From Paracoccus sphaerophysae (GTDB taxonomy: Bacteria > Pseudomonadota > Alphaproteobacteria > Rhodobacterales > Rhodobacteraceae), in NCBI RefSeq assembly GCF_000763805.1, contig NZ_JRKS01000001.1:1-64000 (forward strand): a stretch of 64,000 nucleotides of DNA, in the 5' to 3' direction. Shown in pieces: positions 1 through 64,000 of the stretch. Both the position numbers and the translations under genes were made by a program. Each line of letters begins with the position of its first letter. The first letter of the stretch is position 1. The notes under the pieces were generated by a model. That model had not been told where the DNA came from, made no database searches, and was given only the letters and a program-made list of their open reading frames with translations.

Positions 1-259
1 CGTCCTTCAGCGCCTCGATCCGCAGGTGGCCGTCCAGCAGCAACCAGGTCGCGGACTTGTCGGGGTTCCGGACGACGACGGGCGGCTCGACGATCCCGAT
101 CTGGGCGATGGAAGCCACGATCTGCCGGTACTTCCGGCTGGATTTCGCGGACTTGCCAAGAGCGCGCAGCGGCAGGATCGCGTCGATTGGGAGGGTGACG
201 CAGTCGTCCTCGAACCCGAGCGTGACGCTCTTCGGGACGTCGCGAGCGTCGCGCTTCAT
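1..259 (-). CDS. ParB-like nuclease-domain protein, partial
   Basis: The first 86 codons are visible; the rest lies off the left edge. The translation starts MKRDARDVPKSV and contains VTLPIDAILPLRALGKS, then an IAQIGIVEPPVVV segment and LDGHLRIEALKD, which match the start of a ParB/Spo0J N-terminal domain (promoter-like 'I..I.P....R' entry and the DGHLR nucleotide-binding loop). Its ATG overlaps the stop of the upstream ParB-like gene as ATGA, so the two are probably translationally coupled, and both follow the serine recombinase. The function is unknown. A partition role is possible, but a regulator or DNA-bridging partner of the recombinase is equally compatible. Confidence 0.75.
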   Translation of the reverse strand, partial: MKRDARDVPKSVTLGFEDDCVTLPIDAILPLRALGKSAKSSRKYRQIVASIAQIGIVEPPVVVRNPDKSATWLLLDGHLRIEALKD

Positions 260-1164
260 GCCAATGTCCCCTCGGTCACGGACCGCGCGAGATCGGCGGG
301 CATCGTCTCAAGCCCCTCCGCCCGGAGCAGGGTCATGAAATGCGCATCCGCACAGAGCTTGCGGAAGGCCTCGCGGACGAAGATCAGCCGGCTCTGGGTG
401 AGCTCGGCCTTCTTGATCAGAAGCTTCTGGCGCGTGGCTTCCTGCTGATACGCCCGGACAAGGCCCTCGCTCGTCAGCGCCCGTTTCGGAGGCTTGCGTC
501 CGAGTTGGTTGCTGTGGAGCTGCGGGCCGCGCAGTTCGCGCTGCTGAATCAGGCGGCGCACCAGCGCCAGCTTCCGTCCCCGCAGCTTGTTCTGAGTATA
601 GGCGTCCATCAGTGCCTTCTGTGCGCCCTTGGCGTCCGTCTTGGAAATTTGGATGGCCAGATTCAGCGGAAGCACCCCGGTTTCCACGGCCGAGACCAAG
701 CGCTCCTCGCCTTTCTCCAGCAGCCCCGCGATCATGTTCACATATTCGGTGGAAACGCCGATCTTCTCGCCGATCTGACGGTCGTTGTAGCCGCGCTGGC
801 GGAGCGCGCCGATCTCGCGCATCAGGTCGATGGGGTTGTGCTGCCGCCGCGCACAGTTCTCGACGAGGCTCATCACGAGGCAATCGCTCTCGTCAGCGTC
901 GATCACAATGGCGGGGATGTGGTCCTGCCTCAGTTCGACGAAGGCCTCGAGGCGGCCCTGACCGCAGACGAGGTCGTACTCCTGCGGATCGGTCCCGGGG
1001 CGCGGTGCCACGGTGATCGGGCGCTTCAGGCCGATGCGCGCGATATTCTCCACCATCGCCTCGAACGTGCGACGGTTGCGGACACGGGGATTGAGAACCC
1101 GTATCCGTTCGGTCGGGATCAGGGTCACCTGCTTTTGGCTGGTCGGTTCCATGTCGTCGGGCAT
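256..1164 (-). CDS. ParB/RepB-like protein of recombinase cassette
   Basis: This 302-residue protein has a ParB N-terminal domain (about residues 12-110: LIPTERIRVLNPRVRNRRTF, GLKRPITVAP, then the CGQGRLEAF loop). An HTH follows around DRQIGEKIGVSTEYVNMI, with a 'LVENCARRQHNPIDLMREI' helix before it. The C-terminal half is helical and basic and resembles the RepB C-terminal domain. The ATG overlaps the recombinase stop (TGATG) and its own stop overlaps the next ParB-like start (ATGA), giving a tight three-gene unit. Classic ParB proteins bind DNA and CTP in plasmid or chromosome partition. Without a ParA nearby a different, recombinase-linked role is likely (inference). Identity as ParB-like is fairly sure; function is not. 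Confidence 0.85.
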   Translation of the reverse strand: MPDDMEPTSQKQVTLIPTERIRVLNPRVRNRRTFEAMVENIARIGLKRPITVAPRPGTDPQEYDLVCGQGRLEAFVELRQDHIPAIVIDADESDCLVMSLVENCARRQHNPIDLMREIGALRQRGYNDRQIGEKIGVSTEYVNMIAGLLEKGEERLVSAVETGVLPLNLAIQISKTDAKGAQKALMDAYTQNKLRGRKLALVRRLIQQRELRGPQLHSNQLGRKPPKRALTSEGLVRAYQQEATRQKLLIKKAELTQSRLIFVREAFRKLCADAHFMTLLRAEGLETMPADLARSVTEGTLA

Positions 1165-2735
1165 CACGCCACCTCCGCGATCCTGGCCCGCGAGGCGAGC
1201 GCGTAGAAGAAATCGAGCGTGTCGAACCGGTACGCATCTAGAGCGAGGCCGTTTTGCTCGGCGAATTTCAGTTTCGCGAATGTCATGTCGATGCTGGGCA
1301 GCACGAAATAGTCGCGCGGCGCCTCGTTCAACTCGTCCATGCGTACGGCGATGGTGATGTCCGGCACCAGGCCAGTGTCGAGGCGGATGCGCCAGCGCAG
1401 CGACCCGGCCGCCGTCGCGGTGCAGCGGGCCAGAACGATGGACACAGTGAACTCGTCGTTGACGCGCACCAGATCGGTGTCTGGGTCCTGTACGGCCGAC
1501 CCGCCGTGTCGGGTGATGCCGGCGATGATTTGGGCCACGACCTGCGGATGCGCCTGCCGCAGCGCCCGGTTCACCTCGATGTAACTGTAGTCGCGGTCCG
1601 GCTCGTAGCCGATCAGACGATAGGCGCGCAGGAGGCTGCCGAAGCGGCTGCGATAGGCACTGGAGGACGGCAGGTCGTCCTCCTCGTCGATGATTAGGCC
1701 CGAAAGCACGCCCTGTCGCTGAAGGATTGCGCGCAGCGCGTCGAGCAGTTCCTCGTCCGAGAAATGCCGGCTTCGGGCGTCCACGATTTCCCGCGCACGC
1801 AGGAAGAGCGCCTGATCGACGATTGCCGGATAAGCGCCCTCGGCCCGGATCCACATCTCGCGCGGGTTCACCACGCGGCGCTGCTTCAGCTTGAAGGACA
1901 CCTTGTTGAAGACGTTGTTCCCGATGTATTTTTCGTTGGTCAGCACCTGATGGACGGTCGCCCGGGTCCACGGTCGGTCGAGATCGGTGCGGTGCCCTTC
2001 GGAGTTCAGAAGCTCCGCGATCTCGCGCTCGGACCGCTCCTCGTTCACGAACATCTCGTACATGCGCTGGACGACCCGCCGTTCCTCCTCGGGGCCGGGG
2101 ACCAGGATGACGCGGTCGGTCTGAAGGCTCTTCTGCTCGCCGCGGGACAGTTCGCCCTTGGGGTTGCCGTGCTCGTCGATCAGCACCCGCCGCAGCCCGT
2201 ATCCTGCCGCGCCGCCCTGGCGATAGCCCAGCTCGACGAGGCGGCACTGCCCGGCGAAGACCTTCACCGACAACTCGCGGCTGTACTCGCCGGCCATCAC
2301 GCGCTTCACGGTTTTCAGGAGGTTCGAGCCGATGCTGCCGTCGTTCTCGAACTGCTCGCCGCAGTAGTGCACCCGGATCCCGGCGCGGGAACAGACATGC
2401 TCGTGATAGGCGCCTTCATCAGCGTCCTGAAACCGGCCCCAGCGGCTGACGTCATAGACGAGGATCGCCTTGAAATCGGCCTGGCCGGATTGCACCTCGG
2501 CCATCAGGTTCTGCAGCGCCTCCCGGCCATCGAGCCGCAGCCCGGAACGCCCTGAATCCTCGAACACACGCAGGATCTGCAGGCCGCGGGCGGCGGCATA
2601 GCTGCGGATGACGTCCAGCTGGTTCTCGGTCGAATACTTCTGGTGATCGGTCGACATCCGGACGTATGCGACGGCGGGCACGTCGGGCTCTGATTGGCTG
2701 GCGCCAGTCTCCCTGCTTGCCTCACGCCCTCGCAT
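1164..2735 (-). CDS. Large serine recombinase
   Basis: This 523-residue site-specific recombinase of the serine integrase/resolvase superfamily is intact. The resolvase catalytic domain runs from about residue 20 to 170: YVRMSTDHQKYSTENQ carries the likely nucleophile Ser28, and SGRSG, VYDVSRWGR and ELSVKV are the usual companion motifs. A recombinase domain follows around residues 180-310 (GYGLRRVL, EREIAELLNSEG, VHQVLTNEKYIGN). The C-terminal 200 residues show no obvious zinc ribbon and no family I can name. It would cut and rejoin DNA at paired att or res sites. It heads the ParB-like cassette and faces a divergent HTH-like gene across a palindrome-rich spacer, a likely place for its regulation. 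Confidence 0.9.
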   Translation of the reverse strand: MRGREASRETGASQSEPDVPAVAYVRMSTDHQKYSTENQLDVIRSYAAARGLQILRVFEDSGRSGLRLDGREALQNLMAEVQSGQADFKAILVYDVSRWGRFQDADEGAYHEHVCSRAGIRVHYCGEQFENDGSIGSNLLKTVKRVMAGEYSRELSVKVFAGQCRLVELGYRQGGAAGYGLRRVLIDEHGNPKGELSRGEQKSLQTDRVILVPGPEEERRVVQRMYEMFVNEERSEREIAELLNSEGHRTDLDRPWTRATVHQVLTNEKYIGNNVFNKVSFKLKQRRVVNPREMWIRAEGAYPAIVDQALFLRAREIVDARSRHFSDEELLDALRAILQRQGVLSGLIIDEEDDLPSSSAYRSRFGSLLRAYRLIGYEPDRDYSYIEVNRALRQAHPQVVAQIIAGITRHGGSAVQDPDTDLVRVNDEFTVSIVLARCTATAAGSLRWRIRLDTGLVPDITIAVRMDELNEAPRDYFVLPSIDMTFAKLKFAEQNGLALDAYRFDTLDFFYALASRARIAEVA

Positions 2736-2774
2736 CTGCCCGGCTCCAGTTCACGTCGCAGCAATCCGGTCGGG

Positions 2775-2861
2775 ACGGTCCGGACCGTTGTGCATGCTGC
2801 CGCGATCATTCGAGCATGCGAGCGCCGGAAAGTCGTTTCCGGAAAAGGGCAATTCCTTTCC
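2775..2861. repeat. Cluster of palindromes in divergent spacer
   Basis: Three kinds of dyad lie in the 321-bp spacer between the recombinase start (2735) and the divergent gene (3057). A perfect 14-bp palindrome ACGGTCCGGACCGT is at 2775-2788. GCATGC occurs twice, at 2792-2797 and 2814-2819. A perfect stem CCGGAAA/TTTCCGG with a 4-nt loop is at 2825-2842, followed by GGAAAAGG/CCTTTCC at 2841-2861. These are candidates for operators or for recombination sites of the adjacent recombinase. No gene is visible in the rest of the spacer. Confidence 0.6.
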
Positions 2862-3056
2862 GTGCTCGCCGCATTGGCGGATACCCTGCAGCGCGCGGCC
2901 GTCCACGCGCTCGATCATCTCCGGTCCCGTTTCGCAGTTCATATCGGCCACCTTCAAGTGAGTGGTCCGTTCCAACAGGCGGCTAAACAGAACCGCCGCG
3001 GGAACAGATGGATTCTGCCGTTTTCATGGCTCTCCAAAGATTTAGCGGAGAGAAAC

Positions 3057-3380
3057 ATGAAGATGCGCGTGAAGATGGGCACAGTTTTGCCGAAGATGGG
3101 CACAGTTGTGCACCTCGATGAGATCCCCAGCGACTATCGCGCCGCCATGGCCGTGGCATTGCACGCTGAGCTCGGATCGACCCACCGGGCGATCAAGTCC
3201 GCCATGCGGTGGACAGGTGCCAGCGAGCGGACCGTGAAATACTGGTTCGCGGGCGAGCGGGGGCCGAGCGGCGATCACCTCGTGTCGCTCGCGCGTCATT
3301 CCGATGTCGTGCTGATCGCACTGCTCGCGCTGGCAGGCCGGTTGATTGTGGAGGAGGCCGAGGACCAGCAGCGCCGATAG
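3057..3380 (+). CDS. Small HTH-like protein of mobile cassette
   Basis: This is a 107-residue protein. The start at 3057 is supported by GGAG six bases upstream, but in-frame ATGs at 3063, 3075 and 3096 are possible. The N-terminus contains the repeated peptide KMGTV because of a 16-bp direct DNA repeat. The segment STHRAIKSAMRWTGASERTV followed by KYWFAGERGPSGDHL looks like a helix-turn-helix (an 'A..TGASERTVKYW' recognition helix), so a DNA-binding role is likely. It is divergent from the recombinase and could be the cassette's repressor (inference). I recall relatives in alphaproteobacterial islands but no characterised member. Confidence 0.7.
   Translation: MKMRVKMGTVLPKMGTVVHLDEIPSDYRAAMAVALHAELGSTHRAIKSAMRWTGASERTVKYWFAGERGPSGDHLVSLARHSDVVLIALLALAGRLIVEEAEDQQRR
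3071..3107 (+). repeat. 16-bp tandem direct repeat, 21-bp period
   Basis: GAAGATGGGCACAGTT occurs at 3071-3086 and again at 3092-3107. The period of 21 bp is two turns of B-DNA, which would put both copies on one face of the helix. The repeats sit at the very 5' end of the HTH-like gene and encode the KMGTV-KMGTV peptide. Confidence 0.85.
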
Positions 3381-3408
3381 GGAGTCGTGTCGCGCGGCCT
3401 CGCTACTC

Positions 3409-3436
3409 TTGTATCGTGTTCGATTTTGGTTATCTT
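3409..3436 (+). promoter_or_regulatory. Putative parDE promoter
   Basis: TTGTAT (3409-3414) and TATCTT (3431-3436) are separated by 16 bp and lie 27 bp before the parD ATG. The surrounding sequence is noticeably AT-richer than its neighbourhood. Type II antitoxins usually repress their own promoter, so an operator probably overlaps here, but no clear dyad was seen. Confidence 0.4.
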
Positions 3437-3463
3437 GAATACACACCGAGCAGGGAGAGCGCC

Positions 3464-3718
3464 ATGCCTCGCACCACCACCATGACCGTTCGCGTGAGCG
3501 GCGCCCTCAGCGAGTTCGTTGCGGCCAACGTCGGCGAGGACGGCGCCTACGAGAACGTGAGCGAGTATATCCGTGACCTGATCCGTCGCGACAAGGAGCG
3601 TGCGGAGCGCGAAGCGTTCGATCGTCTGAAGGCCGAACTGAATCGTGCCTTCGCCGCGCCCGAGGACAGCTACAAGCCGCTGACCGCTGCTGAGGTGATC
3701 GCCCGGAACCGGACCTGA
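3464..3718 (+). CDS. parD: ParD-type antitoxin
   Basis: This 84-residue protein begins MPRTTTMTVRVSGALSEFV, a ribbon-helix-helix strand. ENVSEYIRDLIRRDKERAE follows, the 'Y.N.SEYIR.LI' signature of ParD/CopG-like antitoxins. An acidic, flexible C-terminus would wrap the toxin. It ends 4 bp before parE and has a good upstream GGAG. In this family the antitoxin neutralises ParE and represses the operon. The start was chosen at 3464 because upstream sequence has no homology and the purine-rich GGGAGAG lies just ahead. Confidence 0.9.
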   Translation: MPRTTTMTVRVSGALSEFVAANVGEDGAYENVSEYIRDLIRRDKERAEREAFDRLKAELNRAFAAPEDSYKPLTAAEVIARNRT

Positions 3719-3722
3719 GCCC

Positions 3723-4031
3723 ATGGCGATCCGGGTCCAGGAGGCGGCCTCACTGCGTCTCGACGAGATCTACCGATACACCCGCGACCGCTGGGGCGAT
3801 GCGCAGTCCGAAACCTACATCACCAATCTGTTCGCCGCCTTCGAACAGATCGAGACACGCGGCGTCATGTCGAGGCCCGTGCCGGCCGAATTCGGAGTGG
3901 AGGGGTATTTCTTCCGCTACGAGCGGCATTTTGTGTGTTGGAGGCACCTCTCCAACGGCGACATCGGCATTGTCACGATCCTCCACGAGCGGATGCATCA
4001 GTTTGATCGTCTCAAGGAGGATTTCGGTTAA
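3723..4031 (+). CDS. parE: ParE-type toxin
   Basis: This 102-residue RelE/ParE superfamily toxin starts MAIRVQEAASLRLDEIYRYT. It has the family's core pattern: a long N-terminal helix pair, SRPVPAEFGVEGYFFRYERH in the middle strands, and a C-terminal IVTILHERMH-DRL tail. ParE members poison DNA gyrase; the closely related RelE members cleave mRNA, and the target cannot be decided from sequence. It lies 4 bp after parD, a standard antitoxin-first operon, and probably helps keep the island in the chromosome. Confidence 0.88.
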   Translation: MAIRVQEAASLRLDEIYRYTRDRWGDAQSETYITNLFAAFEQIETRGVMSRPVPAEFGVEGYFFRYERHFVCWRHLSNGDIGIVTILHERMHQFDRLKEDFG

Positions 4032-4404
4032 GTCCCAGTCCAGAAGTAATTTTTCTGGATAGCGCGGGTACTGCGGCCTACGGGTCAGACTTGGAGAACG
4101 TTGGATTCCGGTCCCGCTCCCTCCGCCAGTTCCCTTCAAGGAATCGTTCTCCCGATCCCGCCGCGGCCGGATTTTCCCGTTGCTTTCGAGGGTTATGCGC
4201 GGTTGACTTTGCACTGGCGTCCTCGCTGCAGCAGCCGGAATGGTTCTCTAAAGCCCGATATTCTCCGGACCTCTCGACTACTAGCATCCGGTGTAGAGCC
4301 CGTAACCGATTGAAAATATTGGGGCAGATCCTCGCGCCACCTGAACACTTCGACGCCGGTGGCGTTCGTGAGATGGAACAGAAATCGAACTCCTGCAGCG
4401 AGCT
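4032..4404. other. Gene-poor spacer with degraded sequence
   Basis: No convincing gene is seen between parE and the metallopeptidase remnant. Reading frames on both strands are open in places, but none has a recognisable domain or ribosome binding site. The one notable piece is a tRNA 3'-end-like string at 4103-4128. The composition is more AT-rich around 4300-4330 than the core genes. Confidence 0.6.
4103..4128 (+). other. tRNA-Ser 3'-end-like fragment, possible att remnant
   Basis: GGATTCCGGTCCCGCTCCCTCCGCCA ends with 17 bases (TCCCGCTCCCTCCGCCA) that look like the T-stem end, acceptor strand and CCA of a bacterial tRNA-Ser. The T-loop region is altered, and no 5' tRNA half precedes it. 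Tyrosine integrases often copy such a tail at an element's far end, so this may be an old attachment-site scar. Chance resemblance in GC-rich DNA is possible. Confidence 0.3.
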
Positions 4405-4665
4405 TCAATCCGACAGGGGAAGCGCGTTGAGGTCTGACCGGATTTGTCGCCACCCCGGCATGTTTCGATCGACGGTGTTCAAGAAGAGCTCGTCGTGTCG
4501 CGGTGATATGAAATGGGCCATTTCATGCAGGATGACGTAGTCGAGGGCGGCCAGAGGCTTCTTCGCCAGGTCGAGGTTCAGCCACACCAGCCCCTTTGCG
4601 GGATTGCAGCTGCCCCACTTCGTCTTCATCAACCTGATGCCCCACCGCGGTACCGGTACGCCCAT
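4405..4665 (-). pseudogene. 3' remnant of YgjP-like (DUF45) metallopeptidase
   Basis: About 87 residues match the C-terminal part of YgjP/M48-like zinc metallopeptidases: RWGIRLMKTKWGSCNPAKG, WLNLDLAKKP, then the zinc motif HEMAH and the ending DRNMPGWRQIRSDLN. Family members are normally about 230 residues, so the N-terminal 130 or so are missing. Translation would have to start at a GTG (4713) inside hsdS sequence. The family commonly sits in type I restriction loci next to hsdR. The fragment therefore marks a deletion that joined hsdS to this gene around 4665. Confidence 0.8.
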
Positions 4666-4717
4666 CCGAGAGCTTGACCAATTCCCACCCGTCAGGGAGA
4701 GCTTCCGCGGCACTCAT
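4666..4717 (-). pseudogene. hsdS: hsdS remnant, first codons only
   Basis: An ATG at 4717 overlaps the hsdM stop (ATGA). The first residues, MSAAEALPDGWELVKLSDG, read like the start of a type I specificity subunit ('LP.GW....L.D'). Beyond about codon 17 the sequence changes frame and becomes YgjP-like metallopeptidase DNA; the hsdS frame itself runs on without homology to a stop at 4523. Real HsdS proteins are about 400 residues with two target-recognition domains, all lost here. The modification enzyme therefore has no specificity subunit in this locus. Confidence 0.75.
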
Positions 4718-7151
4718 CCCGCCACCCCCATCGCCGCCAGATGCCCGGCCACCCGCACATCCAGCCCGACCAGATCCTTCATGATCTGCGGCAGGGTCTG
4801 GCCATAGCGTTCGGTCAGCACCCGCACGCGGGCGGTGAGCGTTTCCGTCCGCGCCTCGACCTCGGCCCCGATGGCAGCGGTGATGTCGGCCAGCCACTTG
4901 TCCTGCACCACAAGGGTCTGGATTTCGCCCATCGTCAGGGTGGGGTATTTCTTCAGCACGGCCTCGGTCAGCCGGGCCTCGGCCTCTTTCGCCGCGCGCT
5001 TCGCCTCGGCCTCGCTTTCGAACAGCGCGGCCACCTGTTTCAGCAGGGCCTTTTCGTCTGGCTCCAGGCCCCTGTCCTTCAGCCGCGCCTTCACCCCGCC
5101 CGCCGTCAGCTTGGCCCCATCGGCCATCAGTTCCTCGAACAGCCCGCCCTCGGCCCCGTGTTCTTCGGCCAGTTCTTCGATCTCGCGCCCCAGTTCCTCG
5201 GCCCGGGCGGTGGCCTGATCCAGCGCCGCCTTGAGGCCGGCAAAGAAGCGCGCGGTGATCAGGGCTGGCGGGATCACGTCGGCCACAAGGCGGACCTTGT
5301 TCACCGTCAGGTCGCCCTCTTCCAGCCATGTCACCTTGCCGTCGTCGCTGGTCTCTTTTCGCGCCTCGCGCAACTCGCGCGCCGCCAGCCAGCCGCCGCC
5401 CGCGATGATGAACACATCGTCCTGCATGGTGGTGGCCCAATAGGCCATCAGGCGCTGATAGGCCTCATACTTGTCGACGAGGGGGGCGGCGTCGAAGCGG
5501 GTGAGCATATCCTCGGCAATGGTGTGGATCAGGTCGCGCGGGTGGTCGCCTTGGCTGATGCCCATCAGGAGAGGGGTGTTGGCGGTGATCCAGCCGTCCA
5601 GGATCGCCGCGACCTGCGCGCGGAAGGCCGCGAAATCCGCATGGTTGCGGATGGTCGCGCGCACCTGATCGGGCACCACCAGCGGATCGGCATAGCCCGG
5701 GCGCGGGTTCGGCCCGAAGAGAGTGGCACGCAGCGTGGGCATCACGGCCCAGAACTCGCCCAGCGCGTCAATATCCCGCTCCGGCACGCCGCCATGCAGG
5801 TGGGCGGTGATGTCCTGCAGATCCTCGGGGTCGGAGCCGTCGATGTAGCGGGGGATGTTCAGGTTGAAGTCGTTGCGGGCGATCTCGTCGAATGGCACGA
5901 GGCGGGAATAGCCGGGGATCGTCTGCTGGCGGGTGAAGGCGTCGATGATCTTGTGGATGTCACGCTCGCGCAGGCGGTTCTTGTTGCCGTCCTTGATGAA
6001 GCCCCTGGAGGCGTCGATCATGAAGACGGGGCGGTTGGCGATAGCCTCGGACTTGTCGAGCACGATGATCGAGGCGGGGATGCCGGTGCCGTAGAACAGG
6101 TTGGCGGGCAGGCCGATGACGCCCTTGATGTAGCCGCGTTTCAGGATCTTTTCGCGAAGCTTTGCCTCGGCATTGCCGCGGAACAGCACGCCGTGCGGCA
6201 GAATGACCGCGCCTGATCCGGTCGCCTTCATCGAGGCGAGGATGTGCAGAAGGAAGGCGAAATCGCCGTTCTTGGCGGGCGGTTCGCCATCGTCGAAGCG
6301 GCCGTATTTCGTCTCGGCCGTCTCCCCGCGGCCCAGGCCTTGGCCGAGAAGGGCGGGTTGGCTACGACGAAGTCGAAGGTCTGCAGGGTGTGGGCATCGG
6401 CCAGGAAATGCGGTTCGGCGATGACATCGCCCTGCGCGATCTCGGCCGTGGCGCGGTTGTGCATGATCATATTCATGCGCGCCAGGCCGCGGGTGGCGAT
6501 GTCCATCTCCTGCCCGAAGATGGTGATGGGCACGCGGGCGGTCTCGGCAGCTTTCAGCAGCAGCGAGCCCGAGCCGCAGGTCGGGTCGTAGGCGGTTTGC
6601 TTCGGGCTGGTCGCGCGGCTGACGCCCGCCACGGCGGCGACGACGCGCGACACCTCGGCCGGGGTATAGAACTGTCCCTTGGATTTGCCCGCCTCTGTCG
6701 CGAAGTTGCGCATCAGGTATTCGTAGGCGTCGCCGAGGATGTCGTCGCCGTCAGCCCGGTTCTTCGAGAAATTCAACTCTTCACGGCTGAAGATGTTGAT
6801 CAGCGCGGTCAGCGTGTTGATCATCTTCTGGCCGCGTCCGAACTTCTCTGCGTCGTTGAAGAAGGCCCGGTCGATCACGCCGCTGAGGTCATTCTCCTCG
6901 GCGATGCGGGCGATGATCGTGTCCATCCCCTCGCCGATGTTCTTGGACCCGCGCAGGGCCTTCATGTCATCGAAGGATGCGCCTGGCGGCACCTCGATCA
7001 ACGCGTCGGGCTGGCCCGCGCGGTCGGAGACGTATTTCACAAAGAGAAGGGTGAGGATGTAATCCTTGTAAAGCGAGGCATCCATGCCGCCGCGAAGCTG
7101 GTCGCAGCTTTCCCAAAGGGATCGGTATATGTCGCTCTTCTTGATGGCCAA
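4714..7151 (-). pseudogene. hsdM: Type I restriction-modification methylase HsdM, frameshifted
   Basis: Together the two frames give an almost complete HsdM of about 812 residues. The start is a TTG at 7151 with AGGGG six bases upstream, giving (M)AIKKSDIYRSLWESCDQLRGG, the usual HsdM opening. The SAM motif DPTCGSGSLLL and the catalytic NPPF are present. Just after NPPFSAKAWAAG the reading frame is lost in a run of four C on the plus strand (6324-6327). Restoring one base reconnects it to the second frame, which continues with the expected KYGRFDDGEPPAKNGDFAF and a long coiled C-terminus. The 2438-bp span is one short of a codon multiple. With hsdS and hsdR gone, the system is probably dead; a sequencing error in the C run is the alternative. 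Confidence 0.85.
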
Positions 7152-7222
7152 TTGATGCCCCTGCCAATTTCTGATGCCCCATCTTGGCGGCACGGTTTGG
7201 ATAGGGTGCTCAGGGGATTGCG

Positions 7223-7603
7223 CTATCTATCCGATGTCTGTCTTGACCATTCAACCGGAAACGGCTCCAGAACCCGCGCAAGTGTCAACTCCGGCCGCTG
7301 CCTTCCATCCAGGATCGCCTCAACGATATCTGGCGCCAGAAGGGTCAGGTGCAAGAGGCGAGCCATGTAAGTGAAGGCGATCCCTTCCATCTCAGCCAGT
7401 TCGGAAATCGACGCGAACTCGCCCGAGTCCAGCATCCGCTTCCAGCGAAACGCGCGGGCCAGTGCCTTGACGAGTGCGTCATCGGGGCGGCGCGGGGTGG
7501 ACGCGCCTTCGGGCAACTGCATCTCCTTCCGCCCCCCACGCTTCACGAGGCGGAACGGGACATGGATGGTGACAGTATCGGGGACCGGGGTGGCGCGGGT
7601 CAT
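7223..7603 (-). CDS. Conserved recombinase-tail protein
   Basis: This 126-residue protein is the usual companion of a group of alphaproteobacterial serine recombinases. Recognisable stretches are VPFRLVKRGGRKEMQLPEG, DALVKALARAFRWKRML and ISELAEMEGIAFTYMARLL, a helix-turn-helix, followed by LTLLAPDIVEAILDG and LARVLEPFPVEW. The HTH suggests DNA binding, perhaps as a directionality or regulatory factor (inference). Its ATG at 7603 overlaps the truncated recombinase stop (ATGA), so it was translated from the recombinase message. The gene looks complete although its partner is not. Confidence 0.8.
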   Translation of the reverse strand: MTRATPVPDTVTIHVPFRLVKRGGRKEMQLPEGASTPRRPDDALVKALARAFRWKRMLDSGEFASISELAEMEGIAFTYMARLLHLTLLAPDIVEAILDGRQRPELTLARVLEPFPVEWSRQTSDR

Positions 7604-7995
7604 GCGGCTGCTCCTATGTCGGCGGTGATTTCGCGCGCCAGCCCGGCCAGTCCGTCCATACGCAGCCGGACGTTCAGGCCTTCCGTGACGATCTCGACCC
7701 CCTCGATCATCAGCGCCACGATGCGCGCCTGTTCGGCCGGGAAGAGTTCGTCCCACAGCGGATCCAGCCGGGTCAGCGCCGCGCGGGCGTCGGCCTCAGA
7801 GATGTCGTCGGCGTGGGCACGCGCGGCCTTCCAGGTGGCCACGACGATCTCCGGCTGGCGGAACACGGCGCGCAGCTGGTCGATGACGGTGGCCTCGTTT
7901 TCGCCGGCGGGCACGCGGCCGACCGGGCAGGACCCCGCGCCGTGCTTCAGCACTGTCTTGCTGACGTAGTACACGGCCTTGGTCGCAGTGGGCAC
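7600..7995 (-). pseudogene. C-terminal fragment of serine recombinase
   Basis: About 130 residues match the far C-terminus of Tn3/phage-like serine recombinases of the type that precedes the tail gene: KAVYYVSKTVLKHGAG, GRVPAGENEATVIDQLRAVF, then LDPLWDELFPAEQARIVALM and IVTEGLNVRLRMDGLAGL. The catalytic and DNA-binding domains are absent. Upstream of the GTG at 7995 the frame meets a stop, and no recombinase homology is seen. The break lies between about 7990 and 8040, some 130-180 bp from the tRNA-Ala end, consistent with deletion at the island edge. Confidence 0.8.
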
Positions 7996-8172
7996 GGGAG
8001 GGGAGCTGTTCAGTCACAGCGTCGCAGCTGCTACGGCAGGATTCTTTCCCACAGCCCAGCGAAGTGCGCCAGTGTCCTAGGGCGTCCAGGATGAAGTGGG
8101 GGAAGAGAAGGCGGACCTGTCTCGGCGAGACAGCACTAACGTAATGAAATGACTAGTGTAATCTTGAATATC

Positions 8173-8248
<76 letters not shown>

Positions 8249-8291
8249 ACCGGAGGTCCGGGCAGCAGCACCTGCCGCCCGCGTGGGGGGT

Positions 8292-8320
8292 CGTATAGGG
8301 GCTGGCTTGGCGGGCCGCAA
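8292..8320 (-). promoter_or_regulatory. Promoter of tRNA-Ala
   Basis: On the minus strand TTGCGG (8320-8315) and TATACG (8297-8292) are exactly 17 bp apart. A start about 7 bp downstream would give a leader of roughly 37 nt before the tRNA 5' end at 8248. Confidence 0.6.
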
Positions 8321-8597
8321 GCGGAAAAAACAGGGCGGGACGATCTTGGTTGGGGCCGCTGGAAAAGGAGGAAGAGCGGCTCGGCACAAGGGGATTTCGG
8401 GACGGCTCGTCGCGGAGGTGCAATCGCGGGAACGCTTCTGTGACAGATACACGCCGGCGGAGAAGCGATAACGTGTTCATCGGCGTGAGCGCCGCTGTGT
8501 CCAAATGTTGGATACTGTGCCTGATCGCATCAAATCTGCTGCAGTCATCTGCGCTTCGAGAGCCACGACGTGGCGCTGATCGGCGAAGCGGACAGGT
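8321..8597. other. Non-coding stretch
   Basis: Nothing recognisable is seen here: no frame with a domain and no RNA gene. It lies between the tRNA promoter and the fghA remnant and probably contains decayed sequence. Confidence 0.5.
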
Positions 8598-8790
8598 GAC
8601 CTGGGACAGGGCACCGGGTTCTACGTCAACGCGACGGACGACCCGTGGAAACCGCATTTCCGGATGTGCGACTATGTCGTCCAGGAGCTGCCGGGCCCCG
8701 CTGGGTTCGGCGTGACCAACCGCTACGAGGTTCGCGGCATACTCGCTGATCGTATCTTCGGGTGTGCGATGGCTGGGCGCCAAATATGTG
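8598..8790 (+). pseudogene. S-formylglutathione hydrolase remnant
   Basis: Starting at 8598 one frame reads [19 protein letters not shown], then [14 protein letters not shown]. This is the conserved core just before the nucleophile of S-formylglutathione hydrolase (esterase D; formaldehyde detoxification). About 40 residues later, where the family has GHSMGG, the frame reads [10 protein letters not shown], so the catalytic serine is replaced by alanine. Neither the N-terminal 110 nor the C-terminal 130 or so residues are present. It is a dead fragment, left beside the tRNA and the island. Confidence 0.65.
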
Positions 8791-8985
8791 CACCTTCCCG
8801 CGGCGTCTCCGCGTGCAGCAGGCGTGGCCGACAGGCAAGCCTCAGGGCCGCCTCGCCCAGCGGACAGGCAAAGCCTGAAAGTGAGGCGTTGTTCGCTGAC
8901 CCGCGGACACCAGCGGTGGACCACGCGAGAGCGTGGCGCCAGACTGGCCCAGGAGGCCGAGCGATCCCGTGGACCACCCCTGCAT

Positions 8986-9034
8986 CCTCGCAGACAGTCC
9001 CCGGCGCCTTGGCGCCGAGGGGCCAGTCTCGCAG
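8986..9034 (-). terminator. Hairpin terminator after clpA
   Basis: The 49-bp segment folds into a strong hairpin: CGGCGCC/GGCGCCG around a 2-nt loop, extended by CCCC/GGGG and a further CGAGAC/GTCT(G)CG layer. It lies 17 bp after the clpA stop. There is no T-run, as is common in GC-rich alphaproteobacteria. Confidence 0.6.
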
Positions 9035-9050
9035 GCCGCCGGCTACCCGG

Positions 9051-11369
9051 CTACTCCGCGGTCAGCAGCGGGGTCTTGTCGCGGCCGAGGCGGGGGGCGC
9101 CGGGGCCGTCGATGTCGAAGACGGGCTTGTCGTCCTCGATGCGGACCTTGACGACCCCGCCCTTGGCCAGGCGGCCGAACAGGAGCTCTTCGGCCAGGGG
9201 TTTCTTGATCGATTCCTGGATGACCCGGGCCAGCGGCCGGGCGCCCATCCTGTCGTCATAGCCCTTTTCGGCCAACCAGTTGGCGGCTTCGGAGGTCAGC
9301 TCGATGTGGACGTTGCGGTCCATCAGCTGGGCCTCGAGCTGCAGGATGAACTTTTCGACCACCTGCACGATCACCTCGCGCGGCAGCGGCGCAAAGGAGA
9401 TCACCGCGTCAAGCCGGTTGCGGAATTCCGGCGTGAAGGTGCGCTCGATCGCCTCCTTGTCCTCGCCCTCGCGACGCTGGCGGCCGAACCCGATCGCCGC
9501 GCGCGCCTGGTCGGCCGCACCCGCGTTCGAGGTCATGATCAGGATCACGTTGCGGAAATCGACCTGCCGGCCGTTGTGGTCGGTCAGCTTGCCGTGGTCC
9601 ATCACCTGCAGCAGGATGTTGTAGACATCCGGGTGCGCCTTCTCGATCTCGTCCAGCAGCAGCACGCTATGCGGATGCTGGTCCACGCCATCGGTCAGCA
9701 GCCCGCCCTGGTCGAAGCCGACATAACCCGGAGGCGCGCCGATCAGCCGCGAGACCGCGTGCTTCTCCATGTATTCTGACATGTCGAAGCGCAGCAGCTC
9801 TACCCCCAACGTGTGGGCGAGCTGCTTGGCGACCTCGGTCTTGCCGACGCCGGTGGGGCCGGCGAACAGGTAGTTGCCGATCGGCTTTTCCGGTTCTCGC
9901 AGCCCCGCGCGGGCCAGCTTGATCGACGAGGACAGCGCCTCGATCGCGGCATCCTGGCCAAACACCAGACGCTTGAGCGTCTTTTCCAGGTCGCGCAGCA
10001 CCTCGGCGTCGTCCTTGGAGACGCTCTTCGGCGGGATCCGGGCGATCTTGGCGACCACTGCCTCGATCTCTTTCGGCGAGATGACCTTCTTGCGGCGGTT
10101 TTCGGCGACGACATGCTGCGCAGCCCCCGCCTCGTCGATCACGTCGATCGCCGAATCCGGCAGCTTGCGGTCGTTGATGTAGCGGCTCGCGAGTTCCACC
10201 GCGGTCTTGATCGCGTCCGAGGTGTAGCGCAGGTCGTGATGTTTTTCGAAGCTGGGCTTGAGCCCCATCAGGATCTTGATCGCGTCCGGCACCGAGGGCT
10301 CGTTCACGTCGATCTTCTGGAACCGACGGCTCAGCGCGCGGTCCTTTTCGAAATGCTGCCGGAATTCCTTGTAGGTGGTCGACCCCATGCAGCGCAGCTT
10401 GCCGCCCGACAGCGCGGGTTTCAGCAGGTTCGACGCATCCATCGCCCCGCCCGAGGTCGCCCCGGCGCCGATGACGGTGTGGATCTCGTCGATGAAGAGG
10501 ATCGCGTCGTCGTGGTCCTCGAGTTCCTTCACGACCGCCTTCAGCCGTTCCTCGAAGTCACCGCGATAGCGGGTGCCGGCCAGCAGCGCCCCCATGTCCA
10601 GCGAATAGATCGTGGCCCCCGACAGCACGTCCGGGGTTTCGCCGCGGGTGATCTTGAGCGCCAGGCCTTCGGCGATGGCGGTCTTGCCGACGCCGGGATC
10701 GCCGACCAGCAGCGGGTTGTTCTTGCGGCGGCGGCACAGCACCTGGATGCAGCGCTCGACCTCGTCGGCGCGGCCGATCAGCGGGTCCACGTCGCCTTCG
10801 GACGCCTTGGCGTTCAGGTCGACGCAATATTTGGCCAGCGCGGTTTCGTCCTTGGGCGCGGGCTTTTCCTCGGCCCGGGCGTGGTCATCCTCGGCCCCCT
10901 GCACGCTGCGCGGTTCCGAGAAGGACGCGTTCTTGGCCACGCCGTGGGCGATGAAGTTCACCGCGTCATAGCGCGTCATGTCCAGTTCCTGCAGGAAGAA
11001 CGCGGCGTTCGATTCCCGTTCCGCAAAGATCGCGACCAGCACGTTGGCGCCGGTGACCTCGTTGCGGCCCGAGCTTTGGACGTGGATCGCCGCGCGCTGG
11101 ATCACGCGCTGGAAGGCGGCGGTGGGCACGGCCTCCGAGCCTTCGACGTCGGTGATCAGCGTGGACAGGTCGTCTTCGATGAAATCGCTGAGCAGGCGGC
11201 GCAGTTCGTCCAGATCGACGTTGCAGGCCCGCATGACCCGCACCGAATCCGGTTCCTCGGTCAGCGCAAGCAGCAGATGTTCCAGCGTCGCCAGCTCATG
11301 CCGATGTTGGTTGGCCAGCGACAGGGCGGCATGGATCGCCTGTTCCAGGGTATTCGAGAAGGACGGCAC
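9051..11369 (-). CDS. clpA: ATP-dependent Clp protease ATP-binding subunit ClpA
   Basis: This is a 772-residue AAA+ unfoldase that feeds substrates to ClpP in the cytosol. An N-domain with two Clp repeats occupies residues 1-145. AAA module 1 has Walker A GDPGVGKT (223-230) and Walker [10 protein letters not shown]; module 2 has Walker A GPTGVGKT (504-511) and [15 protein letters not shown]. The tripeptide IGF (626-628) is the loop that docks into ClpP. The full length and the missing middle domain distinguish it from ClpB. In many alphaproteobacteria the adaptor gene clpS sits directly upstream; here the upstream neighbour is gloB. Confidence 0.97.
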
Positions 11370-11556
11370 GACACTGCTCCTGTCAGTCGGCTGGCGGTCT
11401 GGACGTTGGCTCGTCCACCTGACCAGACTGTCACGATACGGTTAAGAATTGGTGCATTTCGGCCTGACGCAAGGGGTTTCTGACCCCTGGGCAGCCGAAG
11501 CGGCGGCGGTTTTGACAGATGTGATCACGCGGGTGGCCTGTTTCAAGGCGCCCAGG

Positions 11557-12294
11557 CTATCCACGGAAGCCGTCCTTCTCGCGCCTGAGCCGGGCAAATG
11601 CGGCCGCCGCATCCTCGCCCGGACGGGCCAGCGCCGCCGCGCGCAGGAAAGGGTTCGTCGCCTTTTCGTCGGCGAGCGTCGCCGGAGAGGCCGGGCGCTG
11701 CCCCGCCAGCGTGGCGTCCAGCCGCTGCCGCAGCGCCGCGTTGTCCGGGTCCACCGCCAGCGCAAAGGCGCCGTTGCCGCGGGCATAGTCGTGGCCCGAA
11801 CAGATCAGCGTCTCGTCGGGCAGGGCGGCCAGCCGAGAGAGCGAGTCCCACATCTGCGCGGGCGTGCCCTCGAACAGACGCCCGCAGCCCATCGCCATGA
11901 GGCTGTCGGCGGTGAAGGCCAGCCCGGCGCCGGGCAGGTGATACGCCACGTGGCCCACCGTGTGGCCGGGGACGTCAATGACCTCGACCCGCTCGCCGCA
12001 GAACTCGGCCGGCGTGCCGGGGGTCAGCGGTCGGTCAAGCGCCGGCAGGCGGGCCGCATCCGCTGCGTTTCCCCAAACGGTGGCGCCGGTCGCGGCCACG
12101 ATCTGCGGCACGGCCTGGATGTGGTCGTCGTGGTGGTGGGTCAGCAGGATCGCGTCCAGCCCCCAGCCGCGGCGGTCGAGTTCCGCCAGGATCGGCGCCG
12201 CCTCGGGCGCGTCGATCAGCGCGGTCTGGCCGCCGCCATGCACCAGATAGGCGTAATTGTCGGTCAGGCAGCGGATCGTCACCAGGTCGGTCAT
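11557..12294 (-). CDS. gloB: Hydroxyacylglutathione hydrolase (glyoxalase II)
   Basis: This 245-residue metallo-beta-lactamase-fold enzyme hydrolyses S-D-lactoylglutathione to lactate and glutathione in methylglyoxal detoxification. The binuclear metal motif THHHDDH is at residues 52-58, followed by VPGHTVGHVAYHL, FTADSLMAMGCGRLFEG and CSGHDYARGN. ATG 12294 was chosen because GGAG lies eight bases upstream and MTDLVTIRCLTDNYAYLV matches family N-termini; an ATG at 12315 is in frame. It is divergent from the methyltransferase gene, with about 100 bp between their starts. Confidence 0.95.
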   Translation of the reverse strand: MTDLVTIRCLTDNYAYLVHGGGQTALIDAPEAAPILAELDRRGWGLDAILLTHHHDDHIQAVPQIVAATGATVWGNAADAARLPALDRPLTPGTPAEFCGERVEVIDVPGHTVGHVAYHLPGAGLAFTADSLMAMGCGRLFEGTPAQMWDSLSRLAALPDETLICSGHDYARGNGAFALAVDPDNAALRQRLDATLAGQRPASPATLADEKATNPFLRAAALARPGEDAAAAFARLRREKDGFRG

Positions 12295-12396
12295 GTCGAA
12301 GGCTCCGTTGGGCATCGGAACCAGGTTAGGGGCTGCCGGCCCGGGGTGCAAACCGTGATGCTTGACCTCGGGCGCCGGACCCGGCCCATTGGCGCC

Positions 12397-13230
12397 ATGC
12401 ATCATGATGTCGTCGACCTGCGCCGCTTTTATTACCAGCGCGCCCTTGGCCGGGTGGTGCAGCGGGTGCTGCGGGACCGGATGACGGCGATCTGGCCGCC
12501 CGAGCAGACCTCGGGGATGACCGTCGCGGGCTACGGCTTCGCGGCGCCGCTGCTGCGCCCCTATCTGGCCTGCGCGCGGCGGGTGACGGCGCTGATGCCG
12601 GGCCCGCAGGGGGTGATGCCCTGGCCGGCGGGGGCGCCCAATCACAGCGTGATCTGCGACGAGGAGGCCTGGCCGCTGGATACCGGCAGCATTGACCGGC
12701 TGGTGATGCTACACGGGCTGGAAACCGCCGACCACCCGGCCGCCGCCCTTGCCGAGGCGTGGCGCACGCTGGGGCCGGGGGGGCGGATGGCCATCATGGT
12801 GCCGAACCGTGCCGGGCTGTGGGCGCAAAGCGAGACGACGCCGTTCGGGATCGGCCGCAGCTATACCCGCGGCCAGCTGGAGGCGCAGGCCCGCGCGACG
12901 GGCTTCGTCCCCGAGGGCGGGGGGGCGGCGCTGTACATCCCGCCCTCGGACCGGCGCTTCTGGTTGAAAAGCGCGCAGATGTGGGAACGCACCGGCACCC
13001 GCATCGCCCGCCTTCTGATCGCCGGCGTGGTCATCACCGAATTCGTCAAGCAGGTCAGCGCCCCGGTCGGTCCGGGCCGGGCGGTTCTGGTGCCAAGTCC
13101 GCTCGAGGTGCTCGAGGGGATTCGGCGTCCGCGCCCCGCCGCGCGGCCCGCGCACGGCAATTCCGTAGGCCGGGCGGTGCCGCCTCGGGCCGGGGACGAG
13201 ACGAATTCCGCGCCCGATCGCGGCTGTTAG
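12397..13230 (+). CDS. SAM-dependent methyltransferase, class I
   Basis: This is a 277-residue protein starting MHHDVVDLRRFYYQRALGR. The Rossmann-fold SAM-binding loop is modified (MTVAGYGFAAPLL, about 37-49). LVMLHGLETADHPAAALAEA, with WRTLGPGGRMAIMVPNRAGLW after it, matches the motif region of Methyltransf_11 proteins. The substrate is not known. The same gene pair, divergent from gloB, is familiar from other Rhodobacteraceae. The C-terminal 40 residues are Arg/Pro-rich and likely disordered. Confidence 0.85.
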   Translation: MHHDVVDLRRFYYQRALGRVVQRVLRDRMTAIWPPEQTSGMTVAGYGFAAPLLRPYLACARRVTALMPGPQGVMPWPAGAPNHSVICDEEAWPLDTGSIDRLVMLHGLETADHPAAALAEAWRTLGPGGRMAIMVPNRAGLWAQSETTPFGIGRSYTRGQLEAQARATGFVPEGGGAALYIPPSDRRFWLKSAQMWERTGTRIARLLIAGVVITEFVKQVSAPVGPGRAVLVPSPLEVLEGIRRPRPAARPAHGNSVGRAVPPRAGDETNSAPDRGC

Positions 13231-13294
13231 CGCAACCCGCGCCGGGTACCGCCGTCTTTGGTCGGAAACGGCGCTCTTTCGCGGCTTGTGACAG

Positions 13295-13323
13295 TTGCAC
13301 ATGCCGTTCAACTGCTGTTAGAG
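13295..13323 (+). promoter_or_regulatory. Putative atp operon promoter
   Basis: TTGCAC (13295-13300) and TTAGAG (13318-13323) are 17 bp apart, about 120 bp before atpH, in a 214-bp spacer with no other gene. The elements are only moderately good. Confidence 0.4.
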
Positions 13324-13444
13324 ACGCCGCAGATTTCAGGGGGCTTCGTCCGTTCCGGCGCCGCTCCACCGTCCGCGCCCCGTGACTGACCGGCCCCGAC
13401 GCCGGCCCGGCCTGCGGGGCTACGCGCAAAGCAAAGGGGTGTCC

Positions 13445-14004
13445 GTGGCCAATAACGCTTCGATTTCCGCCAACATCGCCGGGCGTTACGCGCAAGCCGT
13501 CTTTGACCTGATCCGGGAACAGGGCGCGGTCGACGCGCTGGCCGGCCAGGTCGAGTCGTTGGGCGCCGCGCTGAAGGACAGCGAAGACCTGCGCAAGCTG
13601 ATCGCCTCGCCGCTGTTCTCGCGCGAGCAGCAGGAAAACGCCATCGGCGCGATCGCCGGCAAGATGGGCCTGTCGCCGGTGCTGACCAACACCCTGCGGC
13701 TGATGGCGCAGAACCGCCGCCTGTTCGCCCTGCCGCAGCTGGTGGCCCGCCTGGGCGAACTGATCGCCGAGGCGCGCGGCGAGGTCACGGCCGAGGTCGT
13801 GTCCGCCGCCCCGCTGAGCGCCGAACAGGAACGCAAGCTGACCGAGACGCTGGCCGCGAAATCCGGCAAGACGGTCAAGCTGAACACCCGCGTCGATGAA
13901 GGTCTGATCGGCGGAATGATTGTCAAGCTGGGCTCGCAGATGATCGACAGCTCGATCCGCTCGAAGCTCGCTTCCCTGCAGAATGTCATGAAAGAGGTCG
14001 GATA

Positions 14005-14005
<1 letters not shown>
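13445..14005 (+). CDS. atpH: ATP synthase F1 subunit delta
   Basis: The 186-residue delta subunit links F1 to the peripheral stalk of ATP synthase at the cytoplasmic membrane. It begins (M)[20 protein letters not shown] and shows the OSCP/delta signatures: [27 protein letters not shown] and the C-terminal [14 protein letters not shown] with [10 protein letters not shown]. The GTG at 13445 has AAAGG at a good distance; a GTG two codons earlier (13439) is the alternative. It is the first gene of atpHAGDC, and its TAA overlaps the atpA ATG (TAATG). Confidence 0.95.
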
Positions 14006-15534
<1,529 letters not shown>

Positions 15535-15547
15535 GGAGGAGCGGAGC

Positions 15548-16426
15548 ATGCCCAGCCTCAAGGATCTGAAAAACCGGATCGGCAGCGTCAAGAACACGCG
15601 GAAGATCACCAAGGCGATGCAGATGGTCGCCGCCGCCAAGCTGCGCCGCGCACAGGAAGCGGCCGAGGCTGCGCGCCCCTATGCCGACCGCATGTCCGCC
15701 GTCATGGCGGGCCTGACCGCGGCCGCCGCCGGGTCCGAGGGCGCACCGCGCCTGCTGGCCGGGACGGGCTCGGATCAGCGCCACCTGCTGGTGGTGCTGA
15801 CCTCGGAACGCGGCCTTGCCGGGGGCTTCAACAGCTCGATCGTCAAGCTGGCCCGCCAGCGGGCCGAAGAGCTGCGCGGCCAGGGCCGGGACGTCGCGAT
15901 CATGACCGTGGGCAAGAAGGCCCGCGAGCAGATGAAGCGCGACTATTCCGACCGGTTCGTCCATCACGTCGACCTGTCCGAGGTCAAGCGCGTGGGCTAT
16001 GACAACGCCCGCGCCATCGCGCAGGAAATCCTCGACCGCTTCGACGCGGGCGATTACGACGTGGCGACGCTATTCTACAGCCGCTTCGAATCCGTTATCA
16101 GCCAGGTTCCGACCGCCCGCCAGATCATCCCCGCGGTGGTCGAGGAAGGCACCGAGGTCGGTGGCGCCAGCGCGCTTTACGACTACGAACCCGGCGAAGA
16201 AGCGATCCTGACCGACCTGCTGCCGCGTTCGGTGGCGACCCAGGTCTTTGCCGCGTTGCTGGAAAACGCCGCGTCCGAGCAGGGCGCACGGATGACCGCG
16301 ATGGACAACGCGACCCGCAACGCCGGCGACATGATCGACCGCCTCACGACCGAGTACAACCGCTCGCGTCAGGCCGCGATCACCAAGGAACTCATTGAAA
16401 TCATTTCGGGCGCCGAGGCGCTCTGA
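15548..16426 (+). CDS. atpG: ATP synthase F1 subunit gamma
   Basis: The 292-residue gamma subunit is the rotating central shaft of F1. The N-terminal helix [20 protein letters not shown], which continues into [10 protein letters not shown], and the C-terminal [19 protein letters not shown] with [17 protein letters not shown] are the invariant coiled-coil halves. A ribosome binding site GAGGAGCGGAGC precedes the ATG. It lies 13 bp after atpA and 21 bp before atpD. Confidence 0.99.
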
Positions 16427-16447
16427 CCGTAACGCAGGGGTAGATAG

Positions 16448-17869
<1,422 letters not shown>

Positions 17870-17878
17870 GGGGGCGAC

Positions 17879-18328
17879 ATGGCCGACACGATGCAGTTCG
17901 ACCTCGTCTCGCCGGAACGGAGCCTCGTTTCCGTCCCGGCGCGCGAGGTCCGTCTGCCGGGCACCGATGGCGATCTGACCGCCATGCCCGGCCACGCCTC
18001 GACCATCGTCACGCTGCGGCCGGGGATGGTCACGGTCGTCGACGGGCAGGGCAACGCGACCGAGTTTGCGGTGACCGGCGGCTTTGCCGAGATCACCGGG
18101 GAATCGGTCAGCCTGCTGGCCGAACGCGGCCACGCGCGGGCCGAGATCACCCAGGACATCTATAACGAGATGGTCCTGGACGCCCGCCGCGCCCATCGCT
18201 CGGCCGAAACCCGGCGCGAGACGGTGGGGGACGAGGTCGTCGCCGCGGCCGCCAAGCTGTTGGGCGACATGGAGGCCCTGGGCACCCATATCGGCCTCGA
18301 CCCGAACCAGGCGACGATCCCGGACTGA
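17879..18328 (+). CDS. atpC: ATP synthase F1 subunit epsilon
   Basis: The 149-residue epsilon subunit has the N-terminal beta-sandwich (MQFDLVSPERSLVSVPAREV, GDLTAMPGHASTIVTLRPG, GGFAEITGESVSLLAE). A C-terminal helical part follows that is somewhat longer than the minimal form. It connects the shaft to the c-ring and can inhibit ATP hydrolysis. It is the last gene of the operon and is followed by a strong hairpin. Confidence 0.96.
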   Translation: MADTMQFDLVSPERSLVSVPAREVRLPGTDGDLTAMPGHASTIVTLRPGMVTVVDGQGNATEFAVTGGFAEITGESVSLLAERGHARAEITQDIYNEMVLDARRAHRSAETRRETVGDEVVAAAAKLLGDMEALGTHIGLDPNQATIPD

Positions 18329-18363
18329 TCCCAACCGCGAAGCGCGAAAGATTTTAGTTAGTT

Positions 18364-18399
18364 GAAGGCCCCGTCCTCTGGTTTCAGGATGGGGCCTTC
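18364..18399 (+). terminator. Terminator after atpC
   Basis: A 14-bp stem, GAAGGCCCCGTCCT paired with AGGATGGGGCCTTC and one mismatch-free core, closes an 8-nt loop 35 bp after the atpC stop. A T-rich patch TTTTAGTTAGTT precedes it, so it would also work for transcription from the opposite strand. Confidence 0.75.
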
Positions 18400-18468
18400 C
18401 TGTATGTCGGGCAGGTCTGATGCCGGACCCGCAGGCGACGGGCCGCCTTCTATCGATTTGGGACGCCG

Positions 18469-18819
18469 ATGCTCCGTTTCAGTCATACCGCCGTCGGCGT
18501 CCAGCAGGGCACGGAGATGCTGTTCACCGCCTTCGAGGATGGCGGGCCGATGTGGACCCGGTCGGGGCCGCGTGTCGAACGCTGCGCGGTCCGGTTTCCG
18601 ACGCCCTTTCTTGGCGTTCCGGCCGTGCATGTGGGGCTGTCGATGTGGGACATCGCGATGGACAGCAACCAGCGGGTGGACGTCAGCGCCGACGAGATCA
18701 CCCCTCAGGGCTTCGTGATCCTGTTCCGCACCTGGGGCGATACCCGGGTCGCCCGTGCCCGCGTGTCGTGGATGGCCATCGGGCCGACCGAGCACGAGGA
18801 CGATTTTCTGCTCGACTGA
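18469..18819 (+). CDS. H-type lectin domain protein
   Basis: This 116-residue protein has no signal peptide. The sequence contains FTAFEDGGPMWTRSGPRVER, VRFPTPFLGVPAVHVGLSMW, then DIAMDSNQRVDVSADEITPQ and GFVILFRTWGDTRVARARVSW. That is the beta-sandwich pattern of the H-type lectin family (snail agglutinin fold), which binds N-acetylgalactosamine in the founding members. It follows the atp operon terminator on the same strand, an arrangement I recall from other Rhodobacteraceae. Its sugar or protein ligand in bacteria is unknown. Confidence 0.8.
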   Translation: MLRFSHTAVGVQQGTEMLFTAFEDGGPMWTRSGPRVERCAVRFPTPFLGVPAVHVGLSMWDIAMDSNQRVDVSADEITPQGFVILFRTWGDTRVARARVSWMAIGPTEHEDDFLLD

Positions 18820-18843
18820 CCGCTGCAATCGCGGGCACGCGGG

Positions 18844-19644
18844 TCAGGCCCGGTCCAGATTGACCGCGATCAGCTCGGCAACGGTGGCGGGGCGCGTCAA
18901 CGGGGCCATGTGGCCCGCGCCCGGGACGGTCGCCCGGCCGACATCCGGCAGGCGCGCCGCCAAGGCTGCGGCGATCTCGGCAATGACCGGCGGCGAGGAC
19001 GCCCCGGTGATGAACATCACCGCCGCCGAAAGGCGTTCGAGGCCGCCCGGCGCCAGGATCCCGGCTCGGTCGTGATAGATGTCGGGCATGGTATCCCGCA
19101 CCGCCGCCATCTGCGCGATCAGCTGGTCGCGGGTCAGTGGCGGCACCGCATTCAGGTCCGGCCCGTCCCAATAGCGCAGGAACGCCGCCGTCGCGCCGGC
19201 CCTGTCACCGGCCGCCTCGAAGCGCTCCAGCGCGGCCAGCAGACCGTCCGGGTCGCGAGCCGGGGCGGGCAGGGCGGCGAACATGACCGGCTCGATCAGG
19301 GTCAGGCTGCGGACACGCGCGGGGTCCACCACCGCAAGCGCGAGCGCCGCCACCGCGCCGAAGGAATGGCCCAGCAGGTCGACCCGGTGATCCGCCGATC
19401 CCGCCGCCAGGCGCTCGGCCTCGGCCCGCGCGGCGGTCAGGGTCGTCGCCATGATCTCGCCCGGCGCGATCGCCGCGAGCCGCGGGCTGCGGCCATGCCC
19501 GGGCAGGTCCAGCGCGTGCAGATCGACGCGCCCGCCCAAGCCCTCGGCGATCGGCCCCCAGCCCGCGCCGCTGCCCATCATGCAGTGCAGCGCCAGCGCC
19601 GGGCGGCGCCGGTCGCCGGGGAAATGCCGGCGAAACAGCGTCAC
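18844..19644 (-). CDS. Alpha/beta hydrolase
   Basis: This 266-residue hydrolase of the alpha/beta fold has the oxyanion region ALHCMMGSGAGWGPIAE, the strand LHALDLPGHGRSPR, nucleophile elbow GHSFGA and a final PGAGHMAPLTRP supplying the histidine. The substrate is not evident; the family includes esterases and C-C hydrolases. The start is a GTG that overlaps the stop of the upstream isomerase gene (GTGA), so the two form an operon. Confidence 0.88.
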   Translation of the reverse strand: MTLFRRHFPGDRRRPALALHCMMGSGAGWGPIAEGLGGRVDLHALDLPGHGRSPRLAAIAPGEIMATTLTAARAEAERLAAGSADHRVDLLGHSFGAVAALALAVVDPARVRSLTLIEPVMFAALPAPARDPDGLLAALERFEAAGDRAGATAAFLRYWDGPDLNAVPPLTRDQLIAQMAAVRDTMPDIYHDRAGILAPGGLERLSAAVMFITGASSPPVIAEIAAALAARLPDVGRATVPGAGHMAPLTRPATVAELIAVNLDRA

Positions 19645-20237
19645 AGCGTCGCCAGATGACGCTCGAGAAAGTCGAGCCGGTCCTGCCCCCAGAATTTCTG
19701 CCCGGTGTCCAAGACATGATAGAAGGGGGCGCCGAACACCCCCGCCTCGACGGCGCGTTCCAGGTTGCGGGCATAGGTCTCGGCGCCGACGAACAGCCCG
19801 GTGTCGGCCAGCGCAGGATCAAAGCCGTGCGCCGGCAGCACCTCGCGGATCACCCCGTCCTCGGCGATGTCGCGGCCGTCGGCAAAGCGGGCGCGCAGAA
19901 ACCCCTGCACCAGCCCGCCCACGTCGCCCCCCGCCTCTTGCGCGGCGATCACCGCGTACGAGGAGGGCGCCATGTTCGTCATCGGCACGTCCAGCCGCAG
20001 CGGCACACCCAGGTGTTCGGCCCAGCGGGGCAGTTCCTGATTGCGATAGTCAATCCGCGCGGGGTGGCGGTTCTGCGGCCGGGTGCCTCCGGTGCGGTCG
20101 AACAGTTGCATCAGGTCCAGCGGGCGATAGGTGATCTGGGCCCCATGCCGAGCCGCGATCCGTTCCAGCCGGTCGCCTGCAAGATAGCACCAAGGGTTGA
20201 TGGTCGAGAGGTAATAGTCGATCTGGCGCATCCGCAT
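19641..20237 (-). CDS. DsbA-fold isomerase, 2-hydroxychromene-2-carboxylate isomerase-like
   Basis: This 198-residue thioredoxin-fold protein of the kappa GST/HCCA isomerase group has the entry strand IDYYLSTINPWCYLAGDRLE, with a single Cys instead of CxxC, ITYRPLDLMQLF, and the C-terminal GVFGAPFYHVLDTGQKFWGQ with DRLDFLERHL. Such enzymes use glutathione for cis-trans isomerisation; the physiological substrate here is unknown. An ATG at 20231 is an alternative start with a better-spaced GAGGGA. It is cotranscribed with the downstream hydrolase. Confidence 0.85.
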   Translation of the reverse strand: MRMRQIDYYLSTINPWCYLAGDRLERIAARHGAQITYRPLDLMQLFDRTGGTRPQNRHPARIDYRNQELPRWAEHLGVPLRLDVPMTNMAPSSYAVIAAQEAGGDVGGLVQGFLRARFADGRDIAEDGVIREVLPAHGFDPALADTGLFVGAETYARNLERAVEAGVFGAPFYHVLDTGQKFWGQDRLDFLERHLATL

Positions 20238-20344
20238 TGTCCCTCGTTCCTGCCTGCCGCGCGGGGTTTGCCGGGACGCTAGCGCGGTGCTAATCGGGGC
20301 GCAATCCGCGCCGAATCCGGCCGGCAGCTGCGGAAAGGATGACT

Positions 20345-21364
20345 ATGCCCGCCATGACCGAACCCAAGCTGATCGCCGGAAACGCCAACCGACCGCTCGC
20401 CACGGCCATCGCCCGGCGCATGTCGATGCATCGCGGGATGAATGTCGGCCTGGTCGACGCGCGGGTCGAACGGTTCAACGACCAGGAAATCTTCGTCGAG
20501 GTCTACGAGAACGTCCGCGGCGAGGACATGTACATCATCCAGCCGACCTCGAACCCGGCCAACGACAACCTGATGGAGCTGCTGATCATGGCCGACGCCC
20601 TGCGCCGGTCCAGCGCAGCGCGGATCACCGCCGTGATCCCCTATTTCGGTTATGCCCGCCAGGACCGCCGGGCCAAGGCGCGCACCCCGATCTCGGCCAA
20701 ACTGGTCGCCAACATCCTGACCGAGGCCGGGGTGGACCGGGTGCTGACGCTGGACCTGCACGCGACGCAGATCCAGGGGTTCTTCGACATCCCGGTGGAC
20801 AACCTCTATGCCGCGCCGGTGTTTTCGCTGGACATCATGCACCAGTTCAAAGGCAAGGCCGACGACCTGATGGTGGTGTCGCCCGATGTGGGCGGGGTGG
20901 GGCGGGCGCGCGAGATCGCGACCCGGATCGACGCCCAGATGGCGATCGTCGACAAGCGCCGGGAAAAGGCCGGCGAGATCGCCGACATGACCGTGATCGG
21001 CGATGTCGAGGGCAAGACCTGCATCATCGTGGACGACATCTGCGACACTGCGGGGACGCTGGTGAAGGCCGCCCAGCTGCTGGCCGATCACGGCGCGACC
21101 GAGGTCCACGCCTACATCACCCACGGCGTCCTGTCCGGCCCGGCCGTCGAACGGATCGAGGGGTCGGTGATGAAATCGCTGGTCATCACCGATTCCATCA
21201 ACCAGCCCGAGCCGGTCCGCAACGCCCGCAACATCCGCATCGTCCCCACGGCGCCGCTGTTCGCACAGGCGATCATGTCGATCTGGAACGGCACCTCGGT
21301 GTCGTCGCTGTTCGAGCTGGATACGCTGCAGCCGGTCTACGAGGGGATGTACAGCTCGGTCTGA
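20345..21364 (+). CDS. prs: Ribose-phosphate pyrophosphokinase (PRPP synthase)
   Basis: This 339-residue enzyme makes phosphoribosyl pyrophosphate from ribose 5-phosphate and ATP for nucleotide, His and Trp synthesis. Signatures are [18 protein letters not shown], the catalytic [26 protein letters not shown] and the PRPP-binding [13 protein letters not shown] 20345 was preferred over 20339 because GGAAAGG then lies six bases away. It is divergent from the isomerase gene. Confidence 0.98.
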
Positions 21365-21474
21365 TCGGCGGCGGGCGGGCGCCGAGCGCACGGGTGATTT
21401 ATGTCAGCCGGGGCAACCCCGGGCCGCCGGGCGGTGTTCGGGGGGCAGATGACGGATCAGGGGCGGGGCCCGGA

Positions 21475-22107
21475 ATGACCGAAGACAGCGTGATCGACCA
21501 GCTTCATGCCGCCGATGTGGCGCTGTCGGTCGAAGCCGGCCAGATGCGCGACCACCCGGTGATCGCGGCGGCGGGCGCCGCCAGCGAGATCGCCGACCAG
21601 CCGCCGGCCTTCACCCTCGCCGCCATCGCGCTGGGGGCGGGGCTGTTGTCAAGGCGACCGCGGCTGGCCGAAGGCGGGGGGCGGGCCCTGGCGGCGTTGT
21701 GGCTGGCTACCCGCACCAAGTCGGCGATCAAGAGCGTCGTGGTGCGGACGCGCCCCTACAAGCTGCTCGAGGAAGGGCATTACGAGACCGGGGTGAACGG
21801 CCCGGACTCGCATCCCTACAACTCGTTTCCCTCGGGTCATACGGCCGACGCCTTTGCGGCGGCGCGGGCGATCGGTCGCGTCGCCCCGGGGGCCAAGGGG
21901 CCGTTGCTGGGTCTCGCGGCCCTGATCGGGCTGGTCCAGGTTCCGCGCGCCACCCACCACCTGGCCGACGTCATCGCCGGTGCGGCGGTCGGCATCGCCG
22001 CCGAGGCCGTGGTCCACCATGCGCTGCAGGCCCTGCCCGACGACCGGGTGCGCGCCGGCCGCCGCGCCCTGATCCGCCGCCGCGGGGCGTCCGAGAACGA
22101 CGCCTGA
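21475..22107 (+). CDS. PAP2-family membrane phosphatase
   Basis: This 210-residue phosphatase carries the three PAP2 motifs: KSVVVRTRPYK, FPSGHTAD and RATHHLADVIAG. Two or three hydrophobic segments (AFTLAAIALGAGLL, LLGLAALIGLVQV, VIAGAAVGIAAEAV) place it in the membrane. Members dephosphorylate phosphatidate, undecaprenyl pyrophosphate or related lipids; the substrate cannot be read from sequence. It lies about 110 bp after prs. Confidence 0.88.
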   Translation: MTEDSVIDQLHAADVALSVEAGQMRDHPVIAAAGAASEIADQPPAFTLAAIALGAGLLSRRPRLAEGGGRALAALWLATRTKSAIKSVVVRTRPYKLLEEGHYETGVNGPDSHPYNSFPSGHTADAFAAARAIGRVAPGAKGPLLGLAALIGLVQVPRATHHLADVIAGAAVGIAAEAVVHHALQALPDDRVRAGRRALIRRRGASENDA

Positions 22108-22152
22108 GGCATGGCCGGCCATCCAGGTCCTGCTGCCTGCATCTCTTGTCCG

Positions 22153-22184
22153 CAAATATCCCGGGGTCCGGGGCAGCGCCCCGG
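22153..22184 (+). repeat. REP-like extragenic palindrome, copy 1
   Basis: The core CAAATATCCCGGGG-TCCGGGG-CAGC-GCCCCGG forms a GC-rich hairpin in the PAP2-amidohydrolase spacer. The same element, slightly longer, occurs at 27016-27049 in the opposite orientation. Confidence 0.7.
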
Positions 22185-22249
22185 TTCCACCGCCGGCGCT
22201 TGCGGTCCGCACGCCCATCGCCAGCCTCACCACCAGCCGAAGGGACCCG

Positions 22250-23299
22250 ATGATGCGCGCCTTCTACCACCCCCATCAGGCGCTGCACGCGCCCCAGCAA
22301 TACATGCGCTTCGGCCGCGTCGTCCGGGCGAGGGATCTGCCCGAGCGGACCGAGCGTCTCCTTCAGGCGCTGGCCGGGCGGGGCATCCCGGTCGAGACGC
22401 CCCCGCCTGTCGGTATGGACCCCATCCTTGCCGTCCATACCGCCGATTACGTCGAGTTCCTGCGCACCGCCTGGGACCAGTGGCAGACCCTGCCCGAGGA
22501 CCGCGGCCCCGAGGTCTGGCCCGCCACTTTTCCTTACTGGAGCGGGCGGCCCGAGCGACGCGCCCGGCCGGCCCCGCGGCCCACGGGCCTCCTCGGGCGG
22601 CTCGGCTGGTATCTGGGCGACATGTCGGTGCCCCTGGATGCGCATAGCTGGACCTCGATCCGGCAATCGGCCGAGACGGCCGTAGTGGGGGCCGAGGCCG
22701 TCGCCGATGGGGCCGGGCTGGCCTATGCGCTGTGCCGCCCCTCGGGCCACCACGCGCGGGCCGACCGGGCGTCGGGGTTCTGCTACCTGAACAACAGCGC
22801 CATCGCGGCGGCACGGCTGGCGCTGCGGTTCGGGCGGGTGGCGGTGCTGGACGTGGACGCCCATCACGGCGACGGGACCCAGCAGATCTTCTATGACCGA
22901 CCAGACGTGCTGACGGCGTCGATCCACGCCGACCCGGCGGATTATTACCCCTTCTATACCGGCTATGCCGATGAGGCCGGCGCTGGCGCTGGCGCGGGCG
23001 CCAACCTCAACCTGCCCCTGCCGCATGGTTCGGGGACAGGCGCCATGCAGGCGGCCTTGCAGCTGGCGGCAGAGGCGATCCGGAAATTCGACGCGCGGGC
23101 GCTGGTCGTGGCGCTGGGGTTCGACGCCCATCGTGCCGATCCGATCGGCGTCCTGGCGCTCGACAGCGGCGACTTCGCCGCGATCGGCGAGGCCGTCTCG
23201 CGGTTGGACCTGCCGACCCTGATCGTGCAGGAGGGCGGCTACGGGATCGACGTCCTCGACCCCAGCCTGACGGCGTTCCTGCAGGGGCTGGGCGGCTAG
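22250..23299 (+). CDS. Histone deacetylase-like amidohydrolase (acetylpolyamine type)
   Basis: This 349-residue zinc hydrolase of the arginase/deacetylase fold has the motifs RPSGHHARADRASGFCYLNN, LDVDAHHGDGTQQIFY (zinc and proton-relay ligands), VLTASIHADPADYYPFYTGY and ALGFDAHRADPIG. The loop pattern fits bacterial acetylpolyamine amidohydrolases, which remove acetyl groups from polyamines. Its TAG overlaps the convergent rarD stop in one CTAG (23296-23299). Confidence 0.9.
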   Translation: MMRAFYHPHQALHAPQQYMRFGRVVRARDLPERTERLLQALAGRGIPVETPPPVGMDPILAVHTADYVEFLRTAWDQWQTLPEDRGPEVWPATFPYWSGRPERRARPAPRPTGLLGRLGWYLGDMSVPLDAHSWTSIRQSAETAVVGAEAVADGAGLAYALCRPSGHHARADRASGFCYLNNSAIAAARLALRFGRVAVLDVDAHHGDGTQQIFYDRPDVLTASIHADPADYYPFYTGYADEAGAGAGAGANLNLPLPHGSGTGAMQAALQLAAEAIRKFDARALVVALGFDAHRADPIGVLALDSGDFAAIGEAVSRLDLPTLIVQEGGYGIDVLDPSLTAFLQGLGG

Positions 23300-24192
23300 C
23301 CGCGCGCGGGCCACCGGCGCAGCAGCGTCGCGCTATAGATCGCCAGCGCCGCCCAGATCATCGGGAAGGCGATCCTGCGCACCCCGCCGAAGGGCTCGTG
23401 GAAGATCAGCACCGCGGTCAGGAAGATCAGCGTCGGCGCGATGTATTGCAGGATACCGATGGTGGACAGCCGGATCAGCTTGGCGGCGTTGGCATACATC
23501 ATCAGCGGTATCGCGGTAACCGCGCCGGCGCCGACCAGGAACGCGGTGTCGTGCAGGTTGGCGCCGAAATGGCCGCGCCCGGTTGCCGCCAGCCACAGCA
23601 CATAGCCCAGCGCCGGCAGCACGAGGGCCAGGATCTCTACCGTGAAGCCCTCGTTCGCGGGCAAGGGCAGCCTGCGCTTGCAGAACGCATACAGCCCCCA
23701 GCTGAGCGTCAGCCCGATCGCCACCACCGGCAGCCCCCCGGCGGAAAAGGTCATCAGCAGCACGGCGGCCGCCGCCAGCGCAATGGCCGCGATCTGCGGC
23801 CGGGTCAGCGTCTCGCCCAGCAGCAGCGCGCCCAGAGCGACCGAGAACAGCGGGTTGATGTAATAGCCCAGCGCCGTCTCGATGGCGCGGCCGTTGGTGA
23901 CGGCCCAGACATAGATCAGCCAGTTGACCGAGATCAGCACCGCGGTCAGCGCCGCCATCCGCACCAGGGCCGGCTGGCGCAGCGTCTGCACCACCTTGTC
24001 CAGCCCGCCCCGCGACGCGACGACGGCCAGCGCGATAGGCAGCGACCACAGGATGCGGTGGGCGATGATTTCGAACGGCGGGATATGCGCCATCTCGCGC
24101 ATGTAAAGCGGCAGGAAGCCCCAGAACACATAGGTCGCGATGGCCAGGGCAAGGCCGCGGGGCGAGTCGGTCTGCGAATCGGTGGCGGACAT
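23296..24192 (-). CDS. rarD: EamA-family transporter RarD
   Basis: This 298-residue membrane protein has ten predicted hydrophobic segments, the DMT/EamA fold. It opens LALAIATYVFWGFLPLYM with EIIAHRILWSLPIAL, the RarD signature. YYINPLFSVALGALLLGE and IAPTLIFLTAVLIFHEPFGG are typical of later helices. RarD was named for chloramphenicol sensitivity; its natural substrate is unclear. It is convergent with the amidohydrolase gene. Confidence 0.92.
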   Translation of the reverse strand: MSATDSQTDSPRGLALAIATYVFWGFLPLYMREMAHIPPFEIIAHRILWSLPIALAVVASRGGLDKVVQTLRQPALVRMAALTAVLISVNWLIYVWAVTNGRAIETALGYYINPLFSVALGALLLGETLTRPQIAAIALAAAAVLLMTFSAGGLPVVAIGLTLSWGLYAFCKRRLPLPANEGFTVEILALVLPALGYVLWLAATGRGHFGANLHDTAFLVGAGAVTAIPLMMYANAAKLIRLSTIGILQYIAPTLIFLTAVLIFHEPFGGVRRIAFPMIWAALAIYSATLLRRWPARG

Positions 24193-24268
24193 GGCCCGGA
24201 CATAGCTTCGCGCGCCGGCGGCTGCCAGCGGGGTTGAGGCGCCGCGCGGAAGGTTCTAGCCAAGGGCC

Positions 24269-25099
24269 ATGCGGATTCTCTTTCTGGGCGACGTGATGGG
24301 ACGGGCCGGGCGGCGGGCGATCGTCGAGCGGCTGGGGGCGCTGAAATCCCGGCTGCGGGCGGATTTCACCATCGTCAATGGCGAAAACGCCAGCGGCGGC
24401 ATGGGGCTGACGGCGGCCCATGCCACGCTGCTGCTGGATGCGGGCGCAGACGTGCTGACGCTGGGGGACCACGCTTTCGACCAGCGCGACATGCTGTCCT
24501 TCATCGACGGCGAGCCGCGGATCATCCGGCCGCTGAACTTTGCCCGCGAGGCCCCCGGCCGCGGGGCACGGGTGTTTTCCGACCAGCGCGGCCGCAGGGT
24601 GCTGGTGGCGCAGGCGCTGGGGCAGGTTTTCATGAAGCGCCCCTTCGACGACCCGTTCAGCGCCGTCGACACGGTGCTGCGCGCCCATGTCCTGGGCGGC
24701 GGGGTGCAGGCCGCGGTCCTGGATTTCCACGCCGAGGCGACCAGCGAGAAGATGGCGATGGGCCATTACTGCGACGGCCGCGCCAGCCTCGTCGTCGGTA
24801 CCCACACCCATGTCCCGACCGCCGATGCGCAGGTGCTGGGGCGGGGGACGGCCTATCAGTCCGATGCCGGGATGTGCGGCGATTACGACAGCGTCATCGG
24901 CATGGAGAAGACCGAGCCGATGCGGCGCTTCCTGACCGGGATGGCGCAGGGCCGCTTTACCCCGGCCGAGGGCGAGGCCACGATCTCGGGCGTGCTGGTC
25001 GTCACCGACGACCGCAGCGGGCTGGCCCGGTCGGTCCATCCCGTGCGCGAGGGCGGGCGGCTGGCTGCCACGATCCCCGACGCGATGCCCCCCGGATGA
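24269..25099 (+). CDS. YmdB-like metallophosphoesterase (TIGR00282 family)
   Basis: This 276-residue phosphoesterase has the metal-binding motifs ILFLGDVMGRAGR, TIVNGENASGGMG, LTLGDHAFDQ, LVVGTHTHVPTAD and GTAYQSDAGMCG-YDSVIGM. YmdB of Bacillus hydrolyses 2',3'-cAMP and affects colony development; the role in alphaproteobacteria is not settled. It is divergent from rarD with about 75 bp between starts. Confidence 0.92.
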   Translation: MRILFLGDVMGRAGRRAIVERLGALKSRLRADFTIVNGENASGGMGLTAAHATLLLDAGADVLTLGDHAFDQRDMLSFIDGEPRIIRPLNFAREAPGRGARVFSDQRGRRVLVAQALGQVFMKRPFDDPFSAVDTVLRAHVLGGGVQAAVLDFHAEATSEKMAMGHYCDGRASLVVGTHTHVPTADAQVLGRGTAYQSDAGMCGDYDSVIGMEKTEPMRRFLTGMAQGRFTPAEGEATISGVLVVTDDRSGLARSVHPVREGGRLAATIPDAMPPG

Positions 25100-25227
25100 G
25101 GGCGGCGAGTTCTTGCCTGACGCTGCGGCCCCACCGCGCGCCGGCGGCATTACCTTGCGGGCAAGTAGGAAATGGGGCAACGCTGCCGCCAGCCGGTTCG
25201 CCGGCGCAGTTGGTTCGAGGTGAGTGA

Positions 25228-27006
25228 ATGTTTGGCATTGCCCTGACCGGCCAGGCGGGTGCGATCGCGACCCTGGTGATCATCGCCGTGATGTTCGTGA
25301 TGTTCATCCGCGAGGATCAGCCGCCGGAAGTCATCGCCATCGGCGCTGCCGCCCTGATGATGATTCTGGGCCTGCTGCCGGTCGAGGATGCGGGCAGCGT
25401 GCTGTCGAACAACGCGCCGTGGACCATCGCCTTCATGTTCATCACCATGGGCGGGCTGTTGCGGACCGGCGCGCTGGACCAGCTGAGCCGGCTGGTGGCG
25501 AGCCGGGCCGGCACCCAGCCGATCCTGACCATCGCGGTGATGTTCGCCTTCGTCTGCCTGGCCTCGGCGATCATGAACAACACGCCGGTGGTGGCGGTGA
25601 TGATCCCGATCGTCATCCAGGTCGCCAAGAAGGCCAATATCTCGGCATCCAAGCTGTTGATGCCGCTCAGCTATTTCACCGTCATGGGGGGCATGATCAC
25701 GCTGATCGGCACCTCGACCAACCTGCTGGTCGACGGCGTCGTGCGCGCCAAGGGGATGGAGCCGTTCGGCATCTTCGACATCGCCCCGGTCGGGATCGCC
25801 GTTACCCTCGCCGGCGCCGCCTTCATCGGCCTTGTCGGCTGGCGGCTGCTGCCGGATCGCGGCTCGATGGCGTCGTTCCTGACCGACCGCTCGCAGATGA
25901 AGTATTTCACCGAGGTCGCCATCCCCGAGGATAGCGGCATCGTCGGCATGAACCTGTCGGACGTGAAGATGTTCCAGCGCGAGGCCGTGCGCGTCATCGA
26001 CGTGCTGCGCGGGGACGCCTCGCTGCGGCGCGACATGGACAGCGTGGTGCTCCAGTCCGGCGACCGGGTGGTGATCCGGTCGGTGATGGCCGACCTGCTG
26101 GAAATGCAGCAGAACAGGGACCTGCGGGCGCTGGACAAGCTGTCCTCGGTGCAGACCGAGACCGTCGAGGTGCTGATCTCGCCCGGGGCGCGGATGATCG
26201 GGCGCCGGCTGGGCGACCTGCGCCTGCGCCGCCGCTATGGGGTCTATCCGATCGCGGCGCATCGCCGGAACCAGAACATCGGCCGCCAGCTGGACGACCT
26301 CGAGATCCGCGTCGGCGACACGCTGCTGCTGGAAGGCGCGGCCGAGGACATCGCCCGGCTCGCCGCCGACATGGACCTGGTCGACGTGACCCATCCGACG
26401 ACCAAGCCGTTCCGCCGCAAGCACGCCCCCATCGCCGCCGCCGCGCTGCTGGGGGTGGTGGTGCTGGCCGCCTTCAACGTCGCGCCGATCATGGCGCTGT
26501 CGTTCCTGGCCGCGGCCATCATCCTGATCTCGGGCTGCGTCGATCCCGACGAGGCCTTCGGCTTTGTCGAGGCGCGGCTGCTGGCGATGATCTTCGCCAT
26601 GCTGGCGATTGGCGAGGCGCTGGACGCCACCGGCGCCGTCAAGCTGATCGTGGACGCCATCGCGCCGTTCCTGGCCGGGCTGTCACCGTTCTGGACACTG
26701 GTGGCGGTGTATTTCCTCGGTCTCGCGATGACCGAGTTGCTGTCCAACAATGCCGTCGCGGTGATCCTGACCCCGATCGCCATCGAGCTGGCGCAGCAGC
26801 TGAACCACGATCCGCGCGCTTATGTGGTGGCGGTGATGTTCTCGGCTTCGGTCGCCTTTGCGACGCCGATCGGCTATCAGACGCACATGATGGTCTATGG
26901 ACCGGGCGGCTACAAGTTCACCGACTTCATGCGCATGGGCATCCCGCTGGACATCGTCACCGGCATCGTGGCGTGCCTGACGATCCCGCTGTTCTGGCCG
27001 CTGTAA
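25228..27006 (+). CDS. SLC13/DASS family permease with TrkA-C domains
   Basis: This 592-residue inner-membrane carrier has two halves of hydrophobic segments (residues 1-225 and 400-592). Between them lie two TrkA-C (RCK_C) regulatory domains around residues 230-390 (DVLRGDASLRRDMDSVVLQS and the repeat-like LEIRVGDTLLLEGA). The transport signatures are MNNTPVVAVMIPIV and TLIGTSTNLLV in the first half, and ELLSNNAVAVILTPIA and ASVAFATPIGYQTHMMV in the second. Relatives move sulfate, dicarboxylates or other anions with Na+ or H+. Substrate not assigned. Confidence 0.92.
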   Translation: MFGIALTGQAGAIATLVIIAVMFVMFIREDQPPEVIAIGAAALMMILGLLPVEDAGSVLSNNAPWTIAFMFITMGGLLRTGALDQLSRLVASRAGTQPILTIAVMFAFVCLASAIMNNTPVVAVMIPIVIQVAKKANISASKLLMPLSYFTVMGGMITLIGTSTNLLVDGVVRAKGMEPFGIFDIAPVGIAVTLAGAAFIGLVGWRLLPDRGSMASFLTDRSQMKYFTEVAIPEDSGIVGMNLSDVKMFQREAVRVIDVLRGDASLRRDMDSVVLQSGDRVVIRSVMADLLEMQQNRDLRALDKLSSVQTETVEVLISPGARMIGRRLGDLRLRRRYGVYPIAAHRRNQNIGRQLDDLEIRVGDTLLLEGAAEDIARLAADMDLVDVTHPTTKPFRRKHAPIAAAALLGVVVLAAFNVAPIMALSFLAAAIILISGCVDPDEAFGFVEARLLAMIFAMLAIGEALDATGAVKLIVDAIAPFLAGLSPFWTLVAVYFLGLAMTELLSNNAVAVILTPIAIELAQQLNHDPRAYVVAVMFSASVAFATPIGYQTHMMVYGPGGYKFTDFMRMGIPLDIVTGIVACLTIPLFWPL

Positions 27007-27015
27007 GCGTCCCGA

Positions 27016-27049
27016 CCGGGGGCCACCCCCCGGACCCCCGGGACATTTG
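27016..27049 (-). repeat. REP-like extragenic palindrome, copy 2
   Basis: Read on the minus strand the segment is CAAATGTCCCGGGGG-TCCGGGG followed by GTGGCCCCCGG, matching copy 1 at 22153-22184 apart from a few substitutions and run lengths. It lies between the convergent SLC13 permease and olsA ends and could act as a terminator. Confidence 0.7.
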
Positions 27050-27065
27050 AGACCGCTCGAGCTCT

Positions 27066-27926
27066 TCAGCCCGGCCCGCCCGCGCGGACGGCGGCTTCGG
27101 CGGCGGCGGAAAGGGACTTGCGGCTGTGGCCGGCGACCGGGATCGGCGGGTGCAGCGTGACCGTGACGCCGCCCTGGCGCGCCTGGGCCAGGACGGCCAG
27201 CAGATGCGGCCCCAGCGCCATGTCGCCCCACCAGCCATAGAAGCCGGGCGCGCGGCCAGACGGCGCGTGATAGCGGACGCTGACCGGCTGGATCGCCAGC
27301 CCCGGCGGCAGATCCGGGTCAAGGAAGGCCTGGAACAGCGTCGGCTTGAAGGGCAGGACGCGCAGGCCGTCGGTCGAGGTACCCTCGGGAAAGAACAGCA
27401 GCCGGTGACCGGCGGCGGTGCGGGCGGCGAACTCGGCGGCCTGCTGGCGGGCCAGCCGCGGGTCGCGGGTGACGAAATGCGTGTTGGTCACCCGGGTCAG
27501 GATGTTGATGCCGGGCCAGCCCGCGACCTCGGCCTTGCTGACGAAGAACAGCGGCGCCGCCGCGTTCAGCACGAAGATGTCGAGCCAGCTGGAGTGGTTG
27601 GCGACCATCGCGCCGGGGCCGCGCATGGCCGTCCCGATCCGCTGCCAGCCGATGCCCATCAGCCACAGGCACAGCCGGCAGACGCCCTGCACCCACGGCC
27701 CGGTCAGCGGCCGGCGCGGGCCGGCAAACAGACGCTCGATGGCGCGCAGGGGGAGGATGAGGATGACCCCGATCAGCAGCACCGAGATCACCGACAGCCC
27801 GCGCGACAGGGCCAGTGCCCAGCCCAGCGGGCCGGGGCGGGCAGGGGGCGGCGGGGTTTCTCCGCGCCATGTCCCGGATGGTGCCCGGGATGGCGGCCCG
27901 GTTGGCGGAGAAGGATGCGCGCTCAT
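27066..27926 (-). CDS. olsA: Lyso-ornithine lipid O-acyltransferase (PlsC-like)
   Basis: This 286-residue acyltransferase of the PlsC family has one clear N-terminal membrane segment (ISVLLIGVILILPL), the catalytic HX4D motif NHSSWLD (H111, D116) and the FFPEGTSTDG glycerophosphate-binding motif. Because it overlaps the olsB-like gene (ATGA) it most likely completes ornithine lipid by adding the second acyl chain. A general 1-acylglycerol-3-phosphate acyltransferase role is the alternative. The first 30 residues are Pro/Gly-rich. Confidence 0.85.
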   Translation of the reverse strand: MSAHPSPPTGPPSRAPSGTWRGETPPPPARPGPLGWALALSRGLSVISVLLIGVILILPLRAIERLFAGPRRPLTGPWVQGVCRLCLWLMGIGWQRIGTAMRGPGAMVANHSSWLDIFVLNAAAPLFFVSKAEVAGWPGINILTRVTNTHFVTRDPRLARQQAAEFAARTAAGHRLLFFPEGTSTDGLRVLPFKPTLFQAFLDPDLPPGLAIQPVSVRYHAPSGRAPGFYGWWGDMALGPHLLAVLAQARQGGVTVTLHPPIPVAGHSRKSLSAAAEAAVRAGGPG

Positions 27927-28705
27927 GCGCCCTGCCAGCGGTCCTGATAGAACTTGCGGTGGCGTTCGGACATGGCGGCGGTGTCCATCAGCAGGAACAC
28001 GTCGGTGGTGTTGAAGGCGTGGTCGACCCACGCGTCCTGGCCCACCACGCCGCCCAGCCGCAGATAGGCCTTGATCAGCGCCGGCATCACCGTCATCGCG
28101 GCGCGGCGGTCCAGCCGGTCGGCCGGGATCAGGTCCATGGTTTGGGCATTCGGCGGCCGTGCCGTCGGGCGCAGTTCGGGCGGGGCGAGGTGGTGGTGGT
28201 GCAGCCAGGACAGCGCCGGCGCCAGCGCCTCGATATCGGTGCCGTGAAAGCTGGCGACGCCGAACATGATCTCGATCCCGTTGTCCAGCACATAGTCGGC
28301 CAGCGCGTTCCACAGCATGAACATGCCCGACCCGCCGCGATAGGCGGGATCCACGCAGGACCGCCCCAGCTCAACCAACCGCCGCCCCGATCCGCGCAAC
28401 GGCGTCAGGTCGTATTCGTCGTCGCAATAGAACCGGCCGAAGCGTTCCGCCGCATCGCCCCTGAGCAGCCGATAGACGCCCACGACATGGTTCCCCGCCG
28501 CCGGGTCCCGGCGCGTGTCGACCAGCACCAGGTGATCGACGATGGGGTCGAATTCGTCGCGTTCCAGCTGTGCGTCGTGATCCACCAGCGGGCCGTCCGC
28601 GCCCAGCTCGCCGACGAAGACGCGATAGCGCAGCCGCTGCGCGGCCAGCAGGTCGGGCTGGGTTTCGGCAAGGCGGACGTCAAGCCAGGCGGGTTCGGAC
28701 TTCAT
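27923..28705 (-). CDS. olsB: L-ornithine N(alpha)-acyltransferase
   Basis: This 260-residue GNAT-like protein is of the kind once annotated as hemolysin. The motifs LRYRVFVGELGADGP, HLVLVDTRRDPAAGNHVVGV, GRSCVDPAYRGGSGMFMLW and FGVASFHGTDIEALAPALS match OlsB, which transfers a 3-hydroxyacyl chain from ACP to ornithine. It is the first gene of the olsBA pair. Ornithine lipids are phosphorus-free membrane lipids, often made under phosphate limitation. Confidence 0.88.
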   Translation of the reverse strand: MKSEPAWLDVRLAETQPDLLAAQRLRYRVFVGELGADGPLVDHDAQLERDEFDPIVDHLVLVDTRRDPAAGNHVVGVYRLLRGDAAERFGRFYCDDEYDLTPLRGSGRRLVELGRSCVDPAYRGGSGMFMLWNALADYVLDNGIEIMFGVASFHGTDIEALAPALSWLHHHHLAPPELRPTARPPNAQTMDLIPADRLDRRAAMTVMPALIKAYLRLGGVVGQDAWVDHAFNTTDVFLLMDTAAMSERHRKFYQDRWQGA

Positions 28706-28829
28706 CGTTCACTCGTTCGGGGCGGCGTTGCAACCAAGCGGCACTCCGCCGATTGATATATGAAAAGTGGCGGATATTCGCTTGACACATCTGAAGGTTG
28801 TGCTGAAGACACTGTATACATCACGGACG

Positions 28830-29009
28830 TCAGGAAGGGATCATGACCAGTTCAAGTGCGACATTCCGGCTGTCCAGCACCTGTTTTCCCGCCTCTGGAA
28901 AATTCACCGTGATGCGGTCTCCGATCCGGGACTGGACCTGTCCGATCCCCCATTCTGGCGCCGCCGGATGGCGCACCAGCATGCCGGGTTCGAGAATGTC
29001 GTTGGTCAT
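28830..29009 (-). CDS. DUF3553 small protein
   Basis: This 59-residue protein has the sequence core LEPGMLVRHPAAPEWGIGQV and ITVNFPEAGKQVLDSRNVAL. This SH3/KOW-like small barrel is similar to the DUF3553 domain and to the ends of UvrD/CarD-type RNA polymerase interactors. The function is not established. It is divergent from chpT; the starts are 39 bp apart. Confidence 0.8.
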   Translation of the reverse strand: MTNDILEPGMLVRHPAAPEWGIGQVQSRIGDRITVNFPEAGKQVLDSRNVALELVMIPS

Positions 29010-29048
29010 GTCTGCCGCCCCCGCCTTGGCCGCCGAGGCTAACGGACG

Positions 29049-29702
29049 ATGACGGCCGTCACAATGCCGAACGGCCGCCCGCAGCCGGCCCGCGATGAAG
29101 CCGAGCTGGCCAGCCTGGTCGCGGCCCGGTTGTGCCATGACCTCGTCTCGCCGCTGGGCGCGATCGGGAACGGCGTTGAACTGCTGGAGATGTCGGGCGA
29201 CTTTCCGGGGATATCGAAATCCCCCGAACTTGCCCTGATCACCGAAAGCGTGCAGGCGGCGCGGGCGCGGGTGCGGTTCTTTCGCACCGCCTTCGGCCAC
29301 GCCCCCCCAGACCAGCGCGTCGCGGTGTCCGAGATCGGGCAGCTCATGGCGGATTTCACCGCCGGCGGCCGGCTGACCGTCGAACTCGACGGCAGCGGCG
29401 ACGTCTCGCGCCCCGAGGCGAGGATGATCCTGCTGGCGCTGATGTGCATGGACAGCGCCATGCCCTGGGGCGGGCGGGTGCTGGTCTGCCGCACCGGCAA
29501 TGGCTGGCGCCTGGTGGGCGAAGCGTCGCGCACCCGGTTCGAGCCCGCCTCGTGGAGCTGGCTGGACCACCGGCCAGAGGCCCCGCCGCAGATGCCGGTC
29601 GCGGCCGAGGTGCATTTCGCAATGCTCGGCGTGCTGTCGGCGCGCAACGACCGCCCCATCGCGTGGGAGGTGGACGCCTCGGGGGGCGAGATCACCTTCT
29701 GA
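29049..29702 (+). CDS. chpT: Histidine phosphotransferase ChpT
   Basis: This 217-residue protein has the histidine box ARLCHDLVSPLGAIGNGVEL (phosphoacceptor His30). A degenerate ATPase-like domain follows (MADFTAGGRLTVELDG, EARMILLALMCMDSAMPWGG). ChpT relays phosphate from CckA to CtrA. In Rhodobacterales the CtrA pathway controls motility, gene transfer agents and quorum-linked traits rather than being essential for division. The start could also be the ATG at 29064. Confidence 0.88.
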   Translation: MTAVTMPNGRPQPARDEAELASLVAARLCHDLVSPLGAIGNGVELLEMSGDFPGISKSPELALITESVQAARARVRFFRTAFGHAPPDQRVAVSEIGQLMADFTAGGRLTVELDGSGDVSRPEARMILLALMCMDSAMPWGGRVLVCRTGNGWRLVGEASRTRFEPASWSWLDHRPEAPPQMPVAAEVHFAMLGVLSARNDRPIAWEVDASGGEITF

Positions 29703-29708
29703 GCGGCC

Positions 29709-30974
29709 CTAGCTGCGGACAGCGCCGTCGCCGGTCACCAGATACTTGAAGCTGGTCAGCTGTTCCGCCCCCACCGGCCCGCGGGCGTGCATCTTGCCGG
29801 TGGCGATGCCGATCTCCGCGCCCATGCCGAATTCGCCGCCATCCGCGAACTGGGTCGAGGCGTTGCGCATCAGGATCGCGCTGTCCAGCCGTTCAAAGAA
29901 CCGCGCCGCGGTTGTGTCGTTTTCCGTCAGGATGCTTTCCGTGTGCTGGCTGCCATGCCGGCGGATATGCTCGATCGCCCCGTCGACCCCGTCCACCAGC
30001 TTGACCGCGATGATCATGTCCAGGAACTCGCGACCGAAATCGTCGGGCTGCGCGGGCACGGTGCCGGGGATGCGGGCCAGATCGCCCGCGGCGCGGACCT
30101 CGACGCCGGCGGCGAGCAGGTCCTCGATCAGCACCGCCCCGTGGCGGGCATAGAACTGGCGGTCGATCAGCAGGCATTCGGCCGCGCCGCAGACCCCGGT
30201 GCGCCGGGTCTTGGCGTTCAGCACCACCCGGCGGGCCTTGTCCAGGTCGGCCTCGCCATCTGCATAGACGTGGCAGATGCCTTCCAGATGAGCAAAGACC
30301 GGGATCCGCGCCTCGGACTGGACGAGCCCCACCAGACCCTTGCCGCCGCGCGGGATGATGACGTCGATCAGCCCCTGGGCGCGCAGCATCGCGCCCACCG
30401 CGGCGCGGTCGCGGGTCGGCACCATCTGGATCGCGGTGTCGGGCAGGCCGGCCTGGCGCAGCCCCTCGGTCATGCAGGCCATGATCGCGGCCGATGAATG
30501 GATGCTGTCGGTGCCGCCGCGCAGGATCACGGCGTTCCCGGATTTCAGCGCCAGCGCGCCGGCATCGGCGGTGACGTTGGGCCGGCTTTCATAGATCACC
30601 CCCAGCACCCCCAGCGGAGTCGAGACGCGCTGGATGTGCAGCCCGTTCGGGCGGTCCCATTCCGCCAGCAGCCGACCCACCGGGTCGGGCTGCCGGGCCA
30701 CGGCACGCAGGCCATCGGCAATGGCGGCGATGCGGCCGGCATCCAGCCGCAGCCTGTCGACCATCGCGGGCGACAGGCCCTTGCCGTCGGCATAGGCCAG
30801 GTCCTCGGCATTGGCGGCCATGATCGCGCCCTCGGCGTCGCGGATCGCCTGCGCCGCGAACGTCAGCGCCGCCTGCTTGCGGTCGGCCGGGGCATGGGCC
30901 AGCGCGGCCGCCGCCTCGCGCGCGGCGGCGGCAAGGCGGGCGATCAGGGCGTCAGGGGTCTCGGTCGTCATCAT
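29709..30974 (-). CDS. proA: Glutamate-5-semialdehyde dehydrogenase
   Basis: This 421-residue NADPH-dependent enzyme of proline synthesis reduces gamma-glutamyl phosphate to glutamate semialdehyde. Landmarks are [32 protein letters not shown], the catalytic-cysteine segment [14 protein letters not shown], and [20 protein letters not shown]. The start overlaps the stop of the GST gene (ATGA); the ATG at 30971 is an equally possible start. No proB is adjacent. Confidence 0.97.
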
Positions 30975-31645
30975 GCGGTCCTCTCGCCAGTGCCGGCGCC
31001 GGAATAGGGGCCGCCCGCCACCAGCGCGCGCTGATAGGCCGGGCGGGCGTGGATGCGGTCCAGCCAGCCGCGCGTCGCCGGCCGGTCGGTCAGCCCGCCG
31101 CGCAGGGCCGCCATCTCGACCGGGAAGCTCATCATCACGTCGGCGGCGGTGAAGCGGCCGGCGGCGAACCAGCCGTCGCCGGTCAGGCTCGCCTCCCACC
31201 AGTCGAGCTGGCGGGTCATCTCGGGGCCGAGATAGGCGGTCTCGACCCCGCGCGTGATCGCCCGCGCCACCGGGCGCAGCGGCCACGGGACCGAGGCGGG
31301 GATGCGCCCCAGCACCAGCCGCATCACCAGCGGCGGCATCGCCGAGCCCTCGGCATAGTGCAGCCAGTAGCGTACCGCGTCGCCCGCGTCCGTTCCCTCG
31401 TCGGGCAGCAGCGCCGAGCCGCGGGCGAGCGCCGCGACGATCGCCCCGGTCTCGGCCAGTACCCGGCCCCGATGGGCGACCATCGGCGCCTTGCCCAGCG
31501 GGTGCAGCGCCTTGAGCGAGGCGGGCGCCAGCATCGTCCGCGGGTCGCGCTGGTGGCGGACCAGCTCGTAGGGCAGGCCCAACTCCTCGGCGAGCCAGAT
31601 GACCCGCTGCGAGCGGCTTTCGTTCAGGTGATGGATGGTCAGCAT
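30971..31645 (-). CDS. Glutathione S-transferase family protein
   Basis: This 224-residue protein has an N-terminal thioredoxin-like domain ([20 protein letters not shown], then [20 protein letters not shown], the cis-proline and gamma-glutamyl site). An all-helical C-domain follows, with [20 protein letters not shown]. The active residue is probably the Ser/Arg of LNESRSQR. Substrate unknown. It is translationally coupled to proA, an arrangement without an obvious metabolic reason. Confidence 0.9.
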
Positions 31646-31734
31646 GAAGGCCCGCCTTGCGATGTGGCGTGTTGGTGCCACAGCGGGGGGACAAGCGAAA
31701 GCCCGGACGGGTCTCGTGACATGACAAGGAAAGT

Positions 31735-32049
31735 CCCAGGCTTCTGTTGCCAGGCGCCTGGGGGCCCCGCCTTACGCGGCTAAGCGCAAGGACTTAGGTT
31801 TCGATAACTCGAACTGCTTACGCAGCCAGAGCCACCGGAGCACGGTTGTCGTTGGCAACTGTACTTTTTGCACCGATAACGGTGGTAGCTCACCGAGACA
31901 AAGCAAACAGCTTTAGACGTTTGTCGATCCTGTTTCGGCCCCATTTGCCCCCAACGAAGGGATTTTGGTGGAGCCGCCGGGTACCGCCCCCGGGTCCAAT
32001 CCGCTTATTACCTGCGCGTTTATGTCCATAGTCCGGGCGAACCCGGACA
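31735..32049 (-). ncRNA. ssrA: Two-piece, circularly permuted tmRNA
   Basis: On the minus strand the acceptor piece comes first and ends GGCGGTACCCGGCGGCTCCA plus CCA at 31966. An intervening segment (AAATCCCTTCGTTGG) follows. The coding piece begins at about 31952 with GGGGGCAAATGGGGCCGAAA and carries the resume codon GCC and the tag reading ANDNRAPVALAA-stop (within 31819-31857). This B-then-A order is the alphaproteobacterial permuted form, processed into two RNAs that rescue stalled ribosomes and tag nascent proteins for ClpXP/ClpAP. Ends are approximate; the 3' limit is set by the terminator stem CCCAGG/CCTGGG. Confidence 0.95.
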
Positions 32050-32055
32050 AGGGCA

Positions 32056-32084
32056 AAGATAGGGCCGGGTTGCGGCTGACGCAA
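32056..32084 (-). promoter_or_regulatory. ssrA promoter
   Basis: TTGCGT (32084-32079) and TATCTT (32061-32056) are 17 bp apart on the minus strand. A start near 32049 would begin at the hairpin GTCCGGG-TTCG-CCCGGAC that opens the acceptor piece. Confidence 0.65.
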
Positions 32085-32168
32085 GTGGCGCGAGGGCCGG
32101 GTCAGGGCCGATGCGCGCGAAGCTGTTGACTGCCGCGTCACACCCCGACGCGCCACGCCTGTTCTCGC

Positions 32169-33227
32169 TTACCCCACGGCGATCAGGTGGTTGTCCCAGG
32201 CAAGCTCGTGCCGCGCCATCAGCCGCAGGCCGCCGGTGTCGGCGGCCCAGATCGCGCCCGCGCCGTCGGTCAGCGTGAACGGCGCGTCGACGCCCGCCGC
32301 CGCGCCGCAGACATCGGCACGGCGCAGGGTCACGCGGTGGGCGCCGTCGCGGCCGTGGATCATCGCCACCCCGCCCCGCGGCGAGGTGACGACGATGGCA
32401 TCGCCCGCCGCGGCGATCGACCCCGCATAGCCCTGCATCGCGAAGGCGTCCTGCTCCGGGACGCCGCAGGTGACCATGTCCTCGCCGCGGGCGATGCCCA
32501 GCAGCGGCACCGGCTCAGCCGCGTCGCCCTGCCATTGCATCGCAAAGGCCACCCCGTCCTCGAGCAGCGCGAGATGGCGGATCGAGTTCGCGCACAGCGC
32601 GCCCGGCAGCTCCTGCCGGGTCAGGATCGTGCCCCCGCCGTCCAGCGTGGCGAGGTTCGGCCGCATCGTGCCCAGGTTCAGCGGCGTGCGGTCCTGCGGG
32701 TCGGTGGCGATGCCGCCATTGGCGACGACCAGCGTGCCGTCCGGTCGCACCCGCAGGTCGTGCGGGCCGATCCCGCCCGTGTCCCACTCTCCCACACGCG
32801 CATAATGGCGGGTGTCCCAGATGCCGACGCGGCCCGCCGAGCCTTCGGCCGCCACCTCGGAGGTGTAAAGCAGCGCCCCATCGGGCGAGAAGGCGCCGTG
32901 GCCGTTGAACTGCCGGCCCTCGGGCGGGGTCAGGCTGCGGATCGCGGCGCCGGTGCGGCAGTCCAGCACCACGCCGAAGGTGCCGGGGCGGCGGGCAAAG
33001 GCCACCGCCTCGGCGCGTTCGGGGTGCAGCGCGGCGGCGTGGCCGCGCCCGGGCAGCGGGACCGCAAAGGTCAGGCCGCCATCCGCCGCGATGCCGTGCA
33101 GCGCGTGGCGGCCATCGGGATCCCGGGCGGCGGCAACCCAGACCGGCGCGCCGGCGGCCGCCCAGCCGCGCCCGGGCAGCAGCATGGCGGCGGCGAGGCC
33201 CTTCAGCAGGGTGCGGCGGTCGGTCAT
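32169..33227 (-). CDS. DUF1513 periplasmic beta-propeller-like protein
   Basis: This 352-residue protein has a twin-arginine-type leader (TDRRTLLKGLAAAMLLPGRG). Repeated blade-like segments follow, such as RAEAVAFARRPGTFGVVLDC, GRQFNGHGAFSPDGALLYTS and VGIWDTRHYARVGEWD. DUF1513 proteins occur with imelysins and di-heme DUF1111 proteins in iron-uptake loci; their biochemical role is unknown. It lies 3 bp after the second imelysin gene and is the last gene of the iron operon. Confidence 0.88.
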   Translation of the reverse strand: MTDRRTLLKGLAAAMLLPGRGWAAAGAPVWVAAARDPDGRHALHGIAADGGLTFAVPLPGRGHAAALHPERAEAVAFARRPGTFGVVLDCRTGAAIRSLTPPEGRQFNGHGAFSPDGALLYTSEVAAEGSAGRVGIWDTRHYARVGEWDTGGIGPHDLRVRPDGTLVVANGGIATDPQDRTPLNLGTMRPNLATLDGGGTILTRQELPGALCANSIRHLALLEDGVAFAMQWQGDAAEPVPLLGIARGEDMVTCGVPEQDAFAMQGYAGSIAAAGDAIVVTSPRGGVAMIHGRDGAHRVTLRRADVCGAAAGVDAPFTLTDGAGAIWAADTGGLRLMARHELAWDNHLIAVG

Positions 33228-33230
33228 CGC

Positions 33231-34199
33231 CTAGTCGCCGTCCTGCGCGTTGAAGCCCGCGCTGACGCCCAGCGCCGGCCCGATCTCGGTCTCCACCGCG
33301 ACCTTGGCCGAGTTCACCGCCTGCTGCAGGATCTCGACCTTGAGCCGCCGCTGCGGATCGGCGACGCCGGCCAGGACCGGATCGTCCAGCCGTTCGGCCA
33401 AGTCCAGCGCGCGGTCGAACGCCGCCTGGGTCTGCGGCGCCGGGCTGTGCAGCGCCAGCGCCAGATCGCGCATTCCGGTCAGCGACTGCACCACGTTGCG
33501 CAGGCTGCGGCCCGCGGCGACGGCCTCGGCCCGGTCCGGGCGCGGCTTGTCGAACGTTCCCAGCGGCCGGCCCAGCCGGTTCTTTTCCAGCGCCGACAGG
33601 CCGGTGACCAGTTGCGTATACAGGGCCTGCCGGGCCTCGGTCGGGGTCAGGTAGGCGGCGTTGCCCTCTCCGGGATGGGTCAGCAACTCGGCATGGGCAG
33701 GCCACTCCGCCGCGATGTCGGCCCCCATCCGGGCCAGATCGGCGGCGGTGGCGCGGGTCAGCAGGCACAATTCGGCCTCGGCGCCCTGCAGGGGCGAGGG
33801 GTAGAGCAGCCGCTCCAGCCCGGCAAAGCCGCGCATCGCGACCGAGGCCCTGGCGAAGCGGTCGGGGTCGCTGGCCACCGCCGCGCCCTCGGCCAGCGCC
33901 GCCTGCTGCGCCCGCAGGCCCGAGCCCTTGGGATCGGGCCAGAACGCCATCGCCAGCGCGCGGCCGTCGGTTTCGACCGGGCCGAGGCGCAGGAAGTCGA
34001 TTCGCGCCCAGTCGTCCCACGCCGCCTGAAAGGCCGGCCGCAACCCTTCGGGCGCGCAATCCGCGGCGGCGGCCCGGGCCAAGTCAGCGGCGCTGTCGGC
34101 AAGCGCCGCATAGGCCGGTGTGATCACATCCACCGCCTGCGCCACATCGGCCGCGGCGGGAGAGGCCAGCAGGGTCAGGATCAGAGCGATTCGAGCCAT
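33231..34199 (-). CDS. Imelysin-family protein lacking the metal histidine
   Basis: This 322-residue secreted protein (signal peptide ARIALILTLLASPAAA) has two imelysin/EfeO-like helical repeats (LRPAFQAAWDDWARIDFLRL, LGTFDKPRPDRAEAVAAGRS). Where imelysins have GxHxxE this one has GFAGLE (124-129), so the histidine is replaced by alanine. It may therefore bind metal differently or not at all. It overlaps the upstream di-heme gene by 19 bp and precedes DUF1513 by 3 bp. Confidence 0.88.
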   Translation of the reverse strand: MARIALILTLLASPAAADVAQAVDVITPAYAALADSAADLARAAAADCAPEGLRPAFQAAWDDWARIDFLRLGPVETDGRALAMAFWPDPKGSGLRAQQAALAEGAAVASDPDRFARASVAMRGFAGLERLLYPSPLQGAEAELCLLTRATAADLARMGADIAAEWPAHAELLTHPGEGNAAYLTPTEARQALYTQLVTGLSALEKNRLGRPLGTFDKPRPDRAEAVAAGRSLRNVVQSLTGMRDLALALHSPAPQTQAAFDRALDLAERLDDPVLAGVADPQRRLKVEILQQAVNSAKVAVETEIGPALGVSAGFNAQDGD

Positions 34200-35758
34200 G
34201 CGATCAGCGCCTTTCGGTCCTCGGCGGGCAGGTTCACCACGGCGTCGCGGGCGGCCTGAGCCTCGCCGCCATGCCACAGCACCGCCTCGATCAGCGACCG
34301 CGCGCGGCCGTCATGCAGATAGGATTCCACCCCCGTCACCTTGCCGTTCAGCGCGATGCCCCACAAGGGCGCGGTGCGCCATTCCCGCCCGTCGGCGCGG
34401 CTTTCGGGGCGGCCGTCGGCCAGGCCCTCGCCCATATCGTGCAGCAGCAGGTCGGTATAGGGCCAGATCAGCTGAAAGCTCTGCTCGGGCTGGTCCTTGA
34501 GGCGATGGGTAACGAATTTCGGCCGATGGCAAGCGGTGCAGCCGATCGTGTAGGCGATCTCTTTCCCGCGCAGGACGCGCGGATCGTCGGCCCCGCGCCG
34601 TTCCGGCACGGCGAGGTTGCGGGAATAGAAATTGACCAGATCGAGACTGGCGCCGTCCACCTCGAGCCCGTCGCGGATGCCGGGTTCCTGCCCGGACGGC
34701 GCGCTGCGGCAGTCCGTCTGCGCGTCGGTGCATTCCCCCGAGGGTGAGTCGAACAGCGGCGTGGACAGGCCCATGTCGCCAGAAAATGCGCTGGCGGATT
34801 GTTCGAGGATGGTGGCGTTGCCCGCCTTGTGGCCAAAGCGGCCCAGCATCGGCCGGTCGAACTGGCTGGACCAGACGATCTGCTCACGCCCCGAGATGCC
34901 GTCGCCATCGGCGTCCTCGGGGTCGGCGCCGGCGACGATGTCGGCGACCGGGACCGCCTCGATCAGCCCCAGCCCGATCATCTGCGGCGCGACCCGGGGC
35001 GAGACCTGCAGCGCCGGGTGCGGCGGGCCATAGGCCGGCGCCTCGACCGCATAGGCCGGGCGGCGCAGGCTGACGACCGACCCGTCGGCCAGCGTCACCG
35101 GCATCTCGGTCCAGCTGACCCCCATCCGGGCCTCCGCGAGATAGCCTTCCAGCGCCAGGTCCTGCAGCTGCCCGCCATAGACCGGATCGGGCTGGGTCGG
35201 GATATAGCCGGGGATCTCGGGCCGGTCCGGGCCGCCGGGGATCGACAGGCGCAGGAAGGCCGACACGCGGCTGTCATCGGGGCCGTCCGGCATGTGCCCG
35301 CGGCCGTCCTTGATGTGGCAGTTCTGGCAGGCCCGCGCGTTGTAGAGCGGCCCGAGCCCGTCGCTGCCCCTGGTCGAGGACGGCGCGCCGACCCACAGCT
35401 TGCGGAAGATGCCGTTGCCGATCTTGAAGTCCATCTCGCGGTCGACCGGCATGTTGGGCGAGAACTGCGAAAACGCCTCGGTGCCGGGCATCAGCCGGGT
35501 GGTCGCTGCCCCGGCCGGCTTTGTCTCGAACGGCTCGGGGGCGGAAAAGTCGGTGGGCGGGGCCAGCACCTTGGCGATCCGGGCGCGTTCGGCTTCAGTC
35601 CGGGGGATGACGGACAGATGCGGCTCGGTCTGCCAGGCGGTCGCCGCGGCCGCGTCCGGGGCGACCGGGACGGCGCGGACGGCGTCAGCGGGGGTTTCCG
35701 CAGAGGCGGTGGCCCCGAGGGCCAGCAGGCACAGCCAGAGAAGCGGAGCGGGGTTCAT
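34181..35758 (-). CDS. Di-heme oxidoreductase-like protein (DUF1111)
   Basis: This 525-residue periplasmic protein (signal peptide through ATASA, about residue 20) has two c-type heme motifs, CQNCH (144-148) and CTACH (407-411). It resembles the MauG/peroxidase-like DUF1111 family, often called thiol oxidoreductase. Such proteins sit with imelysins in iron loci and may oxidise or reduce iron for uptake (inference). EF-hand-like DPEDADGDGISG (280-291) suggests calcium binding, as in di-heme peroxidases. Confidence 0.92.
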   Translation of the reverse strand: MNPAPLLWLCLLALGATASAETPADAVRAVPVAPDAAAATAWQTEPHLSVIPRTEAERARIAKVLAPPTDFSAPEPFETKPAGAATTRLMPGTEAFSQFSPNMPVDREMDFKIGNGIFRKLWVGAPSSTRGSDGLGPLYNARACQNCHIKDGRGHMPDGPDDSRVSAFLRLSIPGGPDRPEIPGYIPTQPDPVYGGQLQDLALEGYLAEARMGVSWTEMPVTLADGSVVSLRRPAYAVEAPAYGPPHPALQVSPRVAPQMIGLGLIEAVPVADIVAGADPEDADGDGISGREQIVWSSQFDRPMLGRFGHKAGNATILEQSASAFSGDMGLSTPLFDSPSGECTDAQTDCRSAPSGQEPGIRDGLEVDGASLDLVNFYSRNLAVPERRGADDPRVLRGKEIAYTIGCTACHRPKFVTHRLKDQPEQSFQLIWPYTDLLLHDMGEGLADGRPESRADGREWRTAPLWGIALNGKVTGVESYLHDGRARSLIEAVLWHGGEAQAARDAVVNLPAEDRKALIAWLESL

Positions 35759-35830
35759 GGTCGTCCGGCCCGGCTTTGCCCCGGGCAGAGGGGCGATCCC
35801 GGCCGTGGCAGGCCGGGACCGCGGGGGGAC

Positions 35831-36316
35831 TCATTCGGCCTCGTCGGCCGGCTTGGCGTTCAGCAGGCCGAAATTCTGGGCGCCGATTTCGTCGTGCAGC
35901 TGCAGCTGGGTTTCCAGAAAGTCGATATGGCCTTCCTCGTCGGCGATCAGGTCGTCGAACAGCGACTTGGACACCTGGTCGTTCACCTGCGCGCAGTATT
36001 GCCGTGCCTCGAGATACAGCGTCCGCGCGTCATGTTCGCCGGCGAGATCCGCCTCCATCGTTTCGCGGATGGTCTGCCCGATCCGCAGCGCGTCCAGCTT
36101 TTGCAGGTTCGGGTGGCCTTCCAGAAAGATGATGCGCTGGATCAGCCGGTCGGCGTGGTTCATCTCCTCGATCGATTCGGCCCGCGACTTGTTGGCGATG
36201 CGGCCGTAGCCCCAGTCCTCCTGGAGCCTGTAATGCAGCCAGTACTGGCTGACGGCGGTCAGTTCCGACCGCAGCGCCGCGTTCAGATAGTCGATGACCT
36301 TGGGATCACCCTTCAT
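35831..36316 (-). CDS. bfr: Bacterioferritin
   Basis: This 161-residue four-helix-bundle iron-storage protein has ferroxidase ligands E18, E51 and H54, and the heme-axial M52 lies in [12 protein letters not shown]. The second half supplies [15 protein letters not shown] and [14 protein letters not shown] 36316 has GGAGAGGCGG upstream. It lies 14 bp after bfd, which encodes the ferredoxin that releases its iron. Confidence 0.97.
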
Positions 36317-36330
36317 GGTCCGCCTCTCCT

Positions 36331-36582
36331 TCAAACTGCCGCCCGAGACAGTCCGCGCAGGATCGCCGGAACGGATGCCGGTCCGGCATCCACGGCAAAC
36401 CCTTCCGCGGCCCGCATCGTGGCGACGAAAAGTTTCATGCAGCCGCCACAATCGGCGCGGCGGCCCAGCGCGTGATAGATCTTGCCGGGCGTCACGATTG
36501 TATCCGGATCAGACGCGCGCATCCAGCCGACGGCAGAGCGGATCTGCCGGTCGGTGATTCCCGTGCAGTGGCAGACGATCAT
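36331..36582 (-). CDS. bfd: Bacterioferritin-associated ferredoxin-like protein
   Basis: This 83-residue protein has the Bfd-type [2Fe-2S] cysteines [10 protein letters not shown] (C4, C6) and DCGGCMKLF (C45, C48). In well-studied systems Bfd binds bacterioferritin and passes electrons to mobilise stored iron when iron is scarce. It lies between the imelysin and bfr genes, so release and storage functions would be made together. Confidence 0.93.
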
Positions 36583-36589
36583 CGCGGGC

Positions 36590-37852
36590 TCACTGGAAGA
36601 CGGCGTCGGGGTTGTCGAGGCTGTCCGAGCCTTCGAAGGCGATCTTGTCCAGCCCCAGCACGGCCACGGCGCGTTCGATGTTGCGGGTCTGCGCGACCAG
36701 CGCGTCGATGCCAGCGGTGATCGCGGCGTTGCCCGCGTCGTTGCCGGGGGCTAGCATCTGGTCATAAGCCATGCCCCCCTCGGCGGTGTCGCGCAGCTTG
36801 CCCAGCGCAGCCATCGTCGCGTCCAGATCGGCGCGCAGCGCTTGATCCACGGCCGGATCGCGGGCGGCGACCAGCGCCGACAGCGAGGGGCCTTCCACCG
36901 TGCTGCCATCCGGGCGCGCATAGCTGCCCAGATAGACGTTCCGGATCCCCAGCCCGTCGTAATAATGGCTCAGATGGGTCTGGTCCGAGAAGCAGTCGTG
37001 CTCCTCCTCGGGGTCGTTCAGCATCAGCCCCAGTTTCATCCGCTCGCCCGCCTGCTCGCCATAGCTGAGGCTGCCCATGCCGGTCAGCATGGCGTTCAGC
37101 CCCGCCTGCGGGTTCTCGGTCACGGCCTCGCGGGCCGCGCCGCCTGGGGCCCAGTTGGCGGCCATCTCCTGCAGGTCGGCCACCAGCAGGTCGGTCGCGG
37201 CGGTCAGATACTGCGCGCGGCGGTCGCAATTGCCGCCGGTGCAGTCCGCGCCCCGGGCATAGTCGGTGTGCGGCCGGTTCCCCGCGCCGGGGCCGGTGCC
37301 GTTCAGGTCCTGGCCCCACAGAAGGAACTCGATGGCGTGATAGCCCGAGGCGACGTTCGCCTCGATCCCGCCGGCCTCGTGCAGCGCCCGGATCGTGTCG
37401 GGGGTGATGGTCGCGGCGTCCAGCGTGTCGGCGCCGATCTTCAGGTCCGGGTTGGCGATGACGTTCAGCTGCGCCAGCTCGTTATCCTCGGCCGAGGGCG
37501 TGCCCTCGGCGACATAGTCGATCAGCCCCTCGTCCAGCGGCCAGGCGTTCACCCGGCCCTCCCAGTCATCGACGATCGGGTTGCCGAAACGGAACGCCTC
37601 GGTCTGCTGATAGGGCACGCGCGCGGCGGTCCAGGCGCTGCGGGCGGCGCCCAGCGTGGCCTCGGACGGCTGGGCGACCAGCGCCGCCACCGCCTGCTGC
37701 AGCGCCTGCGCCGTGGTGACGCTGTCGTCATAGGCCGCGGCGGCGATGTCGGCGTAATGGGCGACGACCGCATCCGGCGTGACAAGACCCGCCACTGCGG
37801 CGAGCGGAGAGACAGTGAGCGTCAGGGCGACGAGAGAGGGGGTCAGGCGCAT
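36590..37852 (-). CDS. Imelysin-family iron-uptake protein (IrpA-like)
   Basis: This 420-residue secreted protein (signal peptide ending about A21) has the family metal motif GYHAIE at 170-175 in SGYHAIEFLLWGQDLNGTG. It also carries the long second repeat with SYGEQAGERMKLGLMLNDPE and HDCFSDQTHLSHYYDGLGIR. Imelysins are periplasmic or surface proteins linked to iron acquisition. It follows the hemP relic on the same strand and starts the intact part of the operon. Confidence 0.93.
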   Translation of the reverse strand: MRLTPSLVALTLTVSPLAAVAGLVTPDAVVAHYADIAAAAYDDSVTTAQALQQAVAALVAQPSEATLGAARSAWTAARVPYQQTEAFRFGNPIVDDWEGRVNAWPLDEGLIDYVAEGTPSAEDNELAQLNVIANPDLKIGADTLDAATITPDTIRALHEAGGIEANVASGYHAIEFLLWGQDLNGTGPGAGNRPHTDYARGADCTGGNCDRRAQYLTAATDLLVADLQEMAANWAPGGAAREAVTENPQAGLNAMLTGMGSLSYGEQAGERMKLGLMLNDPEEEHDCFSDQTHLSHYYDGLGIRNVYLGSYARPDGSTVEGPSLSALVAARDPAVDQALRADLDATMAALGKLRDTAEGGMAYDQMLAPGNDAGNAAITAGIDALVAQTRNIERAVAVLGLDKIAFEGSDSLDNPDAVFQ

Positions 37853-37875
37853 CGCCGGGCTCCGAATTGCTTGGG

Positions 37876-38051
37876 TTACTTGGTCAGGATCAGCTTGCCG
37901 GCGCGGGTGATGCGCAGGGTGTAGACCTGCCCATCGAGCGCGTTCGGGCGAGGTTGCCGCCCTCGGTCAGCGCGGTTGCGTCGTGCAGCGGCCGGGCGGG
38001 GGCGACGGGCATCGCGGTGCGGTCGCTGCCGTGAAAGCTGAGGTCGTTCAT
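37876..38051 (-). pseudogene. hemP: Hemin uptake protein HemP, frameshifted
   Basis: The ATG at 38051 opens a frame reading MNDLSFHGSDRTAMPVAPAR to about TALTEGGN. The HemP signature then continues in the next frame, NALDGQVYTLRITRAGKLIL, and ends TK-TAA at 37876. One base is missing between about 37942 and 37952; the 176-bp span would otherwise encode 58 residues, the usual HemP length. HemP is a small iron-regulated protein connected with heme uptake. Here it is either recently inactivated or miscalled by one base. Confidence 0.8.
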
Positions 38052-38072
38052 GCAGATGCCTAAGGTGACTGG

Positions 38073-38121
38073 TTTAGTCGGATACTATGCCTGACTATTT
38101 ACGTCGGATGTGGGATGTCAA
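38073..38121 (-). promoter_or_regulatory. Promoter with overlapping dyad before hemP
   Basis: TTGACA (38121-38116) is followed after 16 bp by AATAGT (38099-38094). A dyad with half-sites TTTAGTC (38073-38079) and GACTATT (38093-38099), with inner GG-ATACTAT-CC, covers the -10 region. This is where an iron-responsive repressor would act; which one (Fur, Irr, RirA or IscR type) is not decided. Confidence 0.5.
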
Positions 38122-38349
38122 GGGAGTTGTGGGTACAGCAGATTTTGGGCCGCTCCCTCCGCCGCCGCGCACGCTCGACCCCGCGGATACCGGCAGTCGA
38201 ATTGTCGGGTGCGGTCGGTGACGCGGAGGAGGCGGATGCGCAGCCTGAACTGCAGGCGCGGATGCAGCGCATCGCGGCGGACCATGACGACCTGTCGGCG
38301 CAGTAGCGGGCCGGCAAGGACGGGAACGGCCTGCCGCCGGCCTTGAGCC
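38122..38349. other. Spacer without a clear gene
   Basis: A 63-codon plus-strand frame (38115-38306) ends with a charged helix-like AARMQRI-type tail, but it has no recognised domain and starts inside the hemP promoter. I see nothing else. Confidence 0.4.
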
Positions 38350-38763
38350 TCAGTCCTTCCAGTCGATGGTGAGCTGGGTCTGGGTAACGACCGCCGCGGG
38401 CTTGCCGTCGGGGCGGGTGATCGTCGTCTGCCACACCATCGTCGTGCGCCCCTTGTGCAGCGGCACGGCCCGCGCCGTCGCGGTGTCGCCGATGCGGATC
38501 GGGCGCAGGAAGTTCGTCTTGCTCTCGATCGTGGTCGTGGTCTTGCCGGGGGGCAGGTTGATCATCGTCGCCGTGCCGCCGAGGTTGTCGGCCAGCGCCA
38601 TGATCGCGCCGCCGTGCATCACCCCGTTGCGGTTGGCGAGATCGGGCGTCACTGCCATCTCGGCCACCACCTCGTCGGGGGCGACCGAGACCAGCCGGAA
38701 CCCCAGCAGCCGCGCGAAGGCGGGCTGGTCGAAGGCGATGCGTTCCTGTTCCTCACGCTCCAC
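38350..38763 (-). CDS. PaaI-type hotdog thioesterase
   Basis: This 137-residue hotdog-fold protein contains NRNGVMHGGAIMALADNLGG (the HGG catalytic loop), TIESKTNFLRPIRIGDTATA and RTTMVWQTTITRPDGK, diagnostic for PaaI/YigI-type acyl-CoA thioesterases. The acyl substrate is not assigned. It stands alone on the minus strand. Confidence 0.9.
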   Translation of the reverse strand: MEREEQERIAFDQPAFARLLGFRLVSVAPDEVVAEMAVTPDLANRNGVMHGGAIMALADNLGGTATMINLPPGKTTTTIESKTNFLRPIRIGDTATARAVPLHKGRTTMVWQTTITRPDGKPAAVVTQTQLTIDWKD

Positions 38764-38822
38764 GGGCGGTCCTTTCTGCGAAGGGGCGGGGCGGCGAAGG
38801 TGCCGCCCCGCCCCGCCTGGCG

Positions 38823-39965
38823 TCAGTTCTTGGGTGCCTCGGCTGCGGGCGCCTCGGCTGGCGCTGCCGGCGCCTGGGCCGCCGACGCGGCCTGCCCCGA
38901 GGTCACGAAGTCATAGGGCAGCTCGGCCACCCGCAGCCATTGCTGCTGCTTTTGCCAATAGGCCGACCAGTTGTCATAGATCTTGCGGAAGCCCTCGTTC
39001 GAGGCGGCGAATTCCTCATAGACCTTGCGCGACTCGGCAAAGGCCGCGGCCAGCACGTCGTCGGGGAAGGCGTGCAGCTGCGCGCCGGACCCGACCAGCC
39101 GCATCAGCGCATCCGGGTTGCCGTTGTCGTATTTGGCGATGCAGTGGCTCATCGCCTCGGAACACGCAGCCTCCAGCGCCGCCTGATAATGCTTGGGCAG
39201 CCCATTCCACTTGTCGAGGTTGACGTACAGCCCCACGTTCGCCGTGCCTTCCCACCAGCCGGGGTAGTAGTAATGCTGCGCGACCTTCTGGAAGCCCAGC
39301 TTCTCGTCGTCGAACGGCCCCGAGAATTCCGCCGCGTCGATGGTCCCGCGTTCCAGCGCCGCATAGATGTCGCCGCCGGCGATCTGCTGGGGCACGACGC
39401 CCAGCCGCTGCAGGATCGTCCCGCCCAGCCCCGCGATCCGCAGCTTGAGGCCCTTGAGATCCTCGAGCGAGGTGATCTCCTTGCGATACCAGCCACCCAT
39501 CTGGGCCCCGGTATTGCCCGACGGGATCGACCACAGGTTCGACTTGGCCATGAACTCGTTCACCAGCTCGCGCCCGCCGCCGTAATACAGCCAGGCGATG
39601 GTCTGGCGGGTGTTCAGCCCGAACGGCAGCGAGGTGTCGAAGGCCCAGGTCGGGTCGGCGCCGATCTTGAAGCTGCCCAGCGAATGGGCGCATTCCACGG
39701 TGCCGTCGCTGACCGCGTCGATGGCCTGCAGGCCGGGCACGATCTCGCCGGCGGCGAAGGGCTGGATCTGGAAGCCGCCATCGGTCATCTCGGAAATCCG
39801 GCGTGAGACCTGTTCGGAAATGCCGTAGAGCGTCTCGAGGCTTTTCGGATAGCTCGAGGTCAGCCGCCAGCTGACCTGCGGGGCGGCCTGCGCGATGGCC
39901 GGGGCGGCCAGCATCGAGGCGGCGCTGCCCATCGCGGCGGTGGACAGGAAGACGCGGCGTTTCAT
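38823..39965 (-). CDS. TRAP transporter solute-binding protein (DctP family)
   Basis: This 380-residue periplasmic receptor has a Tat/Sec-like leader (MKRRVFLSTAAMGSAASMLA). The DctP core runs through WRLTSSYPKSLETLYGISEQ, IAWLYYGGGRELVNEF, GGWYRKEITSLEDLKGLKLR and YHAALEAACSEAMSH-like segments. The last 25 residues are Ala/Pro/Glu-rich and unlike the family. No dctQ or dctM gene is adjacent, so it must work with a transporter encoded elsewhere. Relatives bind 2-oxo acids or dicarboxylates. Confidence 0.92.
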   Translation of the reverse strand: MKRRVFLSTAAMGSAASMLAAPAIAQAAPQVSWRLTSSYPKSLETLYGISEQVSRRISEMTDGGFQIQPFAAGEIVPGLQAIDAVSDGTVECAHSLGSFKIGADPTWAFDTSLPFGLNTRQTIAWLYYGGGRELVNEFMAKSNLWSIPSGNTGAQMGGWYRKEITSLEDLKGLKLRIAGLGGTILQRLGVVPQQIAGGDIYAALERGTIDAAEFSGPFDDEKLGFQKVAQHYYYPGWWEGTANVGLYVNLDKWNGLPKHYQAALEAACSEAMSHCIAKYDNGNPDALMRLVGSGAQLHAFPDDVLAAAFAESRKVYEEFAASNEGFRKIYDNWSAYWQKQQQWLRVAELPYDFVTSGQAASAAQAPAAPAEAPAAEAPKN

Positions 39966-40052
39966 GGATCGCTCCTTGCGTGACGGCGCGGGGGGCGCCG
40001 AAGGAAAAGGGGCGGCCAGCGCGGCCGCCCGTCCTGGATCATCGGGCGCGGA

Positions 40053-41102
40053 TCAGAACCCGGCCTTGATCTTTTCGAACTCGGCCAGCTGCTTTTCGCG
40101 CTGCGCCGGGTCGTTGGGGGTCTGCGCCAGGATCGGCCCGCCGGCGTCGCCCAGGCCGTTCTTGACGCGGGGGTCGTCGGCGACCGTCGCCAGACCCTTG
40201 GTGTTGGTCGAGCCGTAGCCGATCGTGTCCAGCAGCCCCTTGGCCGAGGACGGGTCCAGCCAAGCGTTGATGAAGTCGTAGGCCTTGTCCTCGTTGCCCG
40301 GCCCGTCTTTCAGGTTGATGAAGCCGCAGAAGAAGGTCGACGACCCTTCCTTGGCCGCGCGCTGATAGCCGACCGGGTAGTTTTCCTTGGCCAGCAGCGC
40401 GAGCACGTCGTTCCACGACCAGGCCACGTCGACCGCGCCCGACGCCATCAGCTGCGCCTCGTCGGCGGGGTCCGCCCAATAGGCGTTGACGTTCTTGTGG
40501 GCCTCGCGCAGCCAGTCGGCGGCCTTCTGGAACTGTTCGTCGGTGACCTTGGTCCAGTCGGTCACGCCTGTGGCCAGATAGGCCAGCGCCCAGACGTCAT
40601 CGGCGGAATCGGGCAGCGTCGTGCGGCCCTGGTAGGCCGGGTTCACGAAGACCTGCAGGGTGGACACGTCCTCGGCCGGCACCTTTTCGGTGTTATAGGC
40701 GATGGCGGTCGATCCGAAGTCGGTCGGGATGTACCACAGGCCTTTGTCGTCCTTGAACACCGGCGAGTTCAGGAACTTGGGGTCGATGTCGGCCACGGCG
40801 GGGATGCGGGCGGCATCCCACGGCTCGATCAGCCCGGCATCGCGGTATTTCGACACCATCTGGCTGCAGGGATGGGCGATGTCGGCCTTGAAGCCCGAGG
40901 CGAGCTTTTGATACGCCTCGTCGTCGTCGCCGTAGAAGGCAAAGGTCGGGCTGTCGCCGTGCTTGTCGATATAGCCCTGGAAGATCGACGGTTCCTCGAA
41001 CCCCGCCCAGTCGAAGACGGTCAGTTCCTTATCGGCGGCAAACGCCGCCGGGGTGATGGCGGACAGCGCAAGCGCGATCGCGGTCGAGCGGATGAGGGTC
41101 AA
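40053..41102 (-). CDS. Polyamine-type ABC solute-binding protein
   Basis: This 349-residue periplasmic protein of the PotD/PotF class starts with a TTG at 41102, eight bases after GGAGGA. A signal peptide (LIRSTAIALALSAITPAAFA) is followed by KELTVFDWAGFEEPSIFQGY, KADIAHPCSQMVSKYRDAGL and WYIPTDFGSTAIAYNTEKV. The ligand may be spermidine, putrescine or a related cation. Neither permease nor ATPase genes flank it; the neighbours are a nucleosidase gene (divergent) and the TRAP receptor. Confidence 0.92.
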   Translation of the reverse strand: MTLIRSTAIALALSAITPAAFAADKELTVFDWAGFEEPSIFQGYIDKHGDSPTFAFYGDDDEAYQKLASGFKADIAHPCSQMVSKYRDAGLIEPWDAARIPAVADIDPKFLNSPVFKDDKGLWYIPTDFGSTAIAYNTEKVPAEDVSTLQVFVNPAYQGRTTLPDSADDVWALAYLATGVTDWTKVTDEQFQKAADWLREAHKNVNAYWADPADEAQLMASGAVDVAWSWNDVLALLAKENYPVGYQRAAKEGSSTFFCGFINLKDGPGNEDKAYDFINAWLDPSSAKGLLDTIGYGSTNTKGLATVADDPRVKNGLGDAGGPILAQTPNDPAQREKQLAEFEKIKAGF

Positions 41103-41280
41103 GGCAGGGTTCCTCCGGTGTTGGTGCTTTGGCCGGACGCTAGCGGCGGCGGCGGCGCGGGGCAAGCGGCGATGCCGCGAGCGGGGCGTGAACGGGCGCG
41201 GCTGGCGCAACCTTGGGCAAGGCTTGCGCCCGGGCGCCCGGCTGGTGCAGATGGCCCGCCAGCAGAAGGAGCCGGGACCG

Positions 41281-41919
41281 ATGCAGACGCTGCCTCACAT
41301 CGACCGGATCGCGGGCCTCGCGGTGCTGTTCGTCATGGCGGTGCCCGCCGAATACGGCCCCGCGCTGCAGGGCCGCATCACGCCGCTGATGACCGGGGTA
41401 GGGCCGGTCGAGGCGGCGCTGGCGACCGGCGCCGCGTTGGCACGGCTGGCGGCGGCGGATGCGCTGCCGGACCTGGTGATCTGCCTCGGCAGTGCCGGGG
41501 CGCGGCACCTGGAACAGACGGCGGTCTACCAGGCGAGCCGGGTGGCCTATCGCGACATGGACGCCTCGGCGCTGGGGTTTCCGCGCGGGGTGACGCCGCT
41601 GTCGAACCTGCCGCCGGAACTGCCCTTGCTGCAGGTGCCCGGCCTGCCGGCGGCCCGGCTGGCGACGGGGGCCTCGGTGGTGTCGGGCGCGGGCTATGAC
41701 GCCATCGACGCCGACATGGTGGACATGGAAACCTATGCCGTGGCCCGGGCCTGCATGGCGCACGGCGTGCCACTGATCGGGCTGCGCGGAATTTCCGACG
41801 GCGAGGCGCCGCTGGGCGGGATGCTGGACTGGACGCGCTATCTGGACGTCATCGACGACCGCCTGGCCGCGGCGCTGGACGTGGTCGAGGCGGAACTCGC
41901 CCGCGGCCTGCTGGGCTGA
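41281..41919 (+). CDS. MTA/SAH nucleosidase-like protein
   Basis: This 212-residue protein of the purine/uridine phosphorylase fold has VLFVMAVPAEYGPALQGRIT, TGVGPVEAALATGAALARL, LVICLGSAGARHLEQTAVYQ, and the nucleoside-binding ADMVDMETYAVARACMAHGV with GLRGISDGEAP. These match 5'-methylthioadenosine/S-adenosylhomocysteine nucleosidases (catalytic Asp in ISDGE). It is shorter than typical MtnN by about 20 residues. A purine-rich site (GAAGGAG) precedes the ATG. Confidence 0.85.
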   Translation: MQTLPHIDRIAGLAVLFVMAVPAEYGPALQGRITPLMTGVGPVEAALATGAALARLAAADALPDLVICLGSAGARHLEQTAVYQASRVAYRDMDASALGFPRGVTPLSNLPPELPLLQVPGLPAARLATGASVVSGAGYDAIDADMVDMETYAVARACMAHGVPLIGLRGISDGEAPLGGMLDWTRYLDVIDDRLAAALDVVEAELARGLLG

Positions 41920-41923
41920 CCGC

Positions 41924-42919
41924 TCAGTCCTCCAGCGTCTGGCCGTCGCTCTTGCGCAGGTCGTTGTGGATGGCCACCGCGGCCCGCGCCCCGGTCCCCA
42001 TCGCCACGCTGATCTGGTCGAGCCCCTGCACGGCGTCCCCGGCCGCATAGATACCCTCGACGGTGGTGCGCTGATGCTCGTCGGTGACGAAGCACTGGTC
42101 GCCCACCAGGTCGGTGCCGACCCCCAGCCCCAGATCGCTGCGGGTATGCGACCCCAGCCCCACATACAGCGTGTCGAGCGTCACCTGCCCGCCATCGGCC
42201 AGCGTCAGGACCACGGTCTCGTCGGGGAAATCAAAGCCCGACACGGCCGCGGGAATGACGGTGACGCCGGCAATGTCGGCCTCGGTCTGTTCGTCCTCGG
42301 TCAGGGTCTCGCCGGTCAGCGAGATCAGGGTGACGTCGGGGCTATAGCTGCGCAGGAACAGCGCCTCGGCAAGCCCGTGGCGGTCGCCGCCCAGCACGCC
42401 GATGCGCTTGCCGATCTGCTCGAAGGCGTCGCAGATCGGGCAATAGCGCAGCAGCCCGCGCCGGACCGCGTCGTCATGGATATCCTCGGGCAGGGGCGGG
42501 CGGTGGTTCACCACGCCGGTGGCGAGCAGCACGGTGCGGGCGCGCAGCGGCCCCGCCTCGGTTTCGGCGACGAAGGATTTCCCCTTCCGCGACAGGCCGG
42601 TGACCTCGCCGTTGCGCAGCACGGCGCCGTATTGCTCGGCCTGCCGGGCCATGTTGCCCAGCAACTCGATGCCGACCACGCCCTGCGGGAAACCCGCGTG
42701 GTTGTGGCTGCGCGGGATCATCCGCAGCCGCCCGTCACCCTTGTCGACCACCACAACCCGGCGCCGGAACCGGGCGAGATAGATCGCCGCCGTCAGCCCG
42801 GCCGCGCCGCCGCCCACGATCACGCAGTCCAGCGGGCGGTCAGCCTCGGGTTCGACGGGCGCGCGCGCCTCGGCTCGGGTCTCTGGCCAGTGGTCTTCGT
42901 GATCGGCAGGCAGGGTCAT
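41924..42919 (-). CDS. Thioredoxin reductase-like FAD oxidoreductase
   Basis: This 331-residue flavoprotein has the FAD loop [20 protein letters not shown] near residue 34, a CPIC redox pair inside [14 protein letters not shown], the NAD(P) loop [15 protein letters not shown], and the C-terminal FAD segment [19 protein letters not shown]. Overall it is TrxR-like, but the usual CATC is replaced by CPIC. That variant is found in a group of bacterial reductases whose partner is not defined. The first 25 residues are acidic and variable. Confidence 0.88.
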
Positions 42920-42949
42920 CGGTGGGTTCCATGCGACGGCCCCGTGCCG

Positions 42950-43696
42950 TCATCTCATCCGCAACGCGCCGTCGATGCGGATCGTTTCGCCGTTCAGATA
43001 GGCATTTTCGACGATGAACGCTGCCAGCCGCGCGTATTCCTGCGGATCGCCGAGCCGCCTGGGGTTCGTCACCTCGGCGGCGAGGCTGTCCTGGACCTCG
43101 GCCGGCAGCCCGCGCAGCATCGGGGTGCCGAAGATGCCGGGGGCGATGGCGCAGACCCGGATCGCGCTGCGGGCCAGGTCGCGAGCGATGGGCAGCGTCA
43201 TCCCGGCGATTCCGGCCTTGGACGCGGCATAGGCCGCCTGTCCAGCCTGGCCGTCGAAGGCCGCGATCGAGGCGGTGTTGACGATCACGCCGTTATCCTC
43301 GGCCCGGCCGTTGCGGGCCATCTCGGCGGCGGCGAGGCGGAGGACGTTGAAGCTGCCGATCAGGTTGACCTCGATGGTGCGGCGAAAGCCGTCCAGCCGG
43401 TGCGGCCCCTCGCGGCCCAGGGTCTTTTCGCCGATCACGATGCCCGCGCAGTTCACGCAGACGTCGATCCCGCCCATCCGGTCCACCGCCAGCCCGATGG
43501 CGGCCGCAACCGAGTCCTCGTCGGTCACGTCGGTCCGGGCGAAATGCGCGCCGATCCGGTCGGCGAAATCCGCGCCGGAGGCCTCGCGGTCCAGGATGGT
43601 GACCCGGGCGCCGCGGTCGCGGAAATGCTGCGCAGTCGCCGCGCCAAGCCCCGAGGCACCGCCGGTGACGATGGCGCGGGCAGTGGACAGGTCCAT
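42950..43696 (-). CDS. Short-chain dehydrogenase (HSD10-like)
   Basis: This 248-residue SDR has the cofactor loop IVTGGASGLGAATAQHFRDR, NCAGI, the catalytic Ser in NTASIAAFDG and YAASK. The ending IRVCAIAPGIFGTPMLRGLP resembles 3-hydroxy-2-methylbutyryl-CoA/3-hydroxyacyl-CoA dehydrogenases (17-beta-HSD10 type). These act in isoleucine or fatty acid breakdown; the substrate here is inferred only. Asp after the second strand (TILDRE) predicts NAD+. Confidence 0.9.
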   Translation of the reverse strand: MDLSTARAIVTGGASGLGAATAQHFRDRGARVTILDREASGADFADRIGAHFARTDVTDEDSVAAAIGLAVDRMGGIDVCVNCAGIVIGEKTLGREGPHRLDGFRRTIEVNLIGSFNVLRLAAAEMARNGRAEDNGVIVNTASIAAFDGQAGQAAYAASKAGIAGMTLPIARDLARSAIRVCAIAPGIFGTPMLRGLPAEVQDSLAAEVTNPRRLGDPQEYARLAAFIVENAYLNGETIRIDGALRMR

Positions 43697-43721
43697 GAGT
43701 TCCTCCGTTTCAGATGTGGGA

Positions 43722-44648
43722 TCACCAGCGTCCCGAGGCGCCGCCGCCCGAAGACGAGCCGCCGCCAAACCCCGCAGACCCGGTGCTGGTGGCGCGCACC
43801 GGCACCACGCGTTCGCGGTTCCCGTGCAGGTCGTAATAGGTGATGACCGGCAGCGGCACGATGCGGCTGTCCTGCCAGCCGCAGCTGGGGCAGATGCGGG
43901 CACGGGTCTGCATCGCGGTGCGCCAGCCGCCGCCGGGCCGATCCTCGCGCAGCGGCGTGCCGGTCGTGGTCAGGCCCTGGTGGCCGCATTGCGGGCAGCG
44001 GTTGCGCCGCCGGCGGTCCCAGCGCGACAGCCCGAACATCCCCGCGGCGGCGCCCAGGAACAGGGCGAAGGGCGGGATGCCGCGCGACTCGCGCGGCGCC
44101 GTCTCGGGCTGGCCCGCGGCATGGGGACGGGCGATGCGGTCGATGACCGCCAGCGTGCCCTCGCGCAGGCCGCGGGAATAGTCGCCCTCGCGGAACGAGG
44201 GCAGCATGACCCGGTTCATGATGTCCTGCGCCAGCAGTCCGGCCTCCGGCGGATAGGCGCGGCCAAGCTCGATCCGCGCCTCGCGGTCGTCGCGCGACAC
44301 CAGCAGCATGAAGCCGTCATTGCGCGTCGCGTCGCCCACGCCCCAGTGGTTGAACAGCCGGGTGGCAAAGCGTTCCAGCCCGTCGGTGCCGCCATAGCGG
44401 GCGCGGTCGGTGATGGTGACGACGGTGCCCTGCCCCCCGGTCTGGCCGTGCAGCGCGATCAGAGCCTCGTCCAGCGCCTGGGTGTCCGCCTGGGTCAGCA
44501 GCCCGGCGAAGTCGTTGATCGAGGTGTGCTGCCAGTCGGGAAGGGCGGCCTGGGTCGCCGCGGGCGCAGGCGCTGTCTGGGCCACGGCCGGGCCGGGGCC
44601 GGCCAGGACCGACAGCGCGAGAAGAAGCGGGATCAGGAGGCGTCGCAT
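43722..44648 (-). CDS. TPM-domain membrane protein
   Basis: This 308-residue protein has a signal peptide (LLIPLLLALSVLAGPGPAVA), a TPM domain (INDFAGLLTQADTQALDEAL to IGRAYPP-like ELGRAYPPEAGLLAQDIMN), and one membrane helix near FALFLGAAAGMFGL. A zinc-ribbon tail follows with CPQCG and CPSCG, then a GGGSSSGGGASG low-complexity end. TPM proteins have been linked to photosystem II repair and to phosphatase-like activity. The bacterial function is not known. Confidence 0.85.
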   Translation of the reverse strand: MRRLLIPLLLALSVLAGPGPAVAQTAPAPAATQAALPDWQHTSINDFAGLLTQADTQALDEALIALHGQTGGQGTVVTITDRARYGGTDGLERFATRLFNHWGVGDATRNDGFMLLVSRDDREARIELGRAYPPEAGLLAQDIMNRVMLPSFREGDYSRGLREGTLAVIDRIARPHAAGQPETAPRESRGIPPFALFLGAAAGMFGLSRWDRRRRNRCPQCGHQGLTTTGTPLREDRPGGGWRTAMQTRARICPSCGWQDSRIVPLPVITYYDLHGNRERVVPVRATSTGSAGFGGGSSSGGGASGRW

Positions 44649-44744
44649 GAAAGAGTGCCTTGCGCGATTTGGGCGGACGGTCGCCGCCCGTTAACGGCCT
44701 GTCAACCATTCCCCTGTTAACCCGCGTGAAAACGGGGGTGGAAG

Positions 44745-45377
44745 ATGCGCCTGCTCGGATATGCGCTGGCCGTGATGCTGGCCTTTACCCGCGCCGCGGC
44801 GGCGGGGGACGGCACCTGGACGCAGGTCGATGTCTGGGCCAGGGGCGTCCAGTGGGTGACCAACGTCGAACGCGGGGCGTGGGTGCTGGGCACCGCGGCC
44901 GGCAAGGATGACGGCGAATGGTGGAGCCGCGCCTCGGTCCTGCGCACCTGGCAGTTCGGCCCCGAGAAGGCGCCGTGGAAGCTGCGCGCCGGCGTCGCGG
45001 CCCGCGCCGAACAGATCCCCGCGTGGGAGATCGAGGATCACGACCTGGCGCACTGCCTGCCCGCGGACCCCGACATGTGCGGGGCGCTGGAATTCGGCGC
45101 CCGGCTGTCGGTGGATCGCTGGGCCGAATACGGGCGCTGGGGCACCTTCGTGATGGCCGACTGGATCAGCATCGACAACGCCAAGCTGGGCGTGCTGGGC
45201 CTGACCCACCTGCCCAGCGGAATCGGCGGCCAGATCTCTGTCTGGCACGAGGAAGGGGGCGCGGTGACGCCGACGATCATGCTGTCCAAGTCGCTGACCA
45301 AGCGGCTGTCGGTCCGCTTCGGCCACAAGTTCGTTGAGGACGAAACCTTTATCGGTGTCAGCTTCTCGACCTACTGA
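44745..45377 (+). CDS. Predicted outer-membrane beta-barrel protein
   Basis: This 210-residue secreted protein has a signal peptide (LLGYALAVMLAFTRAAAA). The rest alternates in the manner of beta-strands, with aromatic girdle residues (WTQVDVWARGVQWVTNV, WWSRASVLRTWQFG, MLSKSLTKRLSVRFGHKF) and a C-terminal aromatic (GVSFSTY). I do not recognise a named family. A single disulfide is possible between C57-region cysteines in HCLPADPDMCG. It is divergent from the TPM gene. Confidence 0.7.
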   Translation: MRLLGYALAVMLAFTRAAAAGDGTWTQVDVWARGVQWVTNVERGAWVLGTAAGKDDGEWWSRASVLRTWQFGPEKAPWKLRAGVAARAEQIPAWEIEDHDLAHCLPADPDMCGALEFGARLSVDRWAEYGRWGTFVMADWISIDNAKLGVLGLTHLPSGIGGQISVWHEEGGAVTPTIMLSKSLTKRLSVRFGHKFVEDETFIGVSFSTY

Positions 45378-45386
45378 CTGCAGCCC

Positions 45387-46316
45387 TCAGCGCGCCAGCA
45401 TCTCGGGGCCGCCGACGATCTGTGCGTCGATCCGGCCGACAGCATCGTGGTCCTTGCCGGAATAGTCGACGCGGCTGAGCACCGTCTGGATCGCGGCGAT
45501 CCGCGCGCGGCGCTTGTCGTCGGACCGGATCACCGTCCACGGCGCGACCGGGGTGTGGGTCAGCGACAGCGTCTCGCGGATGGCGACGGTGTATTCGTCC
45601 CACTTGGCCAGCCCCTCGACGTCGATCCAGCTGAGCTTCCATTGCTTCAGCGGGTCCTTCTCGCGGTCGAGGAAGCGCCTGAGCTGCTCGGCCCGGCCCA
45701 CGTTCAGCCACAGCTTGACGAGGATGATCCCGTCCTCGACCACCAGCTTTTCATAGTCGGGAAGCTGGCGGAAGAAATGCTGCCGCTGGTGATCGGTGGC
45801 AAAGCCGAAGACATGCTCGACGACGCCACGGTTGTACCAGCTGCGGTCGAACAGCGCGATTTCCCCGGCGGCGGGCAGCAGCGCGGTGTAGCGCTGGAAA
45901 TACCACTGGCCCGCCTCGCGCTCGGTCGGCTTGGGCAGGGCCACGATATAGGCCGACCGCGGGTTCAGGTTCTCGCGCATCACCTCGATGCTGCCGCCCT
46001 TGCCGGCAGCGTCGCGGCCCTCGAACAGCACCACCAGCCGCTTGCCGGTGGAAATCAGGTCGCGCAGCATCTTGACCAGCTCGACCTGCAGCGCCTCCAT
46101 CCGCGCCTGGTACTCGGCCTTTTCCATCTCAACGTCATAGGGATAGCTGGCATCTAGGATGTCGTTCTTGCCGGCCTTCTCTATCGCGGCGCGGATGTCC
46201 GGGGGGGCGCCGGTGCGGAAATAGTCGCTGATCTCGCCGACGAAGGGAATCTCGGGCTGGCGCGCGGGCTTCTTGCCGGCAGTCTTGTCCGATTTCCGTG
46301 CCGTGTCCTTTGCCAT
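45387..46316 (-). CDS. ppk2: Polyphosphate kinase 2
   Basis: This 309-residue PPK2 has Walker [10 protein letters not shown] (100-108), lid and Walker [10 protein letters not shown], and the signatures [20 protein letters not shown] and [16 protein letters not shown]-like ([20 protein letters not shown]). PPK2 enzymes phosphorylate nucleotides using polyphosphate. The class (ADP or AMP user) cannot be fixed by eye, though the single-domain length fits class I or II. It lies 3 bp downstream of metA on the same strand. Confidence 0.94.
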
Positions 46317-46319
46317 CTG

Positions 46320-47243
46320 TCAGGACCTTTCCATGTCGCGCAGGTCGAAGGGGGTGGTCTGGTAGATCTCGTTGATCCAGTTACCATAAAGCAGATGGGC
46401 GTGGCTGCGCCAACGGTTCGTGGGGGTCCGTGACGGGTCGTCGCCGGGATAATAGTTCGCCGGCACCGCGATCGGCTTTCCGGCCGCCACGTCGCGGTCG
46501 TATTCCTCTTTCAGCGTCCCGGAATCGTATTCCAGGTGGTTGAAGATATAGAGCGCCCGGCCGCGGTCCTCGACCAGGCAGGGCCCCACCTCGTCCGAGG
46601 CGAGCAGCGTCGTCAGCCCGGACCGGGCGTCGATGTCGGACTGGCGCACCTCGGTCCAGCGGCTGACCGGGATAAGCACGTCGTCGGAGAACCCGCGCAG
46701 AAAGGGCGAGGCGGGGGCCAGGTTGGTGTGGCGGAAGCAGCCGAAGGCCTTCGCCGGCAGGTCGTGCTTTGGCAGGCCGTGGCGGTGAAAGGCCAGCGCC
46801 ATCCCGCCCCAGCAGACGCCGAAGGTCGAATGGACATGGCTGTCGGCCCAGTCGAACAGCCGCCGCAGCTCGTCCCAATAGGTAACCTCGGCAAAGGGCA
46901 GATGCTCGATCGGGGCGCCGGTGACGATCAGCCCGTCGAAGCGGTCGCCCGAGGCCTCGACCTCGGCAAAGGGGCGGTAGAAGGATTCCATGTGATCCGC
47001 CGCGGTGTTGCGGCTTGCGTGATCCGACATGCGGATCAGCGACAGGTCGATCTGCAGGGGCGTGGCGCCGATCAGCCGGGCGAACTGGTTCTCGGTCTGG
47101 ATCTTCTTGGGCATCAGGTTCAGCAGCGCGATGCGCAGCGGCCGGATGTCCTGCTTGGCGGCGCGGTCCGGGGACATCACCATGACCCCTTCGCGCGACA
47201 GGATGTCGAAGGCGGGCAGGGTCGGGGGCAGGGTGATGGGCAT
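46320..47243 (-). CDS. metA: Homoserine O-acyltransferase, probably acetyl-CoA specific
   Basis: This 307-residue MetA-family enzyme starts methionine synthesis. The catalytic Cys144 is in [12 protein letters not shown], with His in [17 protein letters not shown]. At the known specificity site it has GAPIE (109-113). Glutamate there goes with acetyl-CoA use in Bacillus MetA, glycine with succinyl-CoA use in E. coli. So it is predicted to make O-acetylhomoserine despite the metA (succinyl) name. Its ATG overlaps the stop of the upstream P-loop gene by one base. Confidence 0.92.
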
Positions 47244-48118
47244 CAGGTGTCCTCGGGGGTTGATCCGGTGGTCTTTCGGTCGATGGCGCGGGCGATCAGC
47301 GCCTCGAAATCCGCGGGGTGGGTCAGGGCGGCGACCTCGTCGGCCTCGACGGTGACGCCGCGGCGGGCCATCGCGGCATAGCGGGGCTGGCGATGGGCGA
47401 GCGCCCGGGCATAGGTCCAGCGCACGAAGGCGTCGGGATCGACCGGGCCGGGATGGTCGCGGCCATAGTCGCGCCACGCGTCATGCAGGAACTGCGGCTG
47501 ATAATACATCGGCTTGGGCGCGGCGTCGAAGCGGTGCACCAGTTCAGCGGTATGTGCCTCGGTGCCGCGGATCCACACCGGCAGCATCAGCGCCGACAGC
47601 CGGGCCAGCAGCGGATCGTCGGGATCGTCGGGATCGACCACCTCGCAGATCGACCCCGAGGTGTCGCAGACGAAATGCGGATAGCCATACAGCGCCCGGG
47701 CGCGGTCGATGAACCGGGCGCTGTCCTCCATCGCGGCGATCTCGGCCGCGCGGTGCTGGTTCTGGCGGGTCATGTAGTCGGCGAAGTCCAGCCCGCCGCG
47801 GGACGGATCGCCGGGCTTGCCCAGATAGGTCGAAAGGGGCGCGAGGTTGTGAAAGGTGATATTCGATTCGATCCGCACGGAATCGGTCATCAGCAGCTCG
47901 CGCAGCAGCGGCACCTGCATGGCGTGGCGCTTGAAGTCGTCGGCGATCAGCTCGCCCATGTAGCGCGTGCCGATGCGGTAATCGACGCTGTAGTGGAACC
48001 AGTCCCCCGACCGCCGCAGCATCGAGGCGATGTGGGTCTTGCCCAGGCCCGACATGCCCAACAGCATGACCCGCTTTTCGGGCGCATCCCGCCACGCCTG
48101 TCCGCTGTGATGGATCAT
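47243..48118 (-). CDS. P-loop ATPase-like protein, function unknown
   Basis: This 291-residue protein has Walker A GMSGLGKT at 21-28 ([20 protein letters not shown]). [20 protein letters not shown] and [20 protein letters not shown] look like a kinase- or adenylate-kinase-like P-loop fold. The latter stretch has the acidic pattern of a Walker B end. I do not recognise a characterised family. It is translationally coupled to metA (TGATG), which suggests, but does not prove, a link to methionine metabolism. Confidence 0.75.
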
Positions 48119-48259
48119 GTCGCCGTCCCCGTCCGCGCGCCGCCATATCGTCGCGCAGCCGACAGGTAAGCCGCGGAACCGGCGAACGAAAGGGGGATCG
48201 GCGCGCAGAAGAAGGCCCCGCCGGGTAGGGCGGGGCCTTGGGTTGCCGTGTGGCCGGGA

Positions 48260-49417
48260 TCAGAAGCGGTAGCCGACGCGGATCCCGAAGCCCAGCAGAT
48301 CGCTGTCGCGCATCTGGGCCCGCGCGACGTCGGGCGTCCCGGTTTCGGGATCGGCGTCGCCCAGCTTGGCATAGGTCAGGCCGGTGGTGATCTTCCACTG
48401 GTCCTGGGTATAGATCGCGGCGAGCGAGACCGACTTGCGCCCGGTCGTCGGCGACAGCGGCGACATCAGCTTGTCGCCCGCCTTTTCATAGGCGAAGGAC
48501 AGCGATCCCGACCAGTTGTCGTTGAACTTGCGGCCGACGCCCAGGGTCCAGGTGGTGGTATCCTCCAGCGACACCAGCCCTTCGGTGACCCCGAAACAAG
48601 GCGGCAGCTGCGAGGCCGGCGAGCAGGAGAGCGCGGCCGGGCGGACCTGGAATTCTGACCAGTTCACCCAGCGGACCGACCCGAACACCAGCGTGTCGGC
48701 GGCAACGCCGGTCTGGCCTTCCAGCGTCCAGGACCGCGGGGTCTTGACCGTGGTCCGGGTTTCGCCGGCGCGCAGCGGCGCGCCGCCCAGCGTCTCGGTG
48801 GTGTCGAATTCGTGCTCGATGGGCGAGTTGTAGGTCAGCGAGACGCGGGCCTTGATGTCCGGCCGTTCCCAGCTGGCGCCCAGCACGTAGCCCCAGCCCC
48901 AGGCGCTGTCGAGGTCGACGTTATAGCCGCTGAGCGGGCCATAGGCCTGGCCGCTCAGGGTGACGTTGGCGTCCGCCCGCGACCCGCGCAGACCGCCATG
49001 CACGCCCCAGTTCTCGTTGAACTTGTAGCGCAGCAGGCCGGTATAGGTGGTCGAGTTCACCACCGCGCTGGTGCCGCCCAGCATGAAGCTGCCGCCCTCG
49101 GTCACCGGGGCATAATGCACGTCGGCGCCGAAGGGCTGTTCGACGATCAGCGCGCCCGACAGCTGGTCATTGAACTGGTGCTTGTAGCCGAGGCTGAAGA
49201 AGCTGTAGTCGTCCGCGACATTGCCGGTGCGGCTGCCGCCATAGATCGCCAGATCGCGGCCCGAGACGTCGGGGCTCGCCCGTCCGGCGCCGAATTCGAC
49301 GTAATTGCCGTCCTCGAACAGGATGCTGAGCGATTGCGGCGCGCGTTCGATCGCGCCGGCAAAGACGGGGGCGGCGGACAGCAACAGTGCCGCGGCGCCG
49401 GTGAGCGTGTGTTTCAT
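48260..49417 (-). CDS. FadL/OmpP1-family outer membrane transport protein
   Basis: This 385-residue outer membrane protein has a signal peptide ending ALLLSAAPVFAGA. Beta-strand repeats follow: YSFFSLGYKHQFNDQLSGAL, YTGLLRYKFNENWGVHGGL, TWTLGVGRKFNDNWSGSLSF, and the C-terminal FGIRVGYRF with terminal Phe. FadL-type channels take up long-chain fatty acids and other hydrophobic compounds. The ATG is preceded by a near-perfect GGGAGGAG. Confidence 0.88.
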   Translation of the reverse strand: MKHTLTGAAALLLSAAPVFAGAIERAPQSLSILFEDGNYVEFGAGRASPDVSGRDLAIYGGSRTGNVADDYSFFSLGYKHQFNDQLSGALIVEQPFGADVHYAPVTEGGSFMLGGTSAVVNSTTYTGLLRYKFNENWGVHGGLRGSRADANVTLSGQAYGPLSGYNVDLDSAWGWGYVLGASWERPDIKARVSLTYNSPIEHEFDTTETLGGAPLRAGETRTTVKTPRSWTLEGQTGVAADTLVFGSVRWVNWSEFQVRPAALSCSPASQLPPCFGVTEGLVSLEDTTTWTLGVGRKFNDNWSGSLSFAYEKAGDKLMSPLSPTTGRKSVSLAAIYTQDQWKITTGLTYAKLGDADPETGTPDVARAQMRDSDLLGFGIRVGYRF

Positions 49418-49593
49418 GTTTCTCCTCCCAAGGGCGCGCATCGGCGGGTCCTTGCCGACAACTCTAGCGGAACTCTGCGCCGGTGGGTCAATCATGTCGA
49501 TAAAATGACGCTGCGTCCCGCCGCGGGGGGCGAGACAACGTGGCGCATCCGCAACGCTTGGCATCACCGGGGCGGTCCGGCAAGGATGGCGCC

Positions 49594-50670
49594 ATGACAC
49601 ACGACACGCCTCGCGCCCGCCTGCGTTTCGCCATGCCTCGTCCGGTCCCGCCGGGGTTGTGGCGCCGCGTGCCCCCGGCGATCTTTCCGCCGATCCTGGG
49701 GGCTGCGGGACTGGCGCTGGCCTGGCTGGGCGGCGTGCGCGCATTTGCCCTGCCGCCGGCGCTGGCCGAGCTGATGGCCGGGATGGTCGTCGCCGTGGCG
49801 GCGTTCGCGTTGCTGGCCTATGGCGTCAAGCTGGCGCGCCGCCCCGCGGTGCTGGCCGAAGAGCTGTCGATCCTTCCCGGCCGCGCCGGGGTCGGGGCGG
49901 CGGTGCTGACGGTCTATCTGATGGCGGCGCTGGTCGGGGCCCTGACGAACCCCGCTGCGGGCCGGGCACTGCTGGTCGCGGGGCTGCTGCTGCACGCGGT
50001 CCTGCTGGTCGTGCTGGTCGGCGTGCTGCGCCGCGGTGCGCCCGAACAGCGCCGGGTGACTCCGGCGTGGCATCTCAATTTCACCGGCCCGATCGTGGCC
50101 GCGCGGGCGGTGCTGGTGCTGGGCTGGCCGGGGCTGGCCGGGTGGCTGGTCTGGCCGACGGCGATCGCTGCGCTGGCGATCTATGCGGTCAGCCTGCGGC
50201 AGGCGCTGTCGGGCCGGGTGCCAGCGCCGCTGCGGCCGCTGCTGGCGATCCATCTTGCCCCGCTGGCGCTGTTCGGGACCGTGGCGCTGGGGCTGGGCTG
50301 GACCGCGGCCGGGACCGCGCTCGCCTGGCTGGCGCTCGCGGTGCTGCTGGCGCTGGCGGCAAGCGCGCGCTGGCTGCTGGCCGACGGGTTCTCGCCCTTC
50401 TGGGGAGCGCTGACCTTTCCGGCCGCGGCCACCGCCGGGCTGTGGGTCACGCTGTGGTCGGCCGTGCCCTCGGAAACCCACCGGATCATCGCCGGAACCC
50501 TGTTGGCGGCGGCCACGCTGGTGGTCGTCCCGATCCTGTTTCTGGTGCTGCGGGCCTGGGCGCAGGGCCGGCTGGCGGTCAAGTCCAACGCCGCCATCGC
50601 CGGACCGCGGGGCGGGCGCTGGACTTTCCCCGCGACCCGTGAAAAGGGGAACTGCCAAACGAGCCCCTGA
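49594..50670 (+). CDS. SLAC1/TehA-like (TDT family) membrane carrier
   Basis: This 358-residue protein has about ten hydrophobic segments. Pore-lining SLAC1/TehA features are visible: PPAIFPPILGAAGLALAWLG, AWHLNFTGPIVAARAVLVLG and FSPFWGALTFPAAATAGLWV. Family members include the TehA tellurite-resistance protein, anion channels and C4-dicarboxylate exporters. Substrate not assigned. It lies 14 bp upstream of guaB. Confidence 0.82.
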   Translation: MTHDTPRARLRFAMPRPVPPGLWRRVPPAIFPPILGAAGLALAWLGGVRAFALPPALAELMAGMVVAVAAFALLAYGVKLARRPAVLAEELSILPGRAGVGAAVLTVYLMAALVGALTNPAAGRALLVAGLLLHAVLLVVLVGVLRRGAPEQRRVTPAWHLNFTGPIVAARAVLVLGWPGLAGWLVWPTAIAALAIYAVSLRQALSGRVPAPLRPLLAIHLAPLALFGTVALGLGWTAAGTALAWLALAVLLALAASARWLLADGFSPFWGALTFPAAATAGLWVTLWSAVPSETHRIIAGTLLAAATLVVVPILFLVLRAWAQGRLAVKSNAAIAGPRGGRWTFPATREKGNCQTSP

Positions 50671-50678
50671 CAGGATGA

Positions 50679-52133
<1,455 letters not shown>

Positions 52134-52332
52134 TCAATGGGTTGCAGGATTTTCGGGGCGCCGCCATGGTTGAAGGTCGGCGCACCGGAAATCAATGGCT
52201 TACCCGAGTTCCTGCGCCGCCAACTAACGCAGAAAAGGTAGGCGATTTCCTGACGCGGACGGGGCGGCGTCCGGTCCCCGGGAACGAACCGGACGGCCCG
52301 GGGTTACTCCCGACCCAGACCGGAGCCCCCAG

Positions 52333-53208
52333 ATGATCAGTATCCTCCCCCTCAGCAAGGACGCGCGGCCGGACGAGGCTGAATACAATGCCTTTTTCCC
52401 CTCGAAGGCGTCGCTGAAGCAGTTCACCAGCCCCAATAGCGACCTCGCTGACGCGCATTATCCGCAACCTTACCAGGGTCCGCTGCGGGTTCTGGTGATC
52501 GGCACCGACGAACGCTACCTGCGGATGGAGAACGGGACGCTCTTTTCCACCGGCAACCATCCGGTCGAGACGCTGGTGCCGATGTATCACCTGCGCGAGG
52601 CCGGTTTCGAGTTCGACATCGCCACGGTGTCCGGCAACGGCCTCATGTTCGAGTTCTGGGCCATGCCAGACGAGGACGAGGCGATCACCGGCCTCCACCG
52701 TGACCTGCTGGCGCGGTTCGTGCAGCCGCTGAAACTGTCCGATGTCGTCGCCGCGCTCGAGGGTGGGGCAGACTATGCCGCGGTCTTCATCCCCGGCGGT
52801 CACGGCCCGCTCGTCGGACTGCCGTTCAGCAAGGACGTGGCGGCGGTGCTGCGCTGGGCGCTGGCGAAGGACCGGCACATCGTCTCGATCTGCCACGGAC
52901 CGGCGGCGCTGCTGGCCTGCGAGACGAAAGACGGCCAGTTCCCGTTCGCGGGGCGCAAGATCACCGCGTTCCCGGACGATGTCGATCGCATGACGCCCGA
53001 GATCGGATACATGCCCGGCCACCTGACCTGGCATTTCGGCCAGCGGCTCGAGGCGCTTGGCGTCGAGATCGTCAACAGCAAGCCGGACGATTCCACCCAG
53101 GCCGACGGCAAGCTGCTGACGGGGGCCAGCCCGTATGCGGCGAACGAGCTGGGCAAGCTGGCGGCGAAGGAACTGCTGGCGGCGTACGGGGAGGACAGGC
53201 CCGCCTGA
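52333..53208 (+). CDS. hchA: Protein deglycase/glyoxalase III HchA (Hsp31)
   Basis: This 291-residue DJ-1/PfpI-superfamily protein has the nucleophile Cys187 in IVSICHGPAALLACE, the Hsp31-type segment GTLFSTGNHPVETLVPMYHL, and GADYAAVFIPGGHGPLVGLP. HchA converts methylglyoxal to lactate without glutathione and also acts as a chaperone or deglycase. GGAG precedes the ATG. It starts the accessory stretch between guaB and mla. Confidence 0.93.
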   Translation: MISILPLSKDARPDEAEYNAFFPSKASLKQFTSPNSDLADAHYPQPYQGPLRVLVIGTDERYLRMENGTLFSTGNHPVETLVPMYHLREAGFEFDIATVSGNGLMFEFWAMPDEDEAITGLHRDLLARFVQPLKLSDVVAALEGGADYAAVFIPGGHGPLVGLPFSKDVAAVLRWALAKDRHIVSICHGPAALLACETKDGQFPFAGRKITAFPDDVDRMTPEIGYMPGHLTWHFGQRLEALGVEIVNSKPDDSTQADGKLLTGASPYAANELGKLAAKELLAAYGEDRPA

Positions 53209-53282
53209 CGGCTCAGCCCGGAGAGCCGGAGTAGCCGAGGGAGCGCAACCGTGCGACCGGGCGCTTTCCGGCTTTCGGCCGC

Positions 53283-54037
53283 TCACCCGTCCTCCTCCTG
53301 GAAGGCCTCGTCCCGCGTCTTGCGGAAGCTGGGCAGGATCATCAGCGCCAGCAGAACCACGGTTGCCAGCAGCATGACCAGGCTGATCGGGCGCTCGACG
53401 AAGATCGACGGATCGCCCTGGGTGATGAGCATGGTCCGGCGCAGGTTCGCCTCGAGCAGCGGGCGGAGGACGAAGCCCAGCAGCAGCGGCCCCGGCTCGC
53501 ATTTCGCCTTACGAGGAGCATGGCGATCGCCTTCAGAACCGAGCCATGCGCCAGCACGACGGCCAGGACCAGACCCATGACCATCAGCGAGAAATACTTG
53601 TCCGGCCCGAACAGCAGCCCCAGCCGGGTCATCGGCACGCCAAGCGCCGCGATCACGATGGTGGCGACGGTGCCGGCGATGAACGACCCGACCGCCGCGA
53701 GACCCAAGGCGAGGCCCGCCTGGCCGCGCTTGGCCATCTCTTGCCCGTCGATGGCGGTGACGACCGCGGTCGCCTCGTCGGGGATGTTGACGAGAATGGC
53801 GGTGGTCGACCCGCCATACTGGGCGCCGTAATAGATGCCGGCCAGCATGATGAGCGCGCCGGTCGGGTCCAGCGCCAGCGTCACCGGCAGCAGGATCGAG
53901 ATGGTGGCGACCGGCCCCACGCCCGGCAGGACGCCGATCAGCGTGCCGACGAGGCAGCCCACAAATTACAGCTCGATGTTCTTCAGCGTCAGCGCGACGC
54001 TGAAGCCCAGGGCTAGGTGGTCGATGATCTCCATCAT
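53283..54037 (-). pseudogene. tctA: TctA membrane subunit, broken by nonsense codon and internal deletion
   Basis: The relic starts MMEIIDHLALGFSVALTLKN. It meets an in-frame TAA after NIEL (about codon 24) and goes on with VGCLVGTLIGVLPGVGPVAT and GIYYGAQYGGSTTAILVNIP, which are typical TctA. After VLAHGSVLKAIAML the sequence jumps out of frame to the C-terminal part (PLLLGFVLRPLLEANLRRTM, LITQGDPSIFVERP), ending FQEEDG-stop at 53283. An intact TctA is about 500 residues; some 250 are missing from the middle. The channel subunit of the tripartite tricarboxylate transporter is therefore dead. Confidence 0.88.
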
Positions 54038-54038
54038 G

Positions 54039-54563
54039 TCAGTATCCGATCAGCCAGGGCGCGACCGGGATCGACAGGCCCAGCGCAAACCGGAACAGGC
54101 CGATGCAGATCAGCGTCATGATGAGGGCAAAGATCGCCAGCTCGCCCAGCCGCGCGTCCTCGGCGGCAAGGCCCGACAGTACGATCGCCAGCGGCGTGGC
54201 CACGGCCAGCCCCAGCGGCGGGATCGTCAGCGGCCCCAGCTGATAGCCGCGGATCGTGACGGCGAACAGGAACACCCCCGCCAGCACCGGGAGGTTGCGG
54301 CCCATCGGCCAGGTGCCGGTGGAGGGGCCCGAATCGCGCCACGACAGCGCAATCTGGATCAGCCCGCACAGGATGATGAGGATGGCGAGGGCGCGGGGCA
54401 TCAGCCCCGACCCCATGCCCCGCTCGGTCATGAACGGCAGGTCATGGCCCGCCCATAGGGCGAACAGGCCGAACAGCGTGAGGGTCAGACCCGCGATCCG
54501 TTCGCGGCCCGCCCAGGGGGAACGCGGCGGCAGGGCCGCGTCATGATCGGGCTCGTGCTGCAT
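54039..54563 (-). CDS. tctB: TctB small membrane subunit
   Basis: This 174-residue protein has four hydrophobic segments (IAGLTLTLFGLFALWA, GLMPRALAILIILCGLIQIA, LPVLAGVFLFAVTIRGYQLG, LAIFALIMTLICIGLFRFAL), matching the TctB/DUF1468 family. The role of TctB is to assist the TctA channel. It lies between tctC and the broken tctA, so it has probably lost its partner. Confidence 0.88.
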   Translation of the reverse strand: MQHEPDHDAALPPRSPWAGRERIAGLTLTLFGLFALWAGHDLPFMTERGMGSGLMPRALAILIILCGLIQIALSWRDSGPSTGTWPMGRNLPVLAGVFLFAVTIRGYQLGPLTIPPLGLAVATPLAIVLSGLAAEDARLGELAIFALIMTLICIGLFRFALGLSIPVAPWLIGY

Positions 54564-54569
54564 CGTCGC

Positions 54570-55544
54570 TTACTCGACTTTGATGTCGGCGGCCTTCACG
54601 ACCTCGCCCCAGCGGGTGCGCTCGGCGGCCATGAAATCGGCGAACGCCTGCCCGGTCAGGGTTAAGGGGACCGCGCCGTCCTGGCCCAGCTTGGCGACGA
54701 ACTCGGGATCCGCCAGGGTCTCGCCGGTGGCGGCGACCAGCTTGGCGCGCACGTCTTCGGACAGGCCGTTGGGGCCCAGCAGGCCGTACCACGCCGAGGC
54801 GTCATAGCCGGCCACTCCCGATTCCGCGACGGTCGGCACGTCCGGCAGGGCGGCAAAACGTTCCTTGCCGGTCACCGCCAGCGCGGTCAGGGTCTTGTCC
54901 TCGACCAGCCCGATGACCGACGGGATCGTCGTCACCATGAAGTCGATATGCCCGCCCACGAGGTCGTTCACCGCCGGGCCCGCGCCCTTGTAGGGGACGT
55001 GCTTCAGCTTCAGCCCGGCCTTCTGGCCCAGCAGCAGGGTGGCGACATGGCTGGCCGAGGCATTGCCGGCCGAGCCATAGACCAGCTCGCCCGCCTTGGC
55101 CTTCTCGATCAGCTCGCCCATCGAGGTGACGGGCAGGCGCGGGCCGACCACCACCACCAGCGACGCATCCGCGATCGTCGCGATCGGGTCCAGCGCTTCG
55201 GCCGGGTCGTGCTTGAGGTTGAAGATATGCGGGTTGACGACCATCGGCCCCTGGTTGCCGATCAGCAGCGTATAGCCGTCGGGCGGGGCCGAAGCGACGA
55301 CCTCGGTGCCGATATTGGCCGCAGAGCCGGGGCGGTTCTCGACGATGACGCGGCCGCCGAGGGCTTTTTCCAGCCGCGCGGCGAAGACGCGGGCGATGGC
55401 GTCGGTGCCGCCGCCGGCGGCATAGGACACGATCAGCGTCGCTGGCTTGGACGGATATTCCTGCGCCGCGGCGGGCAGGGCGGCGCCCAGGAAGGACGCG
55501 GCCGCGGCCAGCGCGAGCAGGGAACGGCGGGTAAGGTGGGTCAT
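54570..55544 (-). CDS. tctC: TctC-family tricarboxylate-binding protein
   Basis: This 324-residue periplasmic receptor has a signal peptide (RRSLLALAAAASFLGAALPA). The Bug/TctC signatures are YPSKPATLIVSYAAGGGTDA, VENRPGSAANIGTEVVA, PPDGYTLLIGNQGP and HVPYKGAGPAVNDLVGGHID. The ligand is probably a di- or tricarboxylate such as aconitate or citrate (inference from the prpF-like neighbour). The ATG overlaps the prpF-like stop. Confidence 0.92.
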   Translation of the reverse strand: MTHLTRRSLLALAAAASFLGAALPAAAQEYPSKPATLIVSYAAGGGTDAIARVFAARLEKALGGRVIVENRPGSAANIGTEVVASAPPDGYTLLIGNQGPMVVNPHIFNLKHDPAEALDPIATIADASLVVVVGPRLPVTSMGELIEKAKAGELVYGSAGNASASHVATLLLGQKAGLKLKHVPYKGAGPAVNDLVGGHIDFMVTTIPSVIGLVEDKTLTALAVTGKERFAALPDVPTVAESGVAGYDASAWYGLLGPNGLSEDVRAKLVAATGETLADPEFVAKLGQDGAVPLTLTGQAFADFMAAERTRWGEVVKAADIKVE

Positions 55545-56677
55545 GGTTTCCTCCCAGTGACGACAGACAGGTTGCAGATGGACAGGCGGGGCGGCCCCGC
55601 CGGTCCGTCGGACTTGCGCCGGACCAGCGCCGCGCCCTCGAACAGGCTGCGGCAGGTCCGCATGACGAAGACGGTCGGCTCGCCGGTTGCCGGATCGCGT
55701 TCGATCCGCACATCCATGCGGCCCGTGGGGTGTTCCAGCCCCAGCGCGGCGGGCAGCGCCAGCCCCGGCAGCGCGCCGCCCACGATGCTGTCGGGCAGGG
55801 TCGCGGCCATCGCGACCGTGACCGCGCCGGTGGTGGCCAACGCCGTGTGGCAAGCGTGCGGGGTGAAATAGCGCACCGCCAGATCGCCCCCGGCGGCCGG
55901 CGCCCCGATCAGCACCGGTTTGGGCAGCACCTGGTCGCGGACATCGCCCAGGCCCATCCGACGCCCCGCTTCCAGCCGGATCGTCTCCAGCCGCGCCATG
56001 AAGCCGCGATCCGCGTCCAGTGCCGCCGCGGGCTCGGATCCGGTCAGGCCGAAGGTTTCGGCGCGCGCGATCACCACCGGCGTCGCCCCGTCGATCAGCG
56101 AGACCGGCACGCCCGCGATCACCTCTTGCGGGCTGCCCGAGGGCAGCAGCTTGCCGGTCTTGGCACCCGAGGCCTCGCGGAAGGCCAGGTAGACCGGCGC
56201 GGCGGTGCCGGGGACGCCGTCGATGGCCGCGTCGCCCTGATAGCGCAGCGCGCCGCCGGGGGTGCTGACCAGCGCCTCGATGATCTTGCCGGTGTTGGTG
56301 TTGTGGATGCGGACCCGGGTTCCGTCCGCCTCGGCGGCGACGAGGCCCTTTTCGATCGCGAAGGGGCCCACGGCCGACAGCATGTTGCCGCAGTTGGGGC
56401 CGGTGTCGACCAGCCGCCGGTCCACCGCGACCTGGGCGAACAGATAATCCACGTCGGCGCCATCGCGGGTGGGCGGGCCGACGATCGCCACCTTGGAGCT
56501 GAGCGTGTTGCCCCCGCCGATCCCGTCGATTTCCAGCGGGTGGCCGCCGCCCATGATCTCGATCAGCAGCGCATCGCGGCGCGCCGCGTCCGCGGGCAGA
56601 TCGTCGCGCAGGAAGAACGGCCCCTTCGAGGTACCGCCCCGCATCAGGACACACGGAATTCGCAACAGGTCGTCCAC
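55541..56677 (-). CDS. PrpF/4-oxalomesaconate tautomerase-like isomerase
   Basis: This 378-residue protein of the PrpF family (diaminopimelate-epimerase fold) has IPCVLMRGGTSKGPFFLRDD, IDGIGGGNTLSSKVAIVG and TGPNCGNMLSAVGPFAIEKG with its catalytic cysteine. YFTPHACHTALATTGAVTVA is in the second half. Members isomerise double bonds of aconitate, methylaconitate or oxalomesaconate. A GTG start at 56677 is assumed because upstream DNA belongs to the truncated lysR. It forms an operon with tctC-tctB-tctA. Confidence 0.88.
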   Translation of the reverse strand: MDDLLRIPCVLMRGGTSKGPFFLRDDLPADAARRDALLIEIMGGGHPLEIDGIGGGNTLSSKVAIVGPPTRDGADVDYLFAQVAVDRRLVDTGPNCGNMLSAVGPFAIEKGLVAAEADGTRVRIHNTNTGKIIEALVSTPGGALRYQGDAAIDGVPGTAAPVYLAFREASGAKTGKLLPSGSPQEVIAGVPVSLIDGATPVVIARAETFGLTGSEPAAALDADRGFMARLETIRLEAGRRMGLGDVRDQVLPKPVLIGAPAAGGDLAVRYFTPHACHTALATTGAVTVAMAATLPDSIVGGALPGLALPAALGLEHPTGRMDVRIERDPATGEPTVFVMRTCRSLFEGAALVRRKSDGPAGPPRLSICNLSVVTGRKP

Positions 56678-56678
56678 C

Positions 56679-57557
56679 CGAGTCGCGGTCCTGGACCTGT
56701 CGTCCTTCGGCGCGGCGGCGCGGCAGCTAAACCTGTCCCAGCCCGCGCTGTCGCGGCGGATCAAGGGGCTCGAGGCGGCGGTCGGCGCCCAGCTCATCGA
56801 ACGCACCACCCGCAGCGTGGCGCCCACGCAGGTCGGCCGGCAGCTCGCCCCGCTGGTGCGCCGGATGGTGGACGAATTCGAGGAATCGATCCTGTCGATC
56901 ACCGATCTGGGCGGCCGGCACCGGGCGCAGATCACGCTCGCCTCGGTGCCGACCGCCTTCTACTTCCTGCCGCGCGTGATCGGCGCCTTCAACGCCCGCT
57001 ATCCCGGCATCCGCTTTCGCATCCTCGACTTGTCCGCAAACGAGGGGCTGGACGCCGTGGCGAATGGCGAGGTCGAATTCGGCATCAACATCATCGGCGC
57101 CACCCGCGACGATCTGGTGTTCACGACGCTGATCGAGGATCCATTCGTGCTGGCCTGCCGCCGCGATCACCCGCTGGCGCAGGCCCGCCGGCTGAAATGG
57201 GACGCGCTGGCCGGCCACCCGCTGATCGGCGTCGCCAAGAGCTCGGGCAACCGCACGGTCCTGGACCACGCGCTGGCCCAGGCCGGCCGGCCGTTGGACC
57301 TGAACTGGTTTTACGAGGTGAACCACCTGTCGACCTCGCTGGGCCTCGTCGAGGCGGGGCTGGGGATCGCCGTCGTCCCCCGGCTTGCCACCCCGCAGAG
57401 CGAACACCCGCTGATCGCGGTGGTGGAACTGGACGATCCGCTGGTCACCCGCACGATCGGGCTGGTCGAGCGCTGCGGCAGCCGCCTGTCGCCCTCGGCC
57501 CAGCGGCTGCGGCAGATGCTGCTGGACGAATGGCGGCAGGGCGGGCAGGGGACATGA
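56679..57557 (+). pseudogene. LysR-type regulator missing its 5' end
   Basis: From 56679 the frame reads RVAVLDLSSFGAAARQLNLS and QPALSRRIKGLEAAVGAQLI, which is the LysR helix-turn-helix but without the usual first ten or so residues. The rest is complete (RVIGAFNARYPGIRFRILDL, HPLIGVAKSSGNRTV, GLGIAVVPRLA). The homology begins 2 bp from the assumed start of the divergent prpF-like gene. The promoter region and the lysR start appear to have been deleted together. No plausible start codon precedes the HTH in frame, so the protein is unlikely to be made normally. Confidence 0.75.
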
Positions 57558-57597
57558 CCCTGCGTCGGGCCCTTCGACGCTCCCGCCTCGCTCCCTA

Positions 57598-58485
57598 CTA
57601 GCCCCGCTCGCCCAGCGCCCAGTCCAGAAAATCGCGCGCGTCGGTCCCGGCGCGGTCGGCGCGGGCGCCGGACAGGATGTAATAGCCGCAATCCTCCAGC
57701 ACCTGGATGCCGGACAGGCGGACCAGATGCCCCGCCTCGAGGTCCGGGCGGATCATCGCCTCGGGGCACAGCGCCACGCCTTGCCCCGACAGGGCTGCGG
57801 CGCGCATCAGGTTGAAATCCTCGAACACCGTGCCGGGCGGAACCTCACGGTCGCCCAGGCCGGCGCGGTCGAACCAGGCCCGCCAGCCCGACAGGTCGGA
57901 ATCGTGCAGCAGGCCCAGCGCCACGATCTCGGCCGGGGTCGGGGCGTCGCCAAGCCGCGCGGCAAGCTGCGGGCTGCACACCGGCGCAGAAATTCCGGGC
58001 AGGAACCGGGTGGCCGCAACCCCCGGCAACTCCGGCACACCGCGGGAAAAGACAAAGGCCAGATGCACGTCCTGAAAGTCGATGCTCTGCCCGTGGACCG
58101 CATAGATGATGCGCAGGTCGATCTCGGGGTGGACAGCCCGGAACCGCGCCAGCCGCGGGATCAGCCAGCAGACGGCGACCGAGGGGATCGCGGCGATGAC
58201 CAGCGGCTGCGACATGCCGCTTTCGCGGGCGCGGCGGCAGGCGGCGCGGATGTCGGCCAGCGCGACCGACAGGCTCGCCGCAAGGTCGACCGCGTGCGGC
58301 AGCGGCAGCGGCCGGCGCCCCTCGCGGTCAAAGAGCTTGGCCCCGAACCACGCCTCGAGCGCGTGGATCTGGTGGCTGATCGCGCTTTGGGTGACGCACA
58401 GCTCATCCGCCGCGGCGCTGAACGAGCCGGCGCGGACCACCGTCTCGAAGACCCGCAGCGCGTTCAGGGGTGGGGTCGACGTCAT
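57598..58485 (-). CDS. LysR-type transcriptional regulator (GcvA-like)
   Basis: This 295-residue regulator has the HTH LNALRVFETVVRAGSFSAAA and DELCVTQSAISHQIHALEAW, then the GcvA-like AKLFDREGRRPLPLPHAVDL. The effector domain includes PEIDLRIIYAVHGQSIDFQD and FEDFNLMRAAALSGQGVALC. It is divergent from the creatinase gene (107 bp apart) and probably controls creatine use (inference). Confidence 0.92.
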   Translation of the reverse strand: MTSTPPLNALRVFETVVRAGSFSAAADELCVTQSAISHQIHALEAWFGAKLFDREGRRPLPLPHAVDLAASLSVALADIRAACRRARESGMSQPLVIAAIPSVAVCWLIPRLARFRAVHPEIDLRIIYAVHGQSIDFQDVHLAFVFSRGVPELPGVAATRFLPGISAPVCSPQLAARLGDAPTPAEIVALGLLHDSDLSGWRAWFDRAGLGDREVPPGTVFEDFNLMRAAALSGQGVALCPEAMIRPDLEAGHLVRLSGIQVLEDCGYYILSGARADRAGTDARDFLDWALGERG

Positions 58486-58592
58486 GACGCTCCTCGTATG
58501 AGATTTTCTCATCTTCGGGTGAGAAACGGTCTTTTGACAAGCAGGCGCGGACTGCCGAGCTTTCGGCGTATCGGCCAAGGAACAGGACCACG

Positions 58593-59846
58593 ATGGAACG
58601 CGAACGGCTTCAGGACTATGTCGGCAACGGAACCCCGGTGCAGCCCACCTTCTCGGCGCCCGAGATGCAGCGGCGGCTGGATGCCATCCGCCGCACGATG
58701 GCCGAGCTGAACATCGATGCGGCGCTGTTCACCAGCTATCACAACATCAACTATTACGCGGATTTCCTGTTCTGCTATTTCGGCCGCCGCTATGGGCTGG
58801 TCGTGACCCCGGACGCCAGCACCTCGATTTCCGCCGGGATTGACGGCGGCCAGCCGTGGCGCCGCACCTTCGGCGGCCGCAACGTGACCTATACCGACTG
58901 GCAGAAGGACAACTATTTCCACGCCGTCCGCCAGCTGACCGGCGGCGTGCGCCGGCTGGGGATCGAGTTCGACCACGTCAACATTGACCTGCTCAACCTG
59001 CTCAAGGCCGAGTTCCCGGGGATGGAGTTCGTCGACATCGCCCAGCCCGCGATGCAGCTGCGGATGATCAAGTCGGCCGAAGAGATCGCCCATATCGAGA
59101 AGATGACCCGGATCGCCGACATCGGCGGCGCCGCGGTGGTCGAGGCGGTGGCGGTCGGCGTCCCCGAGCACGAGGTCGCGCTGCATTCCACCGCGACGAT
59201 GGTGCGCGAGATCGCCCGCGTCTGGCCGAACGCCGAACTGCTGGACACCTGGACCTGGTTCCAGTCGGGGATTAACACCGACGGCGCCCACAACCCCGTC
59301 ACCTCGCGCCGGATCGAGCGCGGCGACATCCTGTCGCTCAACTGCTTCCCGATGGTCGCGGGCTATTATGTCGCGCTGGAACGGACGCTGTTCGCCGAAA
59401 CCGCCAGCGACGAGCACCTGCGGCTGTGGGACTTCAACTGCCGCGTCCACGACCGTGGCAAGGAGCTTCTGGTCCCCGGCAACCGCTGCTCGGACATCGC
59501 CCGCGAGCTGAACGAGATGTATGCGGCCGAGAACCTGCTGCAGTACCGCAGCTTCGGCTATGGCCACAGCTTCGGGGTGCTGTGCCACTATTACGGCCGC
59601 GAGGCGGGGCTGGAGCTGCGCGAGGACTGTGACACCGTGCTGGAACCCGGCATGGTCGTCAGCATGGAACCGATGATCACCATTCCCGACCACCTGCCGG
59701 GCGCCGGCGGCTATCGCGAACACGACATTCTCGTCATCACCGACCAGGGCAACCGCAACATCACCGGGTTCCCCTATGGGCCCGAGCACCTGATCGTCGG
59801 CCCGGGCGCCCCCTCGCCGGCCGTGGCCGCCTTGGCAGCCGGCTGA
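58593..59846 (+). CDS. Creatinase (creatine amidinohydrolase)
   Basis: This 417-residue M24 pita-bread-fold hydrolase converts creatine to sarcosine and urea. It matches the Pseudomonas enzyme closely in FTSYHNINYYADFLFCYFGR, SAGIDGGQPWRRTFGG, TWTWFQSGINTDGAHNPVTS, then ERTLF, ARELNEMYAAENLLQYRSFG, YGHSFGVLCHYYGREAGLEL and VVSMEPMI. H233 and E263 correspond to the catalytic His and Glu (H232, E262 in Pseudomonas). It lacks the full metal ligand set of aminopeptidases, as creatinase does. The solute-binding gene 109 bp downstream probably supplies creatine. Confidence 0.95.
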   Translation: MERERLQDYVGNGTPVQPTFSAPEMQRRLDAIRRTMAELNIDAALFTSYHNINYYADFLFCYFGRRYGLVVTPDASTSISAGIDGGQPWRRTFGGRNVTYTDWQKDNYFHAVRQLTGGVRRLGIEFDHVNIDLLNLLKAEFPGMEFVDIAQPAMQLRMIKSAEEIAHIEKMTRIADIGGAAVVEAVAVGVPEHEVALHSTATMVREIARVWPNAELLDTWTWFQSGINTDGAHNPVTSRRIERGDILSLNCFPMVAGYYVALERTLFAETASDEHLRLWDFNCRVHDRGKELLVPGNRCSDIARELNEMYAAENLLQYRSFGYGHSFGVLCHYYGREAGLELREDCDTVLEPGMVVSMEPMITIPDHLPGAGGYREHDILVITDQGNRNITGFPYGPEHLIVGPGAPSPAVAALAAG

Positions 59847-59955
59847 CGGCAATGATGGGCGCGCCGGACACCAGCCCGGCGCGCCGAACGCCCCCGCAGA
59901 AGGGGTGCCGCCGGAACCGGCGGATCACGCGACACGCAACAACAGGGGATCGACC

Positions 59956-61044
59956 ATGAAAGCCACCCTTACCTTCGCGTCGGCGTTGGCCCTGCTTTCG
60001 ACGGGGCTGGCAACGGGGCTGCACGCCGAGGAAATCACGCTTCTGACCTGGGGCGGCACCTACGCCAAAAGCCAGGCCGAGGCCTATGTCAAACCCTTCA
60101 CCGAAACGACCGGGATCATCGTGAAGGCGGTGGACAGCGACAACCCGGCGATCCCGATCAAGGCCCAGGTCGAGGCGAAGAACGTTACCACTGACGTCGT
60201 GGACATCGAATATCCCGACGCCATCCGGATGTGCGACGAGGGCCTGCTGGAGCCGATCGATCCGGCGAGCCTGCCGCCCGCCCCCGATGGCACCCCGGCG
60301 ACCGAGGATTTCCTGCCCCAGGGGCTAAGTGAGTGCGCCGTGGGCTCGATCGTGTTTTCCACGATCTATGCCTACGACAAGACCAAGTTCCCCGACGCCA
60401 AGCCCACGACCATCGCGGATTTCTTCGACACCGCGAAGTTCCCCGGCAAGCGCGGGCTGAAGCGCGCGCCCAAGGCGCTGCTGGAAATGGCGCTGATGGG
60501 CGACGGGGTGCCGGCGGCCGAGGTTTACCAGGTGCTGGGCACCCCCGAGGGCGTGGACCGCGCCTTCGCGAAGCTCGACACCATTAAGAAGGACGTCGTC
60601 TGGTGGGAGGCTGGCGCCCAGCCGCCGCAGCTGCTGGCCGATGGCGAGGTGGCGATGAGCACCGCCTATAACGGCCGGATCTTCAACGCCGCCGTGACCG
60701 AGGGCAAGCCGTTCGAGATCGTCTGGGACGGGCAGGTCTATGAATACAACCTGTTCGCCATCCCCAAGGGAGCGCCCCACAAGGACGCGGCGCTGGAGTT
60801 CATCAAGTTCGCCACCGACACCCAGCGCCTGGCCGACCAAGCCAAGTGGATTTCCTATGGGCCGGCGCGCAAGTCCTCGGCGCCGCTGGTCGGGCTGTAC
60901 CACGACGGCAAGACCGAGATGGCCCCGAACATGCCGACCAACCCCGACAACATGAAAAACGCGCTGGGCTCGTCCTATGACTTCTGGGTCGATCACGAGG
61001 CCGAATTGACCGAGCGGTTCGAATCCTGGGTCAGCGCGAGCTGA
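59956..61044 (+). CDS. PotD/PotF-like ABC solute-binding protein
   Basis: This 362-residue periplasmic receptor has a signal peptide (TLTFASALALLSTGLATGLH). The core reads EITLLTWGGTYAKSQAEAYV, VVDIEYPDAIRMCDEGLLEP, ECAVGSIVFSTIYAYDKTKF, GKRGLKRAPKALLEMALMG and VWWEAGAQPPQLLADGEVAM. The family binds polyamines and other small guanidino or amino compounds; creatine is a plausible ligand given its neighbour. No permease or ATPase gene follows; the next gene is mlaE. Confidence 0.9.
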   Translation: MKATLTFASALALLSTGLATGLHAEEITLLTWGGTYAKSQAEAYVKPFTETTGIIVKAVDSDNPAIPIKAQVEAKNVTTDVVDIEYPDAIRMCDEGLLEPIDPASLPPAPDGTPATEDFLPQGLSECAVGSIVFSTIYAYDKTKFPDAKPTTIADFFDTAKFPGKRGLKRAPKALLEMALMGDGVPAAEVYQVLGTPEGVDRAFAKLDTIKKDVVWWEAGAQPPQLLADGEVAMSTAYNGRIFNAAVTEGKPFEIVWDGQVYEYNLFAIPKGAPHKDAALEFIKFATDTQRLADQAKWISYGPARKSSAPLVGLYHDGKTEMAPNMPTNPDNMKNALGSSYDFWVDHEAELTERFESWVSAS

Positions 61045-61378
61045 CCTGGGCGGGCAGGCGGGACGGCTCGCCTGTCCCCGCTAATCTCGCGGGAGGTGGG
61101 GACCGCTGCCCTGAAGTCAGCCGCAGACCCTCGCGCCCCTGCGTGCCGCAAGGGCGTCGCTTGCACAGCTGCGCCCCTTTGACCTAGTCACGGTTCATGT
61201 CCCGAGGCGCCGCCGACCGGCCGTCTGCCCCGAGACCCGCCCGAAAGGTGTGACATGAACCAGACAGATGCGGCGCCGACTTGCCCGATCACCGATGCGG
61301 CGCGGCCCGGCACGTCTTTGGCCCACGCCGCTAAGGACCGCAGAACCGCGGCGCAACCCGGCCGGCCCGCCCTCGACG
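61045..61378. other. Spacer with inverted repeat and possible leader ORF
   Basis: GGTTCATGTC (61192-61201) and GACATGAACC (61252-61261) form a perfect 10-bp inverted repeat 50 bp apart. The right arm contains an ATG (61255) preceded by AAAGG, which opens a 45-codon frame to a TGA at 61392, 12 bp inside mlaE. The frame is Ala/Arg-rich with no known domain. It could be a coupled leader peptide or chance. Confidence 0.4.
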
Positions 61379-62473
61379 ATGCGCGCCGCTGAGCCCCGGC
61401 CTGACGCTGCGCTGCAGATGCGCGGCGAGGGGGACCGGCGGGTCCTCTCGGGCCGGCTCGCGATCACCGCCCTGCCGTCGCCGGACGCGTTCCGGGGCGC
61501 CAGGCAGGTCGATCTGTCGGGGCTGACGGGGCTCGACACCGCCGGGGCCTGGCTGCTGGACGACGCGCGCCGGAACGGCGCCGAGCTGGTGGGGCTGCCG
61601 GCCGGGCTGCGCCCCGTGCTCGACGCCGTGGCCGCGGCCGTGCCTGCGCCGCCGCCCGCCCCTCCCCGGCGCGGGCTGCGCGACCTGGTCAAAGACCTCG
61701 GCCGCAAGGTCGTCGTCTCGGCGTCGGGCGCCGCCGGGCTCGTCGAGTATCTGGGCCGCTTCCTCGCCGCGCTGGGCCGGGCGCTGCGGCATCCGGCGCA
61801 GTTCCCCTTCACCGCGCTGGTCCATCATTGCCAGCAGGCCGGGCTGGCCGCGGTGCCCATCGTGGCCACCATTTCGGCGCTGATCGGCGTGGTGCTGGCC
61901 TATCAGGGCGCCTTCCAGCTGCGCGCCTTCGGGGCCGAGATCTTCACCGTCGATCTGATCGGCATCGCGGTCCTGCGCGAGATGGGCATCCTGCTGACCG
62001 CCATCGTCGTCGCCGGGCGGACCGGCGCGGCCTTCACCGCCGCCATCGGCGCGATGCAGATGCGCGAGGAAATCGACGCCATGCGGACGCTGGACATCGA
62101 CCCGGACATGGCGCTGATGCTGCCGCGCGTGCTGGCGCTGGTCCTGATGATGCCGATCCTCGCCCTGATCGCCGACCTGGCCGGGCTGCTGGGCGGGGCG
62201 GTGATGTCCTGGGGGGCGCTGGGGATCTCTCCGGCGATGTTCATGGCACGGCTGGGGGACCGGATCGCGGTGACGCACGCCGTGGTCGGGTTGATCAAGG
62301 CGCCGATCTTCGGGCTGCTGATCGGGGTCATCGGCTGCCGGGCCGGGATGCAGGTCGGCGGCGATACGGAATCGCTGGGGCGGCTGACCTCGGCCTCGGT
62401 GGTGGCGGCGATCTTTGCGGTGATCCTCGCCGATGCGGCGTTCTCGATCTTCTTCGCGCAGGTGGGATGGTGA
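61379..62473 (+). CDS. mlaE: MlaE-family lipid ABC permease with STAS domain
   Basis: This 364-residue protein has an N-terminal STAS domain (residues 20-90: LSGRLAITALPSPDAFRGAR, VDLSGLTGLDTAGAWLLDDA). The MlaE/DUF140 permease follows, with helices AAVPIVATISALIGVVLAYQ, GIAVLREMGILLTAIVVAGR, LMMPILALIADLAGLLGGAV and SASVVAAIFAVILADAAFSI. With MlaF and MlaD it moves phospholipids between inner and outer membrane. The start at 61379 is the first in-frame ATG near the STAS domain; 61418 is an alternative. Confidence 0.9.
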   Translation: MRAAEPRPDAALQMRGEGDRRVLSGRLAITALPSPDAFRGARQVDLSGLTGLDTAGAWLLDDARRNGAELVGLPAGLRPVLDAVAAAVPAPPPAPPRRGLRDLVKDLGRKVVVSASGAAGLVEYLGRFLAALGRALRHPAQFPFTALVHHCQQAGLAAVPIVATISALIGVVLAYQGAFQLRAFGAEIFTVDLIGIAVLREMGILLTAIVVAGRTGAAFTAAIGAMQMREEIDAMRTLDIDPDMALMLPRVLALVLMMPILALIADLAGLLGGAVMSWGALGISPAMFMARLGDRIAVTHAVVGLIKAPIFGLLIGVIGCRAGMQVGGDTESLGRLTSASVVAAIFAVILADAAFSIFFAQVGW

Positions 62474-63246
62474 GCGACCCGATCATCCGGATCCGCGGCC
62501 TGCGCACGCAGTTCGGCCCCAAGGTCATTCACGAGGGGCTGGACCTTGACGTGATGCGCGGCGAGATCCTGGGCATCGTCGGCGGGTCGGGCACCGGCAA
62601 GTCGGTGCTGCTGCGCAGCATCGTGGGGCTGCTGACCCCGGCGGCCGGGACCATCACCGTGGACGGCGTCGACGTCCAGCGTGCGCCGCCGGCAGACCGC
62701 GCCCGGCTGCGCGGCATGTGGGGGGTGATGTTCCAGGACGGCGCCCTGTTTTCCACCCTGACCGTGCGCGAGAATGTCGAGGTGCCGATGCGACCCCTGG
62801 GGCTGGATGCCGGGGTACGCCGCAAGCTCGCCGATCTCAAGATCGCGATGGCCGGGCTGCCGCCGGATGCGGGCGACAAGTATCCGTCGCAGCTGTCGGG
62901 CGGCATGCGCAAGCGCGCGGGGCTGGCGCGGGCGCTGGCGCTGGACCCGGCGATCCTGTTCCTCGACGAGCCGACCGCGGGGCTGGACCCGATCGGCGCC
63001 GCCGAGTTCGACCAGCTGATCCGCGGCCTGACCGACGCGCTGGGGCTGACGGTGTTCCTGGTCACCCATGATCTGGACACGCTCGCCGCCTGCTGCGACC
63101 GCATCGCGGTGCTGGCCGAAAAGCGGGTGATCGCCACCGGCACGATCCCCGAGCTGCGCCGGCTGGCGCATCCCTGGGTGCACGCCTATTTCAACGGCCC
63201 CCGGGCGCGGGCCGCCTTTGACCAACCGACCGGCAAGGAGCTGTAG
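62467..63246 (+). CDS. mlaF: MlaF-type ABC ATPase
   Basis: This 259-residue ATPase has Walker A GGSGTGKS (39-46), signature LSGGMRKRAGLARALAL, Walker B ILFLDEPTAGLDP and the switch HDLD. GVMFQDGALFSTLTVRENVE is the Mla-specific Q-loop region. The ATG at 62467 overlaps mlaE by 7 bp; a GTG one codon later is possible. It energises the MlaE permease. Confidence 0.93.
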   Translation: MVSDPIIRIRGLRTQFGPKVIHEGLDLDVMRGEILGIVGGSGTGKSVLLRSIVGLLTPAAGTITVDGVDVQRAPPADRARLRGMWGVMFQDGALFSTLTVRENVEVPMRPLGLDAGVRRKLADLKIAMAGLPPDAGDKYPSQLSGGMRKRAGLARALALDPAILFLDEPTAGLDPIGAAEFDQLIRGLTDALGLTVFLVTHDLDTLAACCDRIAVLAEKRVIATGTIPELRRLAHPWVHAYFNGPRARAAFDQPTGKEL

Positions 63247-63249
63247 GCG

Positions 63250-64000
63250 ATGGAGACGCGGGCGAACTACCTGTTGATCGGCAGCTTCGCACTGGCCGGC
63301 TTTGTCGGGCTGCTGCTGTTCCTGATGTGGTTCGCGGGCCATGAATCGAACCGGCAATACGACTATTACCAGGTCGTGTTTCCCGAAATCTCGGGCATCT
63401 CGGCCGGGACGCAGGTGCAGTTTTCCGGCGTGCCGGTCGGGCAGGTGGTCGATCTGGCGCTGGACCCCGACGGGCGGGTCCGGGTCCAGCTGGAACTGCG
63501 CCAGGATACGCCGGTCCGCCTCGACAGCGTGGCCACGATGGTGCCGCAGGGGATCACCGGGCTGTCGATCCTGTCGGTGTCCTCGGGCAGCCCGTCCGCG
63601 CCGCTGCTGAGAGAGACCACCGATCAGCCGGTGCCGGAAATCCGCTCGGGCCGGTCGATGCTGGAATCGATCACCGACAGCGCCCCCGAGATGGTCGAGC
63701 AGTTGTCGGACGCCGCCACCCGGCTGAACCAGATGCTGGGCGACGAGAACCGGGATCATGTCGCCAGCATCCTGCGCAACGTCGATGGCGCGACGGCAAA
63801 GCTCGACACCGCGCTGGAGGACATCGCCGCGGCGACCTCGGGGCTGGCCGCGGTCGGCACGACGCTGCGGGACTTTGCTGCCCAGTTCGACGGCGTGGCC
63901 CCAAAGGTCCGCGACGCGCTGGACAGCGCCAAGGCCGCCGGCGACCAGATCGCCCGCAGCGGCAAGGTCGTCGAGGACATGCGGCTGCCCGAGATCGCCG
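63250..64000 (+). CDS. mlaD: MlaD-family MCE protein, partial
   Basis: The first 250 codons are present and the gene runs off the right edge with no stop. One N-terminal membrane anchor (YLLIGSFALAGFVGLLLFLM) is followed by an MCE domain (YYQVVFPEISGISAGTQVQF, SGVPVGQVVDLALDPDGRVR, VPQGITGLSILSVSSG). A long helical tail comes after it (MLESITDSAPEMVEQLSDAA). MlaD hexamers hold lipid in the periplasm above MlaEF. It begins 3 bp after mlaF. Confidence 0.92.
   Translation, partial: METRANYLLIGSFALAGFVGLLLFLMWFAGHESNRQYDYYQVVFPEISGISAGTQVQFSGVPVGQVVDLALDPDGRVRVQLELRQDTPVRLDSVATMVPQGITGLSILSVSSGSPSAPLLRETTDQPVPEIRSGRSMLESITDSAPEMVEQLSDAATRLNQMLGDENRDHVASILRNVDGATAKLDTALEDIAAATSGLAAVGTTLRDFAAQFDGVAPKVRDALDSAKAAGDQIARSGKVVEDMRLPEIA

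Follow-up and report, generated by a model that had tools for sequence, protein, structure and literature searches.

What is a serine recombinase doing in one operon with two ParB-like genes when no ParA accompanies them? The question is raised by the left end of the window, a stretch of 64,000 nucleotides from Paracoccus sphaerophysae (bases 1-64000 of contig C1), where a sequence-only reading had placed a self-contained recombination module of three minus-strand genes that overlap stop to start. The overlaps were confirmed (TGATG between REC and PB1, ATGA between PB1 and PB2), as were the domains by Pfam (Table 1); PB2 is truncated where the contig begins, at base 1. We consider it somewhat likely that this trio is the integration and excision module of tRNA-targeting temperate phages and of islands derived from them. 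Gene content, co-occurrence, RNA covariation, prophage-end position and tRNA-like boundaries were observed, and recombination, together with the roles of PB1, PB2 and the RNA, is predicted from sequence.

Table 1. Features at the left end of the window
Feature	Position	Strand	Description
REC, serine recombinase	1164..2735	-	523 aa; catalytic and recombinase domains
PB1, ParB_N and RepB-domain protein	256..1164	-	302 aa; G-x-G-R and EN-x-x-R-R motifs
PB2, second ParB/RepB-like protein	1..259	-	N-terminal 86 aa only; gene runs off the contig
Small divergent HTH-like gene, putative regulator	3057..3380	+	107 aa
Antitoxin-like gene, in the position of ParD	3464..3718	+	84 aa; no Pfam match
ParE-family toxin gene, inside the element	3723..4031	+	102 aa; PF05016, 7e-8
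Element end, attL-like: degenerate tRNA-Ser 3'-end-like sequence	4096..4128	+	Homology to several related elements stops nearby

REC carries both the catalytic domain (Pfam Resolvase, 3.5e-21) and the recombinase domain (Pfam Recombinase, PF07508, 7.6e-24) of large serine recombinases, and Ser28 is invariant in alignment A5 (49 sequences). Its best fold matches are integrase structures, aligned over 316-358 columns at low TM. The C-terminal ~200 aa gave no family match above cut-off, Pfam matched no zinc ribbon, and CxxC was found in the last 210 aa of 0/108 proteins; the structure model, moderately confident at a mean pLDDT of 75.5, is compatible with either the presence or the absence of a zinc ribbon or coiled coil. 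Because REC has neither a zinc-ribbon match nor a C-terminal CxxC, a clamp-like role for the ParB proteins is reasonable. PB1 matches RepB (PF07506, 3.4e-31) and ParB_N (8e-8); the PB2 fragment reaches only E 0.19 against ParB_N, and a full-length PB2 from a close relative matches RepB at 2.6e-56. Profile matches in the PDB with a KorB/Noc-type N-terminal domain were 8qa8 and 7ol9. Of the pair, PB1 retains the ParB-type CTP-binding motif residues in 32/32 sequences and is plausibly a CTP-dependent clamp; PB2 retains them only in part, the Glu of the EN-x-x-R box being lost (TYN in 31/31, EN-x-Q-R in 0/31), and we propose it to be a relative whose CTP site is altered.

REC, PB1 and PB2 occur together almost without exception. 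By tblastn, 80 GTDB loci were found, 75 of them with room downstream, and PB1 was present in 73/75 and PB2 in 72/75; when REC was full length and the downstream room sufficed (n=73), PB1 adjoined it in 73/73 loci and PB2 was there in 72/73, which bears out the expectation that both genes are conserved neighbours of this recombinase. Viral contigs with room gave PB1 in 53/53 and PB2 in 52/53, in a table that holds 65/80 loci, the 15 others, mostly short or of low identity, having been left out without a recorded criterion. Among 50,697 deposited phage records only one, the 7.5-kb fragment MT837206.1, matched the PHROG families of all three proteins, which are PHROG 95 (integrase, 1.9e-58) for REC, 3951 (5e-31) for PB1 and 31451 (3.4e-13) for the PB2 fragment. 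A role in recombination or integration is the best reading of what the module is predicted to do.

Conservation shows the small divergent gene facing the operon to be real (86-93% identity in L037, L038, L072 and L076), but its HTH assignment is weak, since the match to Pfam HTH_29 (E 0.11) lies below the cut-off. It is also less constant than the trio: it occurs at 62/75 loci, 13/75 have no similar gene, and it is absent from 6/6 loci of a clade of trios fixed at EPS clusters, which also has no RNA, so that its constant co-occurrence with the trio did not hold. Nor does the element end at 3380, as first read; the antitoxin-like and ParE genes follow, and the boundary lies at ~4128.

Directly 3' of PB2 we found a structured RNA of ~110 nt, present at 72/99 scorable loci and located off the window, at C34:437-560, in the window's genome. 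Its compensatory base changes exceed both sets of controls, with 78 two-sided cells vs 21.0 (sd 3.5) after shuffling and 0-9 in slid controls, in alignment A4 of 55/75 stretches (near-identical ones, the spurious L070, and L069, L111 and L133 were left out). No Rfam 15 model was matched by the RNA of five loci at E up to 0.1. We considered a guide function and dropped it, because the loops are mostly conserved and no guide segment is apparent. Among viral trio loci just 16/53 showed the RNA pattern, and 4/34 RNA-bearing family genomes have no REC match (G119, G125, G245, G282); six solitary RNAs, on viral contigs with no PB2 upstream, sit before phage tail genes. Short or stop-containing REC sequences were left out of the REC tree that goes with the 72/99 count. 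The picture of a self-contained module is incomplete: a structured RNA often accompanies it, and it is often found at the end of a prophage or island.

On viral contigs at least 20 kb long, REC lies at most 4 kb from one end in 30/49; in nine of those 30 the longer arm extends upstream of REC and the sequence breaks off within the trio or immediately beyond it, which means that the layout varies and that some contig ends may be assembly breaks. In L061, L068 and L106 the RNA is followed by convergent tail genes, and likewise in L216 after defence cargo. Paracoccus aminovorans HPD-2 has a trio and RNA that lead straight into siphovirus tail genes, and they stand at the end of a prophage listed in Table 3 of the Paracoccus virome survey (PMC6536676). 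A prophage end beside an attachment site was found in members of the family other than the window contig itself. For the window's own genome, G000:C34:1-414 encodes aa 167-304 of a PB2, and contig C34 then continues with the RNA, HTH_17, WYL, Hma-like defence genes, lysozyme, tape measure, capsid, portal and GpA terminase. We infer that C1 joins C34, which would place the phage part of the window's element on C34; a partial trio copy in C25 could join C34 instead. What the window contains is the left end of an integrated mobile element, which is probably a temperate siphovirus prophage or else an island that arose from such a prophage.

At related loci, 18/20 neighbouring tRNAs point their 3' end toward the trio. 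The motif TGGCGG[AT]G[AG][AG]A stands left of the trio at 15/40 window-clade loci vs 0.17 expected, in a hand-picked set and with a motif chosen after some loci had been seen; three control regions gave 0/40, 0/40 and 0/35. L045 is flanked on both sides by tRNA-Ser-3'-end-like sequence (24 bp, 4 mismatches), and L039, compared with a relative that has no trio at that place, regains homology at the tRNA-Ser 3' end. An empty-site comparison in the genus of G215, with one relative, showed homology again from the tRNA-Ser 3' end onward and a different flank on the left. A clean empty site, with a matching flank on each side, was not found; the genus of G053 has no second genome. A blind direct-repeat search around the trio found little. 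Additionally, the T-arm was tried as a general target and rejected: T-arm-like repeats flank the two Agrobacterium elements (pAtC58 and pAt1D1460), but across 118 loci the trio shows no enrichment of this motif, and targets therefore differ by clade. Sphingobium plasmids carry the trio in a hotspot that also houses further cargo, which makes the ends of the trio there impossible to fix.

These boundaries have to be weighed against another account, in which the trio is an independent transposon-like element of about 4 kb that inserts repeatedly beside prophages and tRNA-anchored islands, while the prophages use a different recombinase as integrase. On pAtC58 and pAt1D1460 the trio does form an element of 3.9 kb that contains no phage genes and has imperfect T-arm-like direct repeats and unrelated flanks, and homology limits around the unit are sharp in several genera. 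What looks like a further serine recombinase adjoins the tRNA in L039 and L045 and could be the true integrase there, and the solitary RNAs stand ahead of phage tail genes with the trio absent. The edge of the HPD-2 prophage, as given in PMC6536676, falls within PB2; moreover, PB1 of HPD-2 has an in-frame stop, and this stop and the nine viral contigs with the other layout make the integration module slightly weaker and the transposon slightly stronger. Such an element would nevertheless have little reason to lie within 4 kb of one end in 30/49 viral contigs, to be followed so regularly by RNA and convergent tail genes in the four loci named above, or to have tRNA-like boundaries with the tRNAs facing it, and we regard it as possible but rather unlikely.

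Two further alternatives concern the parts of the unit. The structured block might be an attC-like site that folds as single-stranded DNA, making the trio an integron-like platform for capturing defence cassettes; it does lie between the trio and variable cargo, its structure is strongly conserved and it has solitary copies without the trio. Against this, the pairing cells on the operon strand comprise 50 G-U vs 15 A-C/C-A, which fits RNA, no arrays were seen, with one exact pattern match per locus, and serine recombinases are not known to use folded single strands, so the attC-like site appears very unlikely. PB1 and PB2 could instead serve partition or copy control of a plasmid-like circle of the element, the recombinase merely resolving dimers. 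Their RepB/ParB domains invite this, certain trio copies are on plasmids, and at one plasmid locus, L180, a ParA-family gene lies within the surrounding 20 kb, ~7.6 kb upstream and beside repA. With that exception, the absence of ParA noted at the outset was upheld: no Walker motif of the KGGxGK type occurred in the ORFs of a rough caller across 42 stretches. PB1 also scores 32.5 bits against NCBIfam partition_RepB (RepABC RepB), whose cut-off is 201.5, and a partition system is highly improbable.

For the integration and excision module we propose the following mechanism. REC would be the integrase of the element, with its catalysis at these sites predicted; the element would have inserted at a tRNA-Ser 3' end, leaving a displaced copy of that end as the left boundary, and an intact tRNA should lie at the opposite end. 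REC shares its catalytic and recombinase domains with large serine integrases but seems to be without their zinc-ribbon/coiled-coil part, for which the ParB-like partners, perhaps with the RNA, may stand in. PB1 and PB2 would be the partners of REC, pairing the attachment sites or determining direction. The RNA at the operon's 3' end may regulate or scaffold the recombination complex. Repression of the module is probably the task of the divergent HTH gene, and the interval from the RNA to the phage tail genes is often loaded with defence genes.

Serine integrases serve as tools in genome engineering, and a central question about them is how sites and direction are selected. In the widespread REC branch the domain credited with this selection seems to have been lost and two ParB-type partners, often with an RNA, gained; the branch offers a natural test of what that domain does, and would tie ParB-type clamps to recombination. 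More speculatively, and we think this improbable, the trio may represent a new class of site-specific recombination machine, a serine recombinase for which a ParB-type clamp pair and a 3' structured RNA of the same operon, instead of a coiled coil and a phage directionality factor, govern synapsis and direction; it would be used by defence islands and by tRNA-targeting phages, in Alphaproteobacteria and in other groups. The trio also marks a position at which phages take on defence systems such as Hma. The Paracoccus survey (PMC6536676) describes prophages with serine recombinases for which no site of integration was identified, and REC might be the integrase of some of them.

No published description of the trio, or of the trio with the RNA, was found in open-access PMC literature, and PHROG 3951 and 31451, both of unknown function, have with PHROG 95 no account of all three acting together. 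The papers on phage WO, VarioGold and the Paracoccus virome (PMC6536676) mention serine recombinases and ParB separately in their consulted parts. The trio resembles ParABS and RepABC in the ParB_N and RepB domains and in the motif residues of PB1, and differs in having no ParA partner, in forming an operon with a recombinase and in the missing E of EN-x-x-R in PB2. Its ParB proteins are homologous in the N-terminal domain to KorB and Noc, which act in transcription or nucleoid occlusion and are a precedent for ParB-type clamps beyond partition; we know of no association of either with recombinases. IS110 bridge RNA and IS607/IS605 omega RNA are structured RNAs that adjoin the recombinase of a mobile element, as here, but REC matches neither IS110 nor TnpB, and its IS607 match, at 35 bits, falls short of the cut-off (110). 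According to PMC3783163, known large serine integrases need no accessory protein for integration. REC shares with those of the A118, phiC31, Bxb1 and SPbeta type the catalytic and recombinase domains, the fold matches and the location at prophage ends, and is unlike them in lacking a zinc-ribbon match and C-terminal CxxC and in having two near-constant ParB-like partners.

The gene order read from the sequence alone, in which a large serine recombinase (REC, 523 aa) and two ParB/RepB-like proteins (PB1, 302 aa, and PB2) are encoded stop-to-start on the minus strand, was confirmed by the overlaps TGATG (REC/PB1) and ATGA (PB1/PB2). PB2 is cut by the assembly, because the window begins at base 1 of contig C1 in a 137-contig draft genome. 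In the close complete relative L037, full-length PB2 (305 aa) contains a RepB domain (2.6e-56), and C34, another contig of the window's genome, begins inside PB2 (residues 167 to 304) with 98% identity to L037. As for the divergent gene upstream of REC, its conservation held up, while its proposed HTH likeness proved weak; behind it come an antitoxin-like gene and, after that, a ParE-family toxin gene.

Features of the window and of other contigs of the same genome (G000)
Feature	Position	Strand	Remarks
REC	2735-1164	minus	overlaps PB1 stop-to-start
PB1	1164-256	minus	overlaps REC and PB2
PB2	259-<1	minus	cut at base 1 of C1
Divergent gene	3057-3380	plus	conserved; weakly HTH-like
tRNA-Ser-3'-end-like sequence	about 4096-4128
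Small ORF	4405-4713	minus	HEMAH motif; resembles zinc metallopeptidase fragment (by eye)
hsdM (type I restriction methyltransferase)	4714-7193	minus	two adjoining ORFs, each with part of N6_Mtase; adjoins element; appears broken
Remnant	7223-8248		resembles another serine recombinase (by eye); adjoins tRNA-Ala
tRNA-Ala	8173-8248		apparent edge of a second, stacked island ahead of chromosomal genes (by eye)
RNA block	G000:C34:437-560		one copy
Second partial trio (L002, L226)	G000:C25:37699-39454		REC residues 327-523, PB1, PB2 start; preceded by DUF3489-like gene (by eye)

The predicted constant association of REC with both ParB-like genes was borne out. A scan of GTDB genomes gave at least 594 candidate stretches, at least 570 of which encode a relative, and among the best 80 retained, full-length REC was accompanied by PB1 in 73/73 loci and by PB2 in 72/73; for the 75 in which the sequence extends 3450 nt or more from the start of REC the values were 73 and 72, all being tblastn presences and not open-frame calls. 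An in-frame stop interrupts PB1 of the Paracoccus aminovorans HPD-2 locus (L106). The HTH gene, expected to be equally constant, was not, as a similar gene occurs in 62 of the 75 loci with room. Within the family, REC matches were found in 84 of 295 genomes (E<=1e-3) and orthologs (a single stretch of 340 or more residues, identity 55% or higher) in 36 of 295, counted from the match table; PB1 adjoins REC in 36 of 40 fetched neighbourhoods, and the remaining four have a truncated REC. Hosts of the best 80 GTDB loci are mostly Alphaproteobacteria, and the loci assigned to Betaproteobacteria, Acidobacteriota, Verrucomicrobiota and other groups come from metagenome bins; REC is also present on a plasmid of Methylibium petroleiphilum PM1. 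Overall, 205 of 72,556 plasmid records match REC, 59 covering at least 80% of it, and all three genes are present in the four annotated plasmid loci opened first (Agrobacterium, two; Sphingobium; Roseomonas). The reported lack of ParA also held, with no ParA-type Walker motif seen among rough-caller ORFs in 42 stretches (40 family loci, the window and L002); in the Roseomonas plasmid locus L180, a ParA-family gene lies beside repA, about 7.6 kb upstream.

Several loci deviate from this pattern. In L072, L073 and L224 the PB2 end directly follows the REC start, as if internally deleted, and the RNA block described below is kept in L072 and L224. One REC clade (L056, L063, L064, L066, L067, L071) has neither RNA block nor HTH gene. 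In this clade, a gene resembling a MarR-type EPS regulator lies downstream of REC in 6/6 loci, at polysaccharide clusters, and a NusG/RfaH-like gene adjoins REC in 5/6 (ORF list; all names by eye). These loci are possibly a domesticated trio, but L071 and PB1 of L066 appear broken.

A conserved block of about 110 nt lies immediately 3' of PB2, at a distance of 0 to about 75 nt from the stop codon. Alignment of 55 non-redundant copies supports 26 pairs, 10 of them changed on both sides, with 97.9% of cells paired; cells with two-sided changes number 78, versus 21.0 (sd 3.5) in shuffles (0/500 as high) and 0-9 when slid. G-U cells (50) exceed A-C/C-A cells (15, ten of them at one pair), an excess that points to a putative structured RNA on the operon-sense strand. 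Searches of five loci against Rfam gave no match at E<=0.1. Of 99 scorable REC loci, 72 carry the block; a quick tree puts the carriers on either side of the midpoint root and needs 11 changes, and the block is therefore probably ancient, with frequent loss. The family scan located it in 34/295 genomes, four of them without a REC match (G119, G125, G245, G282); among these, two have weak scores (88 and 53 bits), the G282 copy sits at a contig edge, and in the stretches around them the sole trace of the trio is a PB2 piece in G245. Many loci show a long hairpin about 155 nt past the RNA start, with no clear U-run (40 of 73 shown). Among 45 viral stretches with the pattern, 34 have PB2 directly upstream, 5 abut a contig edge and the other 6 stand alone; by eye, the solitary copies (L308, L310, L313, L315, L335, L336) precede convergent tail-like genes, and some have a CTATCGT-like -10 box about 25 nt upstream.

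On C34, the RNA is followed by HTH_17, a WYL regulator and HmaC-, HmaB- and HmaA-like genes (PADLOC, 5e-81, 4e-63 and 3e-54; other helicase models score slightly better for the HmaA-like protein), and then by phage genes for lysozyme, tape measure, capsid, lambda-type portal and GpA terminase. C34 is thus a prophage with defence cargo beside the integration module; its join to C1 is one that we infer. Defence-like genes lie past the RNA in several loci, profile-confirmed in C34 only. In L042, L043, L048, L049 and L216 (the C34 locus), a WYL-like regulator just after the RNA precedes large genes, the WYL and defence families being confirmed in L216 only; these loci suggest a putative slot for defence cargo that separates the integration module from the tail genes. 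In L106, convergent tail genes directly follow the RNA. The published description of prophage vB_PamS_PD3, on the same contig, gives it as serine type with integration site not identified (PMC6536676); the end coordinate printed there (179,000) lies within PB2, and the start and size as printed do not agree. Among viral contigs (computer-predicted viral sequences), 65 of 80 loci were examined, and the 53 with room have PB1 in 53, PB2 in 52 and the RNA pattern in 16. Such contigs of 20 kb or longer number 49: in 21, REC lies within 4 kb of the HTH-side end and the longer portion extends past PB2, and in 9 the longer portion is upstream of REC and the contig breaks off within the trio or immediately behind it. 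Fic-family genes recur near the trio (L177, 15411-16592; L181, 6381-7991; L051-L063, about -1900 to -600); pAtC58 and pAt1D1460 have them on opposite sides of the trio, and the other Fic genes were named by eye.

Near the trio, 18 of 20 tRNA genes (19 of 118 loci, including related ones, hence not 20 independent cases) aim their 3' end at it. In several window-clade lineages the left homology limit is marked by a tRNA-Ser-3'-end-like sequence, TGGCGGAGGGA..., found in 15/40 window-clade loci versus 0.17 expected (order-1 resampling), although the motif was picked after viewing some of these 15 loci, which share ancestry. Control regions gave 0/40, 0/40 and 0/35, and other trio loci 3/78 (expected 0.3). 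In L045 the motif turns up again 11.5 kb off, at an intact tRNA-Ser; in the other tRNA-bearing loci a search for the last 24 nt gave no convincing second copy. Comparison of L039 with a relative lacking the trio there showed homology picking up again within one base of the tRNA-Ser 3' end. Both element ends in Agrobacterium bear a different, T-arm-like repeat, indicating that targets differ by clade.

A phage or island integration module is the simplest account of the composition, the end position and the tRNA-like borders. The chief alternative makes the trio a small, independent element that settles beside prophages, and compact copies do exist on two Agrobacterium plasmids. The linkage of PB1, PB2 and the RNA to REC suggests that they may act jointly with it.

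Among large serine recombinases REC is atypical; profile search puts its catalytic domain at 21-157 and its recombinase domain at 216-320. Serine integrases top its fold search (best E 1.3e-11, 316-358 alignment columns), with TM of about 0.2-0.25, and the similarity is therefore domain by domain and not overall. In known large serine recombinases, zinc-ribbon/coiled-coil domains govern synapsis and direction, and integration needs no accessory proteins (PMC3783163). In contrast, the C-terminal ~200 residues of REC have no zinc-ribbon Pfam match, only a sub-threshold one to HNH_repeat (E 0.029, residues 326-378), and CxxC is present within the last 210 residues in 0/108 REC proteins. Assistance of recombination by putative ParB-like clamps, as the sequence-only reading proposed, is plausible, and is strengthened because REC apparently has no coiled-coil domain. 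PB1 carries G[QE]GR and EN-x-ARR in 32/32 family sequences; PB2 carries DG[HN]xR and TYN in 31/31 and thus lacks the Glu of the canonical EN-x-x-R box. Such motifs bind CTP in the ParB family, and PB1 aligns with each of the Spo0J/ParB, Noc and KorB structures.
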